A stretch of 64,000 nt of DNA from Lacibacter sp. H407. GTDB taxonomy: Bacteria > Bacteroidota > Bacteroidia > Chitinophagales > Chitinophagaceae. The stretch lies in assembly GCF_037892605.1 (NCBI RefSeq), contig NZ_JBBKTU010000001.1, forward strand, positions 1,426,001 to 1,490,000. Reading direction: 5' to 3'. Position numbers and translations under genes: made by a program. Shown piece after piece: positions 1 through 64,000 of this stretch; position 1 is the first letter of the stretch, and the number at the start of each line of letters is the position of its first letter. Under the pieces are notes generated by a model. That model saw only the letters and a list, made by a program, of their open reading frames with translations. It searched no databases and was not told where the DNA came from.

Positions 1-1
1 A

Positions 2-784
2 TGGCACAGCATCACTCATTTACTTGTTAGCAGCGATGGAGGCGCAACGCAAGCCAAAAAAGTAAACGCCTCCGCAGGAGGCTTCCGTTACGATCGTGGA
101 GCAATCGTTCGTGGCGATACAACAAAAAAAGAAATAGCATTTGTCTTCACCGGTCATGAATTTGCAGATGGCGGCAATCGTATACTGCAAACATTGAAAC
201 AGCAAAACATAAAAGCTTCATTTTTCTTTACCGGGGATTTCTACCGGAATAAAAAATTTCAATTGCTTATTCGACAGCTGAAAAAAGACGGACATTATCT
301 CGGCGCTCATTCCGATAAACATTTGCTTTATGCCGATTGGACTAGACGGGATAGTCTGCTTGTAACGAAGCAGCAATTCAAAAAAGATCTGTTGCAGAAT
401 TATGCAGAAATGAATAGTTATGGCATCAGCAAACCAAATGCAACATTCTTTCTTCCACCTTACGAATGGTATAATGATTCAATTGCTGTCTGGACAAAAG
501 AATTAAATCTGCAACTCATCAACTATTCGCCCGGCACAAGATCAGCAGCAGATTACACATGGCCTGAATTACCGAACTATCAAAGCAGTGAGGCCATCTA
601 TCGATCCATTTTTAATTATGAGCAATCAAAACCCGCAGGACTGAATGGATTTCTATTGTTGTTGCACATCGGCACCGATTCACGGCGTAAGGATAAGTTT
701 TATGATCGCTTGCCGCAATTGATTCAACAGCTCAAACAAAAGGGCTATCAATTCAAAAACGTAAATGATTTATTGAAAGAGTGA
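2..784 (+). CDS. Polysaccharide deacetylase (NodB-fold), 5' truncated by window edge
   Basis: The reading frame is open from base 2, so the gene begins upstream; about 260 residues are visible. A NodB-type deacetylase domain covers the visible part. Motif 1 is atypical: FTGHEFADGG replaces the usual TFDDG. The metal-binding HSxxH motif is present (HSDKH), followed by an aromatic-rich region and a late LLHIGT strand. Such proteins remove acetyl groups from polysaccharides, usually in the envelope or periplasm. The stretch before the domain (SSDGGATQAKK) looks like the end of another extracellular domain, so the complete protein may be multidomain. The gene ends 43 bp before the Mur ligase. The fold is fairly clear; the substrate cannot be read from this sequence. 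Confidence 0.75.
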   Translation, partial: WHSITHLLVSSDGGATQAKKVNASAGGFRYDRGAIVRGDTTKKEIAFVFTGHEFADGGNRILQTLKQQNIKASFFFTGDFYRNKKFQLLIRQLKKDGHYLGAHSDKHLLYADWTRRDSLLVTKQQFKKDLLQNYAEMNSYGISKPNATFFLPPYEWYNDSIAVWTKELNLQLINYSPGTRSAADYTWPELPNYQSSEAIYRSIFNYEQSKPAGLNGFLLLLHIGTDSRRKDKFYDRLPQLIQQLKQKGYQFKNVNDLLKE

Positions 785-813
785 GTCATCCATATAATCA
801 ACCCTGAAGCACT

Positions 814-821
814 TATTTTTG
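814..821 (+). promoter_or_regulatory. -7 promoter box (TATTTTTG) for the Mur ligase
   Basis: This is an exact match to the Bacteroidota primary-sigma -7 consensus TAnnTTTG, only 6 nt before the ATG at 828. The transcript would be leaderless or nearly so. No clear -33 TTG lies at the expected distance. Confidence 0.45.
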
Positions 822-827
822 TAAACT

Positions 828-2207
828 ATGATCAAATCCATCAACGATTTCAACAACGTTTTCTTCATTGGAGTTGCCGGTACCGGCATGAGTGCTATTG
901 CACAGTACTTAAAAGGTATTGGTAAAGAAGTAAGCGGCAGCGACCGTTATTTTCATCCCGGCGAGCACAATGAAACAAAAGAAAAACTCGAAGCAGAAGG
1001 CATCCGTTGCTTTTTACAAAACGGCGAAGGCATAACCAACAAAACAGATTTGGTGGTTGTGTCAACGGCAGTGGAAGATACTGTTGAAGAAGTGATCAAG
1101 GCAAAAGAACTCAATATTCCTATTATCAAACGGGCAGAATTACTAGCCATTATTGCAAGAAGTAAAAAAACAATTGCGGTAGGTGGAACAAGTGGCAAAT
1201 CAACCACCAGTGCAATGTTGTTTGATATATTGCAACATGCAGCCATGCAACCCAGCATTATCAGTGGAGCAGGACTCACCAGTATCATAAAAGAAGGTAA
1301 GATCGGCAATGCAAAAGTGGGCAGTGGCGATTGGCTGGTAATTGAAGCCGATGAAAGCGATGGCAGCATTGTGAACTATACACCAGAAGTTGGTTTGCTC
1401 ATCAACATTGACAAGGATCATAAAGAGATCGATACACTCATTGAAATTTTTGAACAGTTCAAAAAAAATACTACTGAATTTTTTGTCGTGAATCAATCGC
1501 ATGCATTAGCAAAAAAATTATCAGCAAATCCATTGCATAATTTTTCAGTTGACCCGACAGATGATGCAGCTTACCATGCAACTGATTTTAAACAGGACGG
1601 CTTCAGTATTTCATTTGAAATCAATGATGTTCTGTTTACACTCAACAGTGTTGGGAAACATAACATGGAAAATGCGCTTGCTGCTGCATCAGTCGCTCAT
1701 CTCATTGGCGTTCCGTTATCGACAGCAGCAGAGGCATTAAAAACTTATGAAGGTATCTATCGTCGCCACCAGATCATCGGACAAAAAAACAACGTTTGGT
1801 TGATCGATGATTATGCACACAACCCAGCCAAGTGTGCGGCAAGTATCGAAGCTTGTCAGCCAATTGCAAAAAAGGTAATTGCCTGGTTTCAACCACATGG
1901 ATATGGCCCAACCAAATTCCTGCGTAATGATTTTGTAGAAGAGATCAGCAAAGCACTTCGTCCGGAAGATGAAATATGGATGAGTGAAATTTTTTATGCA
2001 GGTGGTACTGCCGTGAAAGATATTTCAGCCAATGATCTTATTAACGACCTTAAAGCAAAAGGGACACAGGCTTTTTTTGTAGAAAACAGGAACGATCTGG
2101 TTGCAGCAATTCGTTCGCATTTTACGGATGATTGTGTGCTGCTCCTGATGGGTGCCAGAGACCCCGGACTCGAGCAGTTTGCCAAAACAGTTTGGAAACA
2201 ACTGTAA
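828..2207 (+). CDS. Mur ligase family protein (MurC/Mpl-like)
   Basis: A 459-residue ATP-dependent ligase of the Mur family. The N-terminal Rossmann motif is GVAGTGMSAIA (residues 15-25), as in MurC. The ATP loop GTSGKST (120-126) has Ser where most Mur ligases have GKTT. EADESD and the central NIDKDH segment match the metal/ATP-binding region, and HNMENALAA plus DDYAHNP mark the central and C-terminal domains. MurC adds L-alanine to UDP-MurNAc; Mpl recycles tripeptide. The gene is not inside a division/cell-wall cluster and many Bacteroidota carry several MurC-like paralogues, so the exact substrate is left open. It probably acts in the cytoplasm in peptidoglycan synthesis or recycling. Confidence 0.8.
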   Translation: MIKSINDFNNVFFIGVAGTGMSAIAQYLKGIGKEVSGSDRYFHPGEHNETKEKLEAEGIRCFLQNGEGITNKTDLVVVSTAVEDTVEEVIKAKELNIPIIKRAELLAIIARSKKTIAVGGTSGKSTTSAMLFDILQHAAMQPSIISGAGLTSIIKEGKIGNAKVGSGDWLVIEADESDGSIVNYTPEVGLLINIDKDHKEIDTLIEIFEQFKKNTTEFFVVNQSHALAKKLSANPLHNFSVDPTDDAAYHATDFKQDGFSISFEINDVLFTLNSVGKHNMENALAAASVAHLIGVPLSTAAEALKTYEGIYRRHQIIGQKNNVWLIDDYAHNPAKCAASIEACQPIAKKVIAWFQPHGYGPTKFLRNDFVEEISKALRPEDEIWMSEIFYAGGTAVKDISANDLINDLKAKGTQAFFVENRNDLVAAIRSHFTDDCVLLLMGARDPGLEQFAKTVWKQL

Positions 2208-2278
2208 ATCAATTGTAAAAATTTGAGTTGTTTGTACGAATGGTTCTTTGATTTGTACTGCTGTACTAAGAATTGGGT

Positions 2279-2286
2279 TAATTTTG
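2279..2286 (+). promoter_or_regulatory. -7 promoter box (TAATTTTG) for the cupin gene
   Basis: Exact TAnnTTTG match. A TTG at 2253-2255 is 23 nt upstream, slightly longer than the usual 19-21. The likely transcription start is near 2292, which argues against translation starts further upstream. Confidence 0.4.
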
Positions 2287-2322
2287 CAAAATATGCAAGC
2301 GTTGAAAAAAGAGCAGAGTATA

Positions 2323-3207
2323 ATGAAGATGAACATTGAAAACCCAATTCCTATTGTTGATGGAACAACCATCACACGCAAGGAATTCACGGAAAAATAT
2401 TTAAGGCCGCAAAAGCCGGTCATTCTTCGTGGCTTATGGAAGCAATATCCTGCTTATGAAAAGTGGACAATGGATTATTTCAGGCAATCGATGGGCGATA
2501 TTAAAGTGAAACTTTTCAGCACCAAGAAAGCCAACCCAAGCGAAACATTAAGCGTGGCGCATGCGGAAATGAAATTCAATGAATATCTCGACCTCATTGA
2601 AAAAGAACCAACCGATCTGCGCCTGTTCTTGTTTCCTGTCTTTAAACACAAACCGGAGTTGCTAAAAGATTTTGGTTATCCAAACATTACCGGTCGCTAT
2701 ATTAAAATACCATTCATGTTTTTTGGACCTAAGCATTCCGTAACACGTATGCATATGGATATCGACATGAGCAATGTATTTCTTACCCAGTTCGTCGGAA
2801 AACGCAGAGTAGTGTTGTTTCCTCCTGATCAAAGTGATTTTTTATACCGTCTTCCCTTTAATGTACATGGGTTGGTTGATATTGATAAGCCTGATTTTGA
2901 AACCTATCCGGCCATGCAATATGCAAAAGGCTTCACTGGATATTTGGAGTATGGCGATACTCTTTACATGCCCAGCGGTTACTGGCACCACATTGAATAT
3001 GCAGAAGGAGGATTTGGCTTATCGGTTCGTACAATTGGTGCAACCATGGGTACGATCTTAACCGGTTTATGGAATGTAACACTCCAGCGTAAGTTCGACG
3101 ATATTATGTTCAAGATCCGTGGACAAAAATGGTTCAACTATAAAAAGGAACTGGCGATTAAACGAGCAGAAAAAGCAATTCAAAAAATTAAAGCAGAAGC
3201 TGCATAA
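2323..3207 (+). CDS. Cupin-like / JmjC-domain protein, putative Fe(II)/2-oxoglutarate oxygenase
   Basis: 294 residues from the ATG at 2323; an in-frame ATG at 2293 would add ten residues but lies at the predicted transcription start. The fold is cupin_8/JmjC. The first iron-binding pair is HMD (His144, Asp146), and the distal His lies in SGYWHHIE (about 222). A conserved KRRVVLFPP strand sits between them, as in bacterial relatives of the asparaginyl hydroxylase FIH. The family hydroxylates protein or small-molecule substrates; here the substrate is unknown. The C-terminus is Lys-rich. The gene stands alone between the Mur ligase and typA. Family assignment is good; function is inferred. Confidence 0.75.
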   Translation: MKMNIENPIPIVDGTTITRKEFTEKYLRPQKPVILRGLWKQYPAYEKWTMDYFRQSMGDIKVKLFSTKKANPSETLSVAHAEMKFNEYLDLIEKEPTDLRLFLFPVFKHKPELLKDFGYPNITGRYIKIPFMFFGPKHSVTRMHMDIDMSNVFLTQFVGKRRVVLFPPDQSDFLYRLPFNVHGLVDIDKPDFETYPAMQYAKGFTGYLEYGDTLYMPSGYWHHIEYAEGGFGLSVRTIGATMGTILTGLWNVTLQRKFDDIMFKIRGQKWFNYKKELAIKRAEKAIQKIKAEAA

Positions 3208-3397
3208 CAGTAACAATATTGAGTTGATGTTAGTGGAAAGAGATGTTCTTTATTGCAATGAAGTCCTTTCTTGTTTTAGTAAATTACTTACATCATTGAA
3301 AAAAGATGCTCCTGTTTCCCCTAAAGTACAAGCGAGCGTGGCAACCGGGCTGCTAAACGCATAAAAGCCCGTAACCAAACATTAACCTCCTTTTCCC

Positions 3398-3427
3398 TTG
3401 CCACCCCGCTTAAATGACCTACCTTTG
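3398..3427 (+). promoter_or_regulatory. typA promoter: TTG (3398-3400), N19, TACCTTTG (3420-3427)
   Basis: Both elements of the Bacteroidota housekeeping promoter are present with the canonical 19-nt spacing. The predicted transcript starts near 3433 and has a leader of about 45 nt before the ATG at 3479. It also shows that in-frame codons before 3479 belong to promoter DNA, not to the protein. The rest of 3208-3397 holds no gene I can support; a weak CGGGCT/AGCCCG inverted repeat lies near 3349-3372. Confidence 0.65.
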
Positions 3428-3478
3428 CCGACTCAAAAACGGTATTGGGGCAGTTGCCACAAGCCTAACGTATTGATT

Positions 3479-5290
3479 ATGAACATTCGCAACATAGCAA
3501 TTATTGCTCACGTAGATCATGGGAAAACAACCCTGGTAGATAAAATTTTACACGCTACCAAGGTGTTTCGTGATAATCAGGACACCGGCGAACTGATTAT
3601 GGATAGTAACGATCTCGAAAGAGAGCGTGGCATTACCATCTTTTCAAAAAATGCAGCCGTAGTATATAATGGTGTAAAAATTAACGTAATCGATACTCCT
3701 GGTCACGCCGATTTTGGTGGTGAGGTAGAGCGTGTATTGAAAATGGCCGATGGTGTGATCCTGTTGGTGGATGCCTTTGAAGGCCCGATGCCACAAACAC
3801 GTTTTGTGTTGCAGAAAGCATTGCACTTAAATCTGAAGCCGATCGTAGTTATCAATAAAGTTGATAAACCGAACTGTCGTCCGGATGAAGTACATGATGC
3901 AGTATTTGAATTATTCTTTAATCTGGATGCTACTGAAGAGCAATTGGATTTCCCTACGTATTATGGTAGCGGAAAGAACGGTTGGTTCAACGATTCATTA
4001 ACAGAGATCGACAATATTTTCCCATTGTTAGATGGTATCATTAAGTATGTGCCAGCTCCAAAAGTAGCGGAAGGTCCATTGCAAATGCAGTTAACTTCTT
4101 TGGACTACTCTTCTTTCCTTGGTCGTATTGCCATTGGTAAAGTAAGTCGTGGTGTAATTAAAGAAGGTCAGCAATCAGCACTGATGCAGGCAGACGGAAC
4201 GATCAGGAAACTGAAAGTGAAAGAGCTGTATGTGTTTGAAGGAATGGGTAAGAAAAAAGTAACAGAAGTAATTGCAGGTGATCTTTGCGCTGTAGTAGGT
4301 GTGGATGATTTTAATATTGGTGATACATTGGCCGATGCAGAAAATCCGGAAGCATTACCGGTGATCAGTGTAGATGAGCCAACAATGAACATGTTGTTTA
4401 GTGTAAACAACTCGCCGTTCTTTGGTAAAGATGGAAAGTTTGTTACCAGTCGCCACTTGCGTGACAGGTTAATGAAAGAAACTGAAAAGAACTTAGCACT
4501 TCGTGTAACAGATAGTGAAGATGGTGATAGTTTGATGGTGTATGGTCGTGGTATTCTTCACCTTGGTATCTTAATTGAAACCATGCGCAGAGAAGGATAT
4601 GAATTAACTGTTGGTCAACCACAGGTAATTACCAAAGAGATCAATGGTAAAAAATGTGAGCCGTATGAAACATTGGTAGTAGATGTGCCGCAGGAATTTG
4701 CCAGTAAAGTAATTGATCTTGTTACACGCCGTAAAGGTGAAATGCTGATCATGGAAACCAAAGGTGAAATGCAGCATCTGGAATTTGAAATTCCATCAAG
4801 AGGATTGATCGGATTGCGTACACAAATGCTCACGGCAACAACAGGTGAAGCAGTAATGGCGCATCGCTTTAATGAATACAAACCATGGAAAGGAAATATT
4901 CCCGGAAGAAATAATGGTGTGTTGATTTCAAAAAACACTGCGAAAACAACCGGTTATTCGATTGATAAATTACAGGACCGTGGTACGTTCTTTGTTGACC
5001 CTGCTGAAGAAGTGTATGCAGGACAAATCATTGCAGAAAATATTAAACCGGGCGATCTGGTTGTAAATGCAACGGAACCAAAAAAGTTGACCAACCACCG
5101 TGCAAGCGGAACGGATGATGCAACTCGTATGGCTCCAAAAACATTGATGACATTGGAAGAGTGTATGGAATACATTCAGTTTGATGAGTGTATTGAAGTA
5201 ACGCCTAATTTCATCCGTATGCGGAAAGTGATTCTTGATGAAGAGGAACGTAAAAAACAATCAAAATCGATGAACGCTCAAATGGCGTAA
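3479..5290 (+). CDS. typA: Ribosome-associated GTPase TypA/BipA
   Basis: 603 residues, the usual size for TypA/BipA. The start MNIRNIAIIAHVDHGKTT places the P-loop at residues 11-18, followed by the switch motif RGITI, DTPGHADFGGEV and NKVD. EF-G-like domains II, III and V follow, and the C-terminus carries the TypA signature NHRASGTDD. TypA is a translational GTPase that binds 70S ribosomes and supports ribosome assembly and growth under stress or low temperature. It is monocistronic: a consensus promoter lies upstream and a strong intrinsic terminator lies directly after the stop codon. Every diagnostic element is present. Confidence 0.97.
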   Translation: MNIRNIAIIAHVDHGKTTLVDKILHATKVFRDNQDTGELIMDSNDLERERGITIFSKNAAVVYNGVKINVIDTPGHADFGGEVERVLKMADGVILLVDAFEGPMPQTRFVLQKALHLNLKPIVVINKVDKPNCRPDEVHDAVFELFFNLDATEEQLDFPTYYGSGKNGWFNDSLTEIDNIFPLLDGIIKYVPAPKVAEGPLQMQLTSLDYSSFLGRIAIGKVSRGVIKEGQQSALMQADGTIRKLKVKELYVFEGMGKKKVTEVIAGDLCAVVGVDDFNIGDTLADAENPEALPVISVDEPTMNMLFSVNNSPFFGKDGKFVTSRHLRDRLMKETEKNLALRVTDSEDGDSLMVYGRGILHLGILIETMRREGYELTVGQPQVITKEINGKKCEPYETLVVDVPQEFASKVIDLVTRRKGEMLIMETKGEMQHLEFEIPSRGLIGLRTQMLTATTGEAVMAHRFNEYKPWKGNIPGRNNGVLISKNTAKTTGYSIDKLQDRGTFFVDPAEEVYAGQIIAENIKPGDLVVNATEPKKLTNHRASGTDDATRMAPKTLMTLEECMEYIQFDECIEVTPNFIRMRKVILDEEERKKQSKSMNAQMA

Positions 5291-5305
5291 TAAAAAGATA
5301 CATGC

Positions 5306-5333
5306 AAAGACCCGATCAATTGATCGGGTCTTT
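5306..5333 (+). terminator. Intrinsic terminator of typA
   Basis: A perfect 28-bp palindrome (arms AAAGACCCGATCAA / TTGATCGGGTCTTT) followed by a T-run on the plus strand, 16 bp after the typA stop. The convergent murA ends at 5360 and may also use it, though its T-run in that direction is short. Confidence 0.85.
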
Positions 5334-5359
5334 TTTATTTTATAAGCTGCAGAAATTCT

Positions 5360-6670
5360 TTATCCTTCCACACGTTTTATATCTGCACCTAATTTTCGCA
5401 AACGTTCATCGATGTATTGATAACCTCTGTCGATTTGTTCAATGTTTTGAATTGTACTTTTTCCTTCGGCACTTAACGCTGCAATCAACAATGCCTGTCC
5501 GGCACGAATGTCGGGACTGCTCATCGTAATTCCTCTTAACTTCTGTTCACGTTCTAAACCAATAACAACTGCACGGTGTGGATCGCATAAAATGATCTGT
5601 GCACCCATGTCAATCAGTTTATCAACAAAGAACAGTCGGCTTTCAAACATTTTTTGATGAATGAGTACGCTGCCTTTTGCCTGTATAGCAGTAACAAGTA
5701 CAATACTTAACAGATCGGGTGTAAAGCCCGGCCATGGGTGATCGTAAATGGTTAACACGCCTCCGTCAAAATAACGTTGCACTTCATACATTTCCTGTTC
5801 TGGAATATGTATATCATCACCATCAATGTTTAGTTGAATCCCGAGCTGACGAAATTTTTCAGGAATAATTCCAAGTTGATCAACACCTGCACCTTTGATC
5901 GTAATGTCGCTCTGCGTCATAGCGGCAAGACCAATGAACGAACCAACTTCGATCATATCCGGTAAAATACGGTGAGCTGTTCCACCTAAATAATCAACAC
6001 CTTCAATAGTAAGCAGGTTGCTTCCAACGCCACTGATCTTTGCACCCATGCGGTTGAGCATGGCACACAACTGCTGAATATATGGTTCACATGCAGCATT
6101 GTAAATAGTGGTAGTGCCCGTGGCCATACTGGCGGCCATTACAATATTTGCGGTGCCTGTTACAGATGGTTCATCGAGTAACATATCAACTCCTTTTAAT
6201 TCAGCAGTTGTTAAATGGAAGAAACCATCTTCAGGATGATAATTAAAATCGGCACCTAATTTTTCAAATCCAATGATGTGTGTATCTAATCTTCGTCTGC
6301 CAATTTTATCGCCACCCGGTTTTGGAATAAATGCTTTTTGATAACGGGCCAGTAATGGTCCTGCCAGCATAACGCTTCCACGCAATCGTCCACTTTTCTT
6401 TTTAAACGCTTCACCGTGCAGATAATCAATATCAATATCATCAGCTTGAAAAATACAGGTGTCACGTTGTGGCCGTTCGATCTTCACATGCATATCGCCC
6501 AGCAGTTCAATGAGCAGATTTACATCTACAATATCAGGGATATTTGTAATGGTTACTTTCTCTGGTGTAAGCAATACTGCACTGATAATTTGCAGTGCTT
6601 CATTTTTTGCACCTTGAGGAACAATTTCACCGTTTAATTTTTTTCCACCTCTAACTTCAAAAGAATGCAT
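5360..6670 (-). CDS. murA: UDP-N-acetylglucosamine 1-carboxyvinyltransferase (Asp-type MurA)
   Basis: 436 residues. MurA transfers enolpyruvate from PEP to UDP-GlcNAc, the first committed step of peptidoglycan synthesis in the cytoplasm. The N-terminus MHSFEVRGG...GAKNEAL has the invariant Lys22-Asn23 pair. The mobile loop reads PGGDKIGRRRLDTH at about 119-131, so Asp121 stands where most MurA enzymes have the catalytic Cys (Cys115 in E. coli), the residue alkylated by fosfomycin. Cys-to-Asp MurA enzymes are known to be active and fosfomycin-resistant in other phyla. The gene is convergent with typA and appears to be transcribed alone. The identification is secure. Confidence 0.95.
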   Translation of the reverse strand: MHSFEVRGGKKLNGEIVPQGAKNEALQIISAVLLTPEKVTITNIPDIVDVNLLIELLGDMHVKIERPQRDTCIFQADDIDIDYLHGEAFKKKSGRLRGSVMLAGPLLARYQKAFIPKPGGDKIGRRRLDTHIIGFEKLGADFNYHPEDGFFHLTTAELKGVDMLLDEPSVTGTANIVMAASMATGTTTIYNAACEPYIQQLCAMLNRMGAKISGVGSNLLTIEGVDYLGGTAHRILPDMIEVGSFIGLAAMTQSDITIKGAGVDQLGIIPEKFRQLGIQLNIDGDDIHIPEQEMYEVQRYFDGGVLTIYDHPWPGFTPDLLSIVLVTAIQAKGSVLIHQKMFESRLFFVDKLIDMGAQIILCDPHRAVVIGLEREQKLRGITMSSPDIRAGQALLIAALSAEGKSTIQNIEQIDRGYQYIDERLRKLGADIKRVEG

Positions 6671-6765
6671 GTGTTGAATTTAATGATTCGGAAAGCAAGG
6701 TAATAAGAGTTGTTGCGTGTAGCAAATTCTGATTGGAAGATGACAGACACAAACAACAAAAAATA

Positions 6766-6797
6766 AAAGGCTGATAAGTTTAAACTTATCAGCCTTT
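6766..6797 (-). terminator. Intrinsic terminator downstream of the DUF4290 gene
   Basis: A perfect 32-bp palindrome with arms AAAGGCTGATAAGTTT and its complement, followed on the minus strand by a T-rich run. It lies 19 bp after the DUF4290 stop and separates that gene from murA. Confidence 0.85.
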
Positions 6798-6816
6798 GCA
6801 ATGATATCTAAAAAGA

Positions 6817-7524
6817 TCAATAGCGTTTTTTAAATTTACCGCCACCACCGCCGCCGCCACGATTGTCACGCCCGCTACCACCACGGTTATCTCTTCCGCC
6901 ACCACTTCCACTGCGTTGTTGGAAATGCTTTTTAAATTTACCGCCACCGCTGCCGCCACGGTTTTCTCTGAAATCATCGCTCGGACGATACTGGCGTACA
7001 AAAGGCCGGTTATTGAATTCCAGTTCGCCTTTGGTAATGGCACTTAGTTCAGCTTGTATGGCATCATCATGAATATTTTCTTTATGCCAGTTATTGTAAG
7101 AAAGCTTCATGTAATAAGCAATGGCATTTGCAAAGCCCTGTTTCTTTTCAGGATTCTCTTCTTTCAACGCCTTATCAATAACGATCTCAATATTTTTTCC
7201 CAAGTGGTTCAAACGAGGGTAGCGTTTGGGGTAAGGTAAAGGTTCCGGCTTTGCTTTTAATGATTCACGAGTGGGGATAGGGTAAGGGCTTTCAACATCT
7301 AACTTAAAATCAGAGATGAGGAATAAATGATCCCATAGTTTATGACGGAAATCTTCCACATTTTTCAAATGCGGATTCAGAAAACCCATTAATTCAATCA
7401 CCACATACGCCTGTTCCTGGCGTTTCGATCTGTCTTCAATGGTCAGGATATGATCAACCATTTTCTGAATATGTCGTCCATATTCACGAATGGTTAAATG
7501 ATTCCTTGTTGTATTATATTCCAT
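6817..7524 (-). CDS. DUF4290 protein with an RGG/GGG-rich C-terminal tail
   Basis: 235 residues from MEYNTTRNHL, the usual N-terminus of DUF4290 proteins; eight in-frame codons upstream overlap the promoter and are excluded. Residues 1 to about 180 form the mostly helical conserved domain, whose function is unknown to me. The last 55 or so residues are low-complexity: RGGSGGGKFKK, GGGRDNRGG repeats, a Gly run and a KFKKRY end. RGG tails of this kind usually bind RNA or promote condensates, so a link to RNA or ribosomes is a reasonable guess, not a demonstrated role. A TACATTTG box (minus strand, 7536-7543) lies 11 nt before the start. Confidence 0.8.
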   Translation of the reverse strand: MEYNTTRNHLTIREYGRHIQKMVDHILTIEDRSKRQEQAYVVIELMGFLNPHLKNVEDFRHKLWDHLFLISDFKLDVESPYPIPTRESLKAKPEPLPYPKRYPRLNHLGKNIEIVIDKALKEENPEKKQGFANAIAYYMKLSYNNWHKENIHDDAIQAELSAITKGELEFNNRPFVRQYRPSDDFRENRGGSGGGKFKKHFQQRSGSGGGRDNRGGSGRDNRGGGGGGGKFKKRY

Positions 7525-7535
7525 AGTTGTAAAAG

Positions 7536-7543
7536 CAAATGTA
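7536..7543 (-). promoter_or_regulatory. -7 promoter box (TACATTTG) for the DUF4290 gene
   Basis: Exact TAnnTTTG match on the minus strand, 11 nt from the ATG at 7524. It supports the shorter start and implies a very short leader. Confidence 0.5.
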
Positions 7544-7557
7544 AGCAAAGGGATGAT

Positions 7558-7584
7558 AAAAAAAGCTGCCCTTTTGGGGCAGCT
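7558..7584 (-). terminator. Intrinsic terminator of the metalloprotease transcript
   Basis: The stem AGCTGCCC/GGGCAGCT has a 5-nt loop and is followed on the minus strand by seven Ts. It lies between the metalloprotease stop (7618) and the DUF4290 promoter, so the two genes are transcribed separately. Confidence 0.85.
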
Positions 7585-7617
7585 GGTTCCAGTGGTAAAC
7601 TATGACTATCGAAAAAC

Positions 7618-9240
7618 TTATTGTTTCACTATTTTTTCTGTGGTGATCTCGTTCCCGTCAATGATTTGAAGCAGGTACATTCCACTGGTAATTGCTCCGG
7701 TTTGCAAAAGGTTAAATCCTGTGCTTGTTTTGCCGTTCGCTAAGGCACGTCCGCTCATATCCAGGATCCGCCAGTTGTAAGAGCCATTGCTGTTAATAGC
7801 AACTTCATTCTTGTTGATTATATTAGTTACTACATCGAATTTTGAACTGTTGCCAACTTCACGTAATGCTACCACATTTGAGTAGTATTTTAATTGTGAA
7901 GCAGTGGTTACAAATAATCGATAGAAGACTGTTTTCTTTTCAGTTGGCTGATGGTCGAAGCGTGTTCTGCTGCTGTTTACTGATTGTAAACTGGTGAAGC
8001 TGCTTCCTGTTGTTGATGTTTCCACCACGATTGATTCAATCGGTTCATCGGCAATGATGTTCCAGTTTAATTCATGTTTGTTGTTAACCGCCTTACCGGT
8101 AAGTTTCATACTTTGAATGGGTAAGGTTGAAGGTAATGCTGCACCGCTGACTACATAATCGCCCAACATACCATAGTTGGAAACATTTGTATTAGCAGCG
8201 TTACTGAGTTTTAAGTAGTACGTGCCCGGTGTAAACATACTGTCAATAGATACACCTAATGTTGAAGCAGGGTTGTATGACATAAGCTCGTTACCTCTGT
8301 CATTTAAAATAGATAACTGAAGATCTACATTCGGCTTTGTAGTTCCTGATGGAGCCGGATTTGCAGTCATTTGATAGCGTGATGCTTCAGTAATATCAAT
8401 GCGAAAAATATCTACGTCATCAGAAGTATTGATCTCACTTTCTACTGTGAATGATTTAGTGGCTGGTGTTGGAGAATTCAAAGGCGCACCCGATGTCATT
8501 GAAACCTGTGTTGAAGTTCGGTGTGTGTTACCTACAGAATCAACTTTTAATCCAAAACCATTTGTTGAATTCGAAAGTATTGCAAGGTCGTCCTGTAATT
8601 TACTGCAACCTTGTGTGGTTGTTCCTTTATGCCATAAGGTAAGTGTTTTGCCATAGCTGTTGCCCATAATAGGTGCCCAGCTTGTTGTGCCTGAACCAGA
8701 GCCAGGGTTGTATTCATATACGAAGTTGCAATTCGCATCGTACAATGTTTGGTGATTCAAGCCAAGTGTATGGCCTGTTTCATGTGAAGATGCTTCACCA
8801 ATATTTTTTTCATTATAGCCCAACAGATTCGCAAATACAAAACCGGGAATTTCAAGACCCCAGGTAAAGCAATTGAGGTAAGCTACACCACCGGCACTGC
8901 CGTACCAGCTGCTGTAAGCGGTAATAATGATACGTTGCCGTTTGTTGATGGGGGCTGCAAAATATGCAGTAGAGTCTGTTGTAATATTTAAGTTGAACGG
9001 ACTGAAGTCTTCTGCAATTTGGTAAAACGCAGTAGTGATTTTTTCAGTTGACAAACCTGATGGCGTGGCATAAAAGCGTGTGCCGCCATTCCAATAAGGA
9101 GTTTGTACGGTGTGTCCGTCAAAATCAAGAAAAATGGTTGCGCTTGCACTTGGGTTGCTGCTGAGTTTTGGCACCTGTGCGGTTGCGTTGAAAGCTGTTG
9201 CTATAATAGCAACAAGGCTTAGGAATAGAGTACGTGTCAT
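7618..9240 (-). CDS. Secreted zinc metalloprotease with T9SS C-terminal sorting domain
   Basis: 540 residues. Residues 1-22 are a signal peptide ending in ATAQ. The catalytic domain holds HETGHTLGLNH at 153-163, the HExxHxxGxxH zinc site of metzincins, within SSHETGH and followed by a cell-surface-protease-like segment. Around 270-370 lies a beta-sandwich region resembling a pre-peptidase C-terminal domain (DVDIFRIDI ... YYLKLSN). The last 80 or so residues (MSGRALANG ... SGMYLLQI ... EKIVKQ) are a type A T9SS sorting domain, so the enzyme should be exported to the surface or medium. A small secreted-protein gene ends 50 bp upstream on the same strand, suggesting co-transcription. The protease class is clear; the substrate is not. 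Confidence 0.9.
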   Translation of the reverse strand: MTRTLFLSLVAIIATAFNATAQVPKLSSNPSASATIFLDFDGHTVQTPYWNGGTRFYATPSGLSTEKITTAFYQIAEDFSPFNLNITTDSTAYFAAPINKRQRIIITAYSSWYGSAGGVAYLNCFTWGLEIPGFVFANLLGYNEKNIGEASSHETGHTLGLNHQTLYDANCNFVYEYNPGSGSGTTSWAPIMGNSYGKTLTLWHKGTTTQGCSKLQDDLAILSNSTNGFGLKVDSVGNTHRTSTQVSMTSGAPLNSPTPATKSFTVESEINTSDDVDIFRIDITEASRYQMTANPAPSGTTKPNVDLQLSILNDRGNELMSYNPASTLGVSIDSMFTPGTYYLKLSNAANTNVSNYGMLGDYVVSGAALPSTLPIQSMKLTGKAVNNKHELNWNIIADEPIESIVVETSTTGSSFTSLQSVNSSRTRFDHQPTEKKTVFYRLFVTTASQLKYYSNVVALREVGNSSKFDVVTNIINKNEVAINSNGSYNWRILDMSGRALANGKTSTGFNLLQTGAITSGMYLLQIIDGNEITTEKIVKQ

Positions 9241-9290
9241 AGTATTGGATTTTAAAAGGATATAAAATTACCTGCTGGAACAAGTAGAAA

Positions 9291-9755
9291 TTAATCGGCG
9301 AGCATGTTTGAAACCTGGTGTTTGTTCCAACTATAGTTTCCGGTTACGGAATCTTTTTCCATCATCAGCATATCGCTATGCTTTTTGCTGAGCATAATAC
9401 CACGAAACGTGATAGAATGATCAGGCAATGTGATTTTTGAAATGGAAAGTAAAAGACCCGGACGGTCGGTTGATTGAATGGTAACAGTTGTAAGACCAGG
9501 TGCATCGCTGGTGATAGCAGTTACTTCACCTTTGAAACGAAAACCGTTGGTTACAACGAGATCAACCTGTTGATTCAAACGATAGTTCATCACATCGTGA
9601 ATGAAGTTTTGTGATGGTGCAAACCTGCTGGCTACTGTATTGAACATTGCCGGTTTACCATCATGCTTCTGACGACCTGATTCAAACTTAAGTTCTTGAG
9701 AATAGGAGAGAATGGAGAATGTACTGCACACGAGTACAAAGACTAGCTTCTTCAT
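9291..9755 (-). CDS. Small secreted protein of unknown function upstream of the metalloprotease
   Basis: 154 residues with a clear signal peptide (MKKLVFVLVCSTFSILSYSQ). I do not recognise the family. The mature part has a short charged N-terminus, then a beta-rich core (QVDLVVTNGFRFKGEVTAI, TVTIQSTDRPGLLLSISKI, SITFRGIML) and ends in SWNKHQVSNMLAD. It has no sorting domain and no transmembrane helix, so it is probably periplasmic or a processing partner. It precedes the T9SS metalloprotease by 50 bp on the same strand with no terminator between. An inhibitor, chaperone or propeptide-like role is possible from context but nothing in the sequence proves it. Confidence 0.7.
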   Translation of the reverse strand: MKKLVFVLVCSTFSILSYSQELKFESGRQKHDGKPAMFNTVASRFAPSQNFIHDVMNYRLNQQVDLVVTNGFRFKGEVTAITSDAPGLTTVTIQSTDRPGLLLSISKITLPDHSITFRGIMLSKKHSDMLMMEKDSVTGNYSWNKHQVSNMLAD

Positions 9756-9839
9756 AGAATACGTTTTAGGATATTGAATACTGGATTACGAAACAAATGT
9801 ATAGTGAAGCTTTAAACTACGCAATAGGTGTTTCCCTAT

Positions 9840-9872
9840 AAAAAAAAATAGACCCCGCTGGAAAGCGGGGTC
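9840..9872 (-). terminator. Orphan intrinsic terminator on the minus strand
   Basis: The stem GACCCCGCT/AGCGGGGTC has a 4-nt loop and is followed on the minus strand by a near-continuous run of about nine Ts. No minus-strand protein gene lies upstream before the divergent glycosyltransferase, so it should end a short non-coding transcript. Confidence 0.75.
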
Positions 9873-9937
9873 GTTTACCCAAAATCCACATTGTAAAACC
9901 ATCAATGTATCCTGACTCTTCCCTGTTGCGAAAGAAT
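9843..9937 (-). ncRNA. Candidate small RNA of about 95 nt
   Basis: Inferred from the strong terminator with no coding gene feeding it. Upstream on the minus strand are a second hairpin (ACATTG at 9888-9893 pairing with CAATGT at 9903-9908) and a degenerate -7 box TAATTTAC (9943-9950). The -33 element is weak. I recognise no known family: the 6S, tmRNA, RNase P and SRP RNA cores are not visible. The remaining non-coding stretch to 10330 is AT-rich and holds one inverted repeat (10083-10127). Confidence 0.35.
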
Positions 9938-10082
9938 TATTTGTAAATTATAAATAATTAACGAACAACTATTTACAATATTATTTTTAACTATAAGAAC
10001 TTCTAATAAATAGCAATTACTGTTCCAAACTTTCTCCCTGTTTCATTTTTTTTCCAGAGGGTAAAAGATTCTTCAAAAATTA

Positions 10083-10127
10083 GGTGAAAATGCTTAAAAC
10101 CCGTACCGTAAATTCTACATTTTCACC
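10083..10127. repeat. 10-bp inverted repeat in the 9.8-10.3 kb intergenic region
   Basis: GGTGAAAATG (10083-10092) is repeated as CATTTTCACC (10118-10127) across a 25-bp spacer. There is no T-run. It may be an operator or a structured RNA element; its role is unknown. Confidence 0.5.
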
Positions 10128-10330
10128 CCGAAACGGACCTGTATCAATGCCCAAAAAAGCTAGTTTGTAGCTGTAAAAGTAATTGCACTTATTAAAAAAA
10201 ACAATCGTACTTCTTTTGAATAAATGCTTGGGAAATCAACGTTTCTTCTGCACGATTTGCTGATAATTAAGACCAGGCACTCTTATTTGTTGAATAACAA
10301 GGAACTATACGGCACAAAATATTTCACACC

Positions 10331-10338
10331 TACCTTTG
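10331..10338 (+). promoter_or_regulatory. -7 promoter box (TACCTTTG) for the glycosyltransferase
   Basis: Exact TAnnTTTG match 9 nt before the ATG at 10348. It rules out the TTG at 10336 as a start and predicts an ultrashort leader. Confidence 0.5.
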
Positions 10339-10347
10339 CGTTCTCAT

Positions 10348-11478
10348 ATGGTGATTGCAATAAATACAAAAGCGTTGCTTCCGGGGAAAATGGAGGGCTA
10401 TGGTTATTATATTGAAGAAATTTTTTCCCGCATTGCCATCCGCCATCCGGAACATCAGTTTTATTTCCTGTTCGACCGGCCATTTGATCAGCGATTTGTT
10501 TACGCTACTAATATCCAACCGGTTATAGTTAATCCGCAGGCCCGGTTGCCTATTTTATGGCAGCTATGGTATAACTGGAAGTTACCTGCTGTACTTCGAA
10601 AAATAAAAGCAGATGTATTTGTGAGTCCGGATGGATTTTGCTCGTTACGGACAAAAGTGCCGCAATGTCTTGTTGTTCACGATCTGGCTTTTTTACACTA
10701 TCCACACTTCATCAACAAACCACATCTCCGGTTTTACAAAAAATATACCGGGCGTTTTCTTGAAAAAGCGAAGCTGGTCGTGACCGTTTCTGCGTTCTCA
10801 AAAAACGATATCATCAGCCATTATCCAATAAAACCCGATAAGATCCATATTGCCGGTAATGCGCCAAATGTTGTTTTTCAACCATTGGAATTTGAAGAAA
10901 AGGAACGAATAAAGGAGCGTTACAGCGCTGGTTGCGAGTACTTTATTTACACAGGCTCAGTTCATCCCCGCAAAAACCTCATCAACCTGCTCAAAGCTTT
11001 TTCGCAGTTCAAAAAGTGGCAACGGAGCAATATGAAGCTGGTGATTGCAGGGCGACTTGCCTGGAAAACGGATGAATTCACCAAACTTCTTTCCACGTTT
11101 AAGTTCAGGAACGATGTTATACTTACTGGATATCTTGAAAAAAAGGAGCTGGCTGCATTGGTTGCATCGGCCTATGCAATGGTTTATCCATCTTTTTTTG
11201 AAGGATTTGGCGTGCCTCCTCTCGAAGCACTTCAATGCCATGTGCCAGCTATTGTTTCCAACAACAGTGCAATGCCTGAAGTGGGTGGTGATGCTTACTT
11301 ATATATTGACCCTGAACGGGTAGATGATATGGCTGAGAAAATGCTGCTGATCTATAAAGATGAAGCCTTGAGAAGCCGGTTGATTGAAAACGGAAAAAAG
11401 CGATTGCCTCAGTTTAGTTGGGATGCTGCTGCCGAAAAAATGTGGAGCTGTATTGAGCTGGCTGCAGTTACTGAATAA
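10348..11478 (+). CDS. Glycosyltransferase family 4 (GT-B fold)
   Basis: 376 residues. The GT4 layout is clear: an N-terminal Rossmann half with GKMEGYGYYIEEI, then a C-terminal half opening with FIYTGSVHPRKNLINLLKAF and VIAGRLAWKT, and the donor-binding motif FFEGFGVPPLEA with AIVSNNSAMPEV. GT4 enzymes retain the anomeric configuration and move a sugar from a nucleotide donor to lipid, glycan or protein acceptors at the inner face of the membrane. No other glycan genes surround it, so the acceptor is unknown. It is followed by the gldC promoter. Confidence 0.88.
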   Translation: MVIAINTKALLPGKMEGYGYYIEEIFSRIAIRHPEHQFYFLFDRPFDQRFVYATNIQPVIVNPQARLPILWQLWYNWKLPAVLRKIKADVFVSPDGFCSLRTKVPQCLVVHDLAFLHYPHFINKPHLRFYKKYTGRFLEKAKLVVTVSAFSKNDIISHYPIKPDKIHIAGNAPNVVFQPLEFEEKERIKERYSAGCEYFIYTGSVHPRKNLINLLKAFSQFKKWQRSNMKLVIAGRLAWKTDEFTKLLSTFKFRNDVILTGYLEKKELAALVASAYAMVYPSFFEGFGVPPLEALQCHVPAIVSNNSAMPEVGGDAYLYIDPERVDDMAEKMLLIYKDEALRSRLIENGKKRLPQFSWDAAAEKMWSCIELAAVTE

Positions 11479-11480
11479 CT

Positions 11481-11488
11481 TACCTTTG
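11481..11488 (+). promoter_or_regulatory. -7 promoter box (TACCTTTG) for the gldC operon
   Basis: Exact TAnnTTTG match just after the glycosyltransferase stop and 16 nt before the gldC ATG. The -33 element is not clear. Confidence 0.5.
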
Positions 11489-11504
11489 CCGCACAAATTT
11501 ACGT

Positions 11505-11849
11505 ATGCATAAAAGTAATATTTCAATTGACGTTTACCTGGACGATCAGAAAGTGCCCGAACAAATTAAGTGGAAAGCCAGCGACAGTAATGCAGATATG
11601 GAACAGGTAGCTAAAGCTATGATGGTTGCATTTTGGGATGGTGCCGATAAATCGGCATTGCGGATCGATCTCTGGACGAAAGAAATGATGGTTGATGAAA
11701 TGGCCGATTTTTATTATCAATTATTGATGACGATGGCCGACACATTTAATCGTGCTACCAATCAACCACAGTTGAGCGAAGAAATGAAGGCATTTGCAAA
11801 AGACTTCATGCAAAAATTCAAGAAAGAGCAATTAAAACAAAATCAATAA
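11505..11849 (+). CDS. gldC: Gliding motility-associated protein GldC
   Basis: 114 residues, matching GldC in length and pattern: an early beta strand ISIDVYLDD, VPEQIKWKASD, a helical AKAMMVAFWDGA, and the hallmark IDLWTKEMMVDEM. GldC is a small cytoplasmic protein conserved across Bacteroidota, including non-gliding ones; its biochemical role is not settled. It begins an apparent operon with the YqeY-like gene (6 bp gap) and the CvpA-like gene (5 bp gap). Its presence fits the T9SS substrates and PorG-like protein nearby. Confidence 0.85.
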   Translation: MHKSNISIDVYLDDQKVPEQIKWKASDSNADMEQVAKAMMVAFWDGADKSALRIDLWTKEMMVDEMADFYYQLLMTMADTFNRATNQPQLSEEMKAFAKDFMQKFKKEQLKQNQ

Positions 11850-11855
11850 TTAACG

Positions 11856-12305
11856 ATGAGTCTTGAAACACAGATCATGGCACAGATGAAAGATGCCATG
11901 AAAGCAAAAGATGAAGCAGGTTTACGTGGCTTACGTGCAATTAAAGCAGCTATCCTGTTGGCAAAAACTTCCGGCGGAAGTGGCGAACTTACAAGTGATG
12001 ATGAAGTAAAGCTGTTGCAGAAATTAGTAAAGCAGCGAAAAGATTCGTTGGATATTTATCGTCAGCAAAACCGTGCTGATCTTGCGCAGAAAGAAGAAGA
12101 AGAAATTGCGATCATTGAGAAATTTTTGCCGAAACAATTGGATGCAGAAGAGTTGAAAACGATCATCGCTGCTATCATCGCTGATACGGGAGCGTCATCG
12201 GCAGCAGATATGGGGAAAGTAATGGGAGCAGCAAACAAACAACTCGCCGGACAAGCTGATGGTAAAACGATCAGTGCAGTTGTAAAAGAACTTCTCAGTA
12301 AATAA
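11856..12305 (+). CDS. GatB/YqeY domain-containing protein
   Basis: 149 residues, all helical, the normal size for YqeY. Diagnostic pieces are an N-terminal MAQMKDAMKAKD, LRAIKAAI, the RKDSLDIYRQQNRADLAQKEEEEI helix and the C-terminal helical bundle with MGKVMGAANKQLAGQADGKTI. The domain is shared with the tail of GatB, where it contacts tRNA in the amidotransferase complex; free-standing YqeY proteins have no firmly established function. It sits between gldC and the CvpA-like gene with almost no spacing, so the three are probably one transcript. Confidence 0.9.
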   Translation: MSLETQIMAQMKDAMKAKDEAGLRGLRAIKAAILLAKTSGGSGELTSDDEVKLLQKLVKQRKDSLDIYRQQNRADLAQKEEEEIAIIEKFLPKQLDAEELKTIIAAIIADTGASSAADMGKVMGAANKQLAGQADGKTISAVVKELLSK

Positions 12306-12310
12306 TAACA

Positions 12311-12850
12311 ATGCTTGATATCATTGTAATTATAGCAATGGCATTTGCAGTGATAAAGGGCATTCGTAATGGCCTGATAATCGCCGTATTTTCCATTCTT
12401 GCATTTGTAATAGGATTAGCTGCAGCATTGAAGCTTAGTACTGTAGTGGCTGCATGGCTTTCACAATCTACCAATATCAATATGCAATGGCTGCCGTTCA
12501 TTGCGTTTGCATTGGTGTTTTTCATCACTGTATTTGCAATACGTTTTGTTGCAAAGTTGATTGAGAAAGCGGTTGATATGGCCTGGATGGGTTGGATGAA
12601 TAAACTGGCAGGTGTACTTGTATATGCTGTGCTTTATGCACTCATTTTAAGTGTACTGTTTTTTTATGCGGCACAGATGAAATTAATTACAGCTGAAGCA
12701 ATTGCAGCATCACGCACATACGCCATTATTCAACCGTTTGGACCAAAAGTTATTGAAATGATCGGCATTGTAATTCCAATTTTCAGCAACATGTTTACAG
12801 AGCTGGAAGCCTACTTTGAAAAGCTCGGTAGCCAACTGCAGCGGCAATAG
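12311..12850 (+). CDS. CvpA family inner-membrane protein
   Basis: 179 residues with four hydrophobic helices (about 1-20, 22-45, 60-80 and 100-125) and an amphipathic tail, the layout of CvpA/colicin V production proteins. The start MLDIIVIIAMAFAVIKGIRNGLI and WMGWMNKLAGVLVYAVLYALILS are family-like. In other bacteria CvpA proteins affect colicin V export, envelope stress and biofilm, but a direct activity is not defined. It is the last gene of the gldC-yqeY-cvpA group. Confidence 0.85.
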   Translation: MLDIIVIIAMAFAVIKGIRNGLIIAVFSILAFVIGLAAALKLSTVVAAWLSQSTNINMQWLPFIAFALVFFITVFAIRFVAKLIEKAVDMAWMGWMNKLAGVLVYAVLYALILSVLFFYAAQMKLITAEAIAASRTYAIIQPFGPKVIEMIGIVIPIFSNMFTELEAYFEKLGSQLQRQ

Positions 12851-12930
12851 CATCATTCTGCAACTGAATTACAATTTTTCACTCAAATCGACTATTTTAG
12901 CAATTAACAACCGTTATTTGCTGCCAGTAC

Positions 12931-13704
12931 ATGAACTACGAAATTATACAGGAAGGAAAATTTAAGTATATCGAAGCAGGCGAAGGCGAGCCGTTGATGT
13001 TGCTTCATGGGTTATTTGGTGCATTGAGTAACTTCAAGGACCTGATCGACTATTTCAGCCAGCGAAATAAAGTGGTGGTTCCCATGCTGCCTTTATTTGA
13101 ATTGGATCTGTTACATACAACAGTTGGTGGCCTGGAGAAGTATGTTCAAAAGTTCATTGAGTACAAAAATTATAACAATATTCATTTATTAGGTAATTCA
13201 TTGGGTGGTCATGTGGCGTTGGTGCATGTGTTGAAACATCCTGAGCGGATCAAGTCGCTCATATTAACGGGCAGCTCCGGGTTGTTTGAAAATGGAATGG
13301 GCGATACTTATCCTAAGCGTGGCGATTATGAATACATTCGTAAAAAAACGGAAGTAACATTCTACGACCCTGCCATGGCAACCAAGGAACTAGTAGATGA
13401 AGTGTATGAAATTGTAAATGTGCGGTTGAAAGTAATTAAGGTGATCGCATTGGCAAAAAGTGCCATCCGCAATAATCTTGGCGATGAGTTGAAAGAAATT
13501 CAAACACCAACTTTACTTATTTGGGGGAATAATGATACTATTACACCTCCGTTTGTAGGGAAAGAATTTAACAAGCTGATTCCAAACTCTGAATTGCATT
13601 TAATTGATAAATGCGGCCACGCCCCCATGATGGAGCGACCGGATGAGTTTAACGAAATATTAAACGGGTTTCTTACCAAGTTGAATACCCCGGTACCCGT
13701 CTAA
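12931..13704 (+). CDS. Alpha/beta hydrolase
   Basis: 257 residues. The fold and triad are visible: oxyanion HG in LLHGLFG (25-31), nucleophile Ser90 in LGNSLGG, Asp202 in WGNNDTITPP and His230 in CGHAPMMERP. No signal peptide, so it is cytoplasmic. Related proteins hydrolyse esters or C-C bonds; the substrate cannot be told. In many Bacteroidota a hydrolase of this type precedes the CBS and NAD kinase genes, as here, which suggests a conserved operon rather than a dedicated pathway. It is 11 bp from the CBS-domain gene. Confidence 0.88.
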   Translation: MNYEIIQEGKFKYIEAGEGEPLMLLHGLFGALSNFKDLIDYFSQRNKVVVPMLPLFELDLLHTTVGGLEKYVQKFIEYKNYNNIHLLGNSLGGHVALVHVLKHPERIKSLILTGSSGLFENGMGDTYPKRGDYEYIRKKTEVTFYDPAMATKELVDEVYEIVNVRLKVIKVIALAKSAIRNNLGDELKEIQTPTLLIWGNNDTITPPFVGKEFNKLIPNSELHLIDKCGHAPMMERPDEFNEILNGFLTKLNTPVPV

Positions 13705-13715
13705 AGAAGAAACAA

Positions 13716-14381
13716 ATGACAATGACAGCAGCCGAACTCATATCAAATCACATACCCACACTACAAGCCACAGATACGGTTCGGCAGGCGATGGATTTCA
13801 TGAAAGAGCATCGGGTTACAGAATTACCTGTTGTAAAAGATCTCAAATACATTGGTTTGGTACATGAAGAAGACCTCGAAGATAAGGAGGTGACATTAGC
13901 AGTGGAAACCATGCTGCACAATGGTGTGCCCGCCCGTATTAACCCTGCTGACTTTTTTCTTGTTCCATTAAAAATCATGCATCAGCAAAAGCTGAGTGTG
14001 TTACCGGTGGTGAAAGAAGATGGGGAATTGATGGGCATCATTACAATGGAAGATCTGTTACAGGCAACAGCACACTATAATTCAGCAGCAATTCCAGGCG
14101 GAATAATTATTCTGCAAATGTCGCCCAACAGCTTTTATATTTCTGAGATCGGCCGCATTGTTGAATCGAACAATGCAAAGATCATTCACCTCAATACCTG
14201 GACCGATCCTTCAACCGGTGAATTAATGGTGGCTATCAAAGTAAACAAAAGCGATATTCAGGATATCCTTTCATCATTTGAACGATACGAGTATAATATC
14301 ATCCAATATTTTGGTGAAAATCTTTCGGAAGAGGAACTGCGCCTTAATTACGACCACCTCATGAATTATCTTAACATTTAG
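13716..14381 (+). CDS. CBS-domain protein with C-terminal ACT-like domain
   Basis: 221 residues. Two CBS motifs form a Bateman module (about 1-60 with VTELPVV..YIGLV, and 65-125 with LSVLPVV..LMGIITMEDLL). The C-terminal 90 residues (IIILQMSPNSFYISEIGRIVE ... GELMVAIKVN) resemble an ACT-like regulatory fold. CBS pairs bind adenosine nucleotides, so a ligand-sensing role is likely; no catalytic domain is attached. It follows the hydrolase by 11 bp. Confidence 0.85.
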   Translation: MTMTAAELISNHIPTLQATDTVRQAMDFMKEHRVTELPVVKDLKYIGLVHEEDLEDKEVTLAVETMLHNGVPARINPADFFLVPLKIMHQQKLSVLPVVKEDGELMGIITMEDLLQATAHYNSAAIPGGIIILQMSPNSFYISEIGRIVESNNAKIIHLNTWTDPSTGELMVAIKVNKSDIQDILSSFERYEYNIIQYFGENLSEEELRLNYDHLMNYLNI

Positions 14382-14454
14382 ATTGTTCAACGGTATCTTT
14401 TTTCTCCTCAAATCATAGTACATTTAAGGTTCTGTTCTTAGCGGAAAACTATCT

Positions 14455-15948
14455 ATGCTGCCGAAATTTTTTTATAGTATTTTTTTCTTTTTTCTTTTTC
14501 ACTTGCTGTCTGCAAACATTTGTGCACAGCCTTCTGTTGCCATAGATACGGCAAAAGAAAAACTGCAAAAAATCATTCGTCAATTTCCTGATTCTGCTGA
14601 ACTTGTTATACGGACTCTTATTGTAACAGGAAATAAAAAAACAAAGGAATATATTATTCTTCGTGAAGTTCCTTTTCGGGCAGGTTCAAAATTTTTTACT
14701 AATCAACTGGAAGAGCAAATTGAGCAGGCAAGGGTGAATGTGTTGAACACGTTACTTTTTCTTGAAGTTATTCCCCGCATTGTTTCGTGGGATGAAAAAA
14801 ATATTGATCTCGTATTTGATGTAAAAGAACGATGGTATTTGTTTCCCTTTCCCTATTTTAAATTGGTAGACCGAAACCCCAATCAATGGCTGGTAGAACA
14901 AGGTGGAAGTCTTGAACGGGTAAATTATGGTTTGAAATTAAATTGGGATAATGTATCGGGCCGTAGAGATAAACTCAACTTCAATTTTATCAACGGCTAT
15001 ACAAGAGAGTATTCCATTTTTTACGAACAGCCTTATGCCGATAAAAAACTGGAAAGAGGTTTTCTCGGAGGCATCTATTACAAGCAGTCACGCCAAATGA
15101 CCTATGCAACAGATAGTAATAAACAGGTGTTCTTTCCCGTTAGTAATGCACAGATCAATGAGTTTGTACGCACCACTTTTAAAATTGAGGCAGGTTATTC
15201 GATCAGGAAAGGAGTGAACCACCGGCATACATTCCGTTTAAATTATGTAGATGAAAAAATTCCTGATAGTGTTAATCAGCTCATTGCCGATAATTCACTA
15301 AAAGGATTTCTTCCGTATTTTAACAACAACAAAATACGGCAGGCATATGGTGAGTTTGTGTACAGCTATCAATATTTCAATGCCAATAACAATGTATATC
15401 CCTGGAAGGGATTTCTTTTCAGTGGCATCTTTACACAAAGAGGATTAGGTGCAAAGGGAATGAACTTGTGGCAGTTCTCCGGTAAAGCCGGAAAGTTTTT
15501 CCAGCTGTCGAAAAAAACCTCTGTTTCAACGGTTGGTTATTATATTGTGAAAGTGCCGTTTCAGCAACCAATGTATAACATGGGCGCATTGGGATATGGC
15601 GATTATTTCCTGCGTGGATTGGAATACTATGTGATCGACGGCGTGCAGGCTGGCATATTAAAAGGAACGATCCGGCAAGAGATCCTGAATTTGAATGTGC
15701 CTACATTCATTATTAAAAATGAGAAGTACAAAAAAATACCGTTCAAGATAGTAGCTAAAGTTTATGGTGATATTGGAGCAAGCCACTTGCCGGCTTATAC
15801 AAACAGTATTCTAAACAACAGGTTTTTATATACATATGGTGCAGGTATAGATGTATTAAGCTATTACGATTTTGTTGCACGCTTCGAATATTCCTTTAAC
15901 CAGTTGGGTGAAAAGGGATTATTTTTACATGTACGCAGAGATTTTTAA
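14455..15948 (+). CDS. BamA/TamA-like outer-membrane beta-barrel protein with a POTRA domain
   Basis: 497 residues with a hydrophobic signal peptide (cleavage near ICAQ, residue 24). Residues 50-125 form one POTRA domain (IRTLIVTGNKKTKEYIILRE, FRAGSKFF, LNTLLFLEVIP). The rest is beta-rich with alternating aromatic strands and ends in FEYSF...HVRRDF, a terminal strand suited to the BAM insertion signal. With a single POTRA it is too short for BamA itself (several POTRAs, 800+ residues), so it is probably a TamA- or surface-antigen-like relative. It lies between the CBS gene and NAD kinase on the same strand. Confidence 0.8.
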   Translation: MLPKFFYSIFFFFLFHLLSANICAQPSVAIDTAKEKLQKIIRQFPDSAELVIRTLIVTGNKKTKEYIILREVPFRAGSKFFTNQLEEQIEQARVNVLNTLLFLEVIPRIVSWDEKNIDLVFDVKERWYLFPFPYFKLVDRNPNQWLVEQGGSLERVNYGLKLNWDNVSGRRDKLNFNFINGYTREYSIFYEQPYADKKLERGFLGGIYYKQSRQMTYATDSNKQVFFPVSNAQINEFVRTTFKIEAGYSIRKGVNHRHTFRLNYVDEKIPDSVNQLIADNSLKGFLPYFNNNKIRQAYGEFVYSYQYFNANNNVYPWKGFLFSGIFTQRGLGAKGMNLWQFSGKAGKFFQLSKKTSVSTVGYYIVKVPFQQPMYNMGALGYGDYFLRGLEYYVIDGVQAGILKGTIRQEILNLNVPTFIIKNEKYKKIPFKIVAKVYGDIGASHLPAYTNSILNNRFLYTYGAGIDVLSYYDFVARFEYSFNQLGEKGLFLHVRRDF

Positions 15949-16029
15949 AAAAATACTGCAGCGGTTGATGAATTGTTGCTTACCTCATAAAATCAACAAA
16001 CTTCAACCCATACGAAAAAATAACAGCTG

Positions 16030-16908
16030 ATGAAAGTAGCTATTTACAGCAGGGTATATGAATCGGATCAGAAAGAAGATATTCAGCGATTACTTCAGGA
16101 ATTGAAAGATCAACATATTGATGTAAGTATGTACAGGGGGTTTTATGAGCAAATAAAACAGGATATTTCATTTGATACTGAGCCAACGCTTTTTCATTCA
16201 TCACAAGATCTCAATGATACATTTGAATGTATGATCAGCCTTGGTGGCGATGGTACCCTGCTCGACACCGTTACCATGGTCCGCAACCAGGATATTCCAT
16301 TGTTGGGGATCAATTTTGGAAGACTGGGATTTTTAGCCAGCATTGGTCGGGAAGAATTGGAAACAGTGGTTGCATCATTAAAAAACCGAACATTTGTGGA
16401 AGATGAACGTACATTGATTCATCTTGATAGTAATATGCCACTCTTTGGCGAAACACCCTATGCGTTGAATGAATTTGCCATTCACAAACTGGATACATCA
16501 TCCATGATAAAAATTCACGCCTATCTTAATGGCGAATTTTTAAACAGTTACTGGGCTGATGGTTTGATCGTAGCCACACCAACCGGTTCAACCGGCTATT
16601 CACTTAGTTGTAACGGTCCCATTGTATTTCCCGATTCAGGTAGTTTTGTAATAACACCGGTTGCTCCGCATAATCTAAACGTAAGGCCGATCGTGGTACC
16701 AGACGACAATATCATTTCCTTTGAAATAGAAGGAAGAGCCGATAGCTTTTTGTGTACACTTGATTCCCGCAAGGAGATCGTTCAGAAAACCATTCAACTG
16801 GCTGTAAAAAAGGAAAAGTTTACAGTAAGCCTCATTCGTTTGAATGAAAATAATTTTCTGCAAACCCTACGCAACAAATTATCGTGGGGTCTCGACAGGA
16901 GAAATTAG
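16030..16908 (+). CDS. nadK: NAD kinase
   Basis: 292 residues, normal for bacterial NAD kinase, which phosphorylates NAD to NADP in the cytoplasm. Key motifs are GGDGTLLDT at 72-80 (catalytic Asp in GGDG), GINFGRLGFLA, ALNEFAIHK and the glycine-rich GSTGYSLSCNGPIV. It lies between the BamA-like and PorG-like genes, the order commonly seen in Bacteroidota around nadK and porG. The assignment is secure. Confidence 0.96.
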   Translation: MKVAIYSRVYESDQKEDIQRLLQELKDQHIDVSMYRGFYEQIKQDISFDTEPTLFHSSQDLNDTFECMISLGGDGTLLDTVTMVRNQDIPLLGINFGRLGFLASIGREELETVVASLKNRTFVEDERTLIHLDSNMPLFGETPYALNEFAIHKLDTSSMIKIHAYLNGEFLNSYWADGLIVATPTGSTGYSLSCNGPIVFPDSGSFVITPVAPHNLNVRPIVVPDDNIISFEIEGRADSFLCTLDSRKEIVQKTIQLAVKKEKFTVSLIRLNENNFLQTLRNKLSWGLDRRN

Positions 16909-16976
16909 CAGTAAGCGCTGCACGATATATGAAAACCCTGATATTTGCGTTATTACTTTCCTGAGAATTTTTACTG

Positions 16977-17819
16977 ATGAAAAAATTACTGTTTTGTTTA
17001 CTGGCATTTTGCTCATTTGTACTGCCATCTGTTGTAACTGCACAATACGATGGATACCGTCATGATGGAGAATTTGGTGTACAGGTAGGGGCCGCCCATT
17101 ATTTTGGCGATCTTAATCCGGATAAAAGGCTCAACCGTCCCAAAATTGCAGCCGGTATTTTCTTTCGTAAACAGATCAACGATTATGTGGCTGTTCGCAT
17201 TGGTGCCAACTTTGCTCAGTTAGGTTACAGCGATGTGTATGAAAAGAAGAATGAATTTCAAATGCGTCGTAATCTCAGTTTTAATACCAATTTGTGGGAA
17301 CTGATGTTGCAAGGCGATTTTAATTTTTTCCGTTTCAATCCCACCAATCCCAATCAGCGGTTTACCCCCTATTTAACCTTTGGTGCAGGATTTATCAGTT
17401 TCGATCCATACGCTTACCTCAACGATACCAAATACTTTCTTCGTCCATTAGGCACCGAAGGCCAGGGTTCAGCTGCATATCCTGACCGTAAATTATATTC
17501 CACAACAGCCTTTGCATTTCCCTTGGGCCTTGGGGTTAAATATGCCTGGAACGACAGAGTAAACTTTAATTTTGAAATTGTACATCGGTTTACTACCACA
17601 GATTTTATTGATGATGTATCCGGTACGTATGCCGGTATCTCAGCTTTTCCGGTTGGCTCACCCGCCTCTTTTTTACAGGATCGCAGTTACGAGACAGGAA
17701 CTCCTATTGGCGTTGCCGGCACACAACGTGGCTTCAGCGGCCAGCGTGATCAATATATTATGGCAACAGTTGGTGTTACGTTTAGTATCACCTCTTATAA
17801 GTGCCCTACTTCTAATTAA
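16977..17819 (+). CDS. PorG-like (DUF6089) outer-membrane beta-barrel protein
   Basis: 280 residues with a signal peptide (MKKLLFCLLAFCSFVLPSVVTAQ). The mature part starts GEFGVQVGAAHYFGDLNP, typical of DUF6089/PorG, then alternating barrel strands with a conserved PYLTFGAGFISFDPYAY. PorG is an outer-membrane subunit of the type IX secretion machinery in Porphyromonas and Flavobacterium. Position right after nadK supports the assignment. No typical uppS or bamA gene follows, because the next gene runs on the opposite strand. I call it PorG-like because DUF6089 includes paralogues. Confidence 0.75.
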   Translation: MKKLLFCLLAFCSFVLPSVVTAQYDGYRHDGEFGVQVGAAHYFGDLNPDKRLNRPKIAAGIFFRKQINDYVAVRIGANFAQLGYSDVYEKKNEFQMRRNLSFNTNLWELMLQGDFNFFRFNPTNPNQRFTPYLTFGAGFISFDPYAYLNDTKYFLRPLGTEGQGSAAYPDRKLYSTTAFAFPLGLGVKYAWNDRVNFNFEIVHRFTTTDFIDDVSGTYAGISAFPVGSPASFLQDRSYETGTPIGVAGTQRGFSGQRDQYIMATVGVTFSITSYKCPTSN

Positions 17820-17835
17820 TTTTCTTTTCGATTTT

Positions 17836-18714
17836 TTATAAGCGAATACGATAAATGGCTGAAACACGAAACAGCAGGTTGTCATTTACCTTTTCGTCAT
17901 ACACGTATTGCCTGATGCTTCCCGATCTTCCGATCCTTATTCGGCGAAACAAACTATGCCCTGCTTCAAGATTCAATACAAGATTTTTGGTGAAATAAAA
18001 ATCGGAGAACAGGCTAAGTTGATTGTCGTTAAATTGAATATACTTTCCATGAAATAACTGGTAGCTGTTATTCACGGCTTTAAACGTAACACCGGCATAC
18101 CAGCGCTTTTTTAGCTTTTTTTCAAGGAAGAATGAACCGGGTAATGCGCCCCACATTTGTAACGTGCTGTCAATTTTATATTCTAACCCGGCAATGGGCA
18201 TAAAGAAATTACCAAAGGCTTCACGGTTATAATACAACCCTGCTTTTAATGTAAGTTTTGGGTTGATCTTATAATTCATAACAACATATCCCCCTGCCTG
18301 AAACGATCCGGGTAAGTTTAGTTTTTCTGCATTGTTGCGCAGTATCACAGTCATGTTGAGCAATAACTTAGAGTTTGGAATAGGTGTGAGAAGTGTGATA
18401 GGAAGTCCGATGCCGGTTGGAAAAAACTGATCTCTTTCTGTAACAAGCGATGCTTGTTTATTGATATCAGGAAGATGTACCTGCCAGTTTTCAACATACG
18501 GGCTAATGATGAGTGCGCCACCGGGTTTTTTGAAACGAATGGGTAATGTAAGCGACGCATTAAAATACTCAAATGAATTTTTATGATTGTTCCGCCGGAT
18601 GAGACCTTGATCGGGCGATTGAATGGTACGCATATTCAACACATCAACATAAGGTTGCGCAAGCGAAACCGTTACCGTACAAACAATGAACAGAAAGAGG
18701 AACCCTTTTCGCAT
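17836..18714 (-). CDS. DUF6268 family outer-membrane beta-barrel protein
   Basis: 292 residues with a signal peptide (cleavage after SLAQ, about residue 19). The mature protein is rich in amphipathic strands (ALIISPYVENW, MNYKINPKLTLKAGLYY, MWGALPGSFFLEKKLKKRWY, FYFTKNLVLNLEAGHSLF) and ends in an aromatic/arginine strand (RVSAIYRIRL). This matches DUF6268, an outer-membrane barrel of unknown role. It is convergent with the PorG-like gene, 16 bp apart. Confidence 0.75.
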   Translation of the reverse strand: MRKGFLFLFIVCTVTVSLAQPYVDVLNMRTIQSPDQGLIRRNNHKNSFEYFNASLTLPIRFKKPGGALIISPYVENWQVHLPDINKQASLVTERDQFFPTGIGLPITLLTPIPNSKLLLNMTVILRNNAEKLNLPGSFQAGGYVVMNYKINPKLTLKAGLYYNREAFGNFFMPIAGLEYKIDSTLQMWGALPGSFFLEKKLKKRWYAGVTFKAVNNSYQLFHGKYIQFNDNQLSLFSDFYFTKNLVLNLEAGHSLFRRIRIGRSGSIRQYVYDEKVNDNLLFRVSAIYRIRL

Positions 18715-18833
18715 TGGAAAGAATTTTTCTGTTAAGAGGACTTGGGTGAACTGATGCCATTCTGAAAGTACATCTTATTTTAATGAAATGCAATGAGTAA
18801 CGAAATCGGTGGTTTGAAAGCTTAATACCTGAT

Positions 18834-18905
18834 GGGCTGCGGGATGGAAGCGGCAGCCCGTAGTGTAGCTTTAGCGAAACGAGGACTACAGCGTACAGCC
18901 CGAAC
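18834..18905. repeat. REP-like imperfect palindromic element
   Basis: GGGCTGC (18834-18840) pairs with GCAGCCC (18853-18859), and GTAGT (18860-18864) pairs with ACTAC (18885-18889), in a GC-rich block unlike the flanking AT-rich DNA. It resembles short dispersed intergenic elements of Bacteroidota genomes (resemblance from memory). Only one copy lies in this window. The rest of 18715-19052 holds nothing I recognise. Confidence 0.45.
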
Positions 18906-19052
18906 CAACGCTGCCTAAGGATTTTGCTGGCGATAGCCCCAAAAAAGTCCTTTATTTTCAGGTGTTTGAAAACCAATGAAAAAAATTGTGCAAAATATTT
19001 ACTGTAAATCAACTGGTTGTGAAAGTGCGCTAAAAAATAGTCCTGTAATTCT

Positions 19053-19084
19053 TTGGAGATGTGGCAACAGCAGGCCTACCTTTG
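19053..19084 (+). promoter_or_regulatory. rplM operon promoter: TTG (19053-19055), N21, TACCTTTG (19077-19084)
   Basis: Both housekeeping promoter elements are present. The predicted start near 19090 gives a leader of about 59 nt before the rplM ATG at 19149. The in-frame open stretch from 19053 to 19148 is therefore promoter and leader, not coding. Confidence 0.65.
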
Positions 19085-19148
19085 CGACCCGTTGCTAAAA
19101 ACGGAATTTTTCAACAAACCACGGGATGGCGTGGAAAAACAACAAACA

Positions 19149-19592
19149 ATGAGTAAACTACATTTCACTACAAAACATGCGAACGAGGCTACCGTGCAGC
19201 GTAACTGGTACGTTGTAGACGGCACCAATCAAACCGTTGGCCGCATGTGTTCAAAGATTGCTGCTATTTTACGTGGCAAGAACAAAGCGTATTACACACC
19301 ACACGTAGATTGTGGCGATTATGTAATTGTAATTAACGCCGATAAGGTTGTATTTACAGGTACAAAGATCGAGTACAAAGAGTATCACAATTTTAGTGGT
19401 TACCCCGGCGGTCAGAAAATTGAAATCGCAAAGGATTTGATGCGTCGTCGTCCTGAGGTGATTGTTGAGCGTGCAGTAAAGGGAATGTTACCGAAAAACA
19501 GTCTCGGCCGCAAAATGTACAAGAAATTATTTGTGTACGTTGGCGCTGAACATCAGCACAAAGCACAACAACCTAAAGAACTGAAGTTCTAA
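19149..19592 (+). CDS. rplM: 50S ribosomal protein L13
   Basis: 147 residues, the normal length of uL13. Typical motifs are NWYVVDGTNQTVGRMCSKIA, HVDCGDYVIVINADKV, the GYPGGQK loop and VKGMLPKNSLGRKMYKKL. It is the first gene of the rplM-rpsI-rpsB-tsf operon, an order common in Bacteroidota. The 33-bp spacer to rpsI is three TTTCAAAT repeats plus a few bases. The start at 19149 agrees with the family N-terminus and the promoter position. Confidence 0.97.
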   Translation: MSKLHFTTKHANEATVQRNWYVVDGTNQTVGRMCSKIAAILRGKNKAYYTPHVDCGDYVIVINADKVVFTGTKIEYKEYHNFSGYPGGQKIEIAKDLMRRRPEVIVERAVKGMLPKNSLGRKMYKKLFVYVGAEHQHKAQQPKELKF

Positions 19593-19616
19593 TTTCAAAT
19601 TTTCAAATTTTCAAAT
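19593..19616 (+). repeat. Three tandem TTTCAAAT octamers between rplM and rpsI
   Basis: Three perfect 8-bp units begin right after the rplM stop and fill most of the spacer to rpsI. The same octamer recurs before tsf in this operon (21106-21137). Confidence 0.9.
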
Positions 19617-19625
19617 TCCTCATAA

Positions 19626-20015
19626 ATGGAAAAGCAAAAAAACGCAGTTGGTCGCCGTAAAGAAGCCATTACCCGTGTATTTCTGAGCAAGGGTAACGGA
19701 ACAATTATCGTGAACGACAAGAACTACAAAGAATACTTCAGCCTGGTGTATTTACAAAATCAGGTAGAAGCGCCTTTAAAAACAATTGATTCATTAGATA
19801 AGTTTGATATTAAAGTAAACGCTAGTGGTGGCGGTATTAAAGGACAAGCTGAAGCGGTGAAACTGGGTATTGCCCGTGCATTGCTGGAAGTGAATCCTGA
19901 ACACCGTCCTGTATTGAAAGCTGCAGGTTTATTAAAGCGTGACCCACGTGGTGTTGAACGTAAGAAATTTGGTAAGAAGAAAGCACGTAGAAGCTACCAG
20001 TTCTCTAAACGTTAA
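19626..20015 (+). CDS. rpsI: 30S ribosomal protein S9
   Basis: 129 residues, as expected for uS9. Clear motifs are AVGRRKEAITRVFL near the start, VNASGGGIKGQAEAVKLGIARAL, and the basic C-terminal tail RDPRGVERKKFGKKKARRSYQFSKR that reaches the ribosomal P-site tRNA. It is the second gene of the operon; a 108-bp spacer with a hairpin separates it from rpsB. Confidence 0.97.
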   Translation: MEKQKNAVGRRKEAITRVFLSKGNGTIIVNDKNYKEYFSLVYLQNQVEAPLKTIDSLDKFDIKVNASGGGIKGQAEAVKLGIARALLEVNPEHRPVLKAAGLLKRDPRGVERKKFGKKKARRSYQFSKR

Positions 20016-20043
20016 CAAACAAGCTTCGAGCCTACAGCCACGG

Positions 20044-20066
20044 GTTATGAGTTTACTGCTCATAAC
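20044..20066 (+). other. Hairpin in the rpsI-rpsB spacer
   Basis: GTTATGAG (20044-20051) and CTCATAAC (20059-20066) form a perfect 8-bp stem with a 7-nt loop. There is no T-run, so it is not a classic terminator. An RNA-processing or S2-regulatory element is possible but unproven. Confidence 0.5.
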
Positions 20067-20123
20067 TCGCTGCTCAAAGCTGATCGCTTACAAACTATTA
20101 CATACAATAACAAAAAGTATACA

Positions 20124-21014
20124 ATGGAAAATAACACTTCATTACAACAGCAATTACTCGAAGCAGGTGTGCATTTCGGTCACCTGAAAAAGAAGTGGAA
20201 CCCCAAGATGTTGCCTTACATCTTTGCTGAGAAGAAAGGCATTCACATCATTGATCTCAATAAAACCGTTGAAGGTTTGCAGGAAACTGCAGCTGCTATG
20301 AAACAACTGGCACGCAGCGGAAAAAAGATCATGTTTGTGGCTACAAAGAAGCAGGCAAAAGAAATTGTGACTGAGTGTGCACAAAAAGTAAACATGCCTT
20401 ACGTAACTGACCGTTGGTTAGGTGGTATGTTGACCAACTTCAATACCGTTCGTAAGAGCGTTAAGAAAATGCAAAGCATTGAAAAAATGCTGAGCGATGG
20501 TTCATTCGACAGTATTACCAAGAAAGAGCGTTTACAATTGAGCCGTGATAAAGAAAAGATGGAAAAAGTATTGGGCGGTATCGCAAACATGAGCCGTATC
20601 CCTGCTGCTTTGTTCCTGGTTGATATTGGTCACGAGCACATCGCATTGTCTGAAGCAAAACGTTTAGGTGTAACTACATTTGGTGTGGTAGATACCAATT
20701 GCGATCCAAATAAAGTAGATTACTTTATTCTGGGTAATGATGATGCTACAAAGTCGATCGCTATCATTACACAATACATTACTGCAGCAATTGCTGAAGG
20801 TTTAGCTGAGCGCCAGGTTGAAAAAGAAGAAGATGATTCAGAAGAAGTAGAAGACAAAGGTCCACGCTTTGATGAAGGTGAAGAAGGTGGAAGAGACAGA
20901 GGCGGACGTGGTGGTCGTGGCCCCGGAAGAGGTCCTGGTGGTAACGCCGGTGGTCCTGGTGGCGCACCAAAGCGTCGTGTACCAAGCACACAGAAGCGTA
21001 CTTCAACCAGATAA
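20124..21014 (+). CDS. rpsB: 30S ribosomal protein S2 with Arg/Gly-rich C-terminal extension
   Basis: 296 residues, against roughly 240 in E. coli. Residues 1 to about 230 are an ordinary uS2: LLEAGVHFGHLKKKWNPKM, ATKKQAKEIV, RWLGGMLTNF, DTNCDPNKVDYFILGND. From about 235 the chain is an acidic stretch (EEDDSEEVED) and then RGGRGGRGPGRGPGG, ending in a basic PKRRVPSTQKRTSTR. The tail is disordered and RGG-like; it is not needed for the S2 fold. The 131-bp gap to tsf contains a long inverted repeat and octamer repeats. Confidence 0.97.
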   Translation: MENNTSLQQQLLEAGVHFGHLKKKWNPKMLPYIFAEKKGIHIIDLNKTVEGLQETAAAMKQLARSGKKIMFVATKKQAKEIVTECAQKVNMPYVTDRWLGGMLTNFNTVRKSVKKMQSIEKMLSDGSFDSITKKERLQLSRDKEKMEKVLGGIANMSRIPAALFLVDIGHEHIALSEAKRLGVTTFGVVDTNCDPNKVDYFILGNDDATKSIAIITQYITAAIAEGLAERQVEKEEDDSEEVEDKGPRFDEGEEGGRDRGGRGGRGPGRGPGGNAGGPGGAPKRRVPSTQKRTSTR

Positions 21015-21060
21015 TTGGCAGGAAGTAAAGGTTAAGAAATTAACCTGCTTATAAAACGGA

Positions 21061-21106
21061 AATGCTTTCTGCTTAAGTTGAAATATGAACTTTTGCAGAA
21101 AGCATT
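21061..21106 (+). other. Long hairpin in the rpsB-tsf spacer, possible attenuator
   Basis: AATGCTTTCTGC (21061-21072) pairs with GCAGAAAGCATT (21095-21106), a 12-bp stem with a 22-nt loop, followed by TTTC-rich sequence. It could act as a partial terminator or processing site that sets the EF-Ts to S2 ratio. Confidence 0.55.
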
Positions 21107-21137
21107 TTCAAATTTTCAAATTCAGAAATTTTCAAAT
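21106..21137 (+). repeat. Four octamer units (TTTCAAAT, one degenerate) before tsf
   Basis: Units at 21106, 21114, 21122 (TCAGAAAT) and 21130 follow the hairpin and end 9 bp before the tsf ATG. Confidence 0.85.
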
Positions 21138-21145
21138 TAAACGAT

Positions 21146-21982
21146 ATGTCTACTGTAACAATAAGTGCACAGGATATTAATAAACTCCGCCAGGCTACTG
21201 GTGCGGGTATGATGGATTGCCGTAAAGCATTAACTGAAACAAACGGCGATTTTGAAGCAGCGATCGATTGGTTGCGTAAACAAGGACAGAAAGTTGCTGC
21301 TAAACGTAGCGACCGTGAAGCGAAAGAAGGTGTGGTAATTGCACAAACAAGTGCGGATGGTACAACAGGGTTTGTTGTTTGCATTAGTTGCGAAACAGAC
21401 TTTGTAAGTAAGAATGCTGATTTTGTTGCATTTGCACAATCTATTGCAGATGCAGCTGTAGCAAATAACGTAAAGAGTGTTGACGAATTGAATGAAGTGG
21501 TTGTGAACGGTGCGAAAGTAGCCGACCTTATTAATGATAAGTTGGCTTCTATTGGCGAGAAAATCGGTATCAGCAAATTTGAACGTGTAGAAGCTCCTTA
21601 TGTTGCTTCTTACATTCACGGTGCAAACCGCATGGGTGTATTGGTTGGCTTAAGCAAGGAAGCAGCAGATGCCGGCAAAGATGTAGCGATGCAGATCGCT
21701 GCTATGAATCCTGTTGCTGTTGATCCTGAAAGTGTACCTGCCGATGTGGTTACACGTGAAAGAGATATCATTGTTGATTTGATGAAGCAGGATCCGAAGA
21801 TGGCAGGTAAGCCCGATGAAATGATTGCCAAAATTGCTGAAGGAAAAATGAATGCCTTCTTCAAAGAGCAAACATTGCTGGCACAGGCTTTCGTGAAAGA
21901 TGCATCGAAGAGTGTAGGTGATTACCTGAAAAGTGCAGGTGATGTAAAGGTGACTGAATTTAAGCGTGTAGCTTTAGGATAA
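21146..21982 (+). CDS. tsf: Translation elongation factor Ts
   Basis: 278 residues, normal for EF-Ts, the guanine nucleotide exchange factor of EF-Tu. The N-terminal UBA-like helix bundle carries LRQATGAGMMDCRKALTE, followed by AIDWLRKQGQKVAAKRSDREAKEG, the core motif CETDFVSKN, and a C-terminal half with MQIAAMNP. It is the last gene of the operon and is closed by a terminator 23 bp after the stop. Confidence 0.97.
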   Translation: MSTVTISAQDINKLRQATGAGMMDCRKALTETNGDFEAAIDWLRKQGQKVAAKRSDREAKEGVVIAQTSADGTTGFVVCISCETDFVSKNADFVAFAQSIADAAVANNVKSVDELNEVVVNGAKVADLINDKLASIGEKIGISKFERVEAPYVASYIHGANRMGVLVGLSKEAADAGKDVAMQIAAMNPVAVDPESVPADVVTRERDIIVDLMKQDPKMAGKPDEMIAKIAEGKMNAFFKEQTLLAQAFVKDASKSVGDYLKSAGDVKVTEFKRVALG

Positions 21983-22005
21983 TACTAAATGAAATCCTGA
22001 TATGG

Positions 22006-22037
22006 TCCCGTGTACGAAAGTGCACGGGATTTTTGTT
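22006..22037 (+). terminator. Intrinsic terminator of the rplM-tsf operon
   Basis: The stem TCCCGTGTAC/GTGCACGGGA has one G-U pair and a GAAA tetraloop, followed by TTTTTGTTTTT. Confidence 0.85.
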
Positions 22038-22087
22038 TTTGTACCTGCAGAATTGGTTATATTGAACTACCAAAATCTCAAATGTAA

Positions 22088-23569
22088 ATGCGCTATCATG
22101 TGCAGGTACTTTTTTTTATTGTCTGTCTACTGAACGTAAGTAGAACATCAGCACAAATTCCAATGAATGGGTTGGGTCTTTGGCTAAAAACAGGATCGTC
22201 GGTTAGAACAGATGGCTCAAAGGTTCTTGTATGGGCCGATGAAAGCGGAAATCATCACGATGCATTTGTAGTTGGCGAAAGCAAACCAATTCTTGTTCCG
22301 AATGAACTAAATGGCTTTCCAGTTATTCGGTTCAATGGCAAGGATAATAATATGCAAACTGTTCCGTTTGTCACGTTCGAAAACAAGCGAGGTACGCTTC
22401 TCATTGTTTTCAGATTAAATGGCCCAAGTTTTACATCAGGCGGAGGCGTCAGTTCTCTGGTTTCAACATATCTGGGAAATGGAATTACCTGGCAGTTATG
22501 TGCGAGCCAGTATGTTTATATTTATTATGATGGAGTTGGCTCGGAAGGAATGCCGCTTGCTACAGTTGCAATGAAACAATGGGAAGTTGGGTCGTTAATG
22601 CGTACCAACGATTCAAGCATTACAATTTACAGACGAGGGGATCCGAAAATAAAAGTTCCGATCACCAATAATCAACCGGATACCAATCCGGTAAAAATTG
22701 GCTCCAATGGTCGACTTGAAGTATTGAATGGTGATATTGCAGAGATCATCCTGTATAACAGAGCGCTTGATCAAGAAGAGTTTGCAGCAGTAAATGAATA
22801 CCTCGCAACAAAGTATCAGATCAAACAGCCCGCACCTCCATTTACAGAAACTGTATGGTTCTATATTTTAATTGCATTTATTATACTGGCAGTATCAATC
22901 GCAATTACAAAATATCTTTCTCAACGAAAGTTGAAACATAAACTCAATGAACTGAAGAAACAGGCACAACTTGATAAAGAACGTTTGCGTATTTCGAGAG
23001 AGATGCACGACGATATTGGAGCCGGCTTAACGCAGATTATTTTGATGAGTGAATCTGCCAAGAGTAAATCAGCAGGAAACGGCGATAAAGAACTGGAAGG
23101 TATTGCAGATGCCAGCAGAAAATTGGTAAGCAATATGAGTGAGATCATCTGGAGCCTTCATCCCGAAAACAAAACATTGGATCAGCTATTTGCTTATTTG
23201 CGTGAGCAGATGCACAAGCTGCTAGAATATAGCGGCATCGAATACAGCATTCATTTTCCCGGGGATGCAGATCATATTTTTCTCAACAATGAACAACGAC
23301 GCAATCTGTTGTTGGTAGTAAAAGAAATTGTTCATAATGCAGTTAAGTATAGTGGCGCAAAGCAAGTATCTGTTAATGCATCATTGCGGGAGCAGGTTCT
23401 GCATTTCGAAATAAATGACAATGGAACCGGCTTTGACACCGAAAAGAAATACAGCGGTAACGGGTTAAAAAATATTCATGCACGAATAAGTGAATTACAA
23501 GGCAGCTTGAATGTAGAATCAAACGGGGATAGCGGAACGAAGTATGTATTTACGATTCCCGTTGGATAA
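22088..23569 (+). CDS. Sensor histidine kinase with extracellular LamG-like domain
   Basis: 493 residues: signal peptide (1-22, RTSAQ); a LamG/concanavalin-like domain (about 25-245, GLWLKTGSSV, VWADESGNHHDAF, IAEIILYNRAL); one transmembrane helix (about 257-277); a coiled linker; a HisKA_3 dimerisation helix with phospho-acceptor His307 in ISREMHDDIGAGL; and a HATPase domain (N-box VKEIVHNAVKYSGA, G-box NDNGTGFDTEK, GNGLKNI). It probably senses an extracellular ligand, perhaps a glycan given the lectin-like fold (inference), and phosphorylates the NarL-type regulator encoded 52 bp downstream. It is preceded by the tsf terminator, so it starts its own transcript. Confidence 0.92.
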   Translation: MRYHVQVLFFIVCLLNVSRTSAQIPMNGLGLWLKTGSSVRTDGSKVLVWADESGNHHDAFVVGESKPILVPNELNGFPVIRFNGKDNNMQTVPFVTFENKRGTLLIVFRLNGPSFTSGGGVSSLVSTYLGNGITWQLCASQYVYIYYDGVGSEGMPLATVAMKQWEVGSLMRTNDSSITIYRRGDPKIKVPITNNQPDTNPVKIGSNGRLEVLNGDIAEIILYNRALDQEEFAAVNEYLATKYQIKQPAPPFTETVWFYILIAFIILAVSIAITKYLSQRKLKHKLNELKKQAQLDKERLRISREMHDDIGAGLTQIILMSESAKSKSAGNGDKELEGIADASRKLVSNMSEIIWSLHPENKTLDQLFAYLREQMHKLLEYSGIEYSIHFPGDADHIFLNNEQRRNLLLVVKEIVHNAVKYSGAKQVSVNASLREQVLHFEINDNGTGFDTEKKYSGNGLKNIHARISELQGSLNVESNGDSGTKYVFTIPVG

Positions 23570-23570
23570 T

Positions 23571-23588
23571 TACTACTAAACCCACATT
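23571..23588 (+). promoter_or_regulatory. TACTACTA-N4-CACATT motif, copy 1 (before the regulator gene)
   Basis: Lies between the kinase stop and the regulator GTG. It is identical to the two downstream copies except in the 4-nt spacer (AACC here, TTCT there). The TACTACT half fits the NarL heptamer TACYNMT. A degenerate -7-like box (AATCTTTA, 23610-23617) starts 39 bp from the motif start. Confidence 0.5.
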
Positions 23589-23621
23589 GATAACATAATC
23601 GAATACATCAATCTTTAAAAC

Positions 23622-24251
23622 GTGAAAATAAGTTCCATTGCAATTACGGAAGATGATGAAAAGGTGAGACACTACCTTGCTGAGCAAATTCAATTGCAAA
23701 TTGATGTAGAGGAGTTGCGGCTTTTTGCAGATGCAGAAACGGCCTTGAAAGAACTATCTTCTCATCCCGTTGATATTGCATTGTTTGATGTGAACCTTCC
23801 AGGAATGAGCGGCATTGATTGCATTCAACGTTTGAAAATGCTGCACCCCCGCATGCAAATGATGGTGCTGACTGTGTATGATAATACAGATACAATTTTT
23901 CAGGCATTGAAAGCAGGCGCAACAAGTTATTTATTAAAAAGTACGCCACCTGAAAAAGTAGTAGAAGCTATTGAAGATGTTTTTAACGGTGGTTCACCCA
24001 TTAGCAGCCAGATCGCTCGTAAAGTAATCGAAGCGTTTGCAGTAAGAGAAAAAACGAATGACTATTTCCAGGAACTGAGCAGGCGGGAGCAGGAAATACT
24101 GGAACAGCTAAGCAAAGGCTATCGCTACAAAGAAATTGCCGATCAGCTATTCCTGAGTATTGAAACAGTGCGTACTCATATACGTAATATTTATGAAAAG
24201 CTCCAGGTGAACTCAAGAGTGGAGGCACTGAAAAAGACGGGATTGCTGTAA
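23622..24251 (+). CDS. NarL/LuxR-type response regulator
   Basis: 209 residues, GTG start. The receiver domain (1-120) has acidic pocket Asp11/Asp12 and phospho-acceptor Asp56 in ALFDVNLPGMSG, plus Lys in LLKSTPPEK. The C-terminal LuxR/GerE helix-turn-helix (about 145-209) reads LSRREQEILEQLSKGYRYKEIADQL then TVRTHIRNIYEKL. It is the cognate partner of the kinase just upstream. The repeated TACTACTA-N4-CACATT motif before this gene and before the next two transcription units is a good candidate for its binding site, implying autoregulation. Confidence 0.93.
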   Translation: MKISSIAITEDDEKVRHYLAEQIQLQIDVEELRLFADAETALKELSSHPVDIALFDVNLPGMSGIDCIQRLKMLHPRMQMMVLTVYDNTDTIFQALKAGATSYLLKSTPPEKVVEAIEDVFNGGSPISSQIARKVIEAFAVREKTNDYFQELSRREQEILEQLSKGYRYKEIADQLFLSIETVRTHIRNIYEKLQVNSRVEALKKTGLL

Positions 24252-24269
24252 TACTACTATTCTCACATT
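24252..24269 (+). promoter_or_regulatory. TACTACTA-N4-CACATT motif, copy 2
   Basis: It begins inside the stretch directly after the regulator stop codon and 104 bp before the next gene. With flanks, 24246-24272 matches 25495-25521 at 26 of 27 bases. A TATTTTCA box (24291-24298) starts exactly 39 bp from the motif start. Confidence 0.6.
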
Positions 24270-24373
24270 TTTTCTGATAAAGCATTATTCTATTTTCATT
24301 TTGTAGTTTATTAATAAGCATTCAAAATTTTCAGTTTTGTAATGTTTATTCTTAAAACATCAAATATTTTTTT

Positions 24374-25363
24374 ATGAATGAAAGAATAATTTTCGCATTT
24401 GCCGCTTTGCTTTTTTTTATCATGCTAGGTTCCGTCAGCAGCTATGCGCAGGGTTATATCAGTCCCTTTAAATATGAGAACGGAACTTTTAAGAATAAAA
24501 CTTCTGATGAGATAAGAAGGGAATCGGCCCAGGCGTCCACGGGTTCAGTAAATACTCCCCGTAAATTTGTCAAACCAAGAAAAGGGCCGAATAGTTTGGG
24601 TGAGATTTGGATAGATGGTTATTGCCGTTACAGGCCACCGGCTTCTTATAACAAATCGAGATACAACGAAGCTGTTTCAGAAAATGAATATAACAGGGCA
24701 ACATTCCCGCATGATACCATTATAACAGCCGATGATTTTAGCGGAAATGGTACTATACCTTGGGCGGCCAATTTATTTAGTCAGTCCGAGGAGGAAAAGT
24801 GCAAACAACTGCAGCAAAGAATGACGGCTGCCTTAAACGACGGGCTTCCCTTCCCTATGTATGATTCATTGATGAAACTAAGCTGGTATAACATTGCAAA
24901 CGAACGGGGGTATAAAAAGGGCCGTGAATATGAATTTAGCCGTTCAATAAGTTTCTGGGTAAAACGAAAATCGGGCCCTGATAAAATGTATATCAAACTC
25001 ACCACGGAGTTTCCATATACAAACGGAGAGGATTATACCAATTTCGAAATAAACGATAACGGCCAATTTAAAATCGGTGCACGATGTAATAACTGTAAAG
25101 ACACTTACGACGAATTAAAATCGGGTAAAACCAAAGCATGGAAGGAAGGTGACTGGAATGAAATCACCGTAAAGAAAGATGAGTTCAACACAGTTAGTTT
25201 TTTTATTAATGCAGAAAAGCTTTTCCAGTATCAAATTCCTGATATTCCAATAAGCATACGTTTTGCCCAATTCTCTTTAAAAATGCCATCCAATTGGGAG
25301 AAAGAGAAATTGATGTATCATATTGGCCAGGTTACCTCTATCAGCTACCCAAAAATGCAATAA
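24374..25363 (+). CDS. Secreted protein of unknown function, ConA-like C-terminal domain
   Basis: 329 residues with a signal peptide (about 1-25, ending SYAQ). I do not recognise a named family. Residues 30-90 are basic and Ser/Pro-rich, with PRKFVKPRKGPNSLGEIWIDGYCRY. The C-terminal half looks like a jelly-roll/concanavalin-like fold: RSISFWVKRKSGPDKMYIKL, FEINDNGQFKIGARC, GDWNEITVKKDEFNTVSFFINAEK. Two cysteines (CNNC) sit in the predicted fold. The gene follows the LamG-sensor two-component pair and carries the shared operator-like motif upstream, so it is probably a target of that system. A binding or glycan-related role is a guess. Confidence 0.75.
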   Translation: MNERIIFAFAALLFFIMLGSVSSYAQGYISPFKYENGTFKNKTSDEIRRESAQASTGSVNTPRKFVKPRKGPNSLGEIWIDGYCRYRPPASYNKSRYNEAVSENEYNRATFPHDTIITADDFSGNGTIPWAANLFSQSEEEKCKQLQQRMTAALNDGLPFPMYDSLMKLSWYNIANERGYKKGREYEFSRSISFWVKRKSGPDKMYIKLTTEFPYTNGEDYTNFEINDNGQFKIGARCNNCKDTYDELKSGKTKAWKEGDWNEITVKKDEFNTVSFFINAEKLFQYQIPDIPISIRFAQFSLKMPSNWEKEKLMYHIGQVTSISYPKMQ

Positions 25364-25500
25364 GTTATTTAGAATGATTTTGTGAAGAATAATTGCATTT
25401 AGTTCATCCTTTGCTTACTTAACCTATCAACATAAAACGATTCAAGATATTCGCAGGGTGAATTCAAGATTACTGTCACTAAAAAAATAGATTTCTGTAC

Positions 25501-25518
25501 TACTACTATTCTCACATT
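25501..25518 (+). promoter_or_regulatory. TACTACTA-N4-CACATT motif, copy 3
   Basis: 50 bp before the ATG at 25569. A -7-like box TAGTTTAG (25540-25547, five of six consensus bases) starts 39 bp from the motif start, placing the motif centre near -44, a position typical of activators contacting RNA polymerase. The rest of the 25364-25568 spacer shows nothing else I can name. Confidence 0.6.
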
Positions 25519-25568
25519 TTTAAAACCTGTAATTGGTTTTAGTTTAGTCTTCACCAAAATCACACAGT

Positions 25569-27182
25569 ATGAAAAGGATAGTTATTGCCGTTCTGGCACT
25601 GACGACGTATAGTTGTCTTTCAGCACAAACAAAAGAAACCAGCCAGGAACTTTCAAAGGCTGCAAAAAAAGGGATGTTGGTCGATGCTGTTTTTGCAGAC
25701 GACGGTAATATCAAGCTCACTTATAAAATGAAGGTTGATAAGAAAAGCGATCAGATAGCGTATGAAGATTATGTGTTTGATAAAAGTCTTGGTTATGTTG
25801 GCATTCAACCAACGAAAGAAAACAAGAAAACAAATCCTGATAAAAAAATGACCTCTGTTTCTGCTTTTGTTGGAGGGTCAAACTCCTTCAATGTGTTAAG
25901 CATGAATCTTACACTTCAGCAGCAGGTGTGGGAAGTTAACTGGAATTACGATCGCCAAACCTATCAATTTGGAAAAAGGTTATCAAAAGAAACTGTAAAG
26001 CCAAAGAATAACGACAGCAAGTATAAAGGCTTTGCTTCTTATGATAATGACGATGATGGAAGTGTGTTGGTGCTGGCAAGCTATGATAAAGGGAAGGATG
26101 ATGATGATCAGTTTGTTTACCTGCATATCAGTAATGATCTGAATTTGAAAGAAACAAAGGTGCCACTCAATGGAAATTATTCACTGGTGTATTGCGGCAA
26201 GTTGCAATCAGGAAATGTGTTCGCAGTATTTGCACCAAATAAAGGAGCAGCAGATACAAAAAAATATACTATTACAGAATTTACCATCAAAGGTGAACTG
26301 GTTAGCAGCAATGAATTCAATGCGCCTTCTCCCAATACACTGATCATGGACTATACTGAAGTGAACGGCGATCTTTTCTTTGTTGCAGGTTCCGATAAAA
26401 GTAATGATGCCTATAGCGAAGTCTTTACCAGTTATGCGCCGATTGACAATCCGGGTTATTCAACCGGCGCCAACAAGCAAATGGATAAGTATGAAAAAAA
26501 GGTGATGGGTCATGAGTTTGATAATTTTCATTTACTACGTATTTCAAAAGGACAATTGCTGTTGGCAACTACTACGCCGGTGAAAGATTTCAAAAAAAAA
26601 GTACTAACACCTCCTTCGCAAAAGAAAAGCCATCCTTATGAGGGGAAGAAAATGGTGGTACAGAATATTGTTATAACACCTGCCGGTGATTATCTGGTTG
26701 CCGGTCAATTGAATGACAAAAAAATTACGAATAAAGGCAGTTCGTATAGCTATCAGTACTACGATTATGTTTGTCTTCATTTTGATAAGAACGGAACATT
26801 AAAGGCACAGTATGCAGTAGAAAAAGAATTTGATGATAGTAAAAGTGAATCGTATCCAGGTGCTCAAAGCTTTGTTCTTAGTGCCGACGGCAGTACTGCT
26901 TACTGGGAGTTGATGGAAATTAAAGTAGTGAAGTTTTACGAGTCAATTGCAGATGCATATAATGGAAGTGCTTCTTATGCGCCACATTATTTTCCACGTA
27001 TTGCTAAGATCAATCTTTCAGCAAGCACTGTTGGAGATTTTACAGGGTTAGGTGAAAAAGGAAAGTTTCTCGTTTATCGATATCACACAAGTTTAACCGA
27101 CGAGAAAACAAATACACGATATTATATTGGCCATGATGATGATTATGAAAAAATATGGCTGGGAAAATTTTCTTTTGAATAA
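25569..27182 (+). CDS. Secreted protein of unknown function, beta-propeller-like
   Basis: 537 residues with a signal peptide (MKRIVIAVLALTTYSCLSAQ); a Cys at 16 is followed by LSAQ, so it is more likely cleaved by signal peptidase I than a lipoprotein. The mature chain has repeated strands separated by Asp/Lys-rich turns (SYDNDDDGSVLVLASYDKGKDDDD, GDYLVAGQLND, HDDDYEKIWLGKFSFE), compatible with a beta-propeller. No catalytic motif is visible and no sorting domain is attached. It is the second secreted gene with the TACTACTA motif, and a terminator follows. Confidence 0.75.
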   Translation: MKRIVIAVLALTTYSCLSAQTKETSQELSKAAKKGMLVDAVFADDGNIKLTYKMKVDKKSDQIAYEDYVFDKSLGYVGIQPTKENKKTNPDKKMTSVSAFVGGSNSFNVLSMNLTLQQQVWEVNWNYDRQTYQFGKRLSKETVKPKNNDSKYKGFASYDNDDDGSVLVLASYDKGKDDDDQFVYLHISNDLNLKETKVPLNGNYSLVYCGKLQSGNVFAVFAPNKGAADTKKYTITEFTIKGELVSSNEFNAPSPNTLIMDYTEVNGDLFFVAGSDKSNDAYSEVFTSYAPIDNPGYSTGANKQMDKYEKKVMGHEFDNFHLLRISKGQLLLATTTPVKDFKKKVLTPPSQKKSHPYEGKKMVVQNIVITPAGDYLVAGQLNDKKITNKGSSYSYQYYDYVCLHFDKNGTLKAQYAVEKEFDDSKSESYPGAQSFVLSADGSTAYWELMEIKVVKFYESIADAYNGSASYAPHYFPRIAKINLSASTVGDFTGLGEKGKFLVYRYHTSLTDEKTNTRYYIGHDDDYEKIWLGKFSFE

Positions 27183-27213
27183 GAAGACAGGGTTACCCAA
27201 AATCTGGTTAAGG

Positions 27214-27239
27214 CCGCAAGCGAAAGTTTGCGGTTTTTT
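27214..27239 (+). terminator. Intrinsic terminator after the beta-propeller-like gene
   Basis: The stem CCGCAA/TTGCGG has an 8-nt loop and is followed by six Ts, 31 bp after the stop codon. Confidence 0.75.
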
Positions 27240-27278
27240 AGTGTACGCTGCATAGGATTCGCCAAAAAATTAATGACT

Positions 27279-27286
27279 TACATTTG
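27279..27286 (+). promoter_or_regulatory. -7 promoter box (TACATTTG) for the DUF1569 gene
   Basis: Exact TAnnTTTG match 16 nt before the ATG at 27303, after the preceding terminator. The -33 region has TTC rather than TTG. Confidence 0.5.
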
Positions 27287-27302
27287 GCTATAAAACAATT
27301 GT

Positions 27303-27770
27303 ATGGATGAAAAAATAGATTTCCTGAAAAATCAATACATCTTGCTGGTAAAATCAGCCGATACTGCCATTGTACCCCAATGGGGCAAAATGAATTTTCA
27401 GCAAATGGCCGAACATGTGGCTGCGTTCTTTAAAGTATCAACACATAAACTCAAGTTCGATCTTGTTTCCCCACCTGAACATATGCCCAAGCTCAAAGAA
27501 TTTTTAATGAGCGATAAACAGTTCAGAGAAAACACAAAAGCTCCCGCAAGTATTATTGGTGAAGAACCCTTTCCTGTTCATTATGCTTCACCCGAGGAAG
27601 CTGTTGCCAAACTGGAAAAAGAAGTAAACCATTTCTTTCATTTTTATGAAACGAACCCAGCAGCCACAGCTGTGCATCCTGTATTTGGCGAATTGAACTT
27701 TGAAGAATGGGTGCGGCTGCACTACAAACATGTTACCCATCACCTGCGTCAGTTTGGTTTGATGCGTTAA
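27303..27770 (+). CDS. DUF1569 (DinB-like) protein
   Basis: 155 residues with the four-helix DinB/YfiT-like layout. Candidate metal-binding histidines are His38 (MAEHVAAF) and the C-terminal HYKHVTHHLRQFG cluster (140-147). Members are thought to be metal-dependent, possibly thiol-transferase-like, but this one is not characterised. It stands directly before paaZ (68 bp, no terminator), so the two may be co-transcribed; a role in phenylacetate use is only positional. Confidence 0.8.
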   Translation: MDEKIDFLKNQYILLVKSADTAIVPQWGKMNFQQMAEHVAAFFKVSTHKLKFDLVSPPEHMPKLKEFLMSDKQFRENTKAPASIIGEEPFPVHYASPEEAVAKLEKEVNHFFHFYETNPAATAVHPVFGELNFEEWVRLHYKHVTHHLRQFGLMR

Positions 27771-27838
27771 AAATGAAGCAAGGTATTTACTGAACTCTCT
27801 TCTGCAGTAACTTAGCAGCCTAACGATTATTAGCAAAT

Positions 27839-29914
27839 ATGAATAAACTGGGTAATTATATCACCGGTCATTGGATCAATGGCGATGGTGAAGGACAGGC
27901 ATTGTACAATGCAGTAACCGGCGAAGCAATCGGTTCAGCTTCCACCAAAGGATTAGATTTCAAATCCATTCTTGCATACGGACGTACAGTGGGCAATCCT
28001 GCTTTGCGAAAGATGACGTTTCACGAACGTGGAAATATGTTGAAAGCTGTAGCGATCCATCTTCGCAATCATCTCGATAAATTCTATGTAATTTCTTATC
28101 AAAGCGGTGCTACCAAAGCAGATAGCTGGGTAGATATTGAGGGAGGTATTGGCAACTTGTTCGCCAACGCATCGCTTCGCCGCAAATTTCCCGATGAAGT
28201 GTTTTGTATTGATGGCGATAGTCATAACCTTAGTAAGAACAATACGTTCATGGGCACACATATTCTTGTGCCGAAAGAAGGAGTGGCTGTACACATTAAT
28301 GCATTTAATTTCCCCGTGTGGGGAATGCTCGAAAAAATCGCCGTGAATTTATTAGCCGGCGTACCGGCTATTGTAAAACCGGCAACGGTTACTTCTTACT
28401 TAACGGAAGCGGTGGTAAAAGAAATTATTGCATCAAATATTTTACCCGAAGGTGCATTGCAATTGCTTTGTGGCAGTGCAGGTGATTTATTAGATCATGT
28501 AACCAGCCAGGATGTGGTAACGTTTACCGGAAGTGCATCAACGGGCTTAATGTTGAAATCGAATCCAAATATTCTTCGAGAAAATGTACCGTTCAATATG
28601 GAAGCAGATTCGCTCAACTGTATTGTGTTAGGTGATGATGTAAACCCGGGTATGCCCGAGTGGGATATTTTTATTAAAGAAGTACGAAAAGAAATGACGT
28701 TAAAAGCCGGACAACGTTGTACCGGCATCCGCAGAATATTTGTTCCTGAAAGTAAGATGGAAGATCTGTGGAAAGCAATATCAACTTCACTATCGCAAAC
28801 AACCATCGGTAATCCGCTCAACGAAAAAGTGCGGATGGGTTCGTTGGCTGGTGAAACACAACGTAAAGAAGTAAGAGAGCAGGTGCAGAAATTATTAGCA
28901 TCATCACAAATTGTATACGGTAGTTTGGATAGTGTAAATGTGGTGGATGCAGATGCAAGCAAAGGTGCGTTTCTTTCACCCATCTTATTGAAGAATGAAT
29001 CGCCTTGGGCTTCAACTGAAGTGCATGAAGTAGAAGCGTTTGGTCCGGTGAGTACCATTATGCCGTACAAAACAATGGATGAAGCAATAGCCTTAAGCAA
29101 ACTTGGAAAGGGTAGCTTGTGTTCTTCAATTGTAACAGCCGATCATAAAATTGCAAAGCAATATGTAATTGGTGCAGCAACACATCACGGACGAATACTT
29201 GTATTGAATAATGAGTGTGCCAAGGAAAGTACAGGTCATGGTTCACCGTTACCATTATTGGTGCACGGTGGTCCGGGTCGTGCAGGGGGTGGTGAAGAAA
29301 TGGGCGGATTGCGTGGTGTAAAACATTACCTGCAACGTACAGCAATACAAGGTTCACCAACAACTATCACAGCTATCACAAACGTATATCAACCAAACGC
29401 CAAAGGAAAAGAGCCAGGCAAGCATCCGTTTAAAAAATATTTCGAAGAGCTGGAGATCGGCGATCAGATCATTACTGAAAAAAGAATCATTACCAGTGAA
29501 GATATTGACCGCTTTGCTGATTTGAGTGGAGATCATTTTTACGCACATATCAAAACAACTGATTTCACCGGTACAATGTTTGAGCAACAGGTGGCACATG
29601 GTTATTTTATTATGAGTATTGCCGCCGGTTTGTTTGTGGACAGTTATGAAATTAATCCTGTGCTGTTGAATTATGGGATTGATGAATTGCGATTTACGAA
29701 ACCAGTTTATCCCGGTGCAGAAGTGTATATCCGCTTTACCTGTAAAGAAAAATTGCCGAATGATAAACGCATCGTTGAAAATCCTGCAGACTTCAAACGG
29801 GGTGATGATATTGAAAAGGGAATTGTAAAGTGGTTGGTTGAATTTTTGGATGAAACAGATGAATTAACGGGGGTTGCAACTATTTTAACGATGGTAAAAA
29901 AATTGAAACAATAA
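27839..29914 (+). CDS. paaZ: Phenylacetate degradation bifunctional protein PaaZ
   Basis: 691 residues, the usual PaaZ size. Residues 1 to about 525 are an aldehyde dehydrogenase with Glu255 (PFNMEADS) and nucleophile Cys294 (AGQRCTG). Residues from about 540 on are a MaoC-type hydratase with FADLSGDHFYAH. PaaZ opens the oxepin-CoA ring by hydrolysis and oxidises the resulting semialdehyde in aerobic phenylacetate breakdown. The other paa genes (paaABC(D)E, paaK) are not in the window, so the pathway must be completed elsewhere or be partial. An enoyl-CoA hydratase-like gene follows 57 bp downstream. Confidence 0.93.
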   Translation: MNKLGNYITGHWINGDGEGQALYNAVTGEAIGSASTKGLDFKSILAYGRTVGNPALRKMTFHERGNMLKAVAIHLRNHLDKFYVISYQSGATKADSWVDIEGGIGNLFANASLRRKFPDEVFCIDGDSHNLSKNNTFMGTHILVPKEGVAVHINAFNFPVWGMLEKIAVNLLAGVPAIVKPATVTSYLTEAVVKEIIASNILPEGALQLLCGSAGDLLDHVTSQDVVTFTGSASTGLMLKSNPNILRENVPFNMEADSLNCIVLGDDVNPGMPEWDIFIKEVRKEMTLKAGQRCTGIRRIFVPESKMEDLWKAISTSLSQTTIGNPLNEKVRMGSLAGETQRKEVREQVQKLLASSQIVYGSLDSVNVVDADASKGAFLSPILLKNESPWASTEVHEVEAFGPVSTIMPYKTMDEAIALSKLGKGSLCSSIVTADHKIAKQYVIGAATHHGRILVLNNECAKESTGHGSPLPLLVHGGPGRAGGGEEMGGLRGVKHYLQRTAIQGSPTTITAITNVYQPNAKGKEPGKHPFKKYFEELEIGDQIITEKRIITSEDIDRFADLSGDHFYAHIKTTDFTGTMFEQQVAHGYFIMSIAAGLFVDSYEINPVLLNYGIDELRFTKPVYPGAEVYIRFTCKEKLPNDKRIVENPADFKRGDDIEKGIVKWLVEFLDETDELTGVATILTMVKKLKQ

Positions 29915-29971
29915 CTCATTGCAAATCTGGAAACTGCTGCGTAATTTAAGTGTGGATTAAAAACAGAAGCC

Positions 29972-30745
29972 ATGACAACACAAGTAAACGAAGCCTACAT
30001 AAAATCCGAAACACATCAGGGAATAACAACGATCGAGTTTTTTCATCCGCAAAGTAATTCGTTGCCCGGCCATTTATTGAATGAACTGGCGCATAGTATA
30101 CAACATGCTGCGGTAGATCCTAAAACACATGTGGTGATCTTAAAATCGGCTGGTACAAAAGCATTTTGCGCCGGTGCAAGTTTTGATGAATTGATCGCTA
30201 TCAAAAATGAACAGGAAGGTCTGCAGTTTTTCAGCGGATTTGCAAAAGTGATCAACGCTATGCGGAAGTGCCCCAAGTTTATTGTAGCACGTATCCATGG
30301 AAAATGTGTTGGCGGCGGTGTAGGTATTGCGGCTGCAGCTGATTATGCAATTGCGGTGGAAGGATCGGATGTAAAGTTGAGTGAACTGGCGGTGGGCATT
30401 GGTCCGTTTGTAGTAGGTCCTGCAGTTGAACGCAAGATCGGCACATCTGCTTTTTCACAACTCTCCATCGATGCTTCCAACTGGCGCAATTCCGATTGGG
30501 CGAAACGTAAAGGATTGTTCGCTGAGCTGCATCCCACTATTGAAGCCATGGATGAGTCCATTGAAAAATTAGTAACTACACTTTCCCATTCTTCACCGGA
30601 AGCAATGGCTGAAATGAAAAAAATATTCTGGAAAGGAACCGAGCATTGGGACGAACTGTTGATCGAACGTGCAAAGATCAGCGGACGATTGGTGTTGAGT
30701 GAGTTTACAAGAACTGCAATCGAAAAATTTAAAGCAAAAAGCTAA
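29972..30745 (+). CDS. Enoyl-CoA hydratase/isomerase family protein
   Basis: 257 residues with a crotonase fold: oxyanion-hole segments KAFCAGASFDEL and HGKCVGGGVGIAAAADYAI, then LSELAVGIGPFVVGPAVERKIG. Of the two catalytic acids of classical hydratases, the second is kept (Glu in LSELAVG) but the first (in GGGxE) is Gly-Val-Gly here. A single-acid site is more like isomerases and some ring-modifying crotonases than a standard hydratase. Coupled with paaZ upstream, a PaaF/PaaG-like step in phenylacetate breakdown is likely, but which step cannot be decided. Confidence 0.85.
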   Translation: MTTQVNEAYIKSETHQGITTIEFFHPQSNSLPGHLLNELAHSIQHAAVDPKTHVVILKSAGTKAFCAGASFDELIAIKNEQEGLQFFSGFAKVINAMRKCPKFIVARIHGKCVGGGVGIAAAADYAIAVEGSDVKLSELAVGIGPFVVGPAVERKIGTSAFSQLSIDASNWRNSDWAKRKGLFAELHPTIEAMDESIEKLVTTLSHSSPEAMAEMKKIFWKGTEHWDELLIERAKISGRLVLSEFTRTAIEKFKAKS

Positions 30746-30834
30746 AAAGAGAGAACGTGCTGGTTTAAACTTTCAACAGAATTTTATGTTGTAGGAGATG
30801 CTGTTCAACTCTTTTTATTCTTTATCACATCGTA

Positions 30835-31473
30835 ATGATTCAAACTTTCTCTGCCGATAACTTTCAAACATACTGTGATCTTCTTTCAAAAAAAGACAAA
30901 CATCTCAAAGCAATCATCAACGAACATGGTTATCCGCCTATGTGGACGAGGAAGCAAGGGTTTGAAACGCTTATTCTCACCATTCTCGAACAGCAGGTTT
31001 CGTTAGCAGCAGCGTTTGCAGCGTACAAACGCTTAAAGGCAAAGATCGGTGCTGTTACACCTGCCAAAATACTGGCAATGAGTAACGAGGAATTACGTGA
31101 GTGTTATTTTACCAGGCAGAAACAAGTGTATGCAAAAGAATTGGCAACAGCAGTTGTAACAAAGCAATTGCCATTGAAAAAATTCAGTTCAATGACAGAT
31201 GAAGAGGTGCGTACACATTTAACTTCCATCAAAGGAATTGGTAACTGGACAACCGATGTGTATCTCATGCATGCATTGCAACGAACTGATCTTTTTCCGT
31301 TAGGTGATATTGCATTGGTGAACAGTTTAAAAGAAACCAAACAACTGGAACCAAATGTCAGCAAAGAAGAAATGCTGGCGATTGCCGAGCCATGGAGACC
31401 TTACCGGACAGTGGCAGCCATGATGTTGTGGCATGCATACATTAAAAAACGAAACCTGAAAGTGGAAGCATAA
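30835..31473 (+). CDS. DNA-3-methyladenine glycosylase (AlkA type, HhH-GPD)
   Basis: 212 residues. The helix-hairpin-helix is SIKGIGNWTTDVY (131-143) and the catalytic Asp158 lies in FPLGDIAL, both hallmarks of HhH-GPD glycosylases. An early EQQVS motif matches AlkA relatives. The enzyme excises alkylated purines to start base excision repair. It lacks the N-terminal extension and Ada domain of E. coli Ada/AlkA. It ends at a bidirectional terminator shared with the convergent carbonic anhydrase gene. Confidence 0.9.
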   Translation: MIQTFSADNFQTYCDLLSKKDKHLKAIINEHGYPPMWTRKQGFETLILTILEQQVSLAAAFAAYKRLKAKIGAVTPAKILAMSNEELRECYFTRQKQVYAKELATAVVTKQLPLKKFSSMTDEEVRTHLTSIKGIGNWTTDVYLMHALQRTDLFPLGDIALVNSLKETKQLEPNVSKEEMLAIAEPWRPYRTVAAMMLWHAYIKKRNLKVEA

Positions 31474-31476
31474 AAA

Positions 31477-31501
31477 AATCCCCCGTTACAAACGGGGGAT
31501 T
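31477..31501. terminator. Bidirectional terminator between the glycosylase and carbonic anhydrase genes
   Basis: Perfect arms AATCCCCCGTT/AACGGGGGATT around a 3-nt loop, with an A-run on one side and a T-rich stretch on the other, so it works for both convergent transcripts. Confidence 0.88.
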
Positions 31502-31506
31502 CTATT

Positions 31507-32139
31507 TTAGAGATTGTCAAATTCGTATAGCTCATCAAGGTGAGTGCCGGCCTCCATTTCAAATACATTTTTAATAATACCGTCGTGCAGGTCGTACACC
31601 CATCCATGTAAATGAGGAGCTTGCCTGTCTTTCCATGCTCTTTGTACAATAGAAGTTTTAGCCAGGTTCATCACCTGTTCCTGTACATTCAATTCAATCA
31701 AACGGTTGGTTCTTGCATCTTCCGATTCAATTGCATCTACTTCTTCACGGTGAAAACGATACACATCTTTAATGTTCCGTAACCACTTATTAATTAAACC
31801 AATGCTCTTTCTTGTCATTGCAGCTTTTACACCGCCACAACCATAGTGCCCACACACAATAATGTGTTTTACTTTCAACACATTTACGGCGTATTCAAGT
31901 ACACTTAACATATTCAGATCGGTGTGCACAACCATGTTGGCAATGTTACGATGAATAAAAATTTCACCGGGTTGCGTTTGTGTGATCTCATTTGGTGGTA
32001 CACGGCTATCGCTGCAACCGATCCAAAGAAACTCAGGGGTTTGTACATTAACAAGACGACTGAAGAATTCGGGATCTTCCTTTACTTTTCTTTCGGCCCA
32101 TCCCTTGTTTTCTATTAAAAGCTTTTCGTATGATTTCAT
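31507..32139 (-). CDS. can: Beta-class carbonic anhydrase
   Basis: 210 residues. Zinc ligands fall at Cys42, His98 and Cys101 with the Asp44-Arg46 dyad (CSDSR, HYGCGG), the same numbering as E. coli Can. The enzyme interconverts CO2 and bicarbonate in the cytoplasm. It lies 37 bp downstream of a SulP transporter gene on the same strand, so the pair probably moves and equilibrates inorganic carbon. Assignment of the class is secure. Confidence 0.95.
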   Translation of the reverse strand: MKSYEKLLIENKGWAERKVKEDPEFFSRLVNVQTPEFLWIGCSDSRVPPNEITQTQPGEIFIHRNIANMVVHTDLNMLSVLEYAVNVLKVKHIIVCGHYGCGGVKAAMTRKSIGLINKWLRNIKDVYRFHREEVDAIESEDARTNRLIELNVQEQVMNLAKTSIVQRAWKDRQAPHLHGWVYDLHDGIIKNVFEMEAGTHLDELYEFDNL

Positions 32140-32176
32140 GTTTAGGTTTGATTTTGATTTTTATTGAATGAATGTA

Positions 32177-33778
32177 TTAATTTAATTCTTCCTGCATTTC
32201 TTTTTTCATGCCGGATACATGGCTTAACGTATTTTCAATTTTGTAAGCTTCTTTAAAACCAACCAGGTCAACTTTGATATTTTTATCAGCGGCGGTAAAT
32301 TCAACAAAGTCCTTTACCAATTCCAGCACATCATAATCTATGTACACGGTTTCACTGGCGTCAATAATTACGTTGCTGTTTTCGGGCAGATGCACAAGTG
32401 TTTGCTTGATGGCTGCTTTGTTGAGGAACGATACTTCCTGTGCCAGTTTGATCTTGATGATCTCGCCTTCTTTATGTTTATCCTTACGGAAGAAGTAAGC
32501 AAGTTTCATATTACCACGCAGAATAAACAGAATGCTGAATACAAGGCCGATGCCTACACCTTTCAACAGATCGGTAAACACAACAGCAACAACAGTAATT
32601 ACAAATGGAATAAATTGAAAGCGACCGTTATGCCACATGTGTTTGAATACTTTCGGACTTGCCAGTTTCAAACCAATAAGGATCAGGATCGCTGCTAGTG
32701 TAGCATATGGTATTTTATTGAGGATAGAAGGGATCAGAATAACCGCCAGTAATAAGAATGTACCATGTGCAATGGTTGCCATTTTTGTACGACCTCCGGA
32801 ATTGATATTTGCGGAAGTACGCACAATTACTGAGGTCATTGGGATACCGCCAATTAAACCCGATAATAAATTACCAACACCCTGTGCTCTTAACTCTTTG
32901 TTTCCGCTTGAATAACGTTTCAATGGATCCATTTTATCGGCTGCTTCAAGACAAAGCAATGTTTCAATACTGGCAACTACAGCAATGGTAACTCCCAAAA
33001 TCCAAACGGAACTGTTGGTGAAACCCGAAAAGTCAGGCATTGAGAACTGGCTTAAAAAATCGCTGAACGAACTGGCAATCGGAAGGTTTACCAGATGCTC
33101 CTGCCCAACGGCAAAGTTTGAACCTGTTGCAATAAAAAGCTCGTTGATCAATACACCTGCAACAACAGCTACTAATCCACCTGGGATCACTTTGATCTTT
33201 TTCAGGAAAGGCACTTTTTGGAATGCAATGAGAATAGTAACTGAGATCAAAGTAATAATAATAGCACCGTAATGAACAGAATTGATCGCATCGGTAATTG
33301 CAGTTAAGGTGTTATGACCGGTATTGTTTTCAATGAACGCAAAATCGCCTTCACTATCCTTGTCGTATCCTACCGCATGTGGTATTTGTTTCAAAATAAT
33401 AATGATACCAATACCGGCCAGCATTCCTTCAATAACATTGGAAGGAAAGTAATTGGAAATTGTTCCCGCTTTCAAAAAGCCAAGAATAAGTTGAATGGCT
33501 CCGGCGATCATAACAGAAAGCAAAAACAATTCGAACGATCCCAACGTGCTGATACCTGCCAATACAATTGCTGTAAGTCCGGCCGCTGGTCCGGTTACAC
33601 TCAACTGTGAACCGCTCAACATACCTACTACAATACCTCCGATTACACCGGCAATAATTCCTGAAAAAAGCGGAGCACCACTGGCCAACGCAATGCCTAG
33701 ACACAATGGTAATGCTACCAGGAAGACGATGAGGCCGGACAGCAAATCTGTTTTTAAATACTTTGTATACGATTTCAT
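32177..33778 (-). CDS. SulP-family anion transporter with STAS domain (likely bicarbonate)
   Basis: 533 residues: about 12 membrane segments with the SulP signature near the N-terminus (GLIVFLVALPLCLGIALASGAPLFSGIIAG), GNLLSGLIGGIPMTSVIVRTSANINSGGRT in the middle, and a cytoplasmic C-terminal STAS domain (about 440-533, VIIDASETVYIDYDVLELV). SulP proteins carry sulfate, bicarbonate or other anions. The adjacent carbonic anhydrase makes bicarbonate the best guess. The 240 bp before the gene (33779-34018) hold a 16-bp palindrome (33798-33813) and two CATCTGTT repeats but no recognised gene. Confidence 0.93.
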   Translation of the reverse strand: MKSYTKYLKTDLLSGLIVFLVALPLCLGIALASGAPLFSGIIAGVIGGIVVGMLSGSQLSVTGPAAGLTAIVLAGISTLGSFELFLLSVMIAGAIQLILGFLKAGTISNYFPSNVIEGMLAGIGIIIILKQIPHAVGYDKDSEGDFAFIENNTGHNTLTAITDAINSVHYGAIIITLISVTILIAFQKVPFLKKIKVIPGGLVAVVAGVLINELFIATGSNFAVGQEHLVNLPIASSFSDFLSQFSMPDFSGFTNSSVWILGVTIAVVASIETLLCLEAADKMDPLKRYSSGNKELRAQGVGNLLSGLIGGIPMTSVIVRTSANINSGGRTKMATIAHGTFLLLAVILIPSILNKIPYATLAAILILIGLKLASPKVFKHMWHNGRFQFIPFVITVVAVVFTDLLKGVGIGLVFSILFILRGNMKLAYFFRKDKHKEGEIIKIKLAQEVSFLNKAAIKQTLVHLPENSNVIIDASETVYIDYDVLELVKDFVEFTAADKNIKVDLVGFKEAYKIENTLSHVSGMKKEMQEELN

Positions 33779-34018
33779 TATTCAGTTGATTTAACAGGCA
33801 AATTCAAATTTGCATCTGTTGGTTGTAAACACATCTGTTACCAATTAAAACCATGCAGAAATTAAAATGATGATTTGATTCGATCAATTAATATCAACAC
33901 GTACATGTTCTAATACGAATACAGATTCAGAATCTAATAAGGGAAAAGAAATGAATTATGTTCAGGCAACTCCGTTATCCGTTGTTTACGGCATTGAAGT
34001 TACCGGCAATGAAAGCCA

Positions 34019-34315
34019 TCAGGCATTTGGAGGTTGCGTTTGCACATCATCTGAAAAGCGGGAGTAAATAGTTTCAGCATGATGAATGCTTTCAACGACA
34101 CGAAGTTCAGCCAGTTGCATTAATTCTTCATGACTGGCAGTGACAAAGTGCTTGTGAATTTCTTCAGTAAAAGAAGGAGTTACCGACTTATCGCTATGCG
34201 GAATTTCTTCCGTCATCTGTTGATTCTGGTACATCATAGCACTGATCTGCGCCAAAGGAAGCAGCTGTATGCTCAATACGAGCGTAAGTACTATGCTGAT
34301 CAGTTTTTTCTTCAT
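34019..34315 (-). CDS. Small secreted or membrane-anchored protein, unknown
   Basis: 98 residues from the ATG at 34315; the upstream in-frame extension crosses the fabG terminator and a promoter box, so it is excluded. Residues 1-24 are a signal peptide or anchor (MKKKLISIVLTLVLSIQLLPLA). The remainder is acidic and His-rich (MMYQNQQMTEEIPHSDKS, EEIHKHF, ESIHHAET), hinting at metal contact but not enough to assign a function. A TATTTTTG box (minus strand, 34325-34332) lies 9 nt before the start. Confidence 0.55.
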   Translation of the reverse strand: MKKKLISIVLTLVLSIQLLPLAQISAMMYQNQQMTEEIPHSDKSVTPSFTEEIHKHFVTASHEELMQLAELRVVESIHHAETIYSRFSDDVQTQPPNA

Positions 34316-34324
34316 ACCGGGATG

Positions 34325-34332
34325 CAAAAATA
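34325..34332 (-). promoter_or_regulatory. -7 promoter box (TATTTTTG) for the 98-residue secreted protein
   Basis: Exact TAnnTTTG match on the minus strand, between the fabG terminator and the ATG at 34315. Confidence 0.45.
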
Positions 34333-34353
34333 TACCTATAACTGCGAGATTAA

Positions 34354-34393
34354 CATAAAAAAATGATAAAGGTTCGAAAACCTTTATCATTTT
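34354..34393 (-). terminator. Intrinsic terminator of fabG
   Basis: 15-bp arms (AAAATGATAAAGGTT and complement) around a 4-nt loop, followed on the minus strand by a T-run. It lies 34 bp after the fabG stop. Confidence 0.85.
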
Positions 34394-34426
34394 ACAGTTA
34401 AACAACAGTTGACTATCAACTGTTTG

Positions 34427-35182
34427 TCAAATATTTAAACCTCCGCAAACACTAATGGTTTGTCCGGTAATATAGGCACCCATATCGCTGGCCAGAAACA
34501 GGCAGGTGTTGGCAATTTCCTCGGCACTTGCGAAGCGCCCCAACGGAATGCCGGCTTTGTATTTATCGGCAGCTTCGCCTTCTTTTAAATAACTCGTCAT
34601 ATCGGTTTCAACAAAACCCGGCGCAACAGCATTGCAACGGATGTTGCGGCTACCAAGTTCCTTGGCCACTGACTTTGTAAACCCGATCACTCCGGCTTTA
34701 CTGGCTGCATAACTGGTTTGTCCTGCATTTCCCATTTCACCGATCACACTGCTCATGTTAATGATGGAGCCGCTTCTGGCTTTCATCATCGGTTTAATGA
34801 TCTGCTTGGTCATATAAAACACCGAGTTGAGGTTTACTTTGATCACATCTTCCCACTGCTCCACACTCATACGCAGCAACAGATTGTCTTTCGAAATACC
34901 TGCATTGTTTACACAAATATCAACAGTGCCGAATTCTTTCAGCACATCGGTTACAAAGGTTTCACAGGCAGCAAAATCACCTGCATTGCTTTGATATGCT
35001 TTTGCTTTTACGCCCATTCCCTGCAGCTTTGCTTCAAGTACAGCGGCTTTTTCTTTACTGCCATCGCTTACATAGGTAAACGCAATATTTGCACCATGCT
35101 CAGCAAATTTAATGGCAACGGCTTCGCCAATTCCACGTGCGGCACCGGTTACAATGGCAACTTTTCCTTCAAGTAATTTCAT
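34427..35182 (-). CDS. fabG: 3-oxoacyl-[acyl-carrier-protein] reductase
   Basis: 251 residues. The short-chain dehydrogenase motifs are TGAARGIGEAVA for NADP binding (about 12-23), NNAG (92-95), and the Ser145-Tyr158-Lys162 triad (INMSSVIGEMGN.GQTSYAASKAG). FabG reduces 3-oxoacyl-ACP in fatty acid elongation. It follows the DUF3667 gene with one base between stop and start, so translation is probably coupled. Confidence 0.9.
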   Translation of the reverse strand: MKLLEGKVAIVTGAARGIGEAVAIKFAEHGANIAFTYVSDGSKEKAAVLEAKLQGMGVKAKAYQSNAGDFAACETFVTDVLKEFGTVDICVNNAGISKDNLLLRMSVEQWEDVIKVNLNSVFYMTKQIIKPMMKARSGSIINMSSVIGEMGNAGQTSYAASKAGVIGFTKSVAKELGSRNIRCNAVAPGFVETDMTSYLKEGEAADKYKAGIPLGRFASAEEIANTCLFLASDMGAYITGQTISVCGGLNI

Positions 35183-35183
35183 A

Positions 35184-36032
35184 CTAGTGAATTTGATTAA
35201 TAACTGTTACAAATAAAAGGAATTTGTACAAACTGTAAACAATAAATGAATGAACAAAGAAAAAAGCAATTACAAAAAGCAACGATTGCCACCATTTGAA
35301 TGCATAGAACCGTTTTACAGCAATACCAAGGTAAATAGATAGTCCACCGTAAATAAGAATACCAAGTATTCGATCGTAAAAAGAAATATAGATACCCGAC
35401 AGCCAGTGAGCAATTAAATTGATAGTCGAAATCAGTAAAGGCAGCAATAGAAACCCCCATAACAGATACACTGAATTAACTTCTGCTGCAAATACTATAT
35501 GATCAAAGAAGTATTTACGTCTGAAAAAGGCTAAACCAAAGAATAATAGGGCAGTAAAAGGAATAATAACCAGCAGTAAAAATTTTGAAGCTTTCTCAGA
35601 TTTTGTATGAAATTTTTCTGAGAGTTCGCTAACGGTTATCCCCAGTTCATTCGATTTTTGATCTATTTTTTGTTGCGCATAAGCCCCATAAAGATCTTGC
35701 TTTGGATAGTATTCCATTTTCATATTTAACCCTTCGAAAACCGGGAAGAACAGATAGAAAATCACTAAAAGAATAAAAAAGGAAAGAGGTTTGAAATATT
35801 TCTTACGGATGCCATTACAATAGTCGAGACTGAGTTTACCCGGCTTTGAAAAGATGGTACGCAATGTAGTAAACAGCGTGCCTTCCAGGTGTGTTATAAA
35901 ATGTACACCCTCTTCCAGAAAGTGAATAATCGATTTATCATGTTCACCATAAACCTTTTCACCGCATTTGTTACAGTACTTGCCGTAAAAATGATTACCG
36001 CAGTTTTTGCAGATAAGTTTTGGCTGATTCAT
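35184..36032 (-). CDS. DUF3667 membrane protein with N-terminal zinc ribbon
   Basis: 282 residues. A zinc ribbon opens the protein (Cys8-Cys11 and Cys20-Cys23 in CKNCGNHFYGKYCNKCGEK), then a family-typical FLEEGVHFITHLEGTLFTTLRTIFSKPGKLS and about five membrane helices (about 85-105, 150-170, 185-210, 220-240, 255-280). DUF3667 has no known function. It lies 22 bp upstream of nothing on its own strand but the PhyH-like stop, and precedes fabG directly. Confidence 0.82.
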   Translation of the reverse strand: MNQPKLICKNCGNHFYGKYCNKCGEKVYGEHDKSIIHFLEEGVHFITHLEGTLFTTLRTIFSKPGKLSLDYCNGIRKKYFKPLSFFILLVIFYLFFPVFEGLNMKMEYYPKQDLYGAYAQQKIDQKSNELGITVSELSEKFHTKSEKASKFLLLVIIPFTALLFFGLAFFRRKYFFDHIVFAAEVNSVYLLWGFLLLPLLISTINLIAHWLSGIYISFYDRILGILIYGGLSIYLGIAVKRFYAFKWWQSLLFVIAFFFVHSFIVYSLYKFLLFVTVINQIH

Positions 36033-36054
36033 TCTTAAATATAATACAGGCAGT

Positions 36055-37005
36055 TTATTCTTCTTCCATCAAAGATGGCCGTTCTGTTATTTCGTGGTAC
36101 TTGATCACATCTTTGGCGTAGTAATGCACCACCATGCTTTTGCGTGTAAGTGAAGGATTTGCAACGGGTACACCGCCATGAATCAGGTTGGCATGCCAAA
36201 TAAGTACATCACCTTTTTTCGGGAGAAATACTTCCTTCTCAAATTGATTTTGCGAAAGAATTTCATCGGTCATATCCTCATAATCGCTGTATTGCTTATT
36301 GCCCAGCTTTAACCGTGTGCTGTAGTTTTCAAAATCATCATTGAGCAAATACGGAAGTTTATGGCTGCCTCTGTAATAAAAGAGTGGTCCGCTGTCGGGA
36401 TGAATATCTTCCAATGCGATCCATGCAGCAATTAAATAACCCAATGGATAAGTGGTCATGTGGATACTATCGCTGTGAGCACGTTGACCGCTGCCTTTTA
36501 CAAAGTTGAGTGTTTGAAACGGAACTACTTCTTTATCTAAAATGAAGGAAAGTAAATTCTTCAGTCCTTCGTCCTGCATCATCTGTTTAATAACGGGCGA
36601 ATGTTTGTAGCCATACATCACCTTGTTATCGTGGGTGATGGGCAAATGTTGTTGATGAATGAGTTCATCCATTGCTTTGTTTACATCGTCTACTTGTTGA
36701 CTGCTGAAATGTTGTTTGATGTGCAGGAATCCATTGCTGCTCCATTGTTGTAATTGTTCCTGTACATCGGGTGGAAATTGTTGATAGCTTTCTTTGGTTG
36801 CAACAACGGTAGCCGAATCATTAATATCGAGCCATGCACTTGAAATTTTATCGGGGAAATCTTTGCTGCTGATGGAATCAAACAGCGGCTTGTGTACACG
36901 ATACTTACTGTATGCTTCTTTGTTGTGATGTAGTTGTTTTACATGAAGCAGGTTATAGATCCAGTGGAGCGGTTTGTAATCTTTCAGTTTATCTTTCAGC
37001 TTCAT
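36055..37005 (-). CDS. Phytanoyl-CoA dioxygenase family protein
   Basis: 316 residues from the ATG at 37005, which overlaps the end of the GH3 gene by 17 bp. The Fe(II)/2-oxoglutarate site is visible: His-x-Asp in GQRAHSDSI, the distal His in LIWHANLIHGG, and Arg in LTRKSMVVHYY for the co-substrate. The first 40 residues (KLKDYKPLHWIYNLLH) are an amphipathic extension. Members hydroxylate lipids or natural products; the substrate is unknown here. The overlap suggests translational coupling to the GH3 gene. Confidence 0.85.
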   Translation of the reverse strand: MKLKDKLKDYKPLHWIYNLLHVKQLHHNKEAYSKYRVHKPLFDSISSKDFPDKISSAWLDINDSATVVATKESYQQFPPDVQEQLQQWSSNGFLHIKQHFSSQQVDDVNKAMDELIHQQHLPITHDNKVMYGYKHSPVIKQMMQDEGLKNLLSFILDKEVVPFQTLNFVKGSGQRAHSDSIHMTTYPLGYLIAAWIALEDIHPDSGPLFYYRGSHKLPYLLNDDFENYSTRLKLGNKQYSDYEDMTDEILSQNQFEKEVFLPKKGDVLIWHANLIHGGVPVANPSLTRKSMVVHYYAKDVIKYHEITERPSLMEEE

Positions 37006-38515
37006 GTGATTGATTGAAACGGAGAATATCTTCAACATACTGACGATCATTGCTCAACCGTGGCACTTTGTGTTGACCACCTAATTTACCCTTGCTCTGC
37101 ATCCATGCGTGAAACGTTCCTTTTCGCATCGGCTGTACAAATGGCAAACGAAGTGCAATATTCTTGTGTCGTTTGGCTTCGTAATCGCTGTTGAGATTTT
37201 TCAAAGCAGTATCCAGCTCATACACGAAATCGTTTAAGCCAACCGGATCTTTTTCAAACTCAATCAACCATTCATGTGCACCATTGCTGCTGTGGCTGAA
37301 GTAAATGGGAGCAGCCGTGTATTCGCTTACAATAGCACCCGTTTGTTCACAGGCGATGGCAACAGCTCTGTCTGTATTGTCCACCATTAACTCTTCACCA
37401 AATGCATTAATGAAATGTTTTAAGCGGCCACTTACTTTTATACGGAAGGGTTGCAGCGCTGTAAACTGAACAGTATCGCCCACTATGTATCGCCACAAAC
37501 CGCCATTGGTACTAATAATGAGTGCATAGTTTTTACCAAGCTCCACTTTATTTAAACCAATTGTTTTGGGGAAACGGTTACCGTATTCTTCCAGCGGCAT
37601 AAACTCATAAAAAATGCCGTGATCAGCAAACAGTAACATACCCTCTTCGCCTGGCTTATCCTGTGCTGCAAAGAAACCTTCGCTGGCATTGTACATTTCC
37701 AGATAATTGATCGGCTTTCCGATCAATTGTTGGAATTGCTCACGGTATGGCACAAACGATACGCCGCCATGCATAAACAGTTCCAGCTCCGGCCACACTT
37801 CAGCAATGGTTTGCTTACCGGTTATTTCTAAAATACGACGGAACAGCACCATACTCCAGGTAGGTACACCCGAAATCGATGTTACATTTTCTTTAATAGT
37901 TACTTCAGCCAGCTTTTCAATTTTGCTCTCCCATTCATCCATCAACAAAATACTCAGCTCTGGTGTGCGTATCCAGTTGGTCCAGAAGGGAGCGTTCTGC
38001 ATCAGCACTGCACTTAGATCGCCATATTGTATGTCTTCGTTAAGTGCGTAGATATTATGACTGCCACCAATTACCAATCCTTTACCGGTTAACAGATCAG
38101 ACGCAGGAAAATTATTGTAATAAAGTGTGAGCACATCTTTGCTTACCTGGAAGTGGCCATCTTTCATACTCTCATCACTCACGGGAATAAACTTGCTTTT
38201 ATCGCTGGTGGTGCCGCTGCTTTTTGCAAACCATGTAACAGGTGTAGGCCATAGTACATTTTCTTCACCCTTCATCATCCGCTCAATATGCGGCTTGATG
38301 TCGTCGTACTCATGCACAGGAACTGTGTTTTTGAAATCACGCAGATTAAACAGCTTTCCAAAATTATACTGCTGACCAAATTGCGTGTACTGAGCGGTAG
38401 TCACCAAATCCTGCAATACTTCCCGCTGCGCTGCCACCGGATTATTCATCCAGCTTTCAATACGCCACATCCGCAGGCGTGCAAGTCTTGATATAGCAGG
38501 GCTAAGCAGTCTCAT
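36989..38515 (-). CDS. GH3 family protein (acyl-adenylating enzyme fold)
   Basis: 508 residues. GH3 enzymes of the ANL superfamily adenylate carboxylates and join them to amines; the plant members make auxin or jasmonate conjugates, bacterial ones are not characterised. Visible motifs are TWFAKSSGTTSDKSKFIPVS (ATP loop, about 87-106), YNASEGFFAAQD, a GLWRYIVGDTVQFT hinge and a C-terminal domain with HAWMQSKGKLGGQHKVPRL. It forms an operon with the PhyH-like gene downstream. Confidence 0.88.
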   Translation of the reverse strand: MRLLSPAISRLARLRMWRIESWMNNPVAAQREVLQDLVTTAQYTQFGQQYNFGKLFNLRDFKNTVPVHEYDDIKPHIERMMKGEENVLWPTPVTWFAKSSGTTSDKSKFIPVSDESMKDGHFQVSKDVLTLYYNNFPASDLLTGKGLVIGGSHNIYALNEDIQYGDLSAVLMQNAPFWTNWIRTPELSILLMDEWESKIEKLAEVTIKENVTSISGVPTWSMVLFRRILEITGKQTIAEVWPELELFMHGGVSFVPYREQFQQLIGKPINYLEMYNASEGFFAAQDKPGEEGMLLFADHGIFYEFMPLEEYGNRFPKTIGLNKVELGKNYALIISTNGGLWRYIVGDTVQFTALQPFRIKVSGRLKHFINAFGEELMVDNTDRAVAIACEQTGAIVSEYTAAPIYFSHSSNGAHEWLIEFEKDPVGLNDFVYELDTALKNLNSDYEAKRHKNIALRLPFVQPMRKGTFHAWMQSKGKLGGQHKVPRLSNDRQYVEDILRFNQSHEAER

Positions 38516-38554
38516 CCTTCGGCAAGATAAAAAAGTTAAACGACTTCAGGTGTG

Positions 38555-39385
38555 TTAAGATGGTTCTTCGTTAACAGGCGTTTTAGCCTCTTCGTGCAGG
38601 TAATCTTTCCGCTTCAATTCAAAGTTGCGACCAAGATAAAGACGACGTACATGCTCATCATCGGCCAACTCTTCGGCCGAGCCATGTTTAAATATCTTTC
38701 CTTCGATCAACAGGTAGGCACGGTCGCAGATCGATAAGGTTTCAGTTACATTATGGTCGGTGATCAATATGCCGATGTTGCGGTATTTGAGTTTGGCTAC
38801 AATTGCCTGAATATCTTCTACTGCAATTGGATCCACACCTGCAAACGGTTCATCCAGTAAAATAAACTTGGGGTCTACTGCTAAGGCACGTGCAATTTCA
38901 GTTCTACGGCGTTCGCCACCGCTCAACGAATCGCCCTGGTTCTTGCGCACATGATGCAGGCGGAATTCACTCAACAGGTCTTCTAATTTTTCCCGTTGTT
39001 CCTGCTTGCTCAGCTTGGTCATTTCCAGTACAGCCGCAATATTTTCTTCCACTGTGAGTTTGCGGAACACACTGGCTTCCTGTGGCAGGTAGCCAATACC
39101 CATTTGCGCCCGTTTGTACATGGGCTGGTTGCTGATATTATCATCATTCAAAAACACCTCGCCTTCATCGGGTTTAATAAACCCTACCACCATGTAAAAC
39201 GTTGTGGTTTTACCTGCACCGTTTGGACCTAGTAACCCAACGATCTCGCCTTGGTTCACTTCAATACTCACATGGTTTACAACCGTTCGGTTGCGATATC
39301 GTTTTACCAGCTCAGATGTATGAATTTTTAAACTCAAAGTAAAAATTTGTAGTTGCGAAAATACCGCATTCTTCTTTATGAACAT
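38555..39385 (-). CDS. lptB: LPS export ABC transporter ATP-binding protein LptB
   Basis: ATPase of the Lpt system that moves lipopolysaccharide from the inner to the outer membrane. Walker A is GPNGAGKTT, followed by the Q-loop, the signature LSGGERRR, Walker [17 protein letters not shown] and the H-loop TDHNVT, matching LptB. The ATG at 39385 gives 276 residues, but the family N-terminus begins near [11 protein letters not shown], so a TTG at 39337 (260 residues) is a strong alternative. LptF/LptG/LptC genes are not next to it in this window. Confidence 0.9.
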
Positions 39386-39419
39386 TTGTTCATTCCCTTT
39401 TAAAATGTGAAAGTAACAG

Positions 39420-39536
39420 GCAAACATTGTTTGATCAATGGGCCTACAAGGTTGCCAACCTTGCATCAAAAGCAGAGGTAAATCAGTAAGGGAAGAAGGT
39501 TGGCAACCTTTGCTGTAGTAGCAAACATTGTTTGAT
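39420..39536. repeat. Nested palindromic element before metF
   Basis: GCAAACATTGTTTGAT occurs identically at 39420-39435 and 39521-39536 (core CAAACATTGTTTG is itself a palindrome). Between them AAGGTTGCCAACCTT and its complement AAGGTTGGCAACCTT form an inner pair. The order P1-P2-P2'-P1 is symmetric, like a BIME or a small MITE-derived element. The right P1 overlaps the metF -33 box. Confidence 0.7.
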
Positions 39537-39562
39537 TAAGAACCGCTGCTGTTATATGTTTG
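39532..39562 (+). promoter_or_regulatory. metF promoter: TTG (39532-39534), N20, TATGTTTG (39555-39562)
   Basis: Both housekeeping elements are present at good spacing. The transcript should start near 39568 and carry about 112 nt before the ATG at 39681. Confidence 0.6.
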
Positions 39563-39593
39563 CATGAAATTTTTTGATACCGGCTTCTGGTAC

Positions 39594-39652
39594 TCCGGTT
39601 AAACATCGTTGCATCGCAATCTCTTCAGGGCCTGTGCAGGCATTGAACCGGA
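39594..39652 (+). promoter_or_regulatory. Structured metF leader, candidate riboregulator
   Basis: TCCGGTT (39594-39600) pairs with AACCGGA (39646-39652) as a closing stem. Inside are TTGC/GCAA (39609-39619) and GCCT/AGGC (39630-39641) hairpins, giving a three-way junction. The SAM-I, SAM-II and THF riboswitch cores are not recognisable. A 12-codon ORF (39564-39602, MKFFDTGFWYSG) overlaps its 5' arm. Confidence 0.4.
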
Positions 39653-39680
39653 AAAGCAACAGCGCCAAACCAAACAAGAA

Positions 39681-40634
39681 ATGAAAGTAACCGAACATAT
39701 CGCTCAGGCAAAAGATACATTGGTGTCGTTTGAAATTCTTCCCCCTTTAAAAGGAAAAACCATCAATTCAATTTTCGATCATCTGGATCCGTTGATGGAA
39801 TTTAAACCATCGTGGATCAATGTTACCTATCACCGGGCCGAACAGGTGTTTAAGAAAAAGGCTGATGGTACATTTGAAAAAGTGGAGATACGAAAGCGCC
39901 CCGGTACTGTTGGTATTTGTGCGGCTTTGCAAAACCATTATGATATTGATGCTGTTCCGCATTTGATTTGTGGTGGGTTCTCCAAACGAGAAACGGAAGA
40001 TGCATTGATCGATCTCAATTTTATTGGTGTACAGAATGTGTTGGTGCTGCGTGGTGATGCGGCGAAGAACGAAGCCAATTTCGAACCACACCCCGATGGA
40101 AATCGCTTAGCGATCGATCTGTTGAAACAAACCATCAACCTCAATCATGGAATTTATCTCGAAGAAGATATCCGTGACGGATTCCGTACCGATTTCTGTG
40201 CAGGAGTTGCAGGTTATCCTGAAAAGCATTTCGAAACGCCCAACCTTGAAATTGAAATGCAACGCCTCAAGGATAAAGTGGATGCAGGTGCTGAGTATAT
40301 TATGACGCAGATGTTTTTTGACAACAGCAAGTTTTTTGCATTTGTAAAACAGTGTCGTGATAATGGAATTGAAGTACCTATTATTCCCGGTTTAAAACCA
40401 TTGACAAGTAAAAAACAACTCTCTGTTATTCCACGTACATTTCATGTTGATATTCCAACTGAATTGAGCAATGAGATCATGAAAGCAAAAACGGATGATG
40501 ATTGCAAGAAAGTAGGAACAGAATGGTTGATACAACAATCGAAAGAACTGAAAGCATTTGGTGTTCCGGTGTTGCATTATTATACGCTTGGCAGCCCGAA
40601 AGTGATTTATAATGTGGTGAAAGAAGTGTTGTAA
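39681..40634 (+). CDS. metF: Methylenetetrahydrofolate reductase
   Basis: 317 residues from MKVTEHIAQAKDTLVSFEILPPLKG; earlier in-frame codons belong to the leader. The FAD-dependent TIM barrel shows FEILPPLKG with the catalytic Glu, NVTYHRAEQ, ILRGDA-like VLRGDAAKNEA, and AGAEYIMTQMFFDN. MetF reduces 5,10-methylene-THF to 5-methyl-THF for methionine synthesis. The metH or metE gene is not nearby. A bidirectional terminator follows. Confidence 0.93.
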   Translation: MKVTEHIAQAKDTLVSFEILPPLKGKTINSIFDHLDPLMEFKPSWINVTYHRAEQVFKKKADGTFEKVEIRKRPGTVGICAALQNHYDIDAVPHLICGGFSKRETEDALIDLNFIGVQNVLVLRGDAAKNEANFEPHPDGNRLAIDLLKQTINLNHGIYLEEDIRDGFRTDFCAGVAGYPEKHFETPNLEIEMQRLKDKVDAGAEYIMTQMFFDNSKFFAFVKQCRDNGIEVPIIPGLKPLTSKKQLSVIPRTFHVDIPTELSNEIMKAKTDDDCKKVGTEWLIQQSKELKAFGVPVLHYYTLGSPKVIYNVVKEVL

Positions 40635-40658
40635 ATAAATCGCATAAAAATTAATTAA

Positions 40659-40683
40659 AAAGTCCTGCATTGCAGGACTTTTT
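40659..40683. terminator. Bidirectional terminator between metF and the DUF6029 gene
   Basis: Arms AAAAGTCCTGCA/TGCAGGACTTTT around one central base, with A- and T-rich flanks. It touches the DUF6029 stop codon. Confidence 0.8.
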
Positions 40684-42250
40684 AATTGCTGTTAAATGTA
40701 ACGGTCAATGTTGCGGTAATGGCTGTTGCAGCAGGTACAAACCGGCAAATACCTCCCACACAAAATAAACCGGCACGTTGACGGCCGTACGCCAACGAAA
40801 AGCGACTTCCGTTTTTTGTAAAACTGCCCCCAACATTTGGGTAGTGTGTATTTGTAACATCATAGTTATAGAGATCACTAAAGTAAAAACTTAGCGAAGG
40901 TGCAAAGTTGAACTCTGTTACTGCTGCTGCCCAATTGCCGTTATCTTGCTGTGTAGACAAATGTTGCAATTCAAACCGGAACGATTTTTTTGCTGTGTAC
41001 TTATAAGTTGTATTCAACACAACAATATTCGCTGTAATGTCATCATAAATACCTCCTTCTACAACTGATTTGTTGTAAAACAAATTGTGATAGGCAACAA
41101 TACTGTTCCATTTACTGCTCCATTTCTTTTTCCATTCAATACTCAAATCACGGAAGTACGCATTCTTTCCGATGCTGAAAATATTATTTGTTGTCTTCAA
41201 CGATCGATAGTGCGAAAAGTTGATACCAATGCGTGAAGGTTTTTTTGAATTTTTAGAAATCGTATAAAACAGATCGGCCTGTCCACCTATTTCACCAAGT
41301 GCTTGAGCATTGTACACATAAATATTTGTAGTTAAATAATCATGCGGACGTGTGAGTGCAGGAACAAAATTTACGGGTACTGACGTGCCGATCGCATCAC
41401 GCTCACCACGAAAATCCATATTCTCCATGCTGCGAAAGCTCACATTCATGCCAAATTTACCGGCAGCCACAGAGCCATTTACCAAAAATGCTTTTCCATC
41501 ACTTACATCCTGATTGTTTGTAAGAGATGGATCTTTTGCTTTATTTACATACTCTACCGATAGAGATGCAACGGGTCCGGCAATGTCAAGTCTTGCAGCC
41601 ACGGCTTTAACTGTTGCCGGAAATTCAGGATCAGGTCCAGTGTATTGCTGATAGCGTGTTACATAACTCAACCCGGCTTCTACTCTTGTAGTTGGGTTTT
41701 CTTTTTTGCTGAATCTGGAAAAGTCAATTGCAACATCAGCGCCACGCACAACAGAGTTGGCCCGTTCGAATACTTTACGTTGTTTGCCGGCAATCGCTTT
41801 TATATGTAAAAAAGGTAATGGCGTTACCTGCACATTCACACCTTCCAATGCGTTGTTAATACCGATCTGTCTGTTCTCCCACGAACGGTAGACCAAACCG
41901 CTTCCAAACTGTTCATAAAAATCACCAACCTGCACCGAAAATTTTTTAGCTGTGTATTTGAAATACCGATTTACTAATTTGCTTTGATTGATGTTGAAGG
42001 GATACCCGGCGATAGATGGCAAGTAACTTTCGAACTGCACCCCAGCCGTGAAATTTTTGTAATTATAATCGAGCTTGAGAAAATTATTGGAGCCAACACG
42101 ATCTTGCGGAAGTATCGCATTGATCTTCTCATCTTTCTGATAAAATTGTGTGTACGAATCAAAGCTTCCACTGAGGTGTCCTTTATCGGTTGTTTGTGCA
42201 AACGCATCAATGCAGTGAAAGCAGAGTAAGATCAGGAAGCAGTTTTTCAT
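40682..42250 (-). CDS. DUF6029 outer-membrane beta-barrel protein
   Basis: 522 residues with a signal peptide (cleavage near AFAQ, residue 19). The start of the mature part (LSGSFDSYTQFYQKD) and the strand pattern FSVQVGDFYEQFGSGLVYRSWENRQIGINNALEGV are typical of DUF6029. The rest is long amphipathic barrel strands. The function is unknown. It follows the TlpA-like gene by 24 bp on the same strand, and the Omp28-like gene lies divergently beyond that, a grouping I have seen repeatedly in Bacteroidota. Confidence 0.8.
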   Translation of the reverse strand: MKNCFLILLCFHCIDAFAQTTDKGHLSGSFDSYTQFYQKDEKINAILPQDRVGSNNFLKLDYNYKNFTAGVQFESYLPSIAGYPFNINQSKLVNRYFKYTAKKFSVQVGDFYEQFGSGLVYRSWENRQIGINNALEGVNVQVTPLPFLHIKAIAGKQRKVFERANSVVRGADVAIDFSRFSKKENPTTRVEAGLSYVTRYQQYTGPDPEFPATVKAVAARLDIAGPVASLSVEYVNKAKDPSLTNNQDVSDGKAFLVNGSVAAGKFGMNVSFRSMENMDFRGERDAIGTSVPVNFVPALTRPHDYLTTNIYVYNAQALGEIGGQADLFYTISKNSKKPSRIGINFSHYRSLKTTNNIFSIGKNAYFRDLSIEWKKKWSSKWNSIVAYHNLFYNKSVVEGGIYDDITANIVVLNTTYKYTAKKSFRFELQHLSTQQDNGNWAAAVTEFNFAPSLSFYFSDLYNYDVTNTHYPNVGGSFTKNGSRFSLAYGRQRAGLFCVGGICRFVPAATAITATLTVTFNSN

Positions 42251-42274
42251 TGTGTGGTTTCGTTAGAATGGTTG

Positions 42275-42757
42275 TTATTGTTTGCTGATAGCTTCAAATA
42301 ATTCTTCTTCATTACCCGGCACATACCCGGTATGCTGATAGATGATCTTTCCATTTTTTATGATAAGGATATGAGGAATGTCATTGATGTTGAGTGCACG
42401 TTTTAGATCGCTGTTTGTGTCGAAGTAAATAGGAAAGTTCCAGCCTCTTCCTTTTACAAAGGATGGTACACGTGCTGCACTACGGGTATCATCAACGGAA
42501 ACAGCAATGAGTTTAAATGGCGTTATCTGCTGCCTTTCTTCCAGCTGATCATTGATCGTTTCCAATTCAGTAATACAGGGAATACACCAGGTAGCCCAAA
42601 AGCTAACGATGAGTGCTGTATCATTTGATGATGCCAACGTAGAAAACAATATTTCGCTACCGGATAATGCCTTGATTTTTACCTGAGGTAAATCTGATTG
42701 TGCCACAGACAACGTATAGGTAAGAAGGGCGAGTAAAAAAAGACTGAGTTGTTTCAT
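42275..42757 (-). CDS. TlpA-family thiol-disulfide oxidoreductase
   Basis: 160 residues from MKQLSLFLLALLTYTLSVAQ, a signal peptide; an upstream in-frame ATG at 42817 would bury that peptide. The thioredoxin fold has the active site WATWCIPC (Cys58, Cys61) and a cis-Pro in NDIPHILII. It likely reduces disulfides or acts in periplasmic protein or cytochrome maturation. Gene order with DUF6029 and Omp28 suggests shared envelope redox work. Confidence 0.88.
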   Translation of the reverse strand: MKQLSLFLLALLTYTLSVAQSDLPQVKIKALSGSEILFSTLASSNDTALIVSFWATWCIPCITELETINDQLEERQQITPFKLIAVSVDDTRSAARVPSFVKGRGWNFPIYFDTNSDLKRALNINDIPHILIIKNGKIIYQHTGYVPGNEEELFEAISKQ

Positions 42758-42873
42758 GGTGATTGTTAAATATGTGCTGCTGTCAGTTAGCCGACGAAAG
42801 ATTGCTGAAATGATCACAACTTTTGATTTCTAATTTGATGTAAATAAAAAGCCCTTTTCAAAACTAATTTGTC

Positions 42874-43926
42874 ATGCGTACTACAAATTCCTTTTTATCG
42901 CTGTTGTTCATCGTGTTTGTTTTCATCTCCTGTTCAAAATCGGATGGAACTGATGACCCCGTAACACAACCACCGGCGGCACCATTAACTGTGCAATTAA
43001 GTAAGGCGCAGCTAACAGCCGATGGATTTGATGAAGTAACCATTTCAGTAAAAGATCAGAATAATGCGGATGTAACATCGTCATCAACTATTTATTTGAA
43101 TAATACGGTGTACACCGGAACAACCTTTTTTACAACTGCAAGCGGCAACTATCAGCTGAAAGCAACCAGAGGAAATGTTGAATCAGCAGTTGTTGCTCTT
43201 ACTGCCAACGCCCCCGGCCCTTCACCATTTACGCAAAAAGTATTGATTGAAGATTTTACGGGAACCTGGTGTGGAATTTGTCCCGGTACAGTTATTCCGT
43301 TAGATGCTTATACAGATACAAAACCAAATCTCATTTCGATGGGTATACATGGTCCTGCAGGCAGCAATGATCCGTTCAAATACATTTATGATGCACAGCT
43401 GCGCACAGCCCTAGGTGTTACTGGCGTACCAACTGTTGTACTCAACCGGGATGCAAAATGGAATAACATGACGGCGACATTGGATGAATTGGCGCAACGA
43501 CGGGCACCACTTGGGTTGGCATTGGAAACATCGGTGAGCGGAAACAATATTTCGGTGAAGGCGAAAGTGAAGTTTGATATTTCAACATCGCTGCCTTTGA
43601 AAATAGTGCTGGTGTTGGTGCAGGATAGCATATTCTATAATCAGGCAAACTATGGTCATTTCGGATTGCCGAACCCTATTCCCAATTTTCGGCAGAAGAA
43701 TGTATTGCGTTCGGCCGCTACTGATATTTTTGGTGATCTGATTCCGGCCGCACAAATCACGAAAGGAAATACATGGGAGAAACAATATTCGTTTGATGCA
43801 ACAGGCTACGTGGTTGGGAATACCCGGGTGATTGGCTTTGTATTGTACGATGCCAATTCACAAAACCGGAAAGGTGTGTTGAATGTGCAGATCGCCAAAG
43901 CAGGGGAGAATAAGAATTTCGATTAA
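42874..43926 (+). CDS. Omp28-related lipoprotein with thioredoxin-like CxxC
   Basis: 350 residues. Lipobox FISC with acceptor Cys20 predicts an outer-membrane lipoprotein. A short Ig-like domain (about 38-110) precedes an Omp28 domain with VLIEDFTGTWCGICPG (Cys133, Cys136) resembling a thioredoxin active site. No T9SS sorting tail. Omp28 was described as a Porphyromonas surface protein; the biochemical role is not known. It is divergent from the TlpA gene and ends at a strong terminator. Confidence 0.85.
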   Translation: MRTTNSFLSLLFIVFVFISCSKSDGTDDPVTQPPAAPLTVQLSKAQLTADGFDEVTISVKDQNNADVTSSSTIYLNNTVYTGTTFFTTASGNYQLKATRGNVESAVVALTANAPGPSPFTQKVLIEDFTGTWCGICPGTVIPLDAYTDTKPNLISMGIHGPAGSNDPFKYIYDAQLRTALGVTGVPTVVLNRDAKWNNMTATLDELAQRRAPLGLALETSVSGNNISVKAKVKFDISTSLPLKIVLVLVQDSIFYNQANYGHFGLPNPIPNFRQKNVLRSAATDIFGDLIPAAQITKGNTWEKQYSFDATGYVVGNTRVIGFVLYDANSQNRKGVLNVQIAKAGENKNFD

Positions 43927-43969
43927 GAATTACTTCATACCATGTTCGGTTATGCTGAGCGTGTTTGTT

Positions 43970-44006
43970 GCCCGGCTATCAAACAAAAGTTGATGCCGGG
44001 CTTTTT
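43970..44006 (+). terminator. Intrinsic terminator of the Omp28-like gene
   Basis: The outer stem GCCCGGC/GCCGGGC, with an inner ATCAA/TTGAT pairing, is followed by TTTTTATTT. Confidence 0.85.
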
Positions 44007-44051
44007 ATTTACATCAACCAACAACCCAATATCTTTGAACAAATTTTTTTT

Positions 44052-44405
44052 ATGAGCAATCTTGTACAGGAATTTAATGACTACCGCACCAAAATGAATG
44101 AGGTGATCTTAAGTAAAGATAATCTGGTGATCAAACGCCTTTGGAACCTCGATACCAATACGTATGCTGAGGGGGCGCTGTCAACGCAAACAAAAGAAAT
44201 GCTGGGTCTTGTTGCCAGCATGGTGTTGCGTTGTGATGATTGTATCAAATATCATCTCGGTAAATGCCATGAAGAAGGAATCAGCACTGCACAGATGTAT
44301 GAAATTTTTGCTGTGGCTAATATTGTAGGCGGAACCATCGTGATCCCACACACAAGAAGGGCAGCTGAATATTGGGAAGAATTGATCAATTCAAATGCGT
44401 CATAA
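44052..44405 (+). CDS. Carboxymuconolactone decarboxylase family protein (AhpD-like)
   Basis: 117 residues from the ATG at 44052; the longer in-frame ORF runs through the preceding terminator. The AhpD/CMD core has Cys61-x-x-Cys64 and His68 (RCDDCIKYHLGKC), the redox and proton-relay residues of AhpD. It is probably a small cytoplasmic peroxidase-type enzyme; the physiological partner is unknown. A bidirectional terminator follows. Confidence 0.88.
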   Translation: MSNLVQEFNDYRTKMNEVILSKDNLVIKRLWNLDTNTYAEGALSTQTKEMLGLVASMVLRCDDCIKYHLGKCHEEGISTAQMYEIFAVANIVGGTIVIPHTRRAAEYWEELINSNAS

Positions 44406-44434
44406 AAAAAGGCAGAGAACTTCTCTGCCTTTTT
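44406..44434. terminator. Bidirectional terminator between the AhpD-like and ABC-permease/M1 genes
   Basis: Arms AAAAAGGCAGAGAA/TTCTCTGCCTTTTT around one base; A- and T-runs on the two sides serve the two convergent genes. Confidence 0.85.
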
Positions 44435-44435
44435 C

Positions 44436-47400
44436 TTAGTCCACATCACCGGTATTGTCATCGGGAATGCGATCGATCAGTTTGTTGTAAGGATCAATGC
44501 CTGCTTTTATCGGCTTTCCTTTCACTCGTATTGTAATGGTTTTTATGCCGGGCGTTAACTTGTGCTTTTGCAAATACAATGGATTGGTTTGTTTGCGACC
44601 ATCTTTGTTTTTGCTTTCTGCTGCAAAAATTCCAATGTCGATATAGTCATTCATTGCTGCCACAGATTCTTTCCCTGTGCTATCAGCATAAAACTTCTTA
44701 CTTGAAATTGTAATGCTCACATCGTAATAACCATTACCTGCTTCTTTCGATGTAGCGTTGACGAATCGGTTATCGTACAGAGTAATTTTCTCCCATGTAT
44801 CAGATAAATAGTAACGCAATGAGTCGGGCGTATGTTTTTTGATAAAGGCGTATAGATCATCGCTACCCGGGAATGGCGGTTCTTCTTTCAAAGCAAAACT
44901 ATCTCTGAATTCACGCAAGGCTGTATTGAGAGCCTGGTCGCCAATTAAATCACGCAAGCCATATAAGATGAGACTTCCTTTATTATACCATTGGTATGCT
45001 CGGTTACAATTGATAAACGTGTTTTCTTTTTTTGATTCGCCAGCTCTTCCATTTAAATATTTGTCTAATTCATCTTTCAAAAAGCGTTTCATATTATCCT
45101 TACCATACTTGCGCTCTGTTAACAGGAGTGCTGTATATTCTGCCAATGCTTCTGCAATTAAATTGGATCCTCTTGTTCTGTTTGGGCCCACCTGGTGTCC
45201 CCACCATTGATGTGCGAGTTCGTGTGCAGTAATAAAATAGGTATAATCAAACGCATCAGGATCAGAAAAATCTGCAACCCATCCCAACGCTTCAGAATAA
45301 GGAACAGTGTTAGGAAAACTTTGTGCAAATTCTGCATAGCGAGGAAATTCAATAATCCGCATTTGTCTGAACTGAAAAGGTCCGTACACAGTTGAAAAAT
45401 ATTCAAGACCTTCTTTTAATGCAGCGTTATAACGATCAATATTAAACGCATGATTTTTTTGATGATAGATCTCTATGTTCACCTTGTTTCCGTTTGATAT
45501 GGTTACACTGTCACGAAACACATTGTAGTCGCCGGAAATTACACTGAACATATTTGCAATTTTTGTATCCTGTATGTACTGAAAATAAGTGCGATCGTTT
45601 TTGGTCCATGTTTTTTGCAGGTAGCCGGGCGCAATCGCCAGTTGACCTTTTTTCGTGCTTACCGTTGCTTCAAAGTGAATGAGATCAGCATCATCAGAAA
45701 ACAGAAATGTACGTTTGCCCAGTGAATCTGTTTGTGGAGGATATTCATCATTCTTTGCTGGAAGTTTATGTTTTTTTCGTTGTTCATCGCTGCTTAACTC
45801 ATCTGTATCATCGTAGCCAAAAGTTGGAATGCCGCCATCAAAAAAAGTTCCATTATGAACGATGTGGCGGCCATAACCACTGTTAACAAATCCCTTGTAA
45901 GCATATTCAGAAAAAATTTCAAGCAAAGCACTATCGCCGGGTTGCATAGCAGCAGGAAGTTTATAGATGCGGTAATTAGCGGTATCCTTGCCTTTCTTCA
46001 AAAAATTGAATGCCGAATGTAAGTAAGCCAAAGGAGATTCGTAGCTGAGTGCTTTTCCATTATACAAAAGATGATACTTGAGATCGTAACCAACTTTCAG
46101 ATGCATGGCTTCTATCGCTTGCCCGGTTTTATTTTTTATATGCACTTTCGAGTACATGCTGATCTTTCGTTCATCAGGATAGATATCTGTATTTAAATAA
46201 ACTGCTGTTATTTTTGGTTGTGGGAGGTTCTCATATTTCTTCAATGTTTTCTCAAACAATGCTTGATTCGATCTTGATTTAGATGTACTGACGTAGTTGT
46301 TAATATAACTCACATTATAATAATTGTAGGCACCTGTGCCCAGCCAACCTGCAAAGCATAGAATGATAATGAGTGATGGCACTCCTTTGAATCGCTGCTT
46401 TGCAACACTCCATCTTTCTTTGAAAGAACCAGAAACACCACGTTGATAAAACAGAAATGCAATTGTTACCAGTGCTGTTCCAAAGAATAACCAATACAGG
46501 TTAAACCAAAACAGAGGAGAAGCAAAATGGCCAAGCCCGTTAATATCGCTCCAGGTGTAATTTGGTGTATAGAAATAAAAGAAGAGATTGTAATCCATAT
46601 TGCCAACATTGCGAAGCAGAAATATGGTGATCCAGATGAGCAATGCTACACCGTGTCCTGCAAATTTATTGTTTACCAGCAGGTGTACAGCAAAAGAAAG
46701 AAGGATCATTAATACAAAACCCGGAAGTGTCAGCAGGTATAGCTCGGTAAAATATACATCAAACTGGTAGGTTGTATGCCCCTTCAACGTTTGTATCAAT
46801 ACACCTGCAACAAGTGGAATCGTTACCAATACCGCTGCTACTGCAATCAGGCCGCAAAGCTTTGAAAAAAAGAAAACAGTATTGGTTACCGGTAATGCAT
46901 CATTTATAATATTGAAACCTGTTGTTTTTTCACGATGAATCGTTTCGCCTGTATAAAACAGCAGGATAATGAAATTAAAAATCTGATAGTTGAAGTTCTT
47001 ATAATCCATCAAAAAGATCGTAAGTGGCCTGTCGGGCACACTGAAATTGGTATTACCGATCCAGAAATCAAGAATGAGAAAAATGACCCCGCCAAGTAAG
47101 ATGGCTCTGAAATAATTGTCTCTAATAATGTTCAGGAATTCAATTTTTGTGAGCTGCCACCAGGTACTGCGCATTTGTGACGGACTGAATAGTTGCGTTG
47201 CAAATGGTATATGTTTTGGTATTGCCGCAGTTGCAAATTCTTTCTTTTGCCGTTTGCTAAGCTTTTCTGTAACAGGCTGCAGAAAACGTACAAAACTGAA
47301 TCGGCTGTAAGCAAAGAAGGTAATAAGGATTGAAATGCCAATCCATATAAGGCGATTGAGTAAAATGGTTTTTGTAACAGGTAACAGCAGGCTGTTTTTC

Positions 47401-48083
47401 TCAGCAGGTGTGAAATACCTTGTTTCAAGATCAAACGTATTGATCATAAACGGATCAAGCAACTTTACCAGTTCTCTTTGTTCCAGGTCTGTTGTTAAGA
47501 AAGATGCGACCAAATAAGCGATCAATAAAAATATACTGGCAGTATAGATCACTTTTACATTTCGGGTAACTGCTACAAGCGAAAAGAAGATCACTGAAGC
47601 AAGCAGCAAATTCGTAATACCAAAAAAGAAGAAGGATTGAAAATAATTCCACATACCGAAATCGCCAATACGTTCGGCCGGCACCCATCCAAACGCCGGA
47701 CCAATAGCAGCGCCTGCCATTGCACCCCAACTGAGCGATGAGCCGATCAATAATACAAATACGAATGAGCCAAAGAATCGTCCCCAGAAATATCCTGCTT
47801 TGGTGATCGGGTAACTGAATAAATAATTCCTCGTTTGATGTTCAATATCACGATACAACGGAACACCCATTACTGCCGAACATACAAGCAGCATAATAAC
47901 ACTGAAGGTGATGTTGAGGTTTGTCATGGTCCACGGTGCATTGTGAAATACTTTTTCTGATGCAGGTGTTGAACCCGTTGAAATTGACAGAAAAGCGAAA
48001 AGAAAAAATACCAGGAAGTAGATATAAGTGGCAGGCCGCTTTAAACGATACCTGATCTCAAATAGAAATATTTGTAAAAACAT
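44436..48083 (-). CDS. ABC-2 type permease fused to an M1 aminopeptidase domain
   Basis: 1215 residues. The N-terminal half contains about 12 membrane helices in two ABC-2 permease blocks (about 1-260 and 320-580). A periplasmic region follows, ending in an M1 metallopeptidase domain with HELAHQWWGH at 954-963 and the third zinc ligand in AEALAEY; the spacing from HExxH to that Glu is 19, one more than usual. The ATPase encoded 22 bp upstream completes the transporter. Such fusions occur in Bacteroidota; substrate and whether peptidase and transport are coupled are unknown. It may process or export peptides. Confidence 0.9.
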   Translation of the reverse strand: MFLQIFLFEIRYRLKRPATYIYFLVFFLFAFLSISTGSTPASEKVFHNAPWTMTNLNITFSVIMLLVCSAVMGVPLYRDIEHQTRNYLFSYPITKAGYFWGRFFGSFVFVLLIGSSLSWGAMAGAAIGPAFGWVPAERIGDFGMWNYFQSFFFFGITNLLLASVIFFSLVAVTRNVKVIYTASIFLLIAYLVASFLTTDLEQRELVKLLDPFMINTFDLETRYFTPAEKNSLLLPVTKTILLNRLIWIGISILITFFAYSRFSFVRFLQPVTEKLSKRQKKEFATAAIPKHIPFATQLFSPSQMRSTWWQLTKIEFLNIIRDNYFRAILLGGVIFLILDFWIGNTNFSVPDRPLTIFLMDYKNFNYQIFNFIILLFYTGETIHREKTTGFNIINDALPVTNTVFFFSKLCGLIAVAAVLVTIPLVAGVLIQTLKGHTTYQFDVYFTELYLLTLPGFVLMILLSFAVHLLVNNKFAGHGVALLIWITIFLLRNVGNMDYNLFFYFYTPNYTWSDINGLGHFASPLFWFNLYWLFFGTALVTIAFLFYQRGVSGSFKERWSVAKQRFKGVPSLIIILCFAGWLGTGAYNYYNVSYINNYVSTSKSRSNQALFEKTLKKYENLPQPKITAVYLNTDIYPDERKISMYSKVHIKNKTGQAIEAMHLKVGYDLKYHLLYNGKALSYESPLAYLHSAFNFLKKGKDTANYRIYKLPAAMQPGDSALLEIFSEYAYKGFVNSGYGRHIVHNGTFFDGGIPTFGYDDTDELSSDEQRKKHKLPAKNDEYPPQTDSLGKRTFLFSDDADLIHFEATVSTKKGQLAIAPGYLQKTWTKNDRTYFQYIQDTKIANMFSVISGDYNVFRDSVTISNGNKVNIEIYHQKNHAFNIDRYNAALKEGLEYFSTVYGPFQFRQMRIIEFPRYAEFAQSFPNTVPYSEALGWVADFSDPDAFDYTYFITAHELAHQWWGHQVGPNRTRGSNLIAEALAEYTALLLTERKYGKDNMKRFLKDELDKYLNGRAGESKKENTFINCNRAYQWYNKGSLILYGLRDLIGDQALNTALREFRDSFALKEEPPFPGSDDLYAFIKKHTPDSLRYYLSDTWEKITLYDNRFVNATSKEAGNGYYDVSITISSKKFYADSTGKESVAAMNDYIDIGIFAAESKNKDGRKQTNPLYLQKHKLTPGIKTITIRVKGKPIKAGIDPYNKLIDRIPDDNTGDVD

Positions 48084-48105
48084 ACAGCAGTTTTTTAGCA
48101 GATGA

Positions 48106-48993
48106 TTAAAGTGTAACTACATCCATGCGATTGGATATCTGGTGGAAATACACATCTTCCAACGTTGGAGGAGTTGGCATAAAACCATTACCCGGATCGG
48201 TTTCGCTACAAATACGTACGCTTAACTGACCACTTTTCATCTGTACAGAAACAACTTCGTACTGTTGCCTTAGTTCTTCAACAGCAGTTTTATCTACAGA
48301 TTTTACAAATATTCTTCCCTGCATTTCATTGACAGCTTCATCAGGGTTATCATGTCGCAACACTTCACCATTGCAGATGATCGCAAAATCACTGCACAAG
48401 GTTTTTACATCTTCAACGATGTGGGTAGAAAGAATAACAATTGTGTTTGTGCCTAATTCACTTAATAAGTTATAAAAACGGTTTCGTTCTGCAGGATCAA
48501 GGCCGGCAGTAGGCTCATCAACAATAATGAGTTTGGGGTTGCCAAGCAAAGCCTGTGCAATACCAAACCGTTGTTTCATGCCGCCTGAAAACGTGCCCAG
48601 ATTTTTTTTACGCTCTGTATATAAGTTCACCCGGCTCAACAAAGCCGTCACAGTATCTTTTCTTTCCTTGCCATTACTAATACCTTTTAGCCGTGCAATA
48701 TGATCGAGCATTTGTTCTGCAGTTATTCTCGGATACACGCCAAACTCCTGCGGCAGGTAGCCAAGAATTTTTCGTACGGCGGCTTTTTCCTTTAGCACAT
48801 CCAGATCGTCGAGGAAAACACTACCACTGTCAGCTTCCTGAAGCGTAGCAATGGTTCGCATGAGTGATGATTTTCCTGCACCGTTGGGACCGAGCAAACC
48901 AAACATTCCCTGCGGAATCGATAAGTTTACATTTTTCAGGGCCTGCACCCCGTTGCTATACGTTTTGGTGAGATTGCTGACTGTAAGCTGCAT
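48106..48993 (-). CDS. ABC transporter ATP-binding protein
   Basis: 295 residues with Walker A GPNGAGKSS, Q-loop YLPQEFGVYP, signature FSGGMKQRFG, Walker B LIIVDEPTAGLDP and the switch His in LSTHIVED. The C-terminal 70 residues are an extra regulatory or dimer domain. It serves the permease/M1 protein 22 bp downstream. The 145 bp between it and korB (48994-49138) hold the korB promoter and no other gene. Confidence 0.92.
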   Translation of the reverse strand: MQLTVSNLTKTYSNGVQALKNVNLSIPQGMFGLLGPNGAGKSSLMRTIATLQEADSGSVFLDDLDVLKEKAAVRKILGYLPQEFGVYPRITAEQMLDHIARLKGISNGKERKDTVTALLSRVNLYTERKKNLGTFSGGMKQRFGIAQALLGNPKLIIVDEPTAGLDPAERNRFYNLLSELGTNTIVILSTHIVEDVKTLCSDFAIICNGEVLRHDNPDEAVNEMQGRIFVKSVDKTAVEELRQQYEVVSVQMKSGQLSVRICSETDPGNGFMPTPPTLEDVYFHQISNRMDVVTL

Positions 48994-49115
48994 GGCGGTT
49001 GATTTTGGTACAATAAGGTAATGTCTAATTCTAAAAAATCAAAGCATTCCAAACCGGTATTTTACAAATGCGGAATATTCATTTGCGTCTTCAGCCGTTG
49101 TTTTGTCATAATCAG

Positions 49116-49123
49116 TAACTTTG
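49116..49123 (+). promoter_or_regulatory. -7 promoter box (TAACTTTG) for korB
   Basis: Exact TAnnTTTG match 15 nt before the ATG at 49139. The -33 region has no well-spaced TTG. Confidence 0.45.
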
Positions 49124-49138
49124 AAGCAATACAATTCT

Positions 49139-50170
49139 ATGAGCGACGTAATAACAGCCCCTGCCCTATCCGCAAAGGATTTTGCAACCGACCAGGAAGT
49201 ACGCTGGTGCCCTGGTTGTGGTGATTATTCCATTTTGGCACAGGTACAAAAAGTGATGCCAACCTTGGGTATTCCCAAAGAGAATATTGTAATTGTAAGT
49301 GGTATTGGCTGCAGCAGCCGGTTCCCTTATTATATGAACACATATGGCATGCACTCGATCCATGGCCGTGCAACAGCCGTTGCCAGCGGGTTGAAAGCAG
49401 CCCGACCGGATTTGAGTGTGTGGATCGTTACCGGCGATGGTGATGGATTGAGTATTGGTGGCAACCACACCATTCATTTGCTCCGCAGAAACTTCGACGT
49501 AAATATTCTGTTGTTCAACAACCAGATCTATGGTTTAACCAAAGGACAATATTCACCTACATCTGAAGAACGAAAAGTAACAAAGAGCACACCGTTTGGA
49601 AGTATCGATCATCCATTTAATCCATTGGCATTGGCGATGGGTGCTGATGCAACATTTATTGCACGCAGTATGGATCGTGATCCGAAACATTTGCAGGAAG
49701 CACTGATCCGCAGCCAGAAACACAAAGGCGCTTCATTTCTTGAGATCTATCAAAACTGTAACATCTTTAACGATGGTGCATTTGAAGTGTTTACTGAAAA
49801 AGCAAGTAAGCCGGAAGAAACATTGTTTCTTACTCACGGCGAACCACTTGTATTTGGTGCAGCAAAGAATAAAGGGATTAAACTCGATGGCTTTAAACCG
49901 GTAGTGGTGAATCTTGAGGAAGGACAAAGTAAAGATGATCTGTGGATCCATGATGAAAATGATTTTTACAAAGCACAGATATTGGTACGCATGTTTGATG
50001 ATCCACGGAATGTTGGTCATTTGCCAAGGCCGTTCGGTGTGTTTTATGAAACAGAAAGAGCCTGCTATGAAGAAGTAATGACGTTGCAGATTGATGAAGT
50101 GATTGCTACAAAAGGCAAAGGCAATCTCGACAAACTACTTCGTGGTAATGAAGTATGGGAAATTATGTAA
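49139..50170 (+). CDS. korB: 2-oxoacid:ferredoxin oxidoreductase, beta subunit
   Basis: 343 residues from MSDVITAPAL. The thiamine diphosphate site is clear: RWCPGCGDYSILAQ near the start, then VTGDGDGLSIGGNH and ILLFNNQIYGLTKGQYSPTS. KorB with KorA oxidises 2-oxoglutarate (or a related 2-oxoacid) to the acyl-CoA using ferredoxin. The alpha/gamma subunit gene is usually next to it in Bacteroidota but is not here: the gene upstream runs the other way and fabH follows. The start is supported by the promoter box. A terminator closes the gene. Confidence 0.9.
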   Translation: MSDVITAPALSAKDFATDQEVRWCPGCGDYSILAQVQKVMPTLGIPKENIVIVSGIGCSSRFPYYMNTYGMHSIHGRATAVASGLKAARPDLSVWIVTGDGDGLSIGGNHTIHLLRRNFDVNILLFNNQIYGLTKGQYSPTSEERKVTKSTPFGSIDHPFNPLALAMGADATFIARSMDRDPKHLQEALIRSQKHKGASFLEIYQNCNIFNDGAFEVFTEKASKPEETLFLTHGEPLVFGAAKNKGIKLDGFKPVVVNLEEGQSKDDLWIHDENDFYKAQILVRMFDDPRNVGHLPRPFGVFYETERACYEEVMTLQIDEVIATKGKGNLDKLLRGNEVWEIM

Positions 50171-50189
50171 CAATTGAAATCAAGAATAG

Positions 50190-50215
50190 AAAAGGAGGTA
50201 TTGCCTCCTTTTTTT
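50190..50215 (+). terminator. Intrinsic terminator of korB
   Basis: Arms AAAAGGAGG/CCTCCTTTT, 5-nt loop, then a T-run, 20 bp after the stop. Confidence 0.8.
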
Positions 50216-50296
50216 ATGTAAGCTTGAATGGTATCGTTTGAAACAGTTACAATTCGTTTCTATTGCCTAACTTTCTCTTCCAAATGTTTGCGCCAT

Positions 50297-51343
50297 ATGA
50301 CCAGAAGTAAAATTGCCGGCATCGGTATGTATGTTCCATCGCATGTTGTTACGAATAATGATCTCACAAAATACATGGATACCAACGACGAATGGATCCA
50401 GGAACGAACCGGCATCAAGGAAAGAAGATATGCGCACAGAACTGAGGAGACAACCACTACCATGGGTGTGGAAGCTGCCAAAGTTGCCATTGAACGTGCA
50501 GGCATTACTCCGCAGGATATCGACTTTATAGTGTTTGCAACCTTAAGCCCTGATTATTACTTTCCGGGTTGCGGTGTTTTGTTGCAACGGGCGATGAAAA
50601 TGAAACAGGTGGGTGCATTGGATGTACGTAATCAATGCAGTGGTTTTGTGTATGCTGTTTCGGTTGCCGATCAGTTTATAAAAAGCGGCATGTATAAAAA
50701 TATTTTAGTGGTGGGCGCAGAGAAACATTCGTTCGGACTAGACTTCAGTACACGTGGGCGCAATGTAAGTGTGATCTTTGGCGATGGCGCAGGCGCTGTT
50801 GTTTTACAGCCAACAACTGATGAGAACCGGGGAATTCTCAGTACGCATTTGCATAGTGATGGAAATGATGCCGAAATTCTGGCTATGTATAATCCCGGAA
50901 CGCATGCCAACCATTGGAAAGAAGGACTGGCAAGTTTTAATGAAGCTGAGTTGGCAGATATGTTCATGAGTCATGAAATGATTGATAATGCTGAGCTATT
51001 TCCAAATATGGATGGTCCGGCAGTATTCAAAACAGCGGTGGTAAAATTTCCGGAAGTGATCATGGAAGCGTTGACAACAAACGGATATCAACCTGCTGAC
51101 TTAGCAATGTTGATCCCGCACCAGGCAAACCTTCGCATTGCACAGTTCGTGCAACAAAAATTAAAATTGCGTGACGATCAGGTATATAACAATATTCAGA
51201 AGTACGGAAATACAACAGCCGCATCGGTACCCATTGCTTTATGTGAAGCATGGGAGCAGGGAAAAATAAAAGACGGTGATCTTGTTTGCCTCGCAGCTTT
51301 TGGCAGCGGATTTACCTGGGCGAGTGCGCTCTTGAAATGGTAA
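50297..51343 (+). CDS. fabH: 3-oxoacyl-ACP synthase III (FabH-like)
   Basis: 348 residues, slightly longer than E. coli FabH. The triad is Cys114 (RNQCSGFVYA), His in LIPHQANLRI and Asn in KYGNTTAASVPI. It starts fatty acid synthesis by condensing acetyl- or branched acyl-CoA with malonyl-ACP. Some relatives make other ketides, so the chain-starter role is the default assignment. It is not in a fab cluster. The ATG at 50297 follows a near-consensus -7 box by 6 nt. Confidence 0.88.
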   Translation: MTRSKIAGIGMYVPSHVVTNNDLTKYMDTNDEWIQERTGIKERRYAHRTEETTTTMGVEAAKVAIERAGITPQDIDFIVFATLSPDYYFPGCGVLLQRAMKMKQVGALDVRNQCSGFVYAVSVADQFIKSGMYKNILVVGAEKHSFGLDFSTRGRNVSVIFGDGAGAVVLQPTTDENRGILSTHLHSDGNDAEILAMYNPGTHANHWKEGLASFNEAELADMFMSHEMIDNAELFPNMDGPAVFKTAVVKFPEVIMEALTTNGYQPADLAMLIPHQANLRIAQFVQQKLKLRDDQVYNNIQKYGNTTAASVPIALCEAWEQGKIKDGDLVCLAAFGSGFTWASALLKW

Positions 51344-51372
51344 CCTCAGGTCTATCTAGCAGCATGAAAACT

Positions 51373-51687
51373 TTAGAAACTGAAGTATGCTACAACAGCA
51401 TTTATGCCTGCATCAGTGGCTTCTCTTGTAACCAAGACGTAGTTGTTAAACGTAAGTACAACGGCCAGAATGATGATAATGGCTGAATGTGTTTGTTTAC
51501 GGCCAAGTAATGGTGTAAACCTATCAGAGTAGTTGATTGCAGCGAGGTAAATAAACAACAGTGATTGAACGATGAGGAAGAATTGCTGATCTTTGTCAAA
51601 CTCATGAATCAGCAATTGAGCAACGAAAATGAAAGCAGCAACTGTAAGTAATACCGAAAGTGTCATTCTTATATTGTATTGTTTCAT
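51373..51687 (-). CDS. Small integral membrane protein, unknown
   Basis: 104 residues from MKQYNIRMTLSVLL. Three to four hydrophobic helices (about 8-27, 34-50, 65-82 and a possible C-terminal segment) separated by short charged loops. No recognised domain. It lies alone between fabH (convergent) and a divergent secreted protein gene. Confidence 0.6.
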   Translation of the reverse strand: MKQYNIRMTLSVLLTVAAFIFVAQLLIHEFDKDQQFFLIVQSLLFIYLAAINYSDRFTPLLGRKQTHSAIIIILAVVLTFNNYVLVTREATDAGINAVVAYFSF

Positions 51688-51880
51688 ATTCAGCTGTAAG
51701 TTTCGGCAAAAGTAAGGGAACGGGGGCAAAGGAGTATTTAAACCTGTATTAAGAACCGATGAACATTCGGTTTGTGGAATAGAAGAACTCGTTCTGCTTC
51801 TTATTCATTAACAGAATATGGATACTTTCAGTAATGCATAAGCGAAGTTGCTGTAATTCACGATCAAACAACGTAACAAT

Positions 51881-52312
51881 ATGAAAAAACAAATTCTTTC
51901 TTTCATGCTGCTGCTCGTAAGTATGCAAGGATTCAGTCAGGTCAATAACGATTCAATGCGGCTGCAATACAACCAGAAAACAATGCGCCTCGGCGGCCGT
52001 ATTACAATGAATGGATTTTTGGTAGAAAACACAACGGTGCAAAACCTGATGCTGATATCTCCCGATGCTACAAACTATTACAAACAGTATATCAAGAGCA
52101 AGCGAGTATCAACCATACTTCCGTTGTTTGGAACAGCGGCAGTGATCAGCGGAATTCTCGTAGCACAAAAAAACCGAACACCCGGGTATATTATGGTGCT
52201 GAGTGGTAATAGTATTAATCTTATCGGCTCATTGTTCAGGCGTAAAGCATCTATTAAACTGCAGGATGCCATCTGGCATTATAACCGGGATATTCTTTTC
52301 CCAAAACGGTAA
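51881..52312 (+). CDS. Small exported or membrane protein, unknown
   Basis: 143 residues with a signal peptide (MKKQILSFMLLLVSMQGFSQ). A hydrophobic stretch lies at about 80-95 (LPLFGTAAVISGILVAQ) and another at 105-118. The middle reads NDSMRLQYNQKTMRLGGRI. The C-terminus is basic. I do not recognise the family. It lies just upstream of the lipid kinase on the same strand. Confidence 0.65.
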   Translation: MKKQILSFMLLLVSMQGFSQVNNDSMRLQYNQKTMRLGGRITMNGFLVENTTVQNLMLISPDATNYYKQYIKSKRVSTILPLFGTAAVISGILVAQKNRTPGYIMVLSGNSINLIGSLFRRKASIKLQDAIWHYNRDILFPKR

Positions 52313-52319
52313 AGGTTTT

Positions 52320-52351
52320 TTGTTTCATTAATCTTTTCAATATTAGTTTTG
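52320..52351 (+). promoter_or_regulatory. Lipid kinase promoter: TTG (52320-52322), N21, TAGTTTTG (52344-52351)
   Basis: Both elements match at good spacing. The predicted transcription start is near 52358, one base before the ATG at 52359, so a leaderless transcript is likely. Confidence 0.6.
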
Positions 52352-52370
52352 CGACGCTATGCAGCGTCGC
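52351..52370. promoter_or_regulatory. 20-bp GC-rich inverted repeat centred on the kinase start codon
   Basis: Arms GCGACGCT and AGCGTCGC flank ATGC, so the start codon forms the centre of a perfect inverted repeat in AT-rich surroundings. Because the transcript probably starts here, it is more likely an operator in DNA than an RNA hairpin. Confidence 0.5.
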
Positions 52371-53249
52371 TTTATTTTTTTATTCAACCCCAGGGCAGGT
52401 GTGCAAAAAGGGAAGCCCTTGCAACAACTCATCAGCGAACGTTGTGCAACGGCTGCCGTACACTTCAGTATTGAACATAGTCGTGCTGATGCAGACTATT
52501 CTTCACTACGTGAAAAAATAATTGCTGATGCAGTAACCGATGTTGTAATAGCAGGTGGCGATGGAACTATCAGTACAATTATTGCAGCCATCAGAGACTT
52601 ACCCGTAAACATCGGTATCATACCAAGAGGTTCGGGGAATGGATTGGCATTTGCTGCCGGTATTCCGAAAGATCCCGACAAGGCATTGGATATTATTTTC
52701 AACGGCACAGCACAACCTGTGGATGCGTTTCTCATCAACAAACATTTTTCCTGCATGCTCAGCGGAATTGGTTTTGATGCACAGGTTGCACATGATTTTG
52801 ATCGACAGGAAAAAAGAGGATTTTGGAAGTATGCACAACTTACGCTGAAGAATTTGGCAGGTATCAAAACGTATGCATTCAATCTCAAAGCAAACGACAT
52901 TGATTTAAATTTGGACGCCTACTTCATCAGTATTGCCAACAGCAACCAGTTTGGAAATCAATTTACCATTGCACCGAAGGCGAGTTTGCAGGACGGCATG
53001 CTGGATATTGTAGCAGTTGAAAAAACAAACTTGTTGTTTGTATTGCTGCGTGTATTGTGGCATATCCGCTTTGGAACATTTACAAACGATTTTGGAAAGC
53101 GAAAGGGCATCACATATTTTCAAACAGATCATTTGCTGATTGAGAATAAAGAAGCTGCCCCCTTTCATATTGATGGTGATGGAAAACAAACGGCAGCAGC
53201 ATTTGAAGTACAAATAATTCCTGCTGCTTATTCTTTATTAATGCCCTGA
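52359..53249 (+). CDS. Diacylglycerol/lipid kinase family protein (DagK/YegS type)
   Basis: 296 residues. The catalytic domain has NPRAG (10-14), VVIAGGDGT (62-70), GIIPRGSGNGLA, and the C-terminal domain with a GDGK motif (HIDGDGKQT). Members phosphorylate diacylglycerol, sphingosine-like or other lipid alcohols; the acceptor is unknown. Its last 22 bp overlap the end of the convergent patatin-like gene. It starts inside a palindrome and may be leaderless. Confidence 0.9.
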   Translation: MQRRFIFLFNPRAGVQKGKPLQQLISERCATAAVHFSIEHSRADADYSSLREKIIADAVTDVVIAGGDGTISTIIAAIRDLPVNIGIIPRGSGNGLAFAAGIPKDPDKALDIIFNGTAQPVDAFLINKHFSCMLSGIGFDAQVAHDFDRQEKRGFWKYAQLTLKNLAGIKTYAFNLKANDIDLNLDAYFISIANSNQFGNQFTIAPKASLQDGMLDIVAVEKTNLLFVLLRVLWHIRFGTFTNDFGKRKGITYFQTDHLLIENKEAAPFHIDGDGKQTAAAFEVQIIPAAYSLLMP

Positions 53250-55486
53250 GCTAATTTTCCCGGTTGAAGAATATCTTCCAAACTCATTAATGAACGAACG
53301 GACTGTTCATTAGTGGAATCCTGCACGGCTGCTGCAATATCTTTCTTTTCTCTTGTGGTTAAATGAAAACTGAGTGCAGCTCCTTTCTTACTGTCCTTCG
53401 GTTGATACATGAATGAAAAGCGATATAACGGAAATGAATACCGTGAATAGCTGATCATACTTTCCTGCATATAATCCTGCACTTTGTAAAAATTATTCTG
53501 CAGCGTGGTAACAGGCTTGTATAAAATATCTCCGATACCCGGCTCCGTCAAGTCATCATTCCATTCACCTTTTTTCCGATCACGTATCTGAATAAATACC
53601 ACGCCTGATGTATTGGCTTTGATCCATTCCGCAAACACATGCAGAAAACGTAAAGTAATTTCCTGTCCGTAATTATCACGAAGACCGGCATCCATTACAT
53701 CCACAATCGGTTTGGTAGGTAACCAAACATTGGGTAACACGTATGGGAATGTTGCATTCATACGAAGTGCTGTAAGAATGCGGAGATTGTAAGGATCAAG
53801 ATCTTTAAAGAAAGCAGTGTAGTCGATGGCATCAGGTTCAGCAATAATTCCTTTTGTACTATCGTGTTGCGGTCGCATCAAAAAACTAATGGGCTGACTG
53901 CAGATCATCAGTTTCCTGCCATCCTGCGAAACAGTAGAACTGAAAATACCTAACGGGATCTTTGCCGTAAACTCATCTTCTTTATAATCTTTCAACTGAT
54001 CTTGGAGAATATTACCGGTATTATAATTTAACTGTTGCTCAAAAGCATAGCCTCTGTCTTTTACAAAGCGGTAGGGCCCAACCGAAAATTTTTGTGCAGG
54101 TGTAATCAGATCTCTGGTTACATACGCCGAGAAAATAGGATTGAGTAAATCTCTAGAAATATCACCCGCAATTTTATCATTCGAAAAATCAACTGTTTTT
54201 CCTTTTTGTTGCTGACGGTATAACTCCCGGTAATACGTTAAACCCAACATGCCTCCCGATGCACCGGAAAACAAAAATGTTTTCTTCATCAACTCACCAT
54301 TCATAGCACTATCAAGCCGGCAAAGCATGTTTACAGTAAATGTGGCAGAACGGTTGCCACCACCACTCACATTCAAAACATACAGGAGTGGTTTTTCAAC
54401 TCCTTGTTTTTGTTTCCAGTTTTCAAGTACTTTGATCATTTGCATACTGTCGTTCTGCATTTGTTCAGTAGTGCAAAGCCGTAGCATATTCGCCAATGAA
54501 TAGGCAGGACGTTTGTTGCGATCTTCATAGTTCAATCCAAATGCTTTATTCCGAATATCAATATACTCATACTGGAATAAGGTATGAAAGACGAATATCA
54601 GCAAGATAAAAACAGGAATACTCCATGTGTCGAGCCAATACACCAACGCACCTGCAGCTGCTATAAGAATTGAAAAGAAGACAAAAATGCTTGCAGCTGC
54701 CGGCAATTGAAATGAAGGAAGATCGAGAAAAAGACCATAGATCATCAACGTAAGAAAAGCAAGGATAATGGCCAGCACAGCAGAAAAGTGATGACGTTTA
54801 AAAATTACATCCAATAGCAAATGACTGTAATGTGCTACGTTCCTGGTTTTTTTATACGTAAAAAAGTTTGTGAGAAAATAATTGACAGAGATCACCGGTT
54901 CGTGTGCATCTTTCACCGGAACCGGCTTGTATTTTTCCATGAACTGTTGCGGATTGCTCAACACGGGATGCATATCCCGCATGATCGCTTTTTCCGATCC
55001 AAAGAAATACAGCATGGAGAAAAGAAGAAAAATCACAAGCCCTGCAATAAAGCCAAACATGATCAACAGAATATCTCCATCGGCCATTAATTCTTTGTAT
55101 TTACCAAACCGTACAACCTGGATAAAATAATTAATGATGAAAAGAACAGGAATGCCTGCGTTGTTGATACAATATTTTAAAAATGGTTTGGAAGTAGTAG
55201 CCAGAAACTTGAAGTAGTTACTGAAGAGGATAAACGTAGTGATATTCCAGCTCATTAAAAAACCACCGAACGCAGCGCCAACAAATAATGCACTGAAAAA
55301 ATTTACTTCGCCCAGGTATTCAGGTGAAAGAAATAATGAATCAGCACCATAATTGTTCATAAAGCTACCGCTTACGGCACTGCTCAACAGTATCCAGAAT
55401 AACAGCAACAGCTGATATTTCCGGAAATGCAGAAAGATCAATTGAACAGGGAATGAATACCATATGCCAAGCAGGTATTTCTTCAT
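53228..55486 (-). CDS. Membrane-anchored patatin-like phospholipase
   Basis: 752 residues from MKKYLLGIWYSF; an in-frame extension upstream runs through the end of the ctaA gene and is excluded. Six or seven membrane helices cover about 10-310. The patatin domain follows: oxyanion GGGNR (375-379), Ser410 in SGASGG and the Asp in VMDAGLRDNYG. These form the Ser-Asp dyad of patatin lipases. It probably hydrolyses phospholipid at the inner membrane. The gene ends a minus-strand run after ctaA. Confidence 0.85.
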   Translation of the reverse strand: MKKYLLGIWYSFPVQLIFLHFRKYQLLLLFWILLSSAVSGSFMNNYGADSLFLSPEYLGEVNFFSALFVGAAFGGFLMSWNITTFILFSNYFKFLATTSKPFLKYCINNAGIPVLFIINYFIQVVRFGKYKELMADGDILLIMFGFIAGLVIFLLFSMLYFFGSEKAIMRDMHPVLSNPQQFMEKYKPVPVKDAHEPVISVNYFLTNFFTYKKTRNVAHYSHLLLDVIFKRHHFSAVLAIILAFLTLMIYGLFLDLPSFQLPAAASIFVFFSILIAAAGALVYWLDTWSIPVFILLIFVFHTLFQYEYIDIRNKAFGLNYEDRNKRPAYSLANMLRLCTTEQMQNDSMQMIKVLENWKQKQGVEKPLLYVLNVSGGGNRSATFTVNMLCRLDSAMNGELMKKTFLFSGASGGMLGLTYYRELYRQQQKGKTVDFSNDKIAGDISRDLLNPIFSAYVTRDLITPAQKFSVGPYRFVKDRGYAFEQQLNYNTGNILQDQLKDYKEDEFTAKIPLGIFSSTVSQDGRKLMICSQPISFLMRPQHDSTKGIIAEPDAIDYTAFFKDLDPYNLRILTALRMNATFPYVLPNVWLPTKPIVDVMDAGLRDNYGQEITLRFLHVFAEWIKANTSGVVFIQIRDRKKGEWNDDLTEPGIGDILYKPVTTLQNNFYKVQDYMQESMISYSRYSFPLYRFSFMYQPKDSKKGAALSFHLTTREKKDIAAAVQDSTNEQSVRSLMSLEDILQPGKLAQGINKE

Positions 55487-55545
55487 GGGACAGAAGTTAC
55501 GTAAAAGAAAACAATTTACGTAAGAACGCTGCTTGGATGTAAATG

Positions 55546-56610
55546 TTATGCCACTTGTTTTCGGCGTACCAGGTAAAGTACCCAGATAAAGCTGAGCAAT
55601 AAGAACATACCCACCAGTTGATGTAGTTGCGCCATCCACTCAAACAAACCCCAGCGGTTGGGAATAATTTGTGGTGATGTAAGTACTGAAGCAATACCTA
55701 ATACTACCTGCAGAACTACCAGGAACAAAGGAAGAAAACGTGTTACCTGAAACAGATCGGAGCCTTTTACTTTGGCAGCTTTATAATACCAAACAATAAC
55801 GAGTGCAGTAAGTAAGTATGCAAGACCACGATGTACAAAATGAATGGTGATTTTGTTCTCAATAAAGTTGATGAGCCACGGTGAATCTTTAAATAATGCA
55901 GCAGGAATCCATTCGGTGTTGATCATGGGCCACGATGGTGCAGCGGTGGCTGCTTTATGTCCGGCCATCAATGCACCAAACATTAATTGTACAACCAGCA
56001 AAACCAATAGCCACAATGTAAAGCTGTTGATAGCACGGTTATGTGTGATCTGTTCTTTTTTTACACGCAGCTGCAATGCAAACCAAAAAGTATAACAAAG
56101 TAAACCCATTGCTAAAATAAAATGGAGTGCCAGTCTTGTGGGTTTTACATACACGGCATCTCCAACTAAACCACTTGCTACCATGATCCAACCAACAGCA
56201 CCTTGTAATCCGCCGAGCAAAAACAAGATGAGCAACGGTTTGATCATCTCCTGTTTAAAATACCTGCGTACTAAAAAGTAAATAAAACCAACTGCAAACA
56301 CCATTCCCATCACACGTGCCCATAAACGATGGAACCATTCCCAAAAGAAAATGAATTTAAAATCGCTGAGTGTAAAATCAGTATTGAGTAATTGGTATTG
56401 CGGTGTTCCTTTATACTTTGCAAATTCTTCCAGCCACTTTGTTTCATTCAACGGTGGCAAGGTGCCCGTTACAACTTCCCACTCGGTAATACTTAAACCG
56501 CTACCTGTTAAACGGGTAATACCGCCTAGTAAGATCTGAATAATTAACATGAACACGCCGAAGAGTAACCAGTTGGCAACGGCTTTTTGCGAAGTGGAAG
56601 TTTGCGTCAT
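55546..56610 (-). CDS. ctaA: Heme A synthase (CtaA/COX15 family)
   Basis: 354 residues from MTQTSTSQKAVANW; a longer ORF would overlap the upstream gene. Eight membrane helices carry the paired heme-binding histidines: WEWFHRLWARVMG, LALHFILAMG, IHFVHRGLAYLL and LHQLVGM. The GGITRLTGSGLSITEW motif is a hallmark. The enzyme converts heme O to heme A for aa3-type oxidases. It is 37 bp after the CoA-disulfide-reductase/rhodanese gene, so a role in an aerobic sulfur-linked respiratory chain is possible. Confidence 0.93.
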   Translation of the reverse strand: MTQTSTSQKAVANWLLFGVFMLIIQILLGGITRLTGSGLSITEWEVVTGTLPPLNETKWLEEFAKYKGTPQYQLLNTDFTLSDFKFIFFWEWFHRLWARVMGMVFAVGFIYFLVRRYFKQEMIKPLLILFLLGGLQGAVGWIMVASGLVGDAVYVKPTRLALHFILAMGLLCYTFWFALQLRVKKEQITHNRAINSFTLWLLVLLVVQLMFGALMAGHKAATAAPSWPMINTEWIPAALFKDSPWLINFIENKITIHFVHRGLAYLLTALVIVWYYKAAKVKGSDLFQVTRFLPLFLVVLQVVLGIASVLTSPQIIPNRWGLFEWMAQLHQLVGMFLLLSFIWVLYLVRRKQVA

Positions 56611-56647
56611 AACGTTGGCAAAGGTAGGCGAGGAACAGTTCTCATTT

Positions 56648-58342
56648 TTATTGATGAACAAGAAAATCCTGTGGCTTACTGATTAGCTTGCTTTGTTCGT
56701 TAGTACATGATTTCCACAAATAATATCCGCCGGAAAGATTGGCTACATTGTTGTATCCATTCTGACGGAGTATACGTTGCGCCAGGTAGCCACGTAAACC
56801 TGCTTCGCAATAGATATAAATTGGCTTGTTCTTAGGAATTTCACTTAACCTGTTTCTTAATTCATCAACAGGCAGATTGATTGCTCCGGGAATATTACCT
56901 GCTTCAAACTCATCTTTGCGGCGAACATCAATCAACAGATCAGCTGGTTTTTGTTGTTCAATTTCATTCCAATAAAACACACGCAACCGATCCAATAAAA
57001 TATTCTCCGCAACAAAACCAGCCATGTTCACCGGGTCTTTGGCTGATGAATAGGGAGGTGCATACGCATGTTCAAACTCTATCAAGTCGTAAATTGTTTT
57101 TCCTTGTTTGATAAATGATGCAAATACATCGAGGCGTTTATCAACACCATCGTAACCTGCAATTTGTGCACTGAGTAAGCGTCCTTCATTTGGTGTAAAC
57201 GCAAGTTGTATAGTCATTTGTTTGGATCCGGGATAATAACCTGCATGTGATCCGCTATGTGTGGTGGAAACAATATGTTCAATGCCTGCAGCAGTTAAAT
57301 GTTTTGATGCAGTACCGGTTGTACCCACCGTCTTATCGAATACTTTTACAATTGCCGTATTGATTGAACCTTTGTAGGAGCGAACATTACCAAGCACCAC
57401 ATTATCGGCGCAGATGCGTCCTTGTTTGTTAGCCGGGCCTGCGAGGTAAGTGATCATCGGTTGATGTGTAATAGGATTTTCAAATTCAATTGCATCACCC
57501 ACTGCATAAATATCCGGATCGGATGTTTGCAGAAATTCATTTACCCAAATACCTTTTGCCAGTCCGATTTTTAAGTTGGCCATTGCTGCGAGTCTTGTAT
57601 CGGGACGAACACCAATAGAAAGCAGCACCACATCGGCAATCAATACTTCGCCATTATTCAATGTCACTTCAATTCTTTCGCCCACTTTTGTAAAGCCGGT
57701 AACGGCTGTGTTCAAACGAAGTTGTACTTTTTTTGAACGGATGTGTTGCTGCACAAACGAAGCAATGGGATAATCAACAGGAGCCATTACCTGGTTGATC
57801 ATTTCAACAACGGTTACATCCAAACCAAGCTCATAAAAGTTTTCTGCCATTTCCAATCCAATAAAGCCGGCACCAATGATCACTGCACGGGTTACCTGCT
57901 TTTGCTGAACATACGCTTTAATATAATCAGTGTCTCGTACATTGCGTAAGGTGAAAATACCTTCGATTCCAATGCCGGGTAAAGGTGGACGAACAGGTTC
58001 TGCTCCGGGTGAAAGAATCAGTTTGTCGTACGTTTCTTCATATATCTCGCCGGTCAACTGTTTAACCGCAGTAATGGTTTTGGCTGATGGGTTAATAGCA
58101 GTTACTTCTGTTTGTACACGCACATCAATATTGAAGCGTTGATTGAAAGCGGCTGCTGTTTGTACAAAGAGTTTGTTTCGGTCTTTGATCACATCGCCGA
58201 TATAGTATGGCAGTCCACAATTGGCAAACGAAATGTATTCACCTTTTTCAAAGATGATGATCTCGGCATGTTCATCTAATCTTCTGATTCTTGCTGCTGT
58301 ACTGGCTCCGCCTGCAACGGCACCTACAATGATGTACTTCAT
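56648..58342 (-). CDS. CoA-disulfide reductase-like flavoprotein fused to rhodanese
   Basis: 564 residues. Residues 1 to about 450 are a pyridine nucleotide-disulfide oxidoreductase (GAVAGGASTAARIRR; active Cys42 in SFANCGLPYYIGD; VIIGAGFIGLEMAENF for NADH; PDIYAVGDA). Residues 460-550 are a rhodanese domain with Cys512 in YIYCEAGLRG. These fused proteins reduce CoA disulfide, persulfide or polysulfide and release sulfide. Its start faces a region of Crp-type sites, one centred near -42 from its predicted transcription start. A TACTTTTG box (58372-58379, minus strand) gives a leader of about 24 nt. It begins the run toward ctaA and the patatin gene. Confidence 0.9.
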   Translation of the reverse strand: MKYIIVGAVAGGASTAARIRRLDEHAEIIIFEKGEYISFANCGLPYYIGDVIKDRNKLFVQTAAAFNQRFNIDVRVQTEVTAINPSAKTITAVKQLTGEIYEETYDKLILSPGAEPVRPPLPGIGIEGIFTLRNVRDTDYIKAYVQQKQVTRAVIIGAGFIGLEMAENFYELGLDVTVVEMINQVMAPVDYPIASFVQQHIRSKKVQLRLNTAVTGFTKVGERIEVTLNNGEVLIADVVLLSIGVRPDTRLAAMANLKIGLAKGIWVNEFLQTSDPDIYAVGDAIEFENPITHQPMITYLAGPANKQGRICADNVVLGNVRSYKGSINTAIVKVFDKTVGTTGTASKHLTAAGIEHIVSTTHSGSHAGYYPGSKQMTIQLAFTPNEGRLLSAQIAGYDGVDKRLDVFASFIKQGKTIYDLIEFEHAYAPPYSSAKDPVNMAGFVAENILLDRLRVFYWNEIEQQKPADLLIDVRRKDEFEAGNIPGAINLPVDELRNRLSEIPKNKPIYIYCEAGLRGYLAQRILRQNGYNNVANLSGGYYLWKSCTNEQSKLISKPQDFLVHQ

Positions 58343-58371
58343 TCTTTACTTTTTATACTTTTTTAATGAGT

Positions 58372-58379
58372 CAAAAGTA
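58372..58379 (-). promoter_or_regulatory. -7 promoter box (TACTTTTG) of the CoA-disulfide reductase gene
   Basis: Exact TAnnTTTG match on the minus strand, 29 nt from the ATG. The -33 box is poor, as expected of an activator-dependent promoter. Confidence 0.5.
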
Positions 58380-58400
58380 GAGCAAGCAGTAAGTGCAACT

Positions 58401-58416
58401 TGTGATTTTAATCATA
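58401..58416. promoter_or_regulatory. Crp/Fnr-type site A (TGTGA-N6-TCATA)
   Basis: Nine of ten half-site bases match TGTGA-N6-TCACA. Its centre is about 42 bp upstream of the predicted start of the leftward transcript, the class II activation position. Confidence 0.55.
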
Positions 58417-58446
58417 TGAAGTCCTGTTATTGGAAAGGCCTTGTTA

Positions 58447-58462
58447 TGTGTTAAAAATCACA
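58447..58462. promoter_or_regulatory. Crp/Fnr-type site B (TGTGT-N6-TCACA)
   Basis: Nine of ten bases match, with symmetric TA flanks extending the dyad. Confidence 0.5.
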
Positions 58463-58489
58463 TAGAACAGGGGTTTCAGAAGTTTTTGT

Positions 58490-58505
58490 TGTGACAAAAA
58501 TCACA
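58490..58505. promoter_or_regulatory. Crp/Fnr-type site C (TGTGA-N6-TCACA, perfect)
   Basis: A perfect ten-of-ten match, extended by TGT/ACA flanks on both sides. It shares the 13-mer AAATCACACAACA with site D. Confidence 0.7.
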
Positions 58506-58607
58506 CAACAGCAAGCATATAAACGGTTCTGCATTTTTTCTTGATAAGGATCATTTTACATACGCATAGTGGTCATTAAACAATAACTGTTGCTGATCGA
58601 CTTTTAC

Positions 58608-58623
58608 TGCGTCATAAATCACA
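58608..58623. promoter_or_regulatory. Crp/Fnr-type site D (TGCGT-N6-TCACA)
   Basis: Eight of ten bases match; it lies 18 bp before the SQR-like ATG, where a bound protein could repress as easily as activate. I found no TAnnTTTG box for the rightward operon. Nothing else is recognisable in 58343-58641. Confidence 0.45.
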
Positions 58624-58641
58624 CAACAAAACAATCAGCAA

Positions 58642-59877
58642 ATGAAAAATTTAGTTATACTCGGAGCCGGCACTGCAGGTACCATGATGGCCAATCATCT
58701 GCATCATGAATTAAAACAACCCGATTGGCAGATTACGATTATCGATGAGCGCAATGAACATCACTATCAACCTGGTTATCTTTTTCTCCCGTTTGATATT
58801 TATACACCCGATGATATTGTTAAAACAATAGAAGAGTTTATTCCAAATGATGTAACACTGCTGAAACGTAAAATTGAACGCATTGTTCCTACCGAAAATA
58901 AAATTCAATTGAAAGATGGTGCTGAATTAAATTATGATATTCTCATTGTTGCTACAGGTGCAAAAATTGCACCCGAAGAAACAGAAGGCATGGGAGGAAA
59001 GGAGTGGCAGAAATCTGTTTTCGATTTCTACACATTTGAAGGTGCGTTGGCATTACGTAATAAATTGAGAGATTGGGAAGGAGGTAAACTGGTGGTGCAT
59101 ATCACCGAAATGCCGATCAAATGCCCGGTTGCACCGTTGGAATTTGCCTTCCTGGCTGATTCTTTCTTTAAGCATAAGCACATGCGTGATAAAGTAGAGA
59201 TCACCTATGTAACTCCGTTAAGCGGTGCGTTTACAAAACCTAAAGCAACAGAAGCACTGGAACATTTGCTGCATGAAAAAGGAATCAACATTGAAAGTGA
59301 TTTTGCAATTGAGCATGTAGATAACGAAAACAAAACCATTGTTGACTATGGCGGCAGAGAAATTCCGTTTGATATTCTTGTTACAGTTCCTACAAACAAA
59401 GGTGATGCGTTGATGGAACGTTCAGGCATGGGCGATGATCTCAACTATGTACCAACTCATAAAGCAACCCTCCAATCGAAAGACTATGCGAATGTATTTG
59501 TAATTGGTGACGCAAGTAATATACCTGCATCAAAGGCAGGATCGGTTGCACACTTTGAAGCGGAGATCTTAACAGAAAATATTCTTCGCTATGTAAAAGA
59601 CGAGCCATTGAAAGAAGAATTTGATGGACATGCGAATTGCTTTATTGAAACAGGTGGAGGGAAAGCGTTATTGATCGATTTCAACTATACGCATGAACCG
59701 GTAGAAGGAAGTTTTCCTTTTGCAGGAATTGGTCCGTTGCGTTTGTTGAAAGAAAGCCGCATGAACCACATGGGTAAACTCGCCTTTCGCTGGATCTATT
59801 GGAATGTATTACTCAAAGGAACACATATTCCGTTTGTATCAGCAACCATGAGCGAAAGCGGAAAAAATTATAACTAA
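58642..59877 (+). CDS. Sulfide:quinone oxidoreductase-like flavoprotein
   Basis: 411 residues. N-terminal FAD site GAGTAGTMMANHL, DERNEHHYQPGYLFLPF, FVIGDASNIPASKAGSVAHFE, and an SQR-like C-terminus. Two cysteines lie where SQR uses them: Cys161 (PIKCPVAP) and Cys333 (ANCFIETGGG); the third Cys found in some SQRs is absent. SQR oxidises sulfide to zero-valent sulfur or polysulfide and reduces quinone at the membrane. The following TusE/DsrC- and DsrE2-like genes support a sulfur role. Alternatives are a related flavoprotein with another sulfur substrate. Confidence 0.85.
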   Translation: MKNLVILGAGTAGTMMANHLHHELKQPDWQITIIDERNEHHYQPGYLFLPFDIYTPDDIVKTIEEFIPNDVTLLKRKIERIVPTENKIQLKDGAELNYDILIVATGAKIAPEETEGMGGKEWQKSVFDFYTFEGALALRNKLRDWEGGKLVVHITEMPIKCPVAPLEFAFLADSFFKHKHMRDKVEITYVTPLSGAFTKPKATEALEHLLHEKGINIESDFAIEHVDNENKTIVDYGGREIPFDILVTVPTNKGDALMERSGMGDDLNYVPTHKATLQSKDYANVFVIGDASNIPASKAGSVAHFEAEILTENILRYVKDEPLKEEFDGHANCFIETGGGKALLIDFNYTHEPVEGSFPFAGIGPLRLLKESRMNHMGKLAFRWIYWNVLLKGTHIPFVSATMSESGKNYN

Positions 59878-59902
59878 ATCATTCACTAATTAAATACATG
59901 TT

Positions 59903-60211
59903 ATGGAAAAGACAATAGCAGGTAAAACAATTGCCGTTAACGAAGAAGGTTATTTAACTGATTTCAGCCAATGGGATGAGAGTGTTGGAAAGGAATTAGC
60001 AACCGAAGCCAACATTGATCTTACGCCCCGCCATTGGGAAGTGCTGAAATATCTGCAAAAGGAACAGCAGAACCAGATTGCACTCAGCATCAGGCGTGTG
60101 GGTAAAAGTGGCGTAGTGGATATTAAAGAGTTCTATTCTTTGTTCCCCAATGCACCATTGAAAACCTCTACCAAAATTGCGGGTATCCCCAAGCCTGCCA
60201 GTTGTATTTAA
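59903..60211 (+). CDS. TusE/DsrC-family sulfur carrier protein, single-Cys type
   Basis: 102 residues, the normal DsrC/TusE length. The family body is clear (FSQWDESVGKELATEANIDLTPRHWEVLKYLQ) and the C-terminal arm ends KIAGIPKPASCI. The penultimate Cys (CysA) is present, but CysB, 11 residues earlier in true DsrC, is Thr. That is the TusE/sulfur-relay pattern rather than a dissimilatory sulfite reductase partner. It accepts a persulfide and passes sulfur on. It lies 25 bp after the SQR-like gene and 20 bp before the DsrE2-like gene, so they are one operon. Confidence 0.9.
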   Translation: MEKTIAGKTIAVNEEGYLTDFSQWDESVGKELATEANIDLTPRHWEVLKYLQKEQQNQIALSIRRVGKSGVVDIKEFYSLFPNAPLKTSTKIAGIPKPASCI

Positions 60212-60231
60212 ACAATTTCAATTTGTCAATC

Positions 60232-60714
60232 ATGAATGAAGATAAAGGCAAAATAAAAAAGATGATGATCATCTTATCAAAAGCATCATTGGAAAATGTA
60301 TATGCTGCTTTTGTATTAGCTAATGGAGCACGTATGGAAGGAATTGAATCAGAGTTATTCTTTACCTTTTTTGGATTGGAAGCGATCAATAAAAAGAAAA
60401 TGGATAGTCTGCATATTGCTACAGTTGGCAACCCTGCTATGCATATGCCCACCATGATTGGCGGGCTCCCCGGTATGGAAGCATTGGCAACAACCATGAT
60501 GAAGAAAGAAATGGAAAAAGTAGATATGCCGGAGATTCCTGAATTCCTCGATATCCTCTATGCATCAGGAGTAAAAATGTGGGCCTGCAAACTTGCGTTT
60601 GATATGTTCCATTACAAAGAAGAAGACTTATACGAAGGCGTTGATGATATTATAACCGTTGGTGATTTTTATAAACGCAGCGAAGGCGAAGGCGTTCACA
60701 TGCTGTTTATATAG
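60232..60714 (+). CDS. DsrE2-like sulfur carrier protein
   Basis: 160 residues from MNEDKGKIKKMMIILS. The DsrE/F/H fold matches the DsrE2 subgroup: FVLANGARMEGIESELFFTFFGLEAI, a Met/Gly-rich middle (MIGGLPGMEALATTMMKKEM), and GVKMWACKLAFDMF with the conserved Cys that carries the persulfide. Last gene of the operon; it converges with the MFS gene, 36 bp between. The pairing with TusE/DsrC-like and SQR-like proteins is typical of cytoplasmic sulfur-trafficking modules. Confidence 0.88.
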   Translation: MNEDKGKIKKMMIILSKASLENVYAAFVLANGARMEGIESELFFTFFGLEAINKKKMDSLHIATVGNPAMHMPTMIGGLPGMEALATTMMKKEMEKVDMPEIPEFLDILYASGVKMWACKLAFDMFHYKEEDLYEGVDDIITVGDFYKRSEGEGVHMLFI

Positions 60715-60750
60715 CTGGCGAACGTAGTTGTTTTGTTTAATTGGAGCGGC

Positions 60751-61995
60751 TCAAAAAGCAGCAGCTTCTGTGCAGGTGTGGCTGCGCCATAATAGTTTAA
60801 AGGTGCAGCACATCCGTACATTGGCCATTATGCCGGCTGCTGCTGTTAATACAGCAACAACTGTAAACGCAACAGGTATGCTGAAGAGTTCTGCAATTAG
60901 TCCTGCACCTAATGCACCGGCAACATAACCTAAATCTCTCCAGAAACGGAAAATGCTTAATCCTTTTGAACGTTGCGCAGGTGAAAGATTTTCTGCAATA
61001 ACGGTGAGGAAGTTTGGATACACCAACCCTGTTCCCAATCCCATCAACAGCATAGCAGTTATCACAAATAATTTTGCTGTACCAATTACAAGGAGTACAA
61101 GACCTGCTGCCTGTAACAACATGCCAACAGTAAGCAGTTGCTTTTTACAAAAGTGATCACCCAGTTTTCCTGCAAACAATTGACTGATGCCCCACACTGC
61201 CGGATAGATAACAGCAATACTTCCTGTTTCTAAAATGCTGTACCCATTCGATAATAACCAAATGGGTAATAGTCCCCACAACACACCATCATTCAGATTA
61301 TTAACAAACCCATTGATGTTCACACTACCCATGTTATAATGACGGAAGCTTACTTCTTTCCAAAGCGATTTGAATGTTCGTTGTTCAGTTGCTTGCTGTT
61401 CATGTGTTACAAATGCAGTTGTATCTTTTACCAATAACCACGATAGTAAAAAACCGATCACCACAAAAAAGATTCCCGGTACAAACGGATAAAATCCTGC
61501 ACCGTATGTATGTGCAAGACTTGTTGCAAGATAACCGGCTAACCCAACAGCCACATAACCGGCAAATTCATTAATGCCCATCGCCAGTCCACGGTTCTTC
61601 GCTCCTACTAAATCCACTTTCATAACAACTGTTGATGACCATGCCAACCCCTGATTGATGCCTAAGAAAATATTGGCAACAATTACCATCCACCAATCTT
61701 GTGCAAAGAGTAAAAGAAAAGGAACAGGTATTGCGGCTGCCCAGCCAAGTAGTAAGATCTGTTTGCGATTGTAGTGCTGGTGTAAATAACCCGTGAGTAA
61801 ATTAAAGATGGCTTTGGTTGTGCCGAATGCTGCAATAAATGAAACCAATGCAACCGTTGAATCCATTTGAAAACGTGCAGCTGCATAGTCGGGCATCACT
61901 GTTCGCTCCAAACCAACCATTGCACCTACGAATGCATTTACCAGCACCAGCAGGATGAATTGATTTCTATTTTCATTTAAACCTTGCTTCATCAT
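60751..61995 (-). CDS. MFS transporter
   Basis: 414 residues with about 12 membrane helices and the MFS layout, including GLERTVMPDYAAARF near the start, GINQGLAWSSTVVMKVDLVGAKNRGLAMGINEF and RSKGLSIFRFWRDLGYVAGAL. The substrate is unknown. It is the last gene of a minus-strand run: SoxB-like, secreted DsrE, then this transporter, 23 bp from DsrE. Export or uptake of a sulfur compound is suggested by position only. Confidence 0.85.
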   Translation of the reverse strand: MMKQGLNENRNQFILLVLVNAFVGAMVGLERTVMPDYAAARFQMDSTVALVSFIAAFGTTKAIFNLLTGYLHQHYNRKQILLLGWAAAIPVPFLLLFAQDWWMVIVANIFLGINQGLAWSSTVVMKVDLVGAKNRGLAMGINEFAGYVAVGLAGYLATSLAHTYGAGFYPFVPGIFFVVIGFLLSWLLVKDTTAFVTHEQQATEQRTFKSLWKEVSFRHYNMGSVNINGFVNNLNDGVLWGLLPIWLLSNGYSILETGSIAVIYPAVWGISQLFAGKLGDHFCKKQLLTVGMLLQAAGLVLLVIGTAKLFVITAMLLMGLGTGLVYPNFLTVIAENLSPAQRSKGLSIFRFWRDLGYVAGALGAGLIAELFSIPVAFTVVAVLTAAAGIMANVRMCCTFKLLWRSHTCTEAAAF

Positions 61996-62018
61996 TCACA
62001 CTCCTCTTTTCAATCGGG

Positions 62019-62426
62019 TCAATTGGCTGCTTTAATATAACTCCAGCCTTCTTCCTGTTTTTTTACTAATTCAAGAATGGCAACAGGAACAACGGTTCCT
62101 TCGGGTATCACTCTGTCTGTTTTAATATTCCTCATTTTTAAAGCATTGTTACAAACAGCCATTACCACTCCCTTTTTATGAAAGCCAATGATCTGTTCTT
62201 TAAAATAACCGGTGTCTTTCAGCAGACCCCAAACAGCATTTCCGTGAAATACAATTTCAATTTTTGTATCAGGTGCGGCTGCAAGTACATTACCTACCTG
62301 TCTGAACAGGATACGTTGCTGGGCAGTATCACCCGATGCCATTTCCCATACAATTTTCGATTGCGCCTTTAAAAAAGATGAACTGATAACCAGTGCTGAT
62401 ACGAGTAAGAATTTTAATCCTTGCAT
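62019..62426 (-). CDS. Secreted DsrE-family protein
   Basis: 135 residues from MQGLKFLLVSALVISSSFLKAQ, a signal peptide, so periplasmic. The DsrE/F-like fold has FRQVGNVLAAAPDTKIEIVFHGNAVW and a Cys in VVMAVCNNALKMRNI, the expected sulfur-carrying site. Starting from the longer upstream in-frame Met would remove the exposed signal peptide. It sits 13 bp after the SoxB-like gene. A periplasmic persulfide carrier or sensor is the likely role. Confidence 0.85.
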   Translation of the reverse strand: MQGLKFLLVSALVISSSFLKAQSKIVWEMASGDTAQQRILFRQVGNVLAAAPDTKIEIVFHGNAVWGLLKDTGYFKEQIIGFHKKGVVMAVCNNALKMRNIKTDRVIPEGTVVPVAILELVKKQEEGWSYIKAAN

Positions 62427-62439
62427 ATGAGTTGTTTTA

Positions 62440-64000
62440 TCAGATAAATGTATAATTATATCCTTCCAGTTGCGATAATAATGTTGACGGAGCATCGGTT
62501 GCTGTTGCACGGCCTTCAATTTTTGGCGCTACCATTGGATGTGCAGCCAGATATTCACGCATAATGCCGTGTAATGTATGGCCGGGTTTGCGGGGGTTCT
62601 TTACTTTTTCCAGACGGCATAAGGTGTCATCAGGATCACCATCACGTTCGCAGGCGAGCATGGTATATTGTTTCTTTTTATCAAGAGGTTTGCCATTGAT
62701 GGTTATCCGGTTTACACGTTTTCCCAAATCATTATTCATGGTGAAGTTCATCTCCATTCCTTTGAAACGAACCACCCAGCCTCCAAAACGTTTGGCGGGA
62801 TCTTTAGCAAACACATTGTGCAACTCCTGTTCCATCCAATCATGTAACTGTGCGCCGCTTACTTCACCCATCTTTACATCGCTTTCAACCGGGAGCATGC
62901 TCCATAAAAAATCATTGGTGATCTCTGCATATCCTTTTTTTGCATCGGCAACTAATGGGGGACAAAAACGAAAACCATTACTCACCACCACATCAACGTT
63001 TGCATCTTTAAATTTCCACATCAATGCATCGGTGATCAGGTTGTCCATTGGGTTTTCAATAACATAATAGCGTACCAATGTTGTTTTGGTTTTGCCAATT
63101 ACTTTATTGAGTTCTTTTTTATGTGGAGCACTTACTTCTTCAACCAGCCTTTCCATTGCGGGATCGGGTTTATATTTTTCAGGATCCACATCGAGCAATT
63201 GGTAGTTCTCATCTTTTATTTGTCCGTTTTCAATAACGATATCAAGCTTGGCAACAAAAGAACCAAAGGCGCCGGGCTCTGTAACCTTTGCATACTTACC
63301 TTGTATGGGCACACGCACACGTTCATGCGTATCGGCACCAAGTATATAGTCAACTCCCTGTAATTCGGGTTGATTGGCAAGATCAACCTGTTGCGCCAAA
63401 CCCATATGTGTTACTAAAAATATCATTGCGCAATTCTCATACTCTTTAAGAATTTTGACATACTTCGCCACATTTATTTCCGGTTTTGTAAACGTGATGC
63501 CTTTACTGTAAGCAGGCGATTGACGTTTAGGTGTAAGCGGATCGTTATAACCAATGAATCCAATTTTAACTCCACCCAACATTTTTGTCCAGTAAGGAGG
63601 AAAAATCAGATCGTTTTTATTTTCATCCGAATTATCATGAAACATGTTGGCACAGATCTTTGCACTATTGTAACCACCAAGATCTTTCAGCATCATATCT
63701 TTTCCATACACTACTTCCCAGTTACCTGGCAGAATAAGATCATACCCAATATTGTTTATCAGTGGTACAATTCCTTTTCCTTCAGTTAATGCAGCTACAC
63801 CACCGCCCTGGAAGCAATCACCACCGTCAATAATAATGGTGTTTGTTGGGTTTTGTGCTTTGAGGGTATGCAGCATTGTTTTCAATACCGCAAACCCGCC
63901 ACGTTTTTTATAAACCGGTTGGTTGTTTTCAAAAAAGAATTCATCGTGTGTGTATAGCTGTGCATGAATATCGGATGTGTGCAAAAGGGTAAATACTTTT
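62440..64000 (-). CDS. SoxB-like thiosulfohydrolase / 5'-nucleotidase family protein, 5' truncated
   Basis: About 519 residues visible; the frame is open to the window end (KVFTLLHTSDIHAQL), so the N-terminus, and any signal peptide, lies outside. The metallophosphoesterase core has HTSDIHAQL, DGGDCFQGGG, GNWEVVYG, THMG and GADTHERV for a two-metal site. SoxB-type features are GGDxxQGGG, NWEVVYG close to GHWEFTYG, and a TPKRQSPAYSKG region after FIGYNDPL. SoxB releases sulfate from a cysteine-linked sulfane intermediate. It is the first visible gene of a minus-strand run with the secreted DsrE and MFS genes. An ordinary nucleotidase cannot be fully excluded. Confidence 0.75.
   Translation of the reverse strand, partial: KVFTLLHTSDIHAQLYTHDEFFFENNQPVYKKRGGFAVLKTMLHTLKAQNPTNTIIIDGGDCFQGGGVAALTEGKGIVPLINNIGYDLILPGNWEVVYGKDMMLKDLGGYNSAKICANMFHDNSDENKNDLIFPPYWTKMLGGVKIGFIGYNDPLTPKRQSPAYSKGITFTKPEINVAKYVKILKEYENCAMIFLVTHMGLAQQVDLANQPELQGVDYILGADTHERVRVPIQGKYAKVTEPGAFGSFVAKLDIVIENGQIKDENYQLLDVDPEKYKPDPAMERLVEEVSAPHKKELNKVIGKTKTTLVRYYVIENPMDNLITDALMWKFKDANVDVVVSNGFRFCPPLVADAKKGYAEITNDFLWSMLPVESDVKMGEVSGAQLHDWMEQELHNVFAKDPAKRFGGWVVRFKGMEMNFTMNNDLGKRVNRITINGKPLDKKKQYTMLACERDGDPDDTLCRLEKVKNPRKPGHTLHGIMREYLAAHPMVAPKIEGRATATDAPSTLLSQLEGYNYTFI

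Follow-up and report, generated by a model that had tools for sequence, protein, structure and literature searches.

The window, a stretch of 64,000 nucleotides from Lacibacter sp. H407, contains a two-component locus with the gene order sensor kinase, copy 1 of a repeated element, response regulator, copy 2, a 329-aa protein, copy 3 and a 537-aa protein. A pattern search of the window placed the three copies where the initial sequence-only reading had put them, ahead of the regulator gene and of two genes for secreted proteins. The ORFs behind copies 2 and 3 have signal-peptide-like starts. The features of the locus are as follows.

22088-23569, + strand: sensor histidine kinase, 493 aa, with a signal-peptide-like start, a weakly LamG-like sensor, HisKA_3 and HATPase_c
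23571-23588, + strand: putative operator copy 1, preceding the response regulator; TACTACT, N2, second half ACCCACA, then TT of the -33 region; counterparts in orthologs
23610-23617, + strand: -7-like box AATCTTTA, 39 bp from the start of operator copy 1, weak when taken singly
23622-24251, + strand: NarL/VraR-type response regulator, 209 aa, GTG start, recognition helix ETVRTHIRNIYEKL
24252-24269, + strand: putative operator copy 2, preceding the 329-aa gene, its first base directly after the regulator stop codon
24291-24298, + strand: -7-like box TATTTTCA, 39 bp from the start of operator copy 2, a weak match
24374-25363, + strand: target 1, 329-aa protein with a signal-peptide-like start, second half weakly LamG-like
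25457-25500, + strand: decayed second copy of the regulator gene's 3′ end (24206-24251), running into operator copy 3
25501-25518, + strand: putative operator copy 3, preceding the 537-aa gene, all 18 bases identical to copy 2
25540-25547, + strand: -7-like box TAGTTTAG, 39 bp from the start of operator copy 3
25569-27182, + strand: target 2, 537-aa protein with a signal-peptide-like start and a beta-propeller-like model

The kinase matched HisKA_3 (2.1e-10) and HATPase_c (4.2e-11) in Pfam and adjoins a regulator that matched Response_reg (2.6e-22) and GerE (3.1e-19), the composition of a two-component pair of the NarL/FixJ type. The solved structures closest to the regulator were VraR, followed by DesR and NarL. 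No equivalog of a named NarL-family regulator (NarL, NarP, UhpA and others) was found in NCBIfam, where the best 25 of the 97 families matched all scored far under their cut-offs and the NarL model reached 113.7 of the 250 bits required. The sensor part of the kinase resembled Laminin_G_3 at 0.0025, its 18.4 bits falling under the cut-off of 27.6, and all four homologous sensors matched this family at E≤1 (best 8.7e-6). A profile of the sensor found no solved structure, and the sensor model was poor (mean pLDDT 46). The gene directly before the kinase (21146-21982), which we take to be tsf-like, has the same place in the relative G161 (L178), where regulator identity is just 51%. Behind the regulon, at 27303-27770, lies an ordinary 155-aa DinB_2/DUF1569 protein without an operator copy of its own.

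Searched over the whole genome, the motif was not scattered. Exact TACTACTA-N4-CACATT, a pattern of 14 defined bases, occurred three times in 4.87 Mb, each time on the + strand and inside these 2 kb, while the reverse strand and a reversed control both gave none. A refined pattern built on relatives matched just the three copies in the window at up to one mismatch (0.05 expected; three reached in none of 100 shuffles). With three mismatches allowed, the pattern of the sequence-only reading gave 12 matches there against 6.00 expected, mostly background, and 3 of 100 shuffles gave as many. A loose motif (up to three mismatches, with the box) matched 8 and 9 times per strand in the organism's own genome against 22 and 26 for the control; as these counts lie below the control, no additional members are claimed in this genome. 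As noted earlier, copies 2 and 3 with their flanks are identical at 26 of 27 bases (24246-24272 against 25495-25521). The half-site TACTACT is present in all three copies, with T or C at position 4 among relatives, and fits the NarL heptamer consensus TACYYMT/TACYNMT. The second half in the window is ACCCACA or TCTCACA; no inverted heptamer lies 2 bp from TACTACT, and the sites thus depart from the 7-2-7 arrangement of NarL.

A promoter-like box exactly 39 bp from the motif start had been noted at each copy, and this spacing held at all three. TAnnTTTG, the -7 element of the Bacteroidota primary sigma factor, was scored at every offset from 20 to 71 after each of 57 related sites in 28 loci. 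A single peak was found at offset 39, with a mean of 4.46 of 6; the runner-up was the adjacent offset 38 (2.72), and the mean over offsets 20-71 was 1.81 (sd 0.47). The element therefore stands at a fixed distance from the predicted operator. The -33 region (consensus TTTG) was T-rich at offsets 16-19 in the CACATT group and ATTG-like in the other groups, and outside the CACATT group the -7 box peaked at offset 38-39. In two Flavobacterium species the -7 box lies at -12 to -5, according to the available text of PMC9723704 and PMC6847099. With the same geometry, transcription would start at offset 51, giving predicted starts at 23622, 24303 and 25552, and the midpoint of a 7-2-7 site would fall at about -43.5.

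Regulators of this type were matched at E≤1e-45 in 203 of 394 genomes of the family, 16 of which (the window's own included) had a regulator of at least 69% identity, the next best being 58%. An element with up to two mismatches was present within 1.5 kb in 23 of the 30 best regulator loci (own included), L125 among the 23 being doubtful, and was absent in seven; the relatives share descent, and these counts are not independent. The element takes two places in relatives, one in the gap from kinase to regulator and one behind the regulator, ahead of the gene that follows. The motif is thus present before orthologous regulators and their following genes, as expected of a two-component regulon. 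The elements are TACTACTTAAATCACATC and TACTACTTTTATCACATT in G032, and TACTACTTAAATCACATT and TACTACTTTTTTCACATT in G040; in G024, TACTACTTTTTTCACATT lies upstream of the regulator and TACTACTTCTTTCACATT upstream of a homolog of the 537-aa protein. Putative operators without the 329-aa gene occur in other genera.

Across 28 loci (428,868 bases), most of which were chosen for holding sites, 57 sites were found at up to two mismatches compared to 10 for the reversed pattern. Twenty of the 57 precede the regulator, 29 precede another ORF start, none precedes a kinase and eight are unassigned; five of these eight lie in loci missing from the ORF table, and two of those five (L067, L068) precede genes with export-signal-like starts. 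Signal-peptide-like starts were scored in 28 of 28 targets and in 81 of 228 other ORFs with 140 aa or more, using our own hydrophobicity rule rather than SignalP and a comparison set in which some ORFs are perhaps not genes. The broader pattern TACYACTWNNNYCACATT was found exactly in 15 of the 16 genomes whose regulator is a close ortholog (at least 69%) and in 52 of the 378 others. Of its 87 exact matches, 33 had at least one of 36 regulator places no more than 3.5 kb away, and most of the 54 away from these places are probably due to chance.

Several loci showed individual peculiarities. In G327 (C29:3818-4318) a regulator match carries one in-frame TGA, with an exact operator right behind it, and is possibly a decaying copy or a sequencing fault. 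Behind the regulator in locus L105 of G040 (2136-2155), two TACTACT stand as a direct repeat (TACTACTTTTTTACTACTTT), with a normal operator farther on. In L069, L070, L164-L166 and L168-L171 one gene, presumably metF-like, often follows the module and another, presumably an LptB-like ABC ATPase, often precedes it, as judged from N-terminal sequences.

The wider family was represented by 95 distinct regulators from 80 named and 30 fetched loci. TAC[TC]ACT was found nearby, i.e. within 150 bp upstream or 250 bp downstream, in 77 of 79 regulators with the helix THIRN compared to 7 of 79 for a control word; the 80 named regulators were found partly via the peptide HIRNIYEK, which biases helix frequencies towards THIRN. 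Seven of the 95 had no such heptamer nearby. On the tree of the 95 regulators, operator class changed 10 times against a shuffled mean of 34.7, with none of 200 shuffles as low; the predicted operator types track the phylogeny of the regulators. Beyond the CACATT group, second halves were of the GCGTATTG, GGTGATTG and ATGTGATTG types or a palindromic partner, as in TACCACT-TT-AGTAGTA of L212 (Flavobacterium) and TACTACT-AA-AGTAGTA of L215. Near-palindromic partners were seen at distant homologs such as L212, L215, L234 and L243. These TACTACT-N2-AGTAGTA-like palindromes of some distant homologs, together with the NarL/VraR type of the regulator, support the earlier assignment of TACTACT to the NarL heptamer. 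The exact palindrome occurred at 8 places in 7 of 247 genomes of the phylum, and no regulator with this helix lay within 1.5 kb of any of them; at one place (L271) another response-regulator-like ORF lies ~0.8 kb off. Four related regulators with the helix KHIHN (L123, L124, L128, L133) had TACCACT in all six listed sites. This combination is a possible one-step change of the recognition code, in four regulators that form one clade and perhaps reflect a single event, TACCACT being also a minority form with THIRN. No such heptamer was seen at two regulators with RHVHN and two with SHIRN.

The reading best supported by these data, with a probability of roughly 0.8, is that all three copies serve as operators for the response regulator whose gene lies between copies 1 and 2, and that this regulator likely activates its own gene and the two exported-protein genes. 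The two-component regulon proposed from the sequence alone is thus upheld by sites that are not scattered, are conserved at orthologous regulators and keep the 39-bp spacing. Under this model, the membrane kinase would sense a periplasmic signal and phosphorylate the NarL/VraR-type regulator. The regulator would then bind as a dimer. One subunit would contact TACTACT, which does not vary, and its partner the degenerate heptamer NNYCACA that follows after a 2-bp gap. From such a site, centred about 43.5 bp before the predicted start and overlapping the -33 region, the dimer would recruit RNA polymerase by class II activation to three promoters. One of these, internal and driving the regulator gene, would provide positive feedback through a leaderless mRNA, and the other two would serve the exported-protein genes. 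In the accessible portions of PMC7419079, NarL works from a position immediately before the -35 element in the yeaR promoter and from -44.5 in that of ogt; the site position here is much like these, which makes recruitment of RNA polymerase most likely.

Positive autoregulation appears the likeliest mode. Repressor sites are usually freer in position, and the fixed -7 spacing over the 57 sites and the imperfect -33 element fit dependence on an activator better than a scheme in which the regulator binds but represses itself and the exported proteins until the signal relieves it. Repression, which we consider unlikely, would agree with the ability of an operator over the -33 region to block polymerase and with the repression of frdA by NarL from a 7-2-7 site near the start, as given in the available part of PMC4549865. 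Somewhat less probable still is that another transcription factor binds the element and that the two-component genes are mere members of its regulon. Co-occurrence alone cannot name the binder, and many regulators with the same helix have different second halves; however, the site type clusters on the tree of the neighbouring regulator, and the six sites listed at the four KHIHN regulators, one clade, all have TACCACT. A reading without regulation, in which duplication simply left direct repeats on both sides of the 329-aa gene, is very improbable, since the decayed duplicate of the regulator 3′ end in which copy 3 does sit accounts for copy 3 alone and has the operator as its best preserved part, and operators are conserved in genera that have neither the duplication nor the 329-aa gene.

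If the copies are operators of the regulator, as we favor, copy 3 would also record how a gene joined the regulon. Local alignment of 24206-24272 with 25457-25521 spanned 67 columns including the operator (score 65). The 3′-end part alone scored 26, a value reached in none of 500 shuffles, and a shorter part was equalled in 3 of 1000. In G286 the regulator, the operator and a homolog of the 537-aa protein stand in direct succession. The position of copy 3 within the decayed duplicate suggests that the first target, the 329-aa gene, was probably inserted by an event that duplicated the regulator 3′ end together with the operator, a one-step gain for the regulon. Duplication as a general origin of distal operators was rejected, as none of five others in four loci resembled the regulator 3′ end (score reached in 52 to 263 of 500 shuffles). 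The other 13 genomes of the genus all lack the exact motif, indicating that the locus is patchy there and was either gained sideways or often lost.

The predicted start sites set the regulator apart from its targets. Of 20 regulator sites, 17 had the start codon at a distance of 48-52 bp from the beginning of the operator, compared to 0 of 28 target sites, with one doubtful two-mismatch site omitted (L164, 7348) and starts moved to the next Met in L167 and L174. In the window, transcription is predicted to begin at 23622, on the G of the GTG that starts the regulator's reading frame. Among the 79 of 95 regulators that could be scored for operator, box and start codon together, an in-frame start codon was found at predicted -1 to +4 in 57 and at +1 in 33, the one nearest to +1 being chosen where there were several, which favors the leaderless result. 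The regulator mRNA is accordingly predicted from these positions to be leaderless and to arise from an internal promoter. A duller alternative to a leaderless design is that kinase and regulator stay close together and the operator-promoter just fits between them. In one flavobacterium 5.5% of mapped mRNAs are leaderless (PMC9723704), and in another 87% of predicted transcripts have leaders >10 nt (PMC6847099), by the available text of both reports.

The kinases varied in their sensors. In 23 mapped loci with kinase and regulator, a short LamG-like sensor was found in four (the window, G032, G286, G363), 7TMR-DISM in two, TPR in two and a kinase of ~1000 aa in fifteen; three of these fifteen were scanned, and all three contained Reg_prop/Y_Y_Y. 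Judged by domain matches, the sensors (LamG-like, propeller, 7TMR, TPR) are swapped while regulator, operator and layout persist. The operator-linked genes were mutually unrelated and comprised WG-repeat proteins (two scanned), homologs of the 537-aa protein, a protein whose barrel-like match narrowly missed Pfam's cut-off and a lipoprotein of ~240 aa with a GKRTL-like end, recognised by eye. The lipoprotein occurred in ten mapped loci, in some cases second or third in line after the operator. Its members are L166 8930-9679, L169 10745-11470, L170 9833-10564, L171 9908-10645, L172 8909-9637, L173 9229-9942, L174 6608-7381, L175 8055-8786, L179 8682-9557, L181 4520-5293 and L068 2321-3055. No family matched two members searched against Pfam and one against NCBIfam, and one member used as query gave no match in the window's genome. 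In G024 a GKRTL lipoprotein gene lies on a different contig from the regulator with an operator 89 bp upstream, and in G217 a gene with WG-like repeats (by eye), also on a different contig, has one 61 bp upstream. These two sites indicate that operators exist before targets outside the regulator's neighbourhood too. A G024 gene for an SBBP propeller (L066 7882-9807) is not claimed as a target, its site having three mismatches.

Target 1 matched Laminin_G_3 at 2.5e-4 (21.7 bits), under the cut-off; it had no NCBIfam family and no homolog in the 79 relatives searched, its own genome alone matching. Operator-linked homologs of the 537-aa protein were found in G024 (39-40%) and G286 (51%). This protein had no Pfam or NCBIfam family, and among 14 members of its family two had one weak Pfam match each. 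Its model had a mean pLDDT of 78.5, and the 50 Foldseek matches listed were largely propellers, with low query TM-scores of 0.14-0.32. The suggestion that the kinase sensor and one target share a lectin ligand was not supported. Both are weakly LamG-like below Pfam's cut-off, comparison of sensor with target by hhalign gave a probability of 1.3% and hence no relation, and in relatives the same operator goes with kinases of other sensor types.

The system resembles NarX/NarL of Escherichia coli in pairing a NarL-family regulator with a HisKA_3 kinase, in half-sites 2 bp apart as modelled here (7-2-7, in the available text of PMC4549865 and PMC7419079) and in a site that, by the same partial sources, abuts the -35/-33 element with its centre near -44. 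Unlike NarX/NarL, it has a Bacteroidota -33/-7 promoter, YCACA in the second half in place of an inverted heptamer, no nitrate sensor, an operator before the regulator's own gene and targets that look exported. VraSR/LiaSR, of Firmicutes envelope stress, share the kinase class, and VraR was the best solved full-length match to the regulator. This comparison covers the proteins; the LiaS model gave the kinase core 57 of 450 bits, far under the cut-off, the sensors are different and nothing points to a cell-wall signal. The ~1000-aa kinases in fifteen of the 23 mapped loci (three scanned) resemble the 'two component regulator propeller' (Reg_prop/Y_Y_Y) kinases of Bacteroidota, unlike the window kinase with its short LamG-like sensor. 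No description of such an operator in Bacteroidota was recognised among the titles and abstract openings covered, subscription journals being largely outside this scope.

It is possible, at slightly under even odds, that the locus exemplifies a Bacteroidota-wide module in which a single regulator type keeps strictly to TACTACT in one half-site, second halves differ by lineage, sensors are freely exchanged, the regulator mRNA is leaderless on firing and the targets have ordinary leaders. If this is true, the module would form a feedback switch at the levels of both transcription and translation, in a phylum in which leaderless mRNAs are rare, as judged from two Flavobacterium species. The predicted leaderless mRNA of the regulator is a simple and directly testable oddity. 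Regulators of this type are frequent in the family, and a recognisable operator would allow the targets of many uncharacterised sensor kinases to be read from genomes. The sensor swaps constitute a natural experiment in which inputs change and the output is kept, and the regulator-operator pairs may yield a recognition code.
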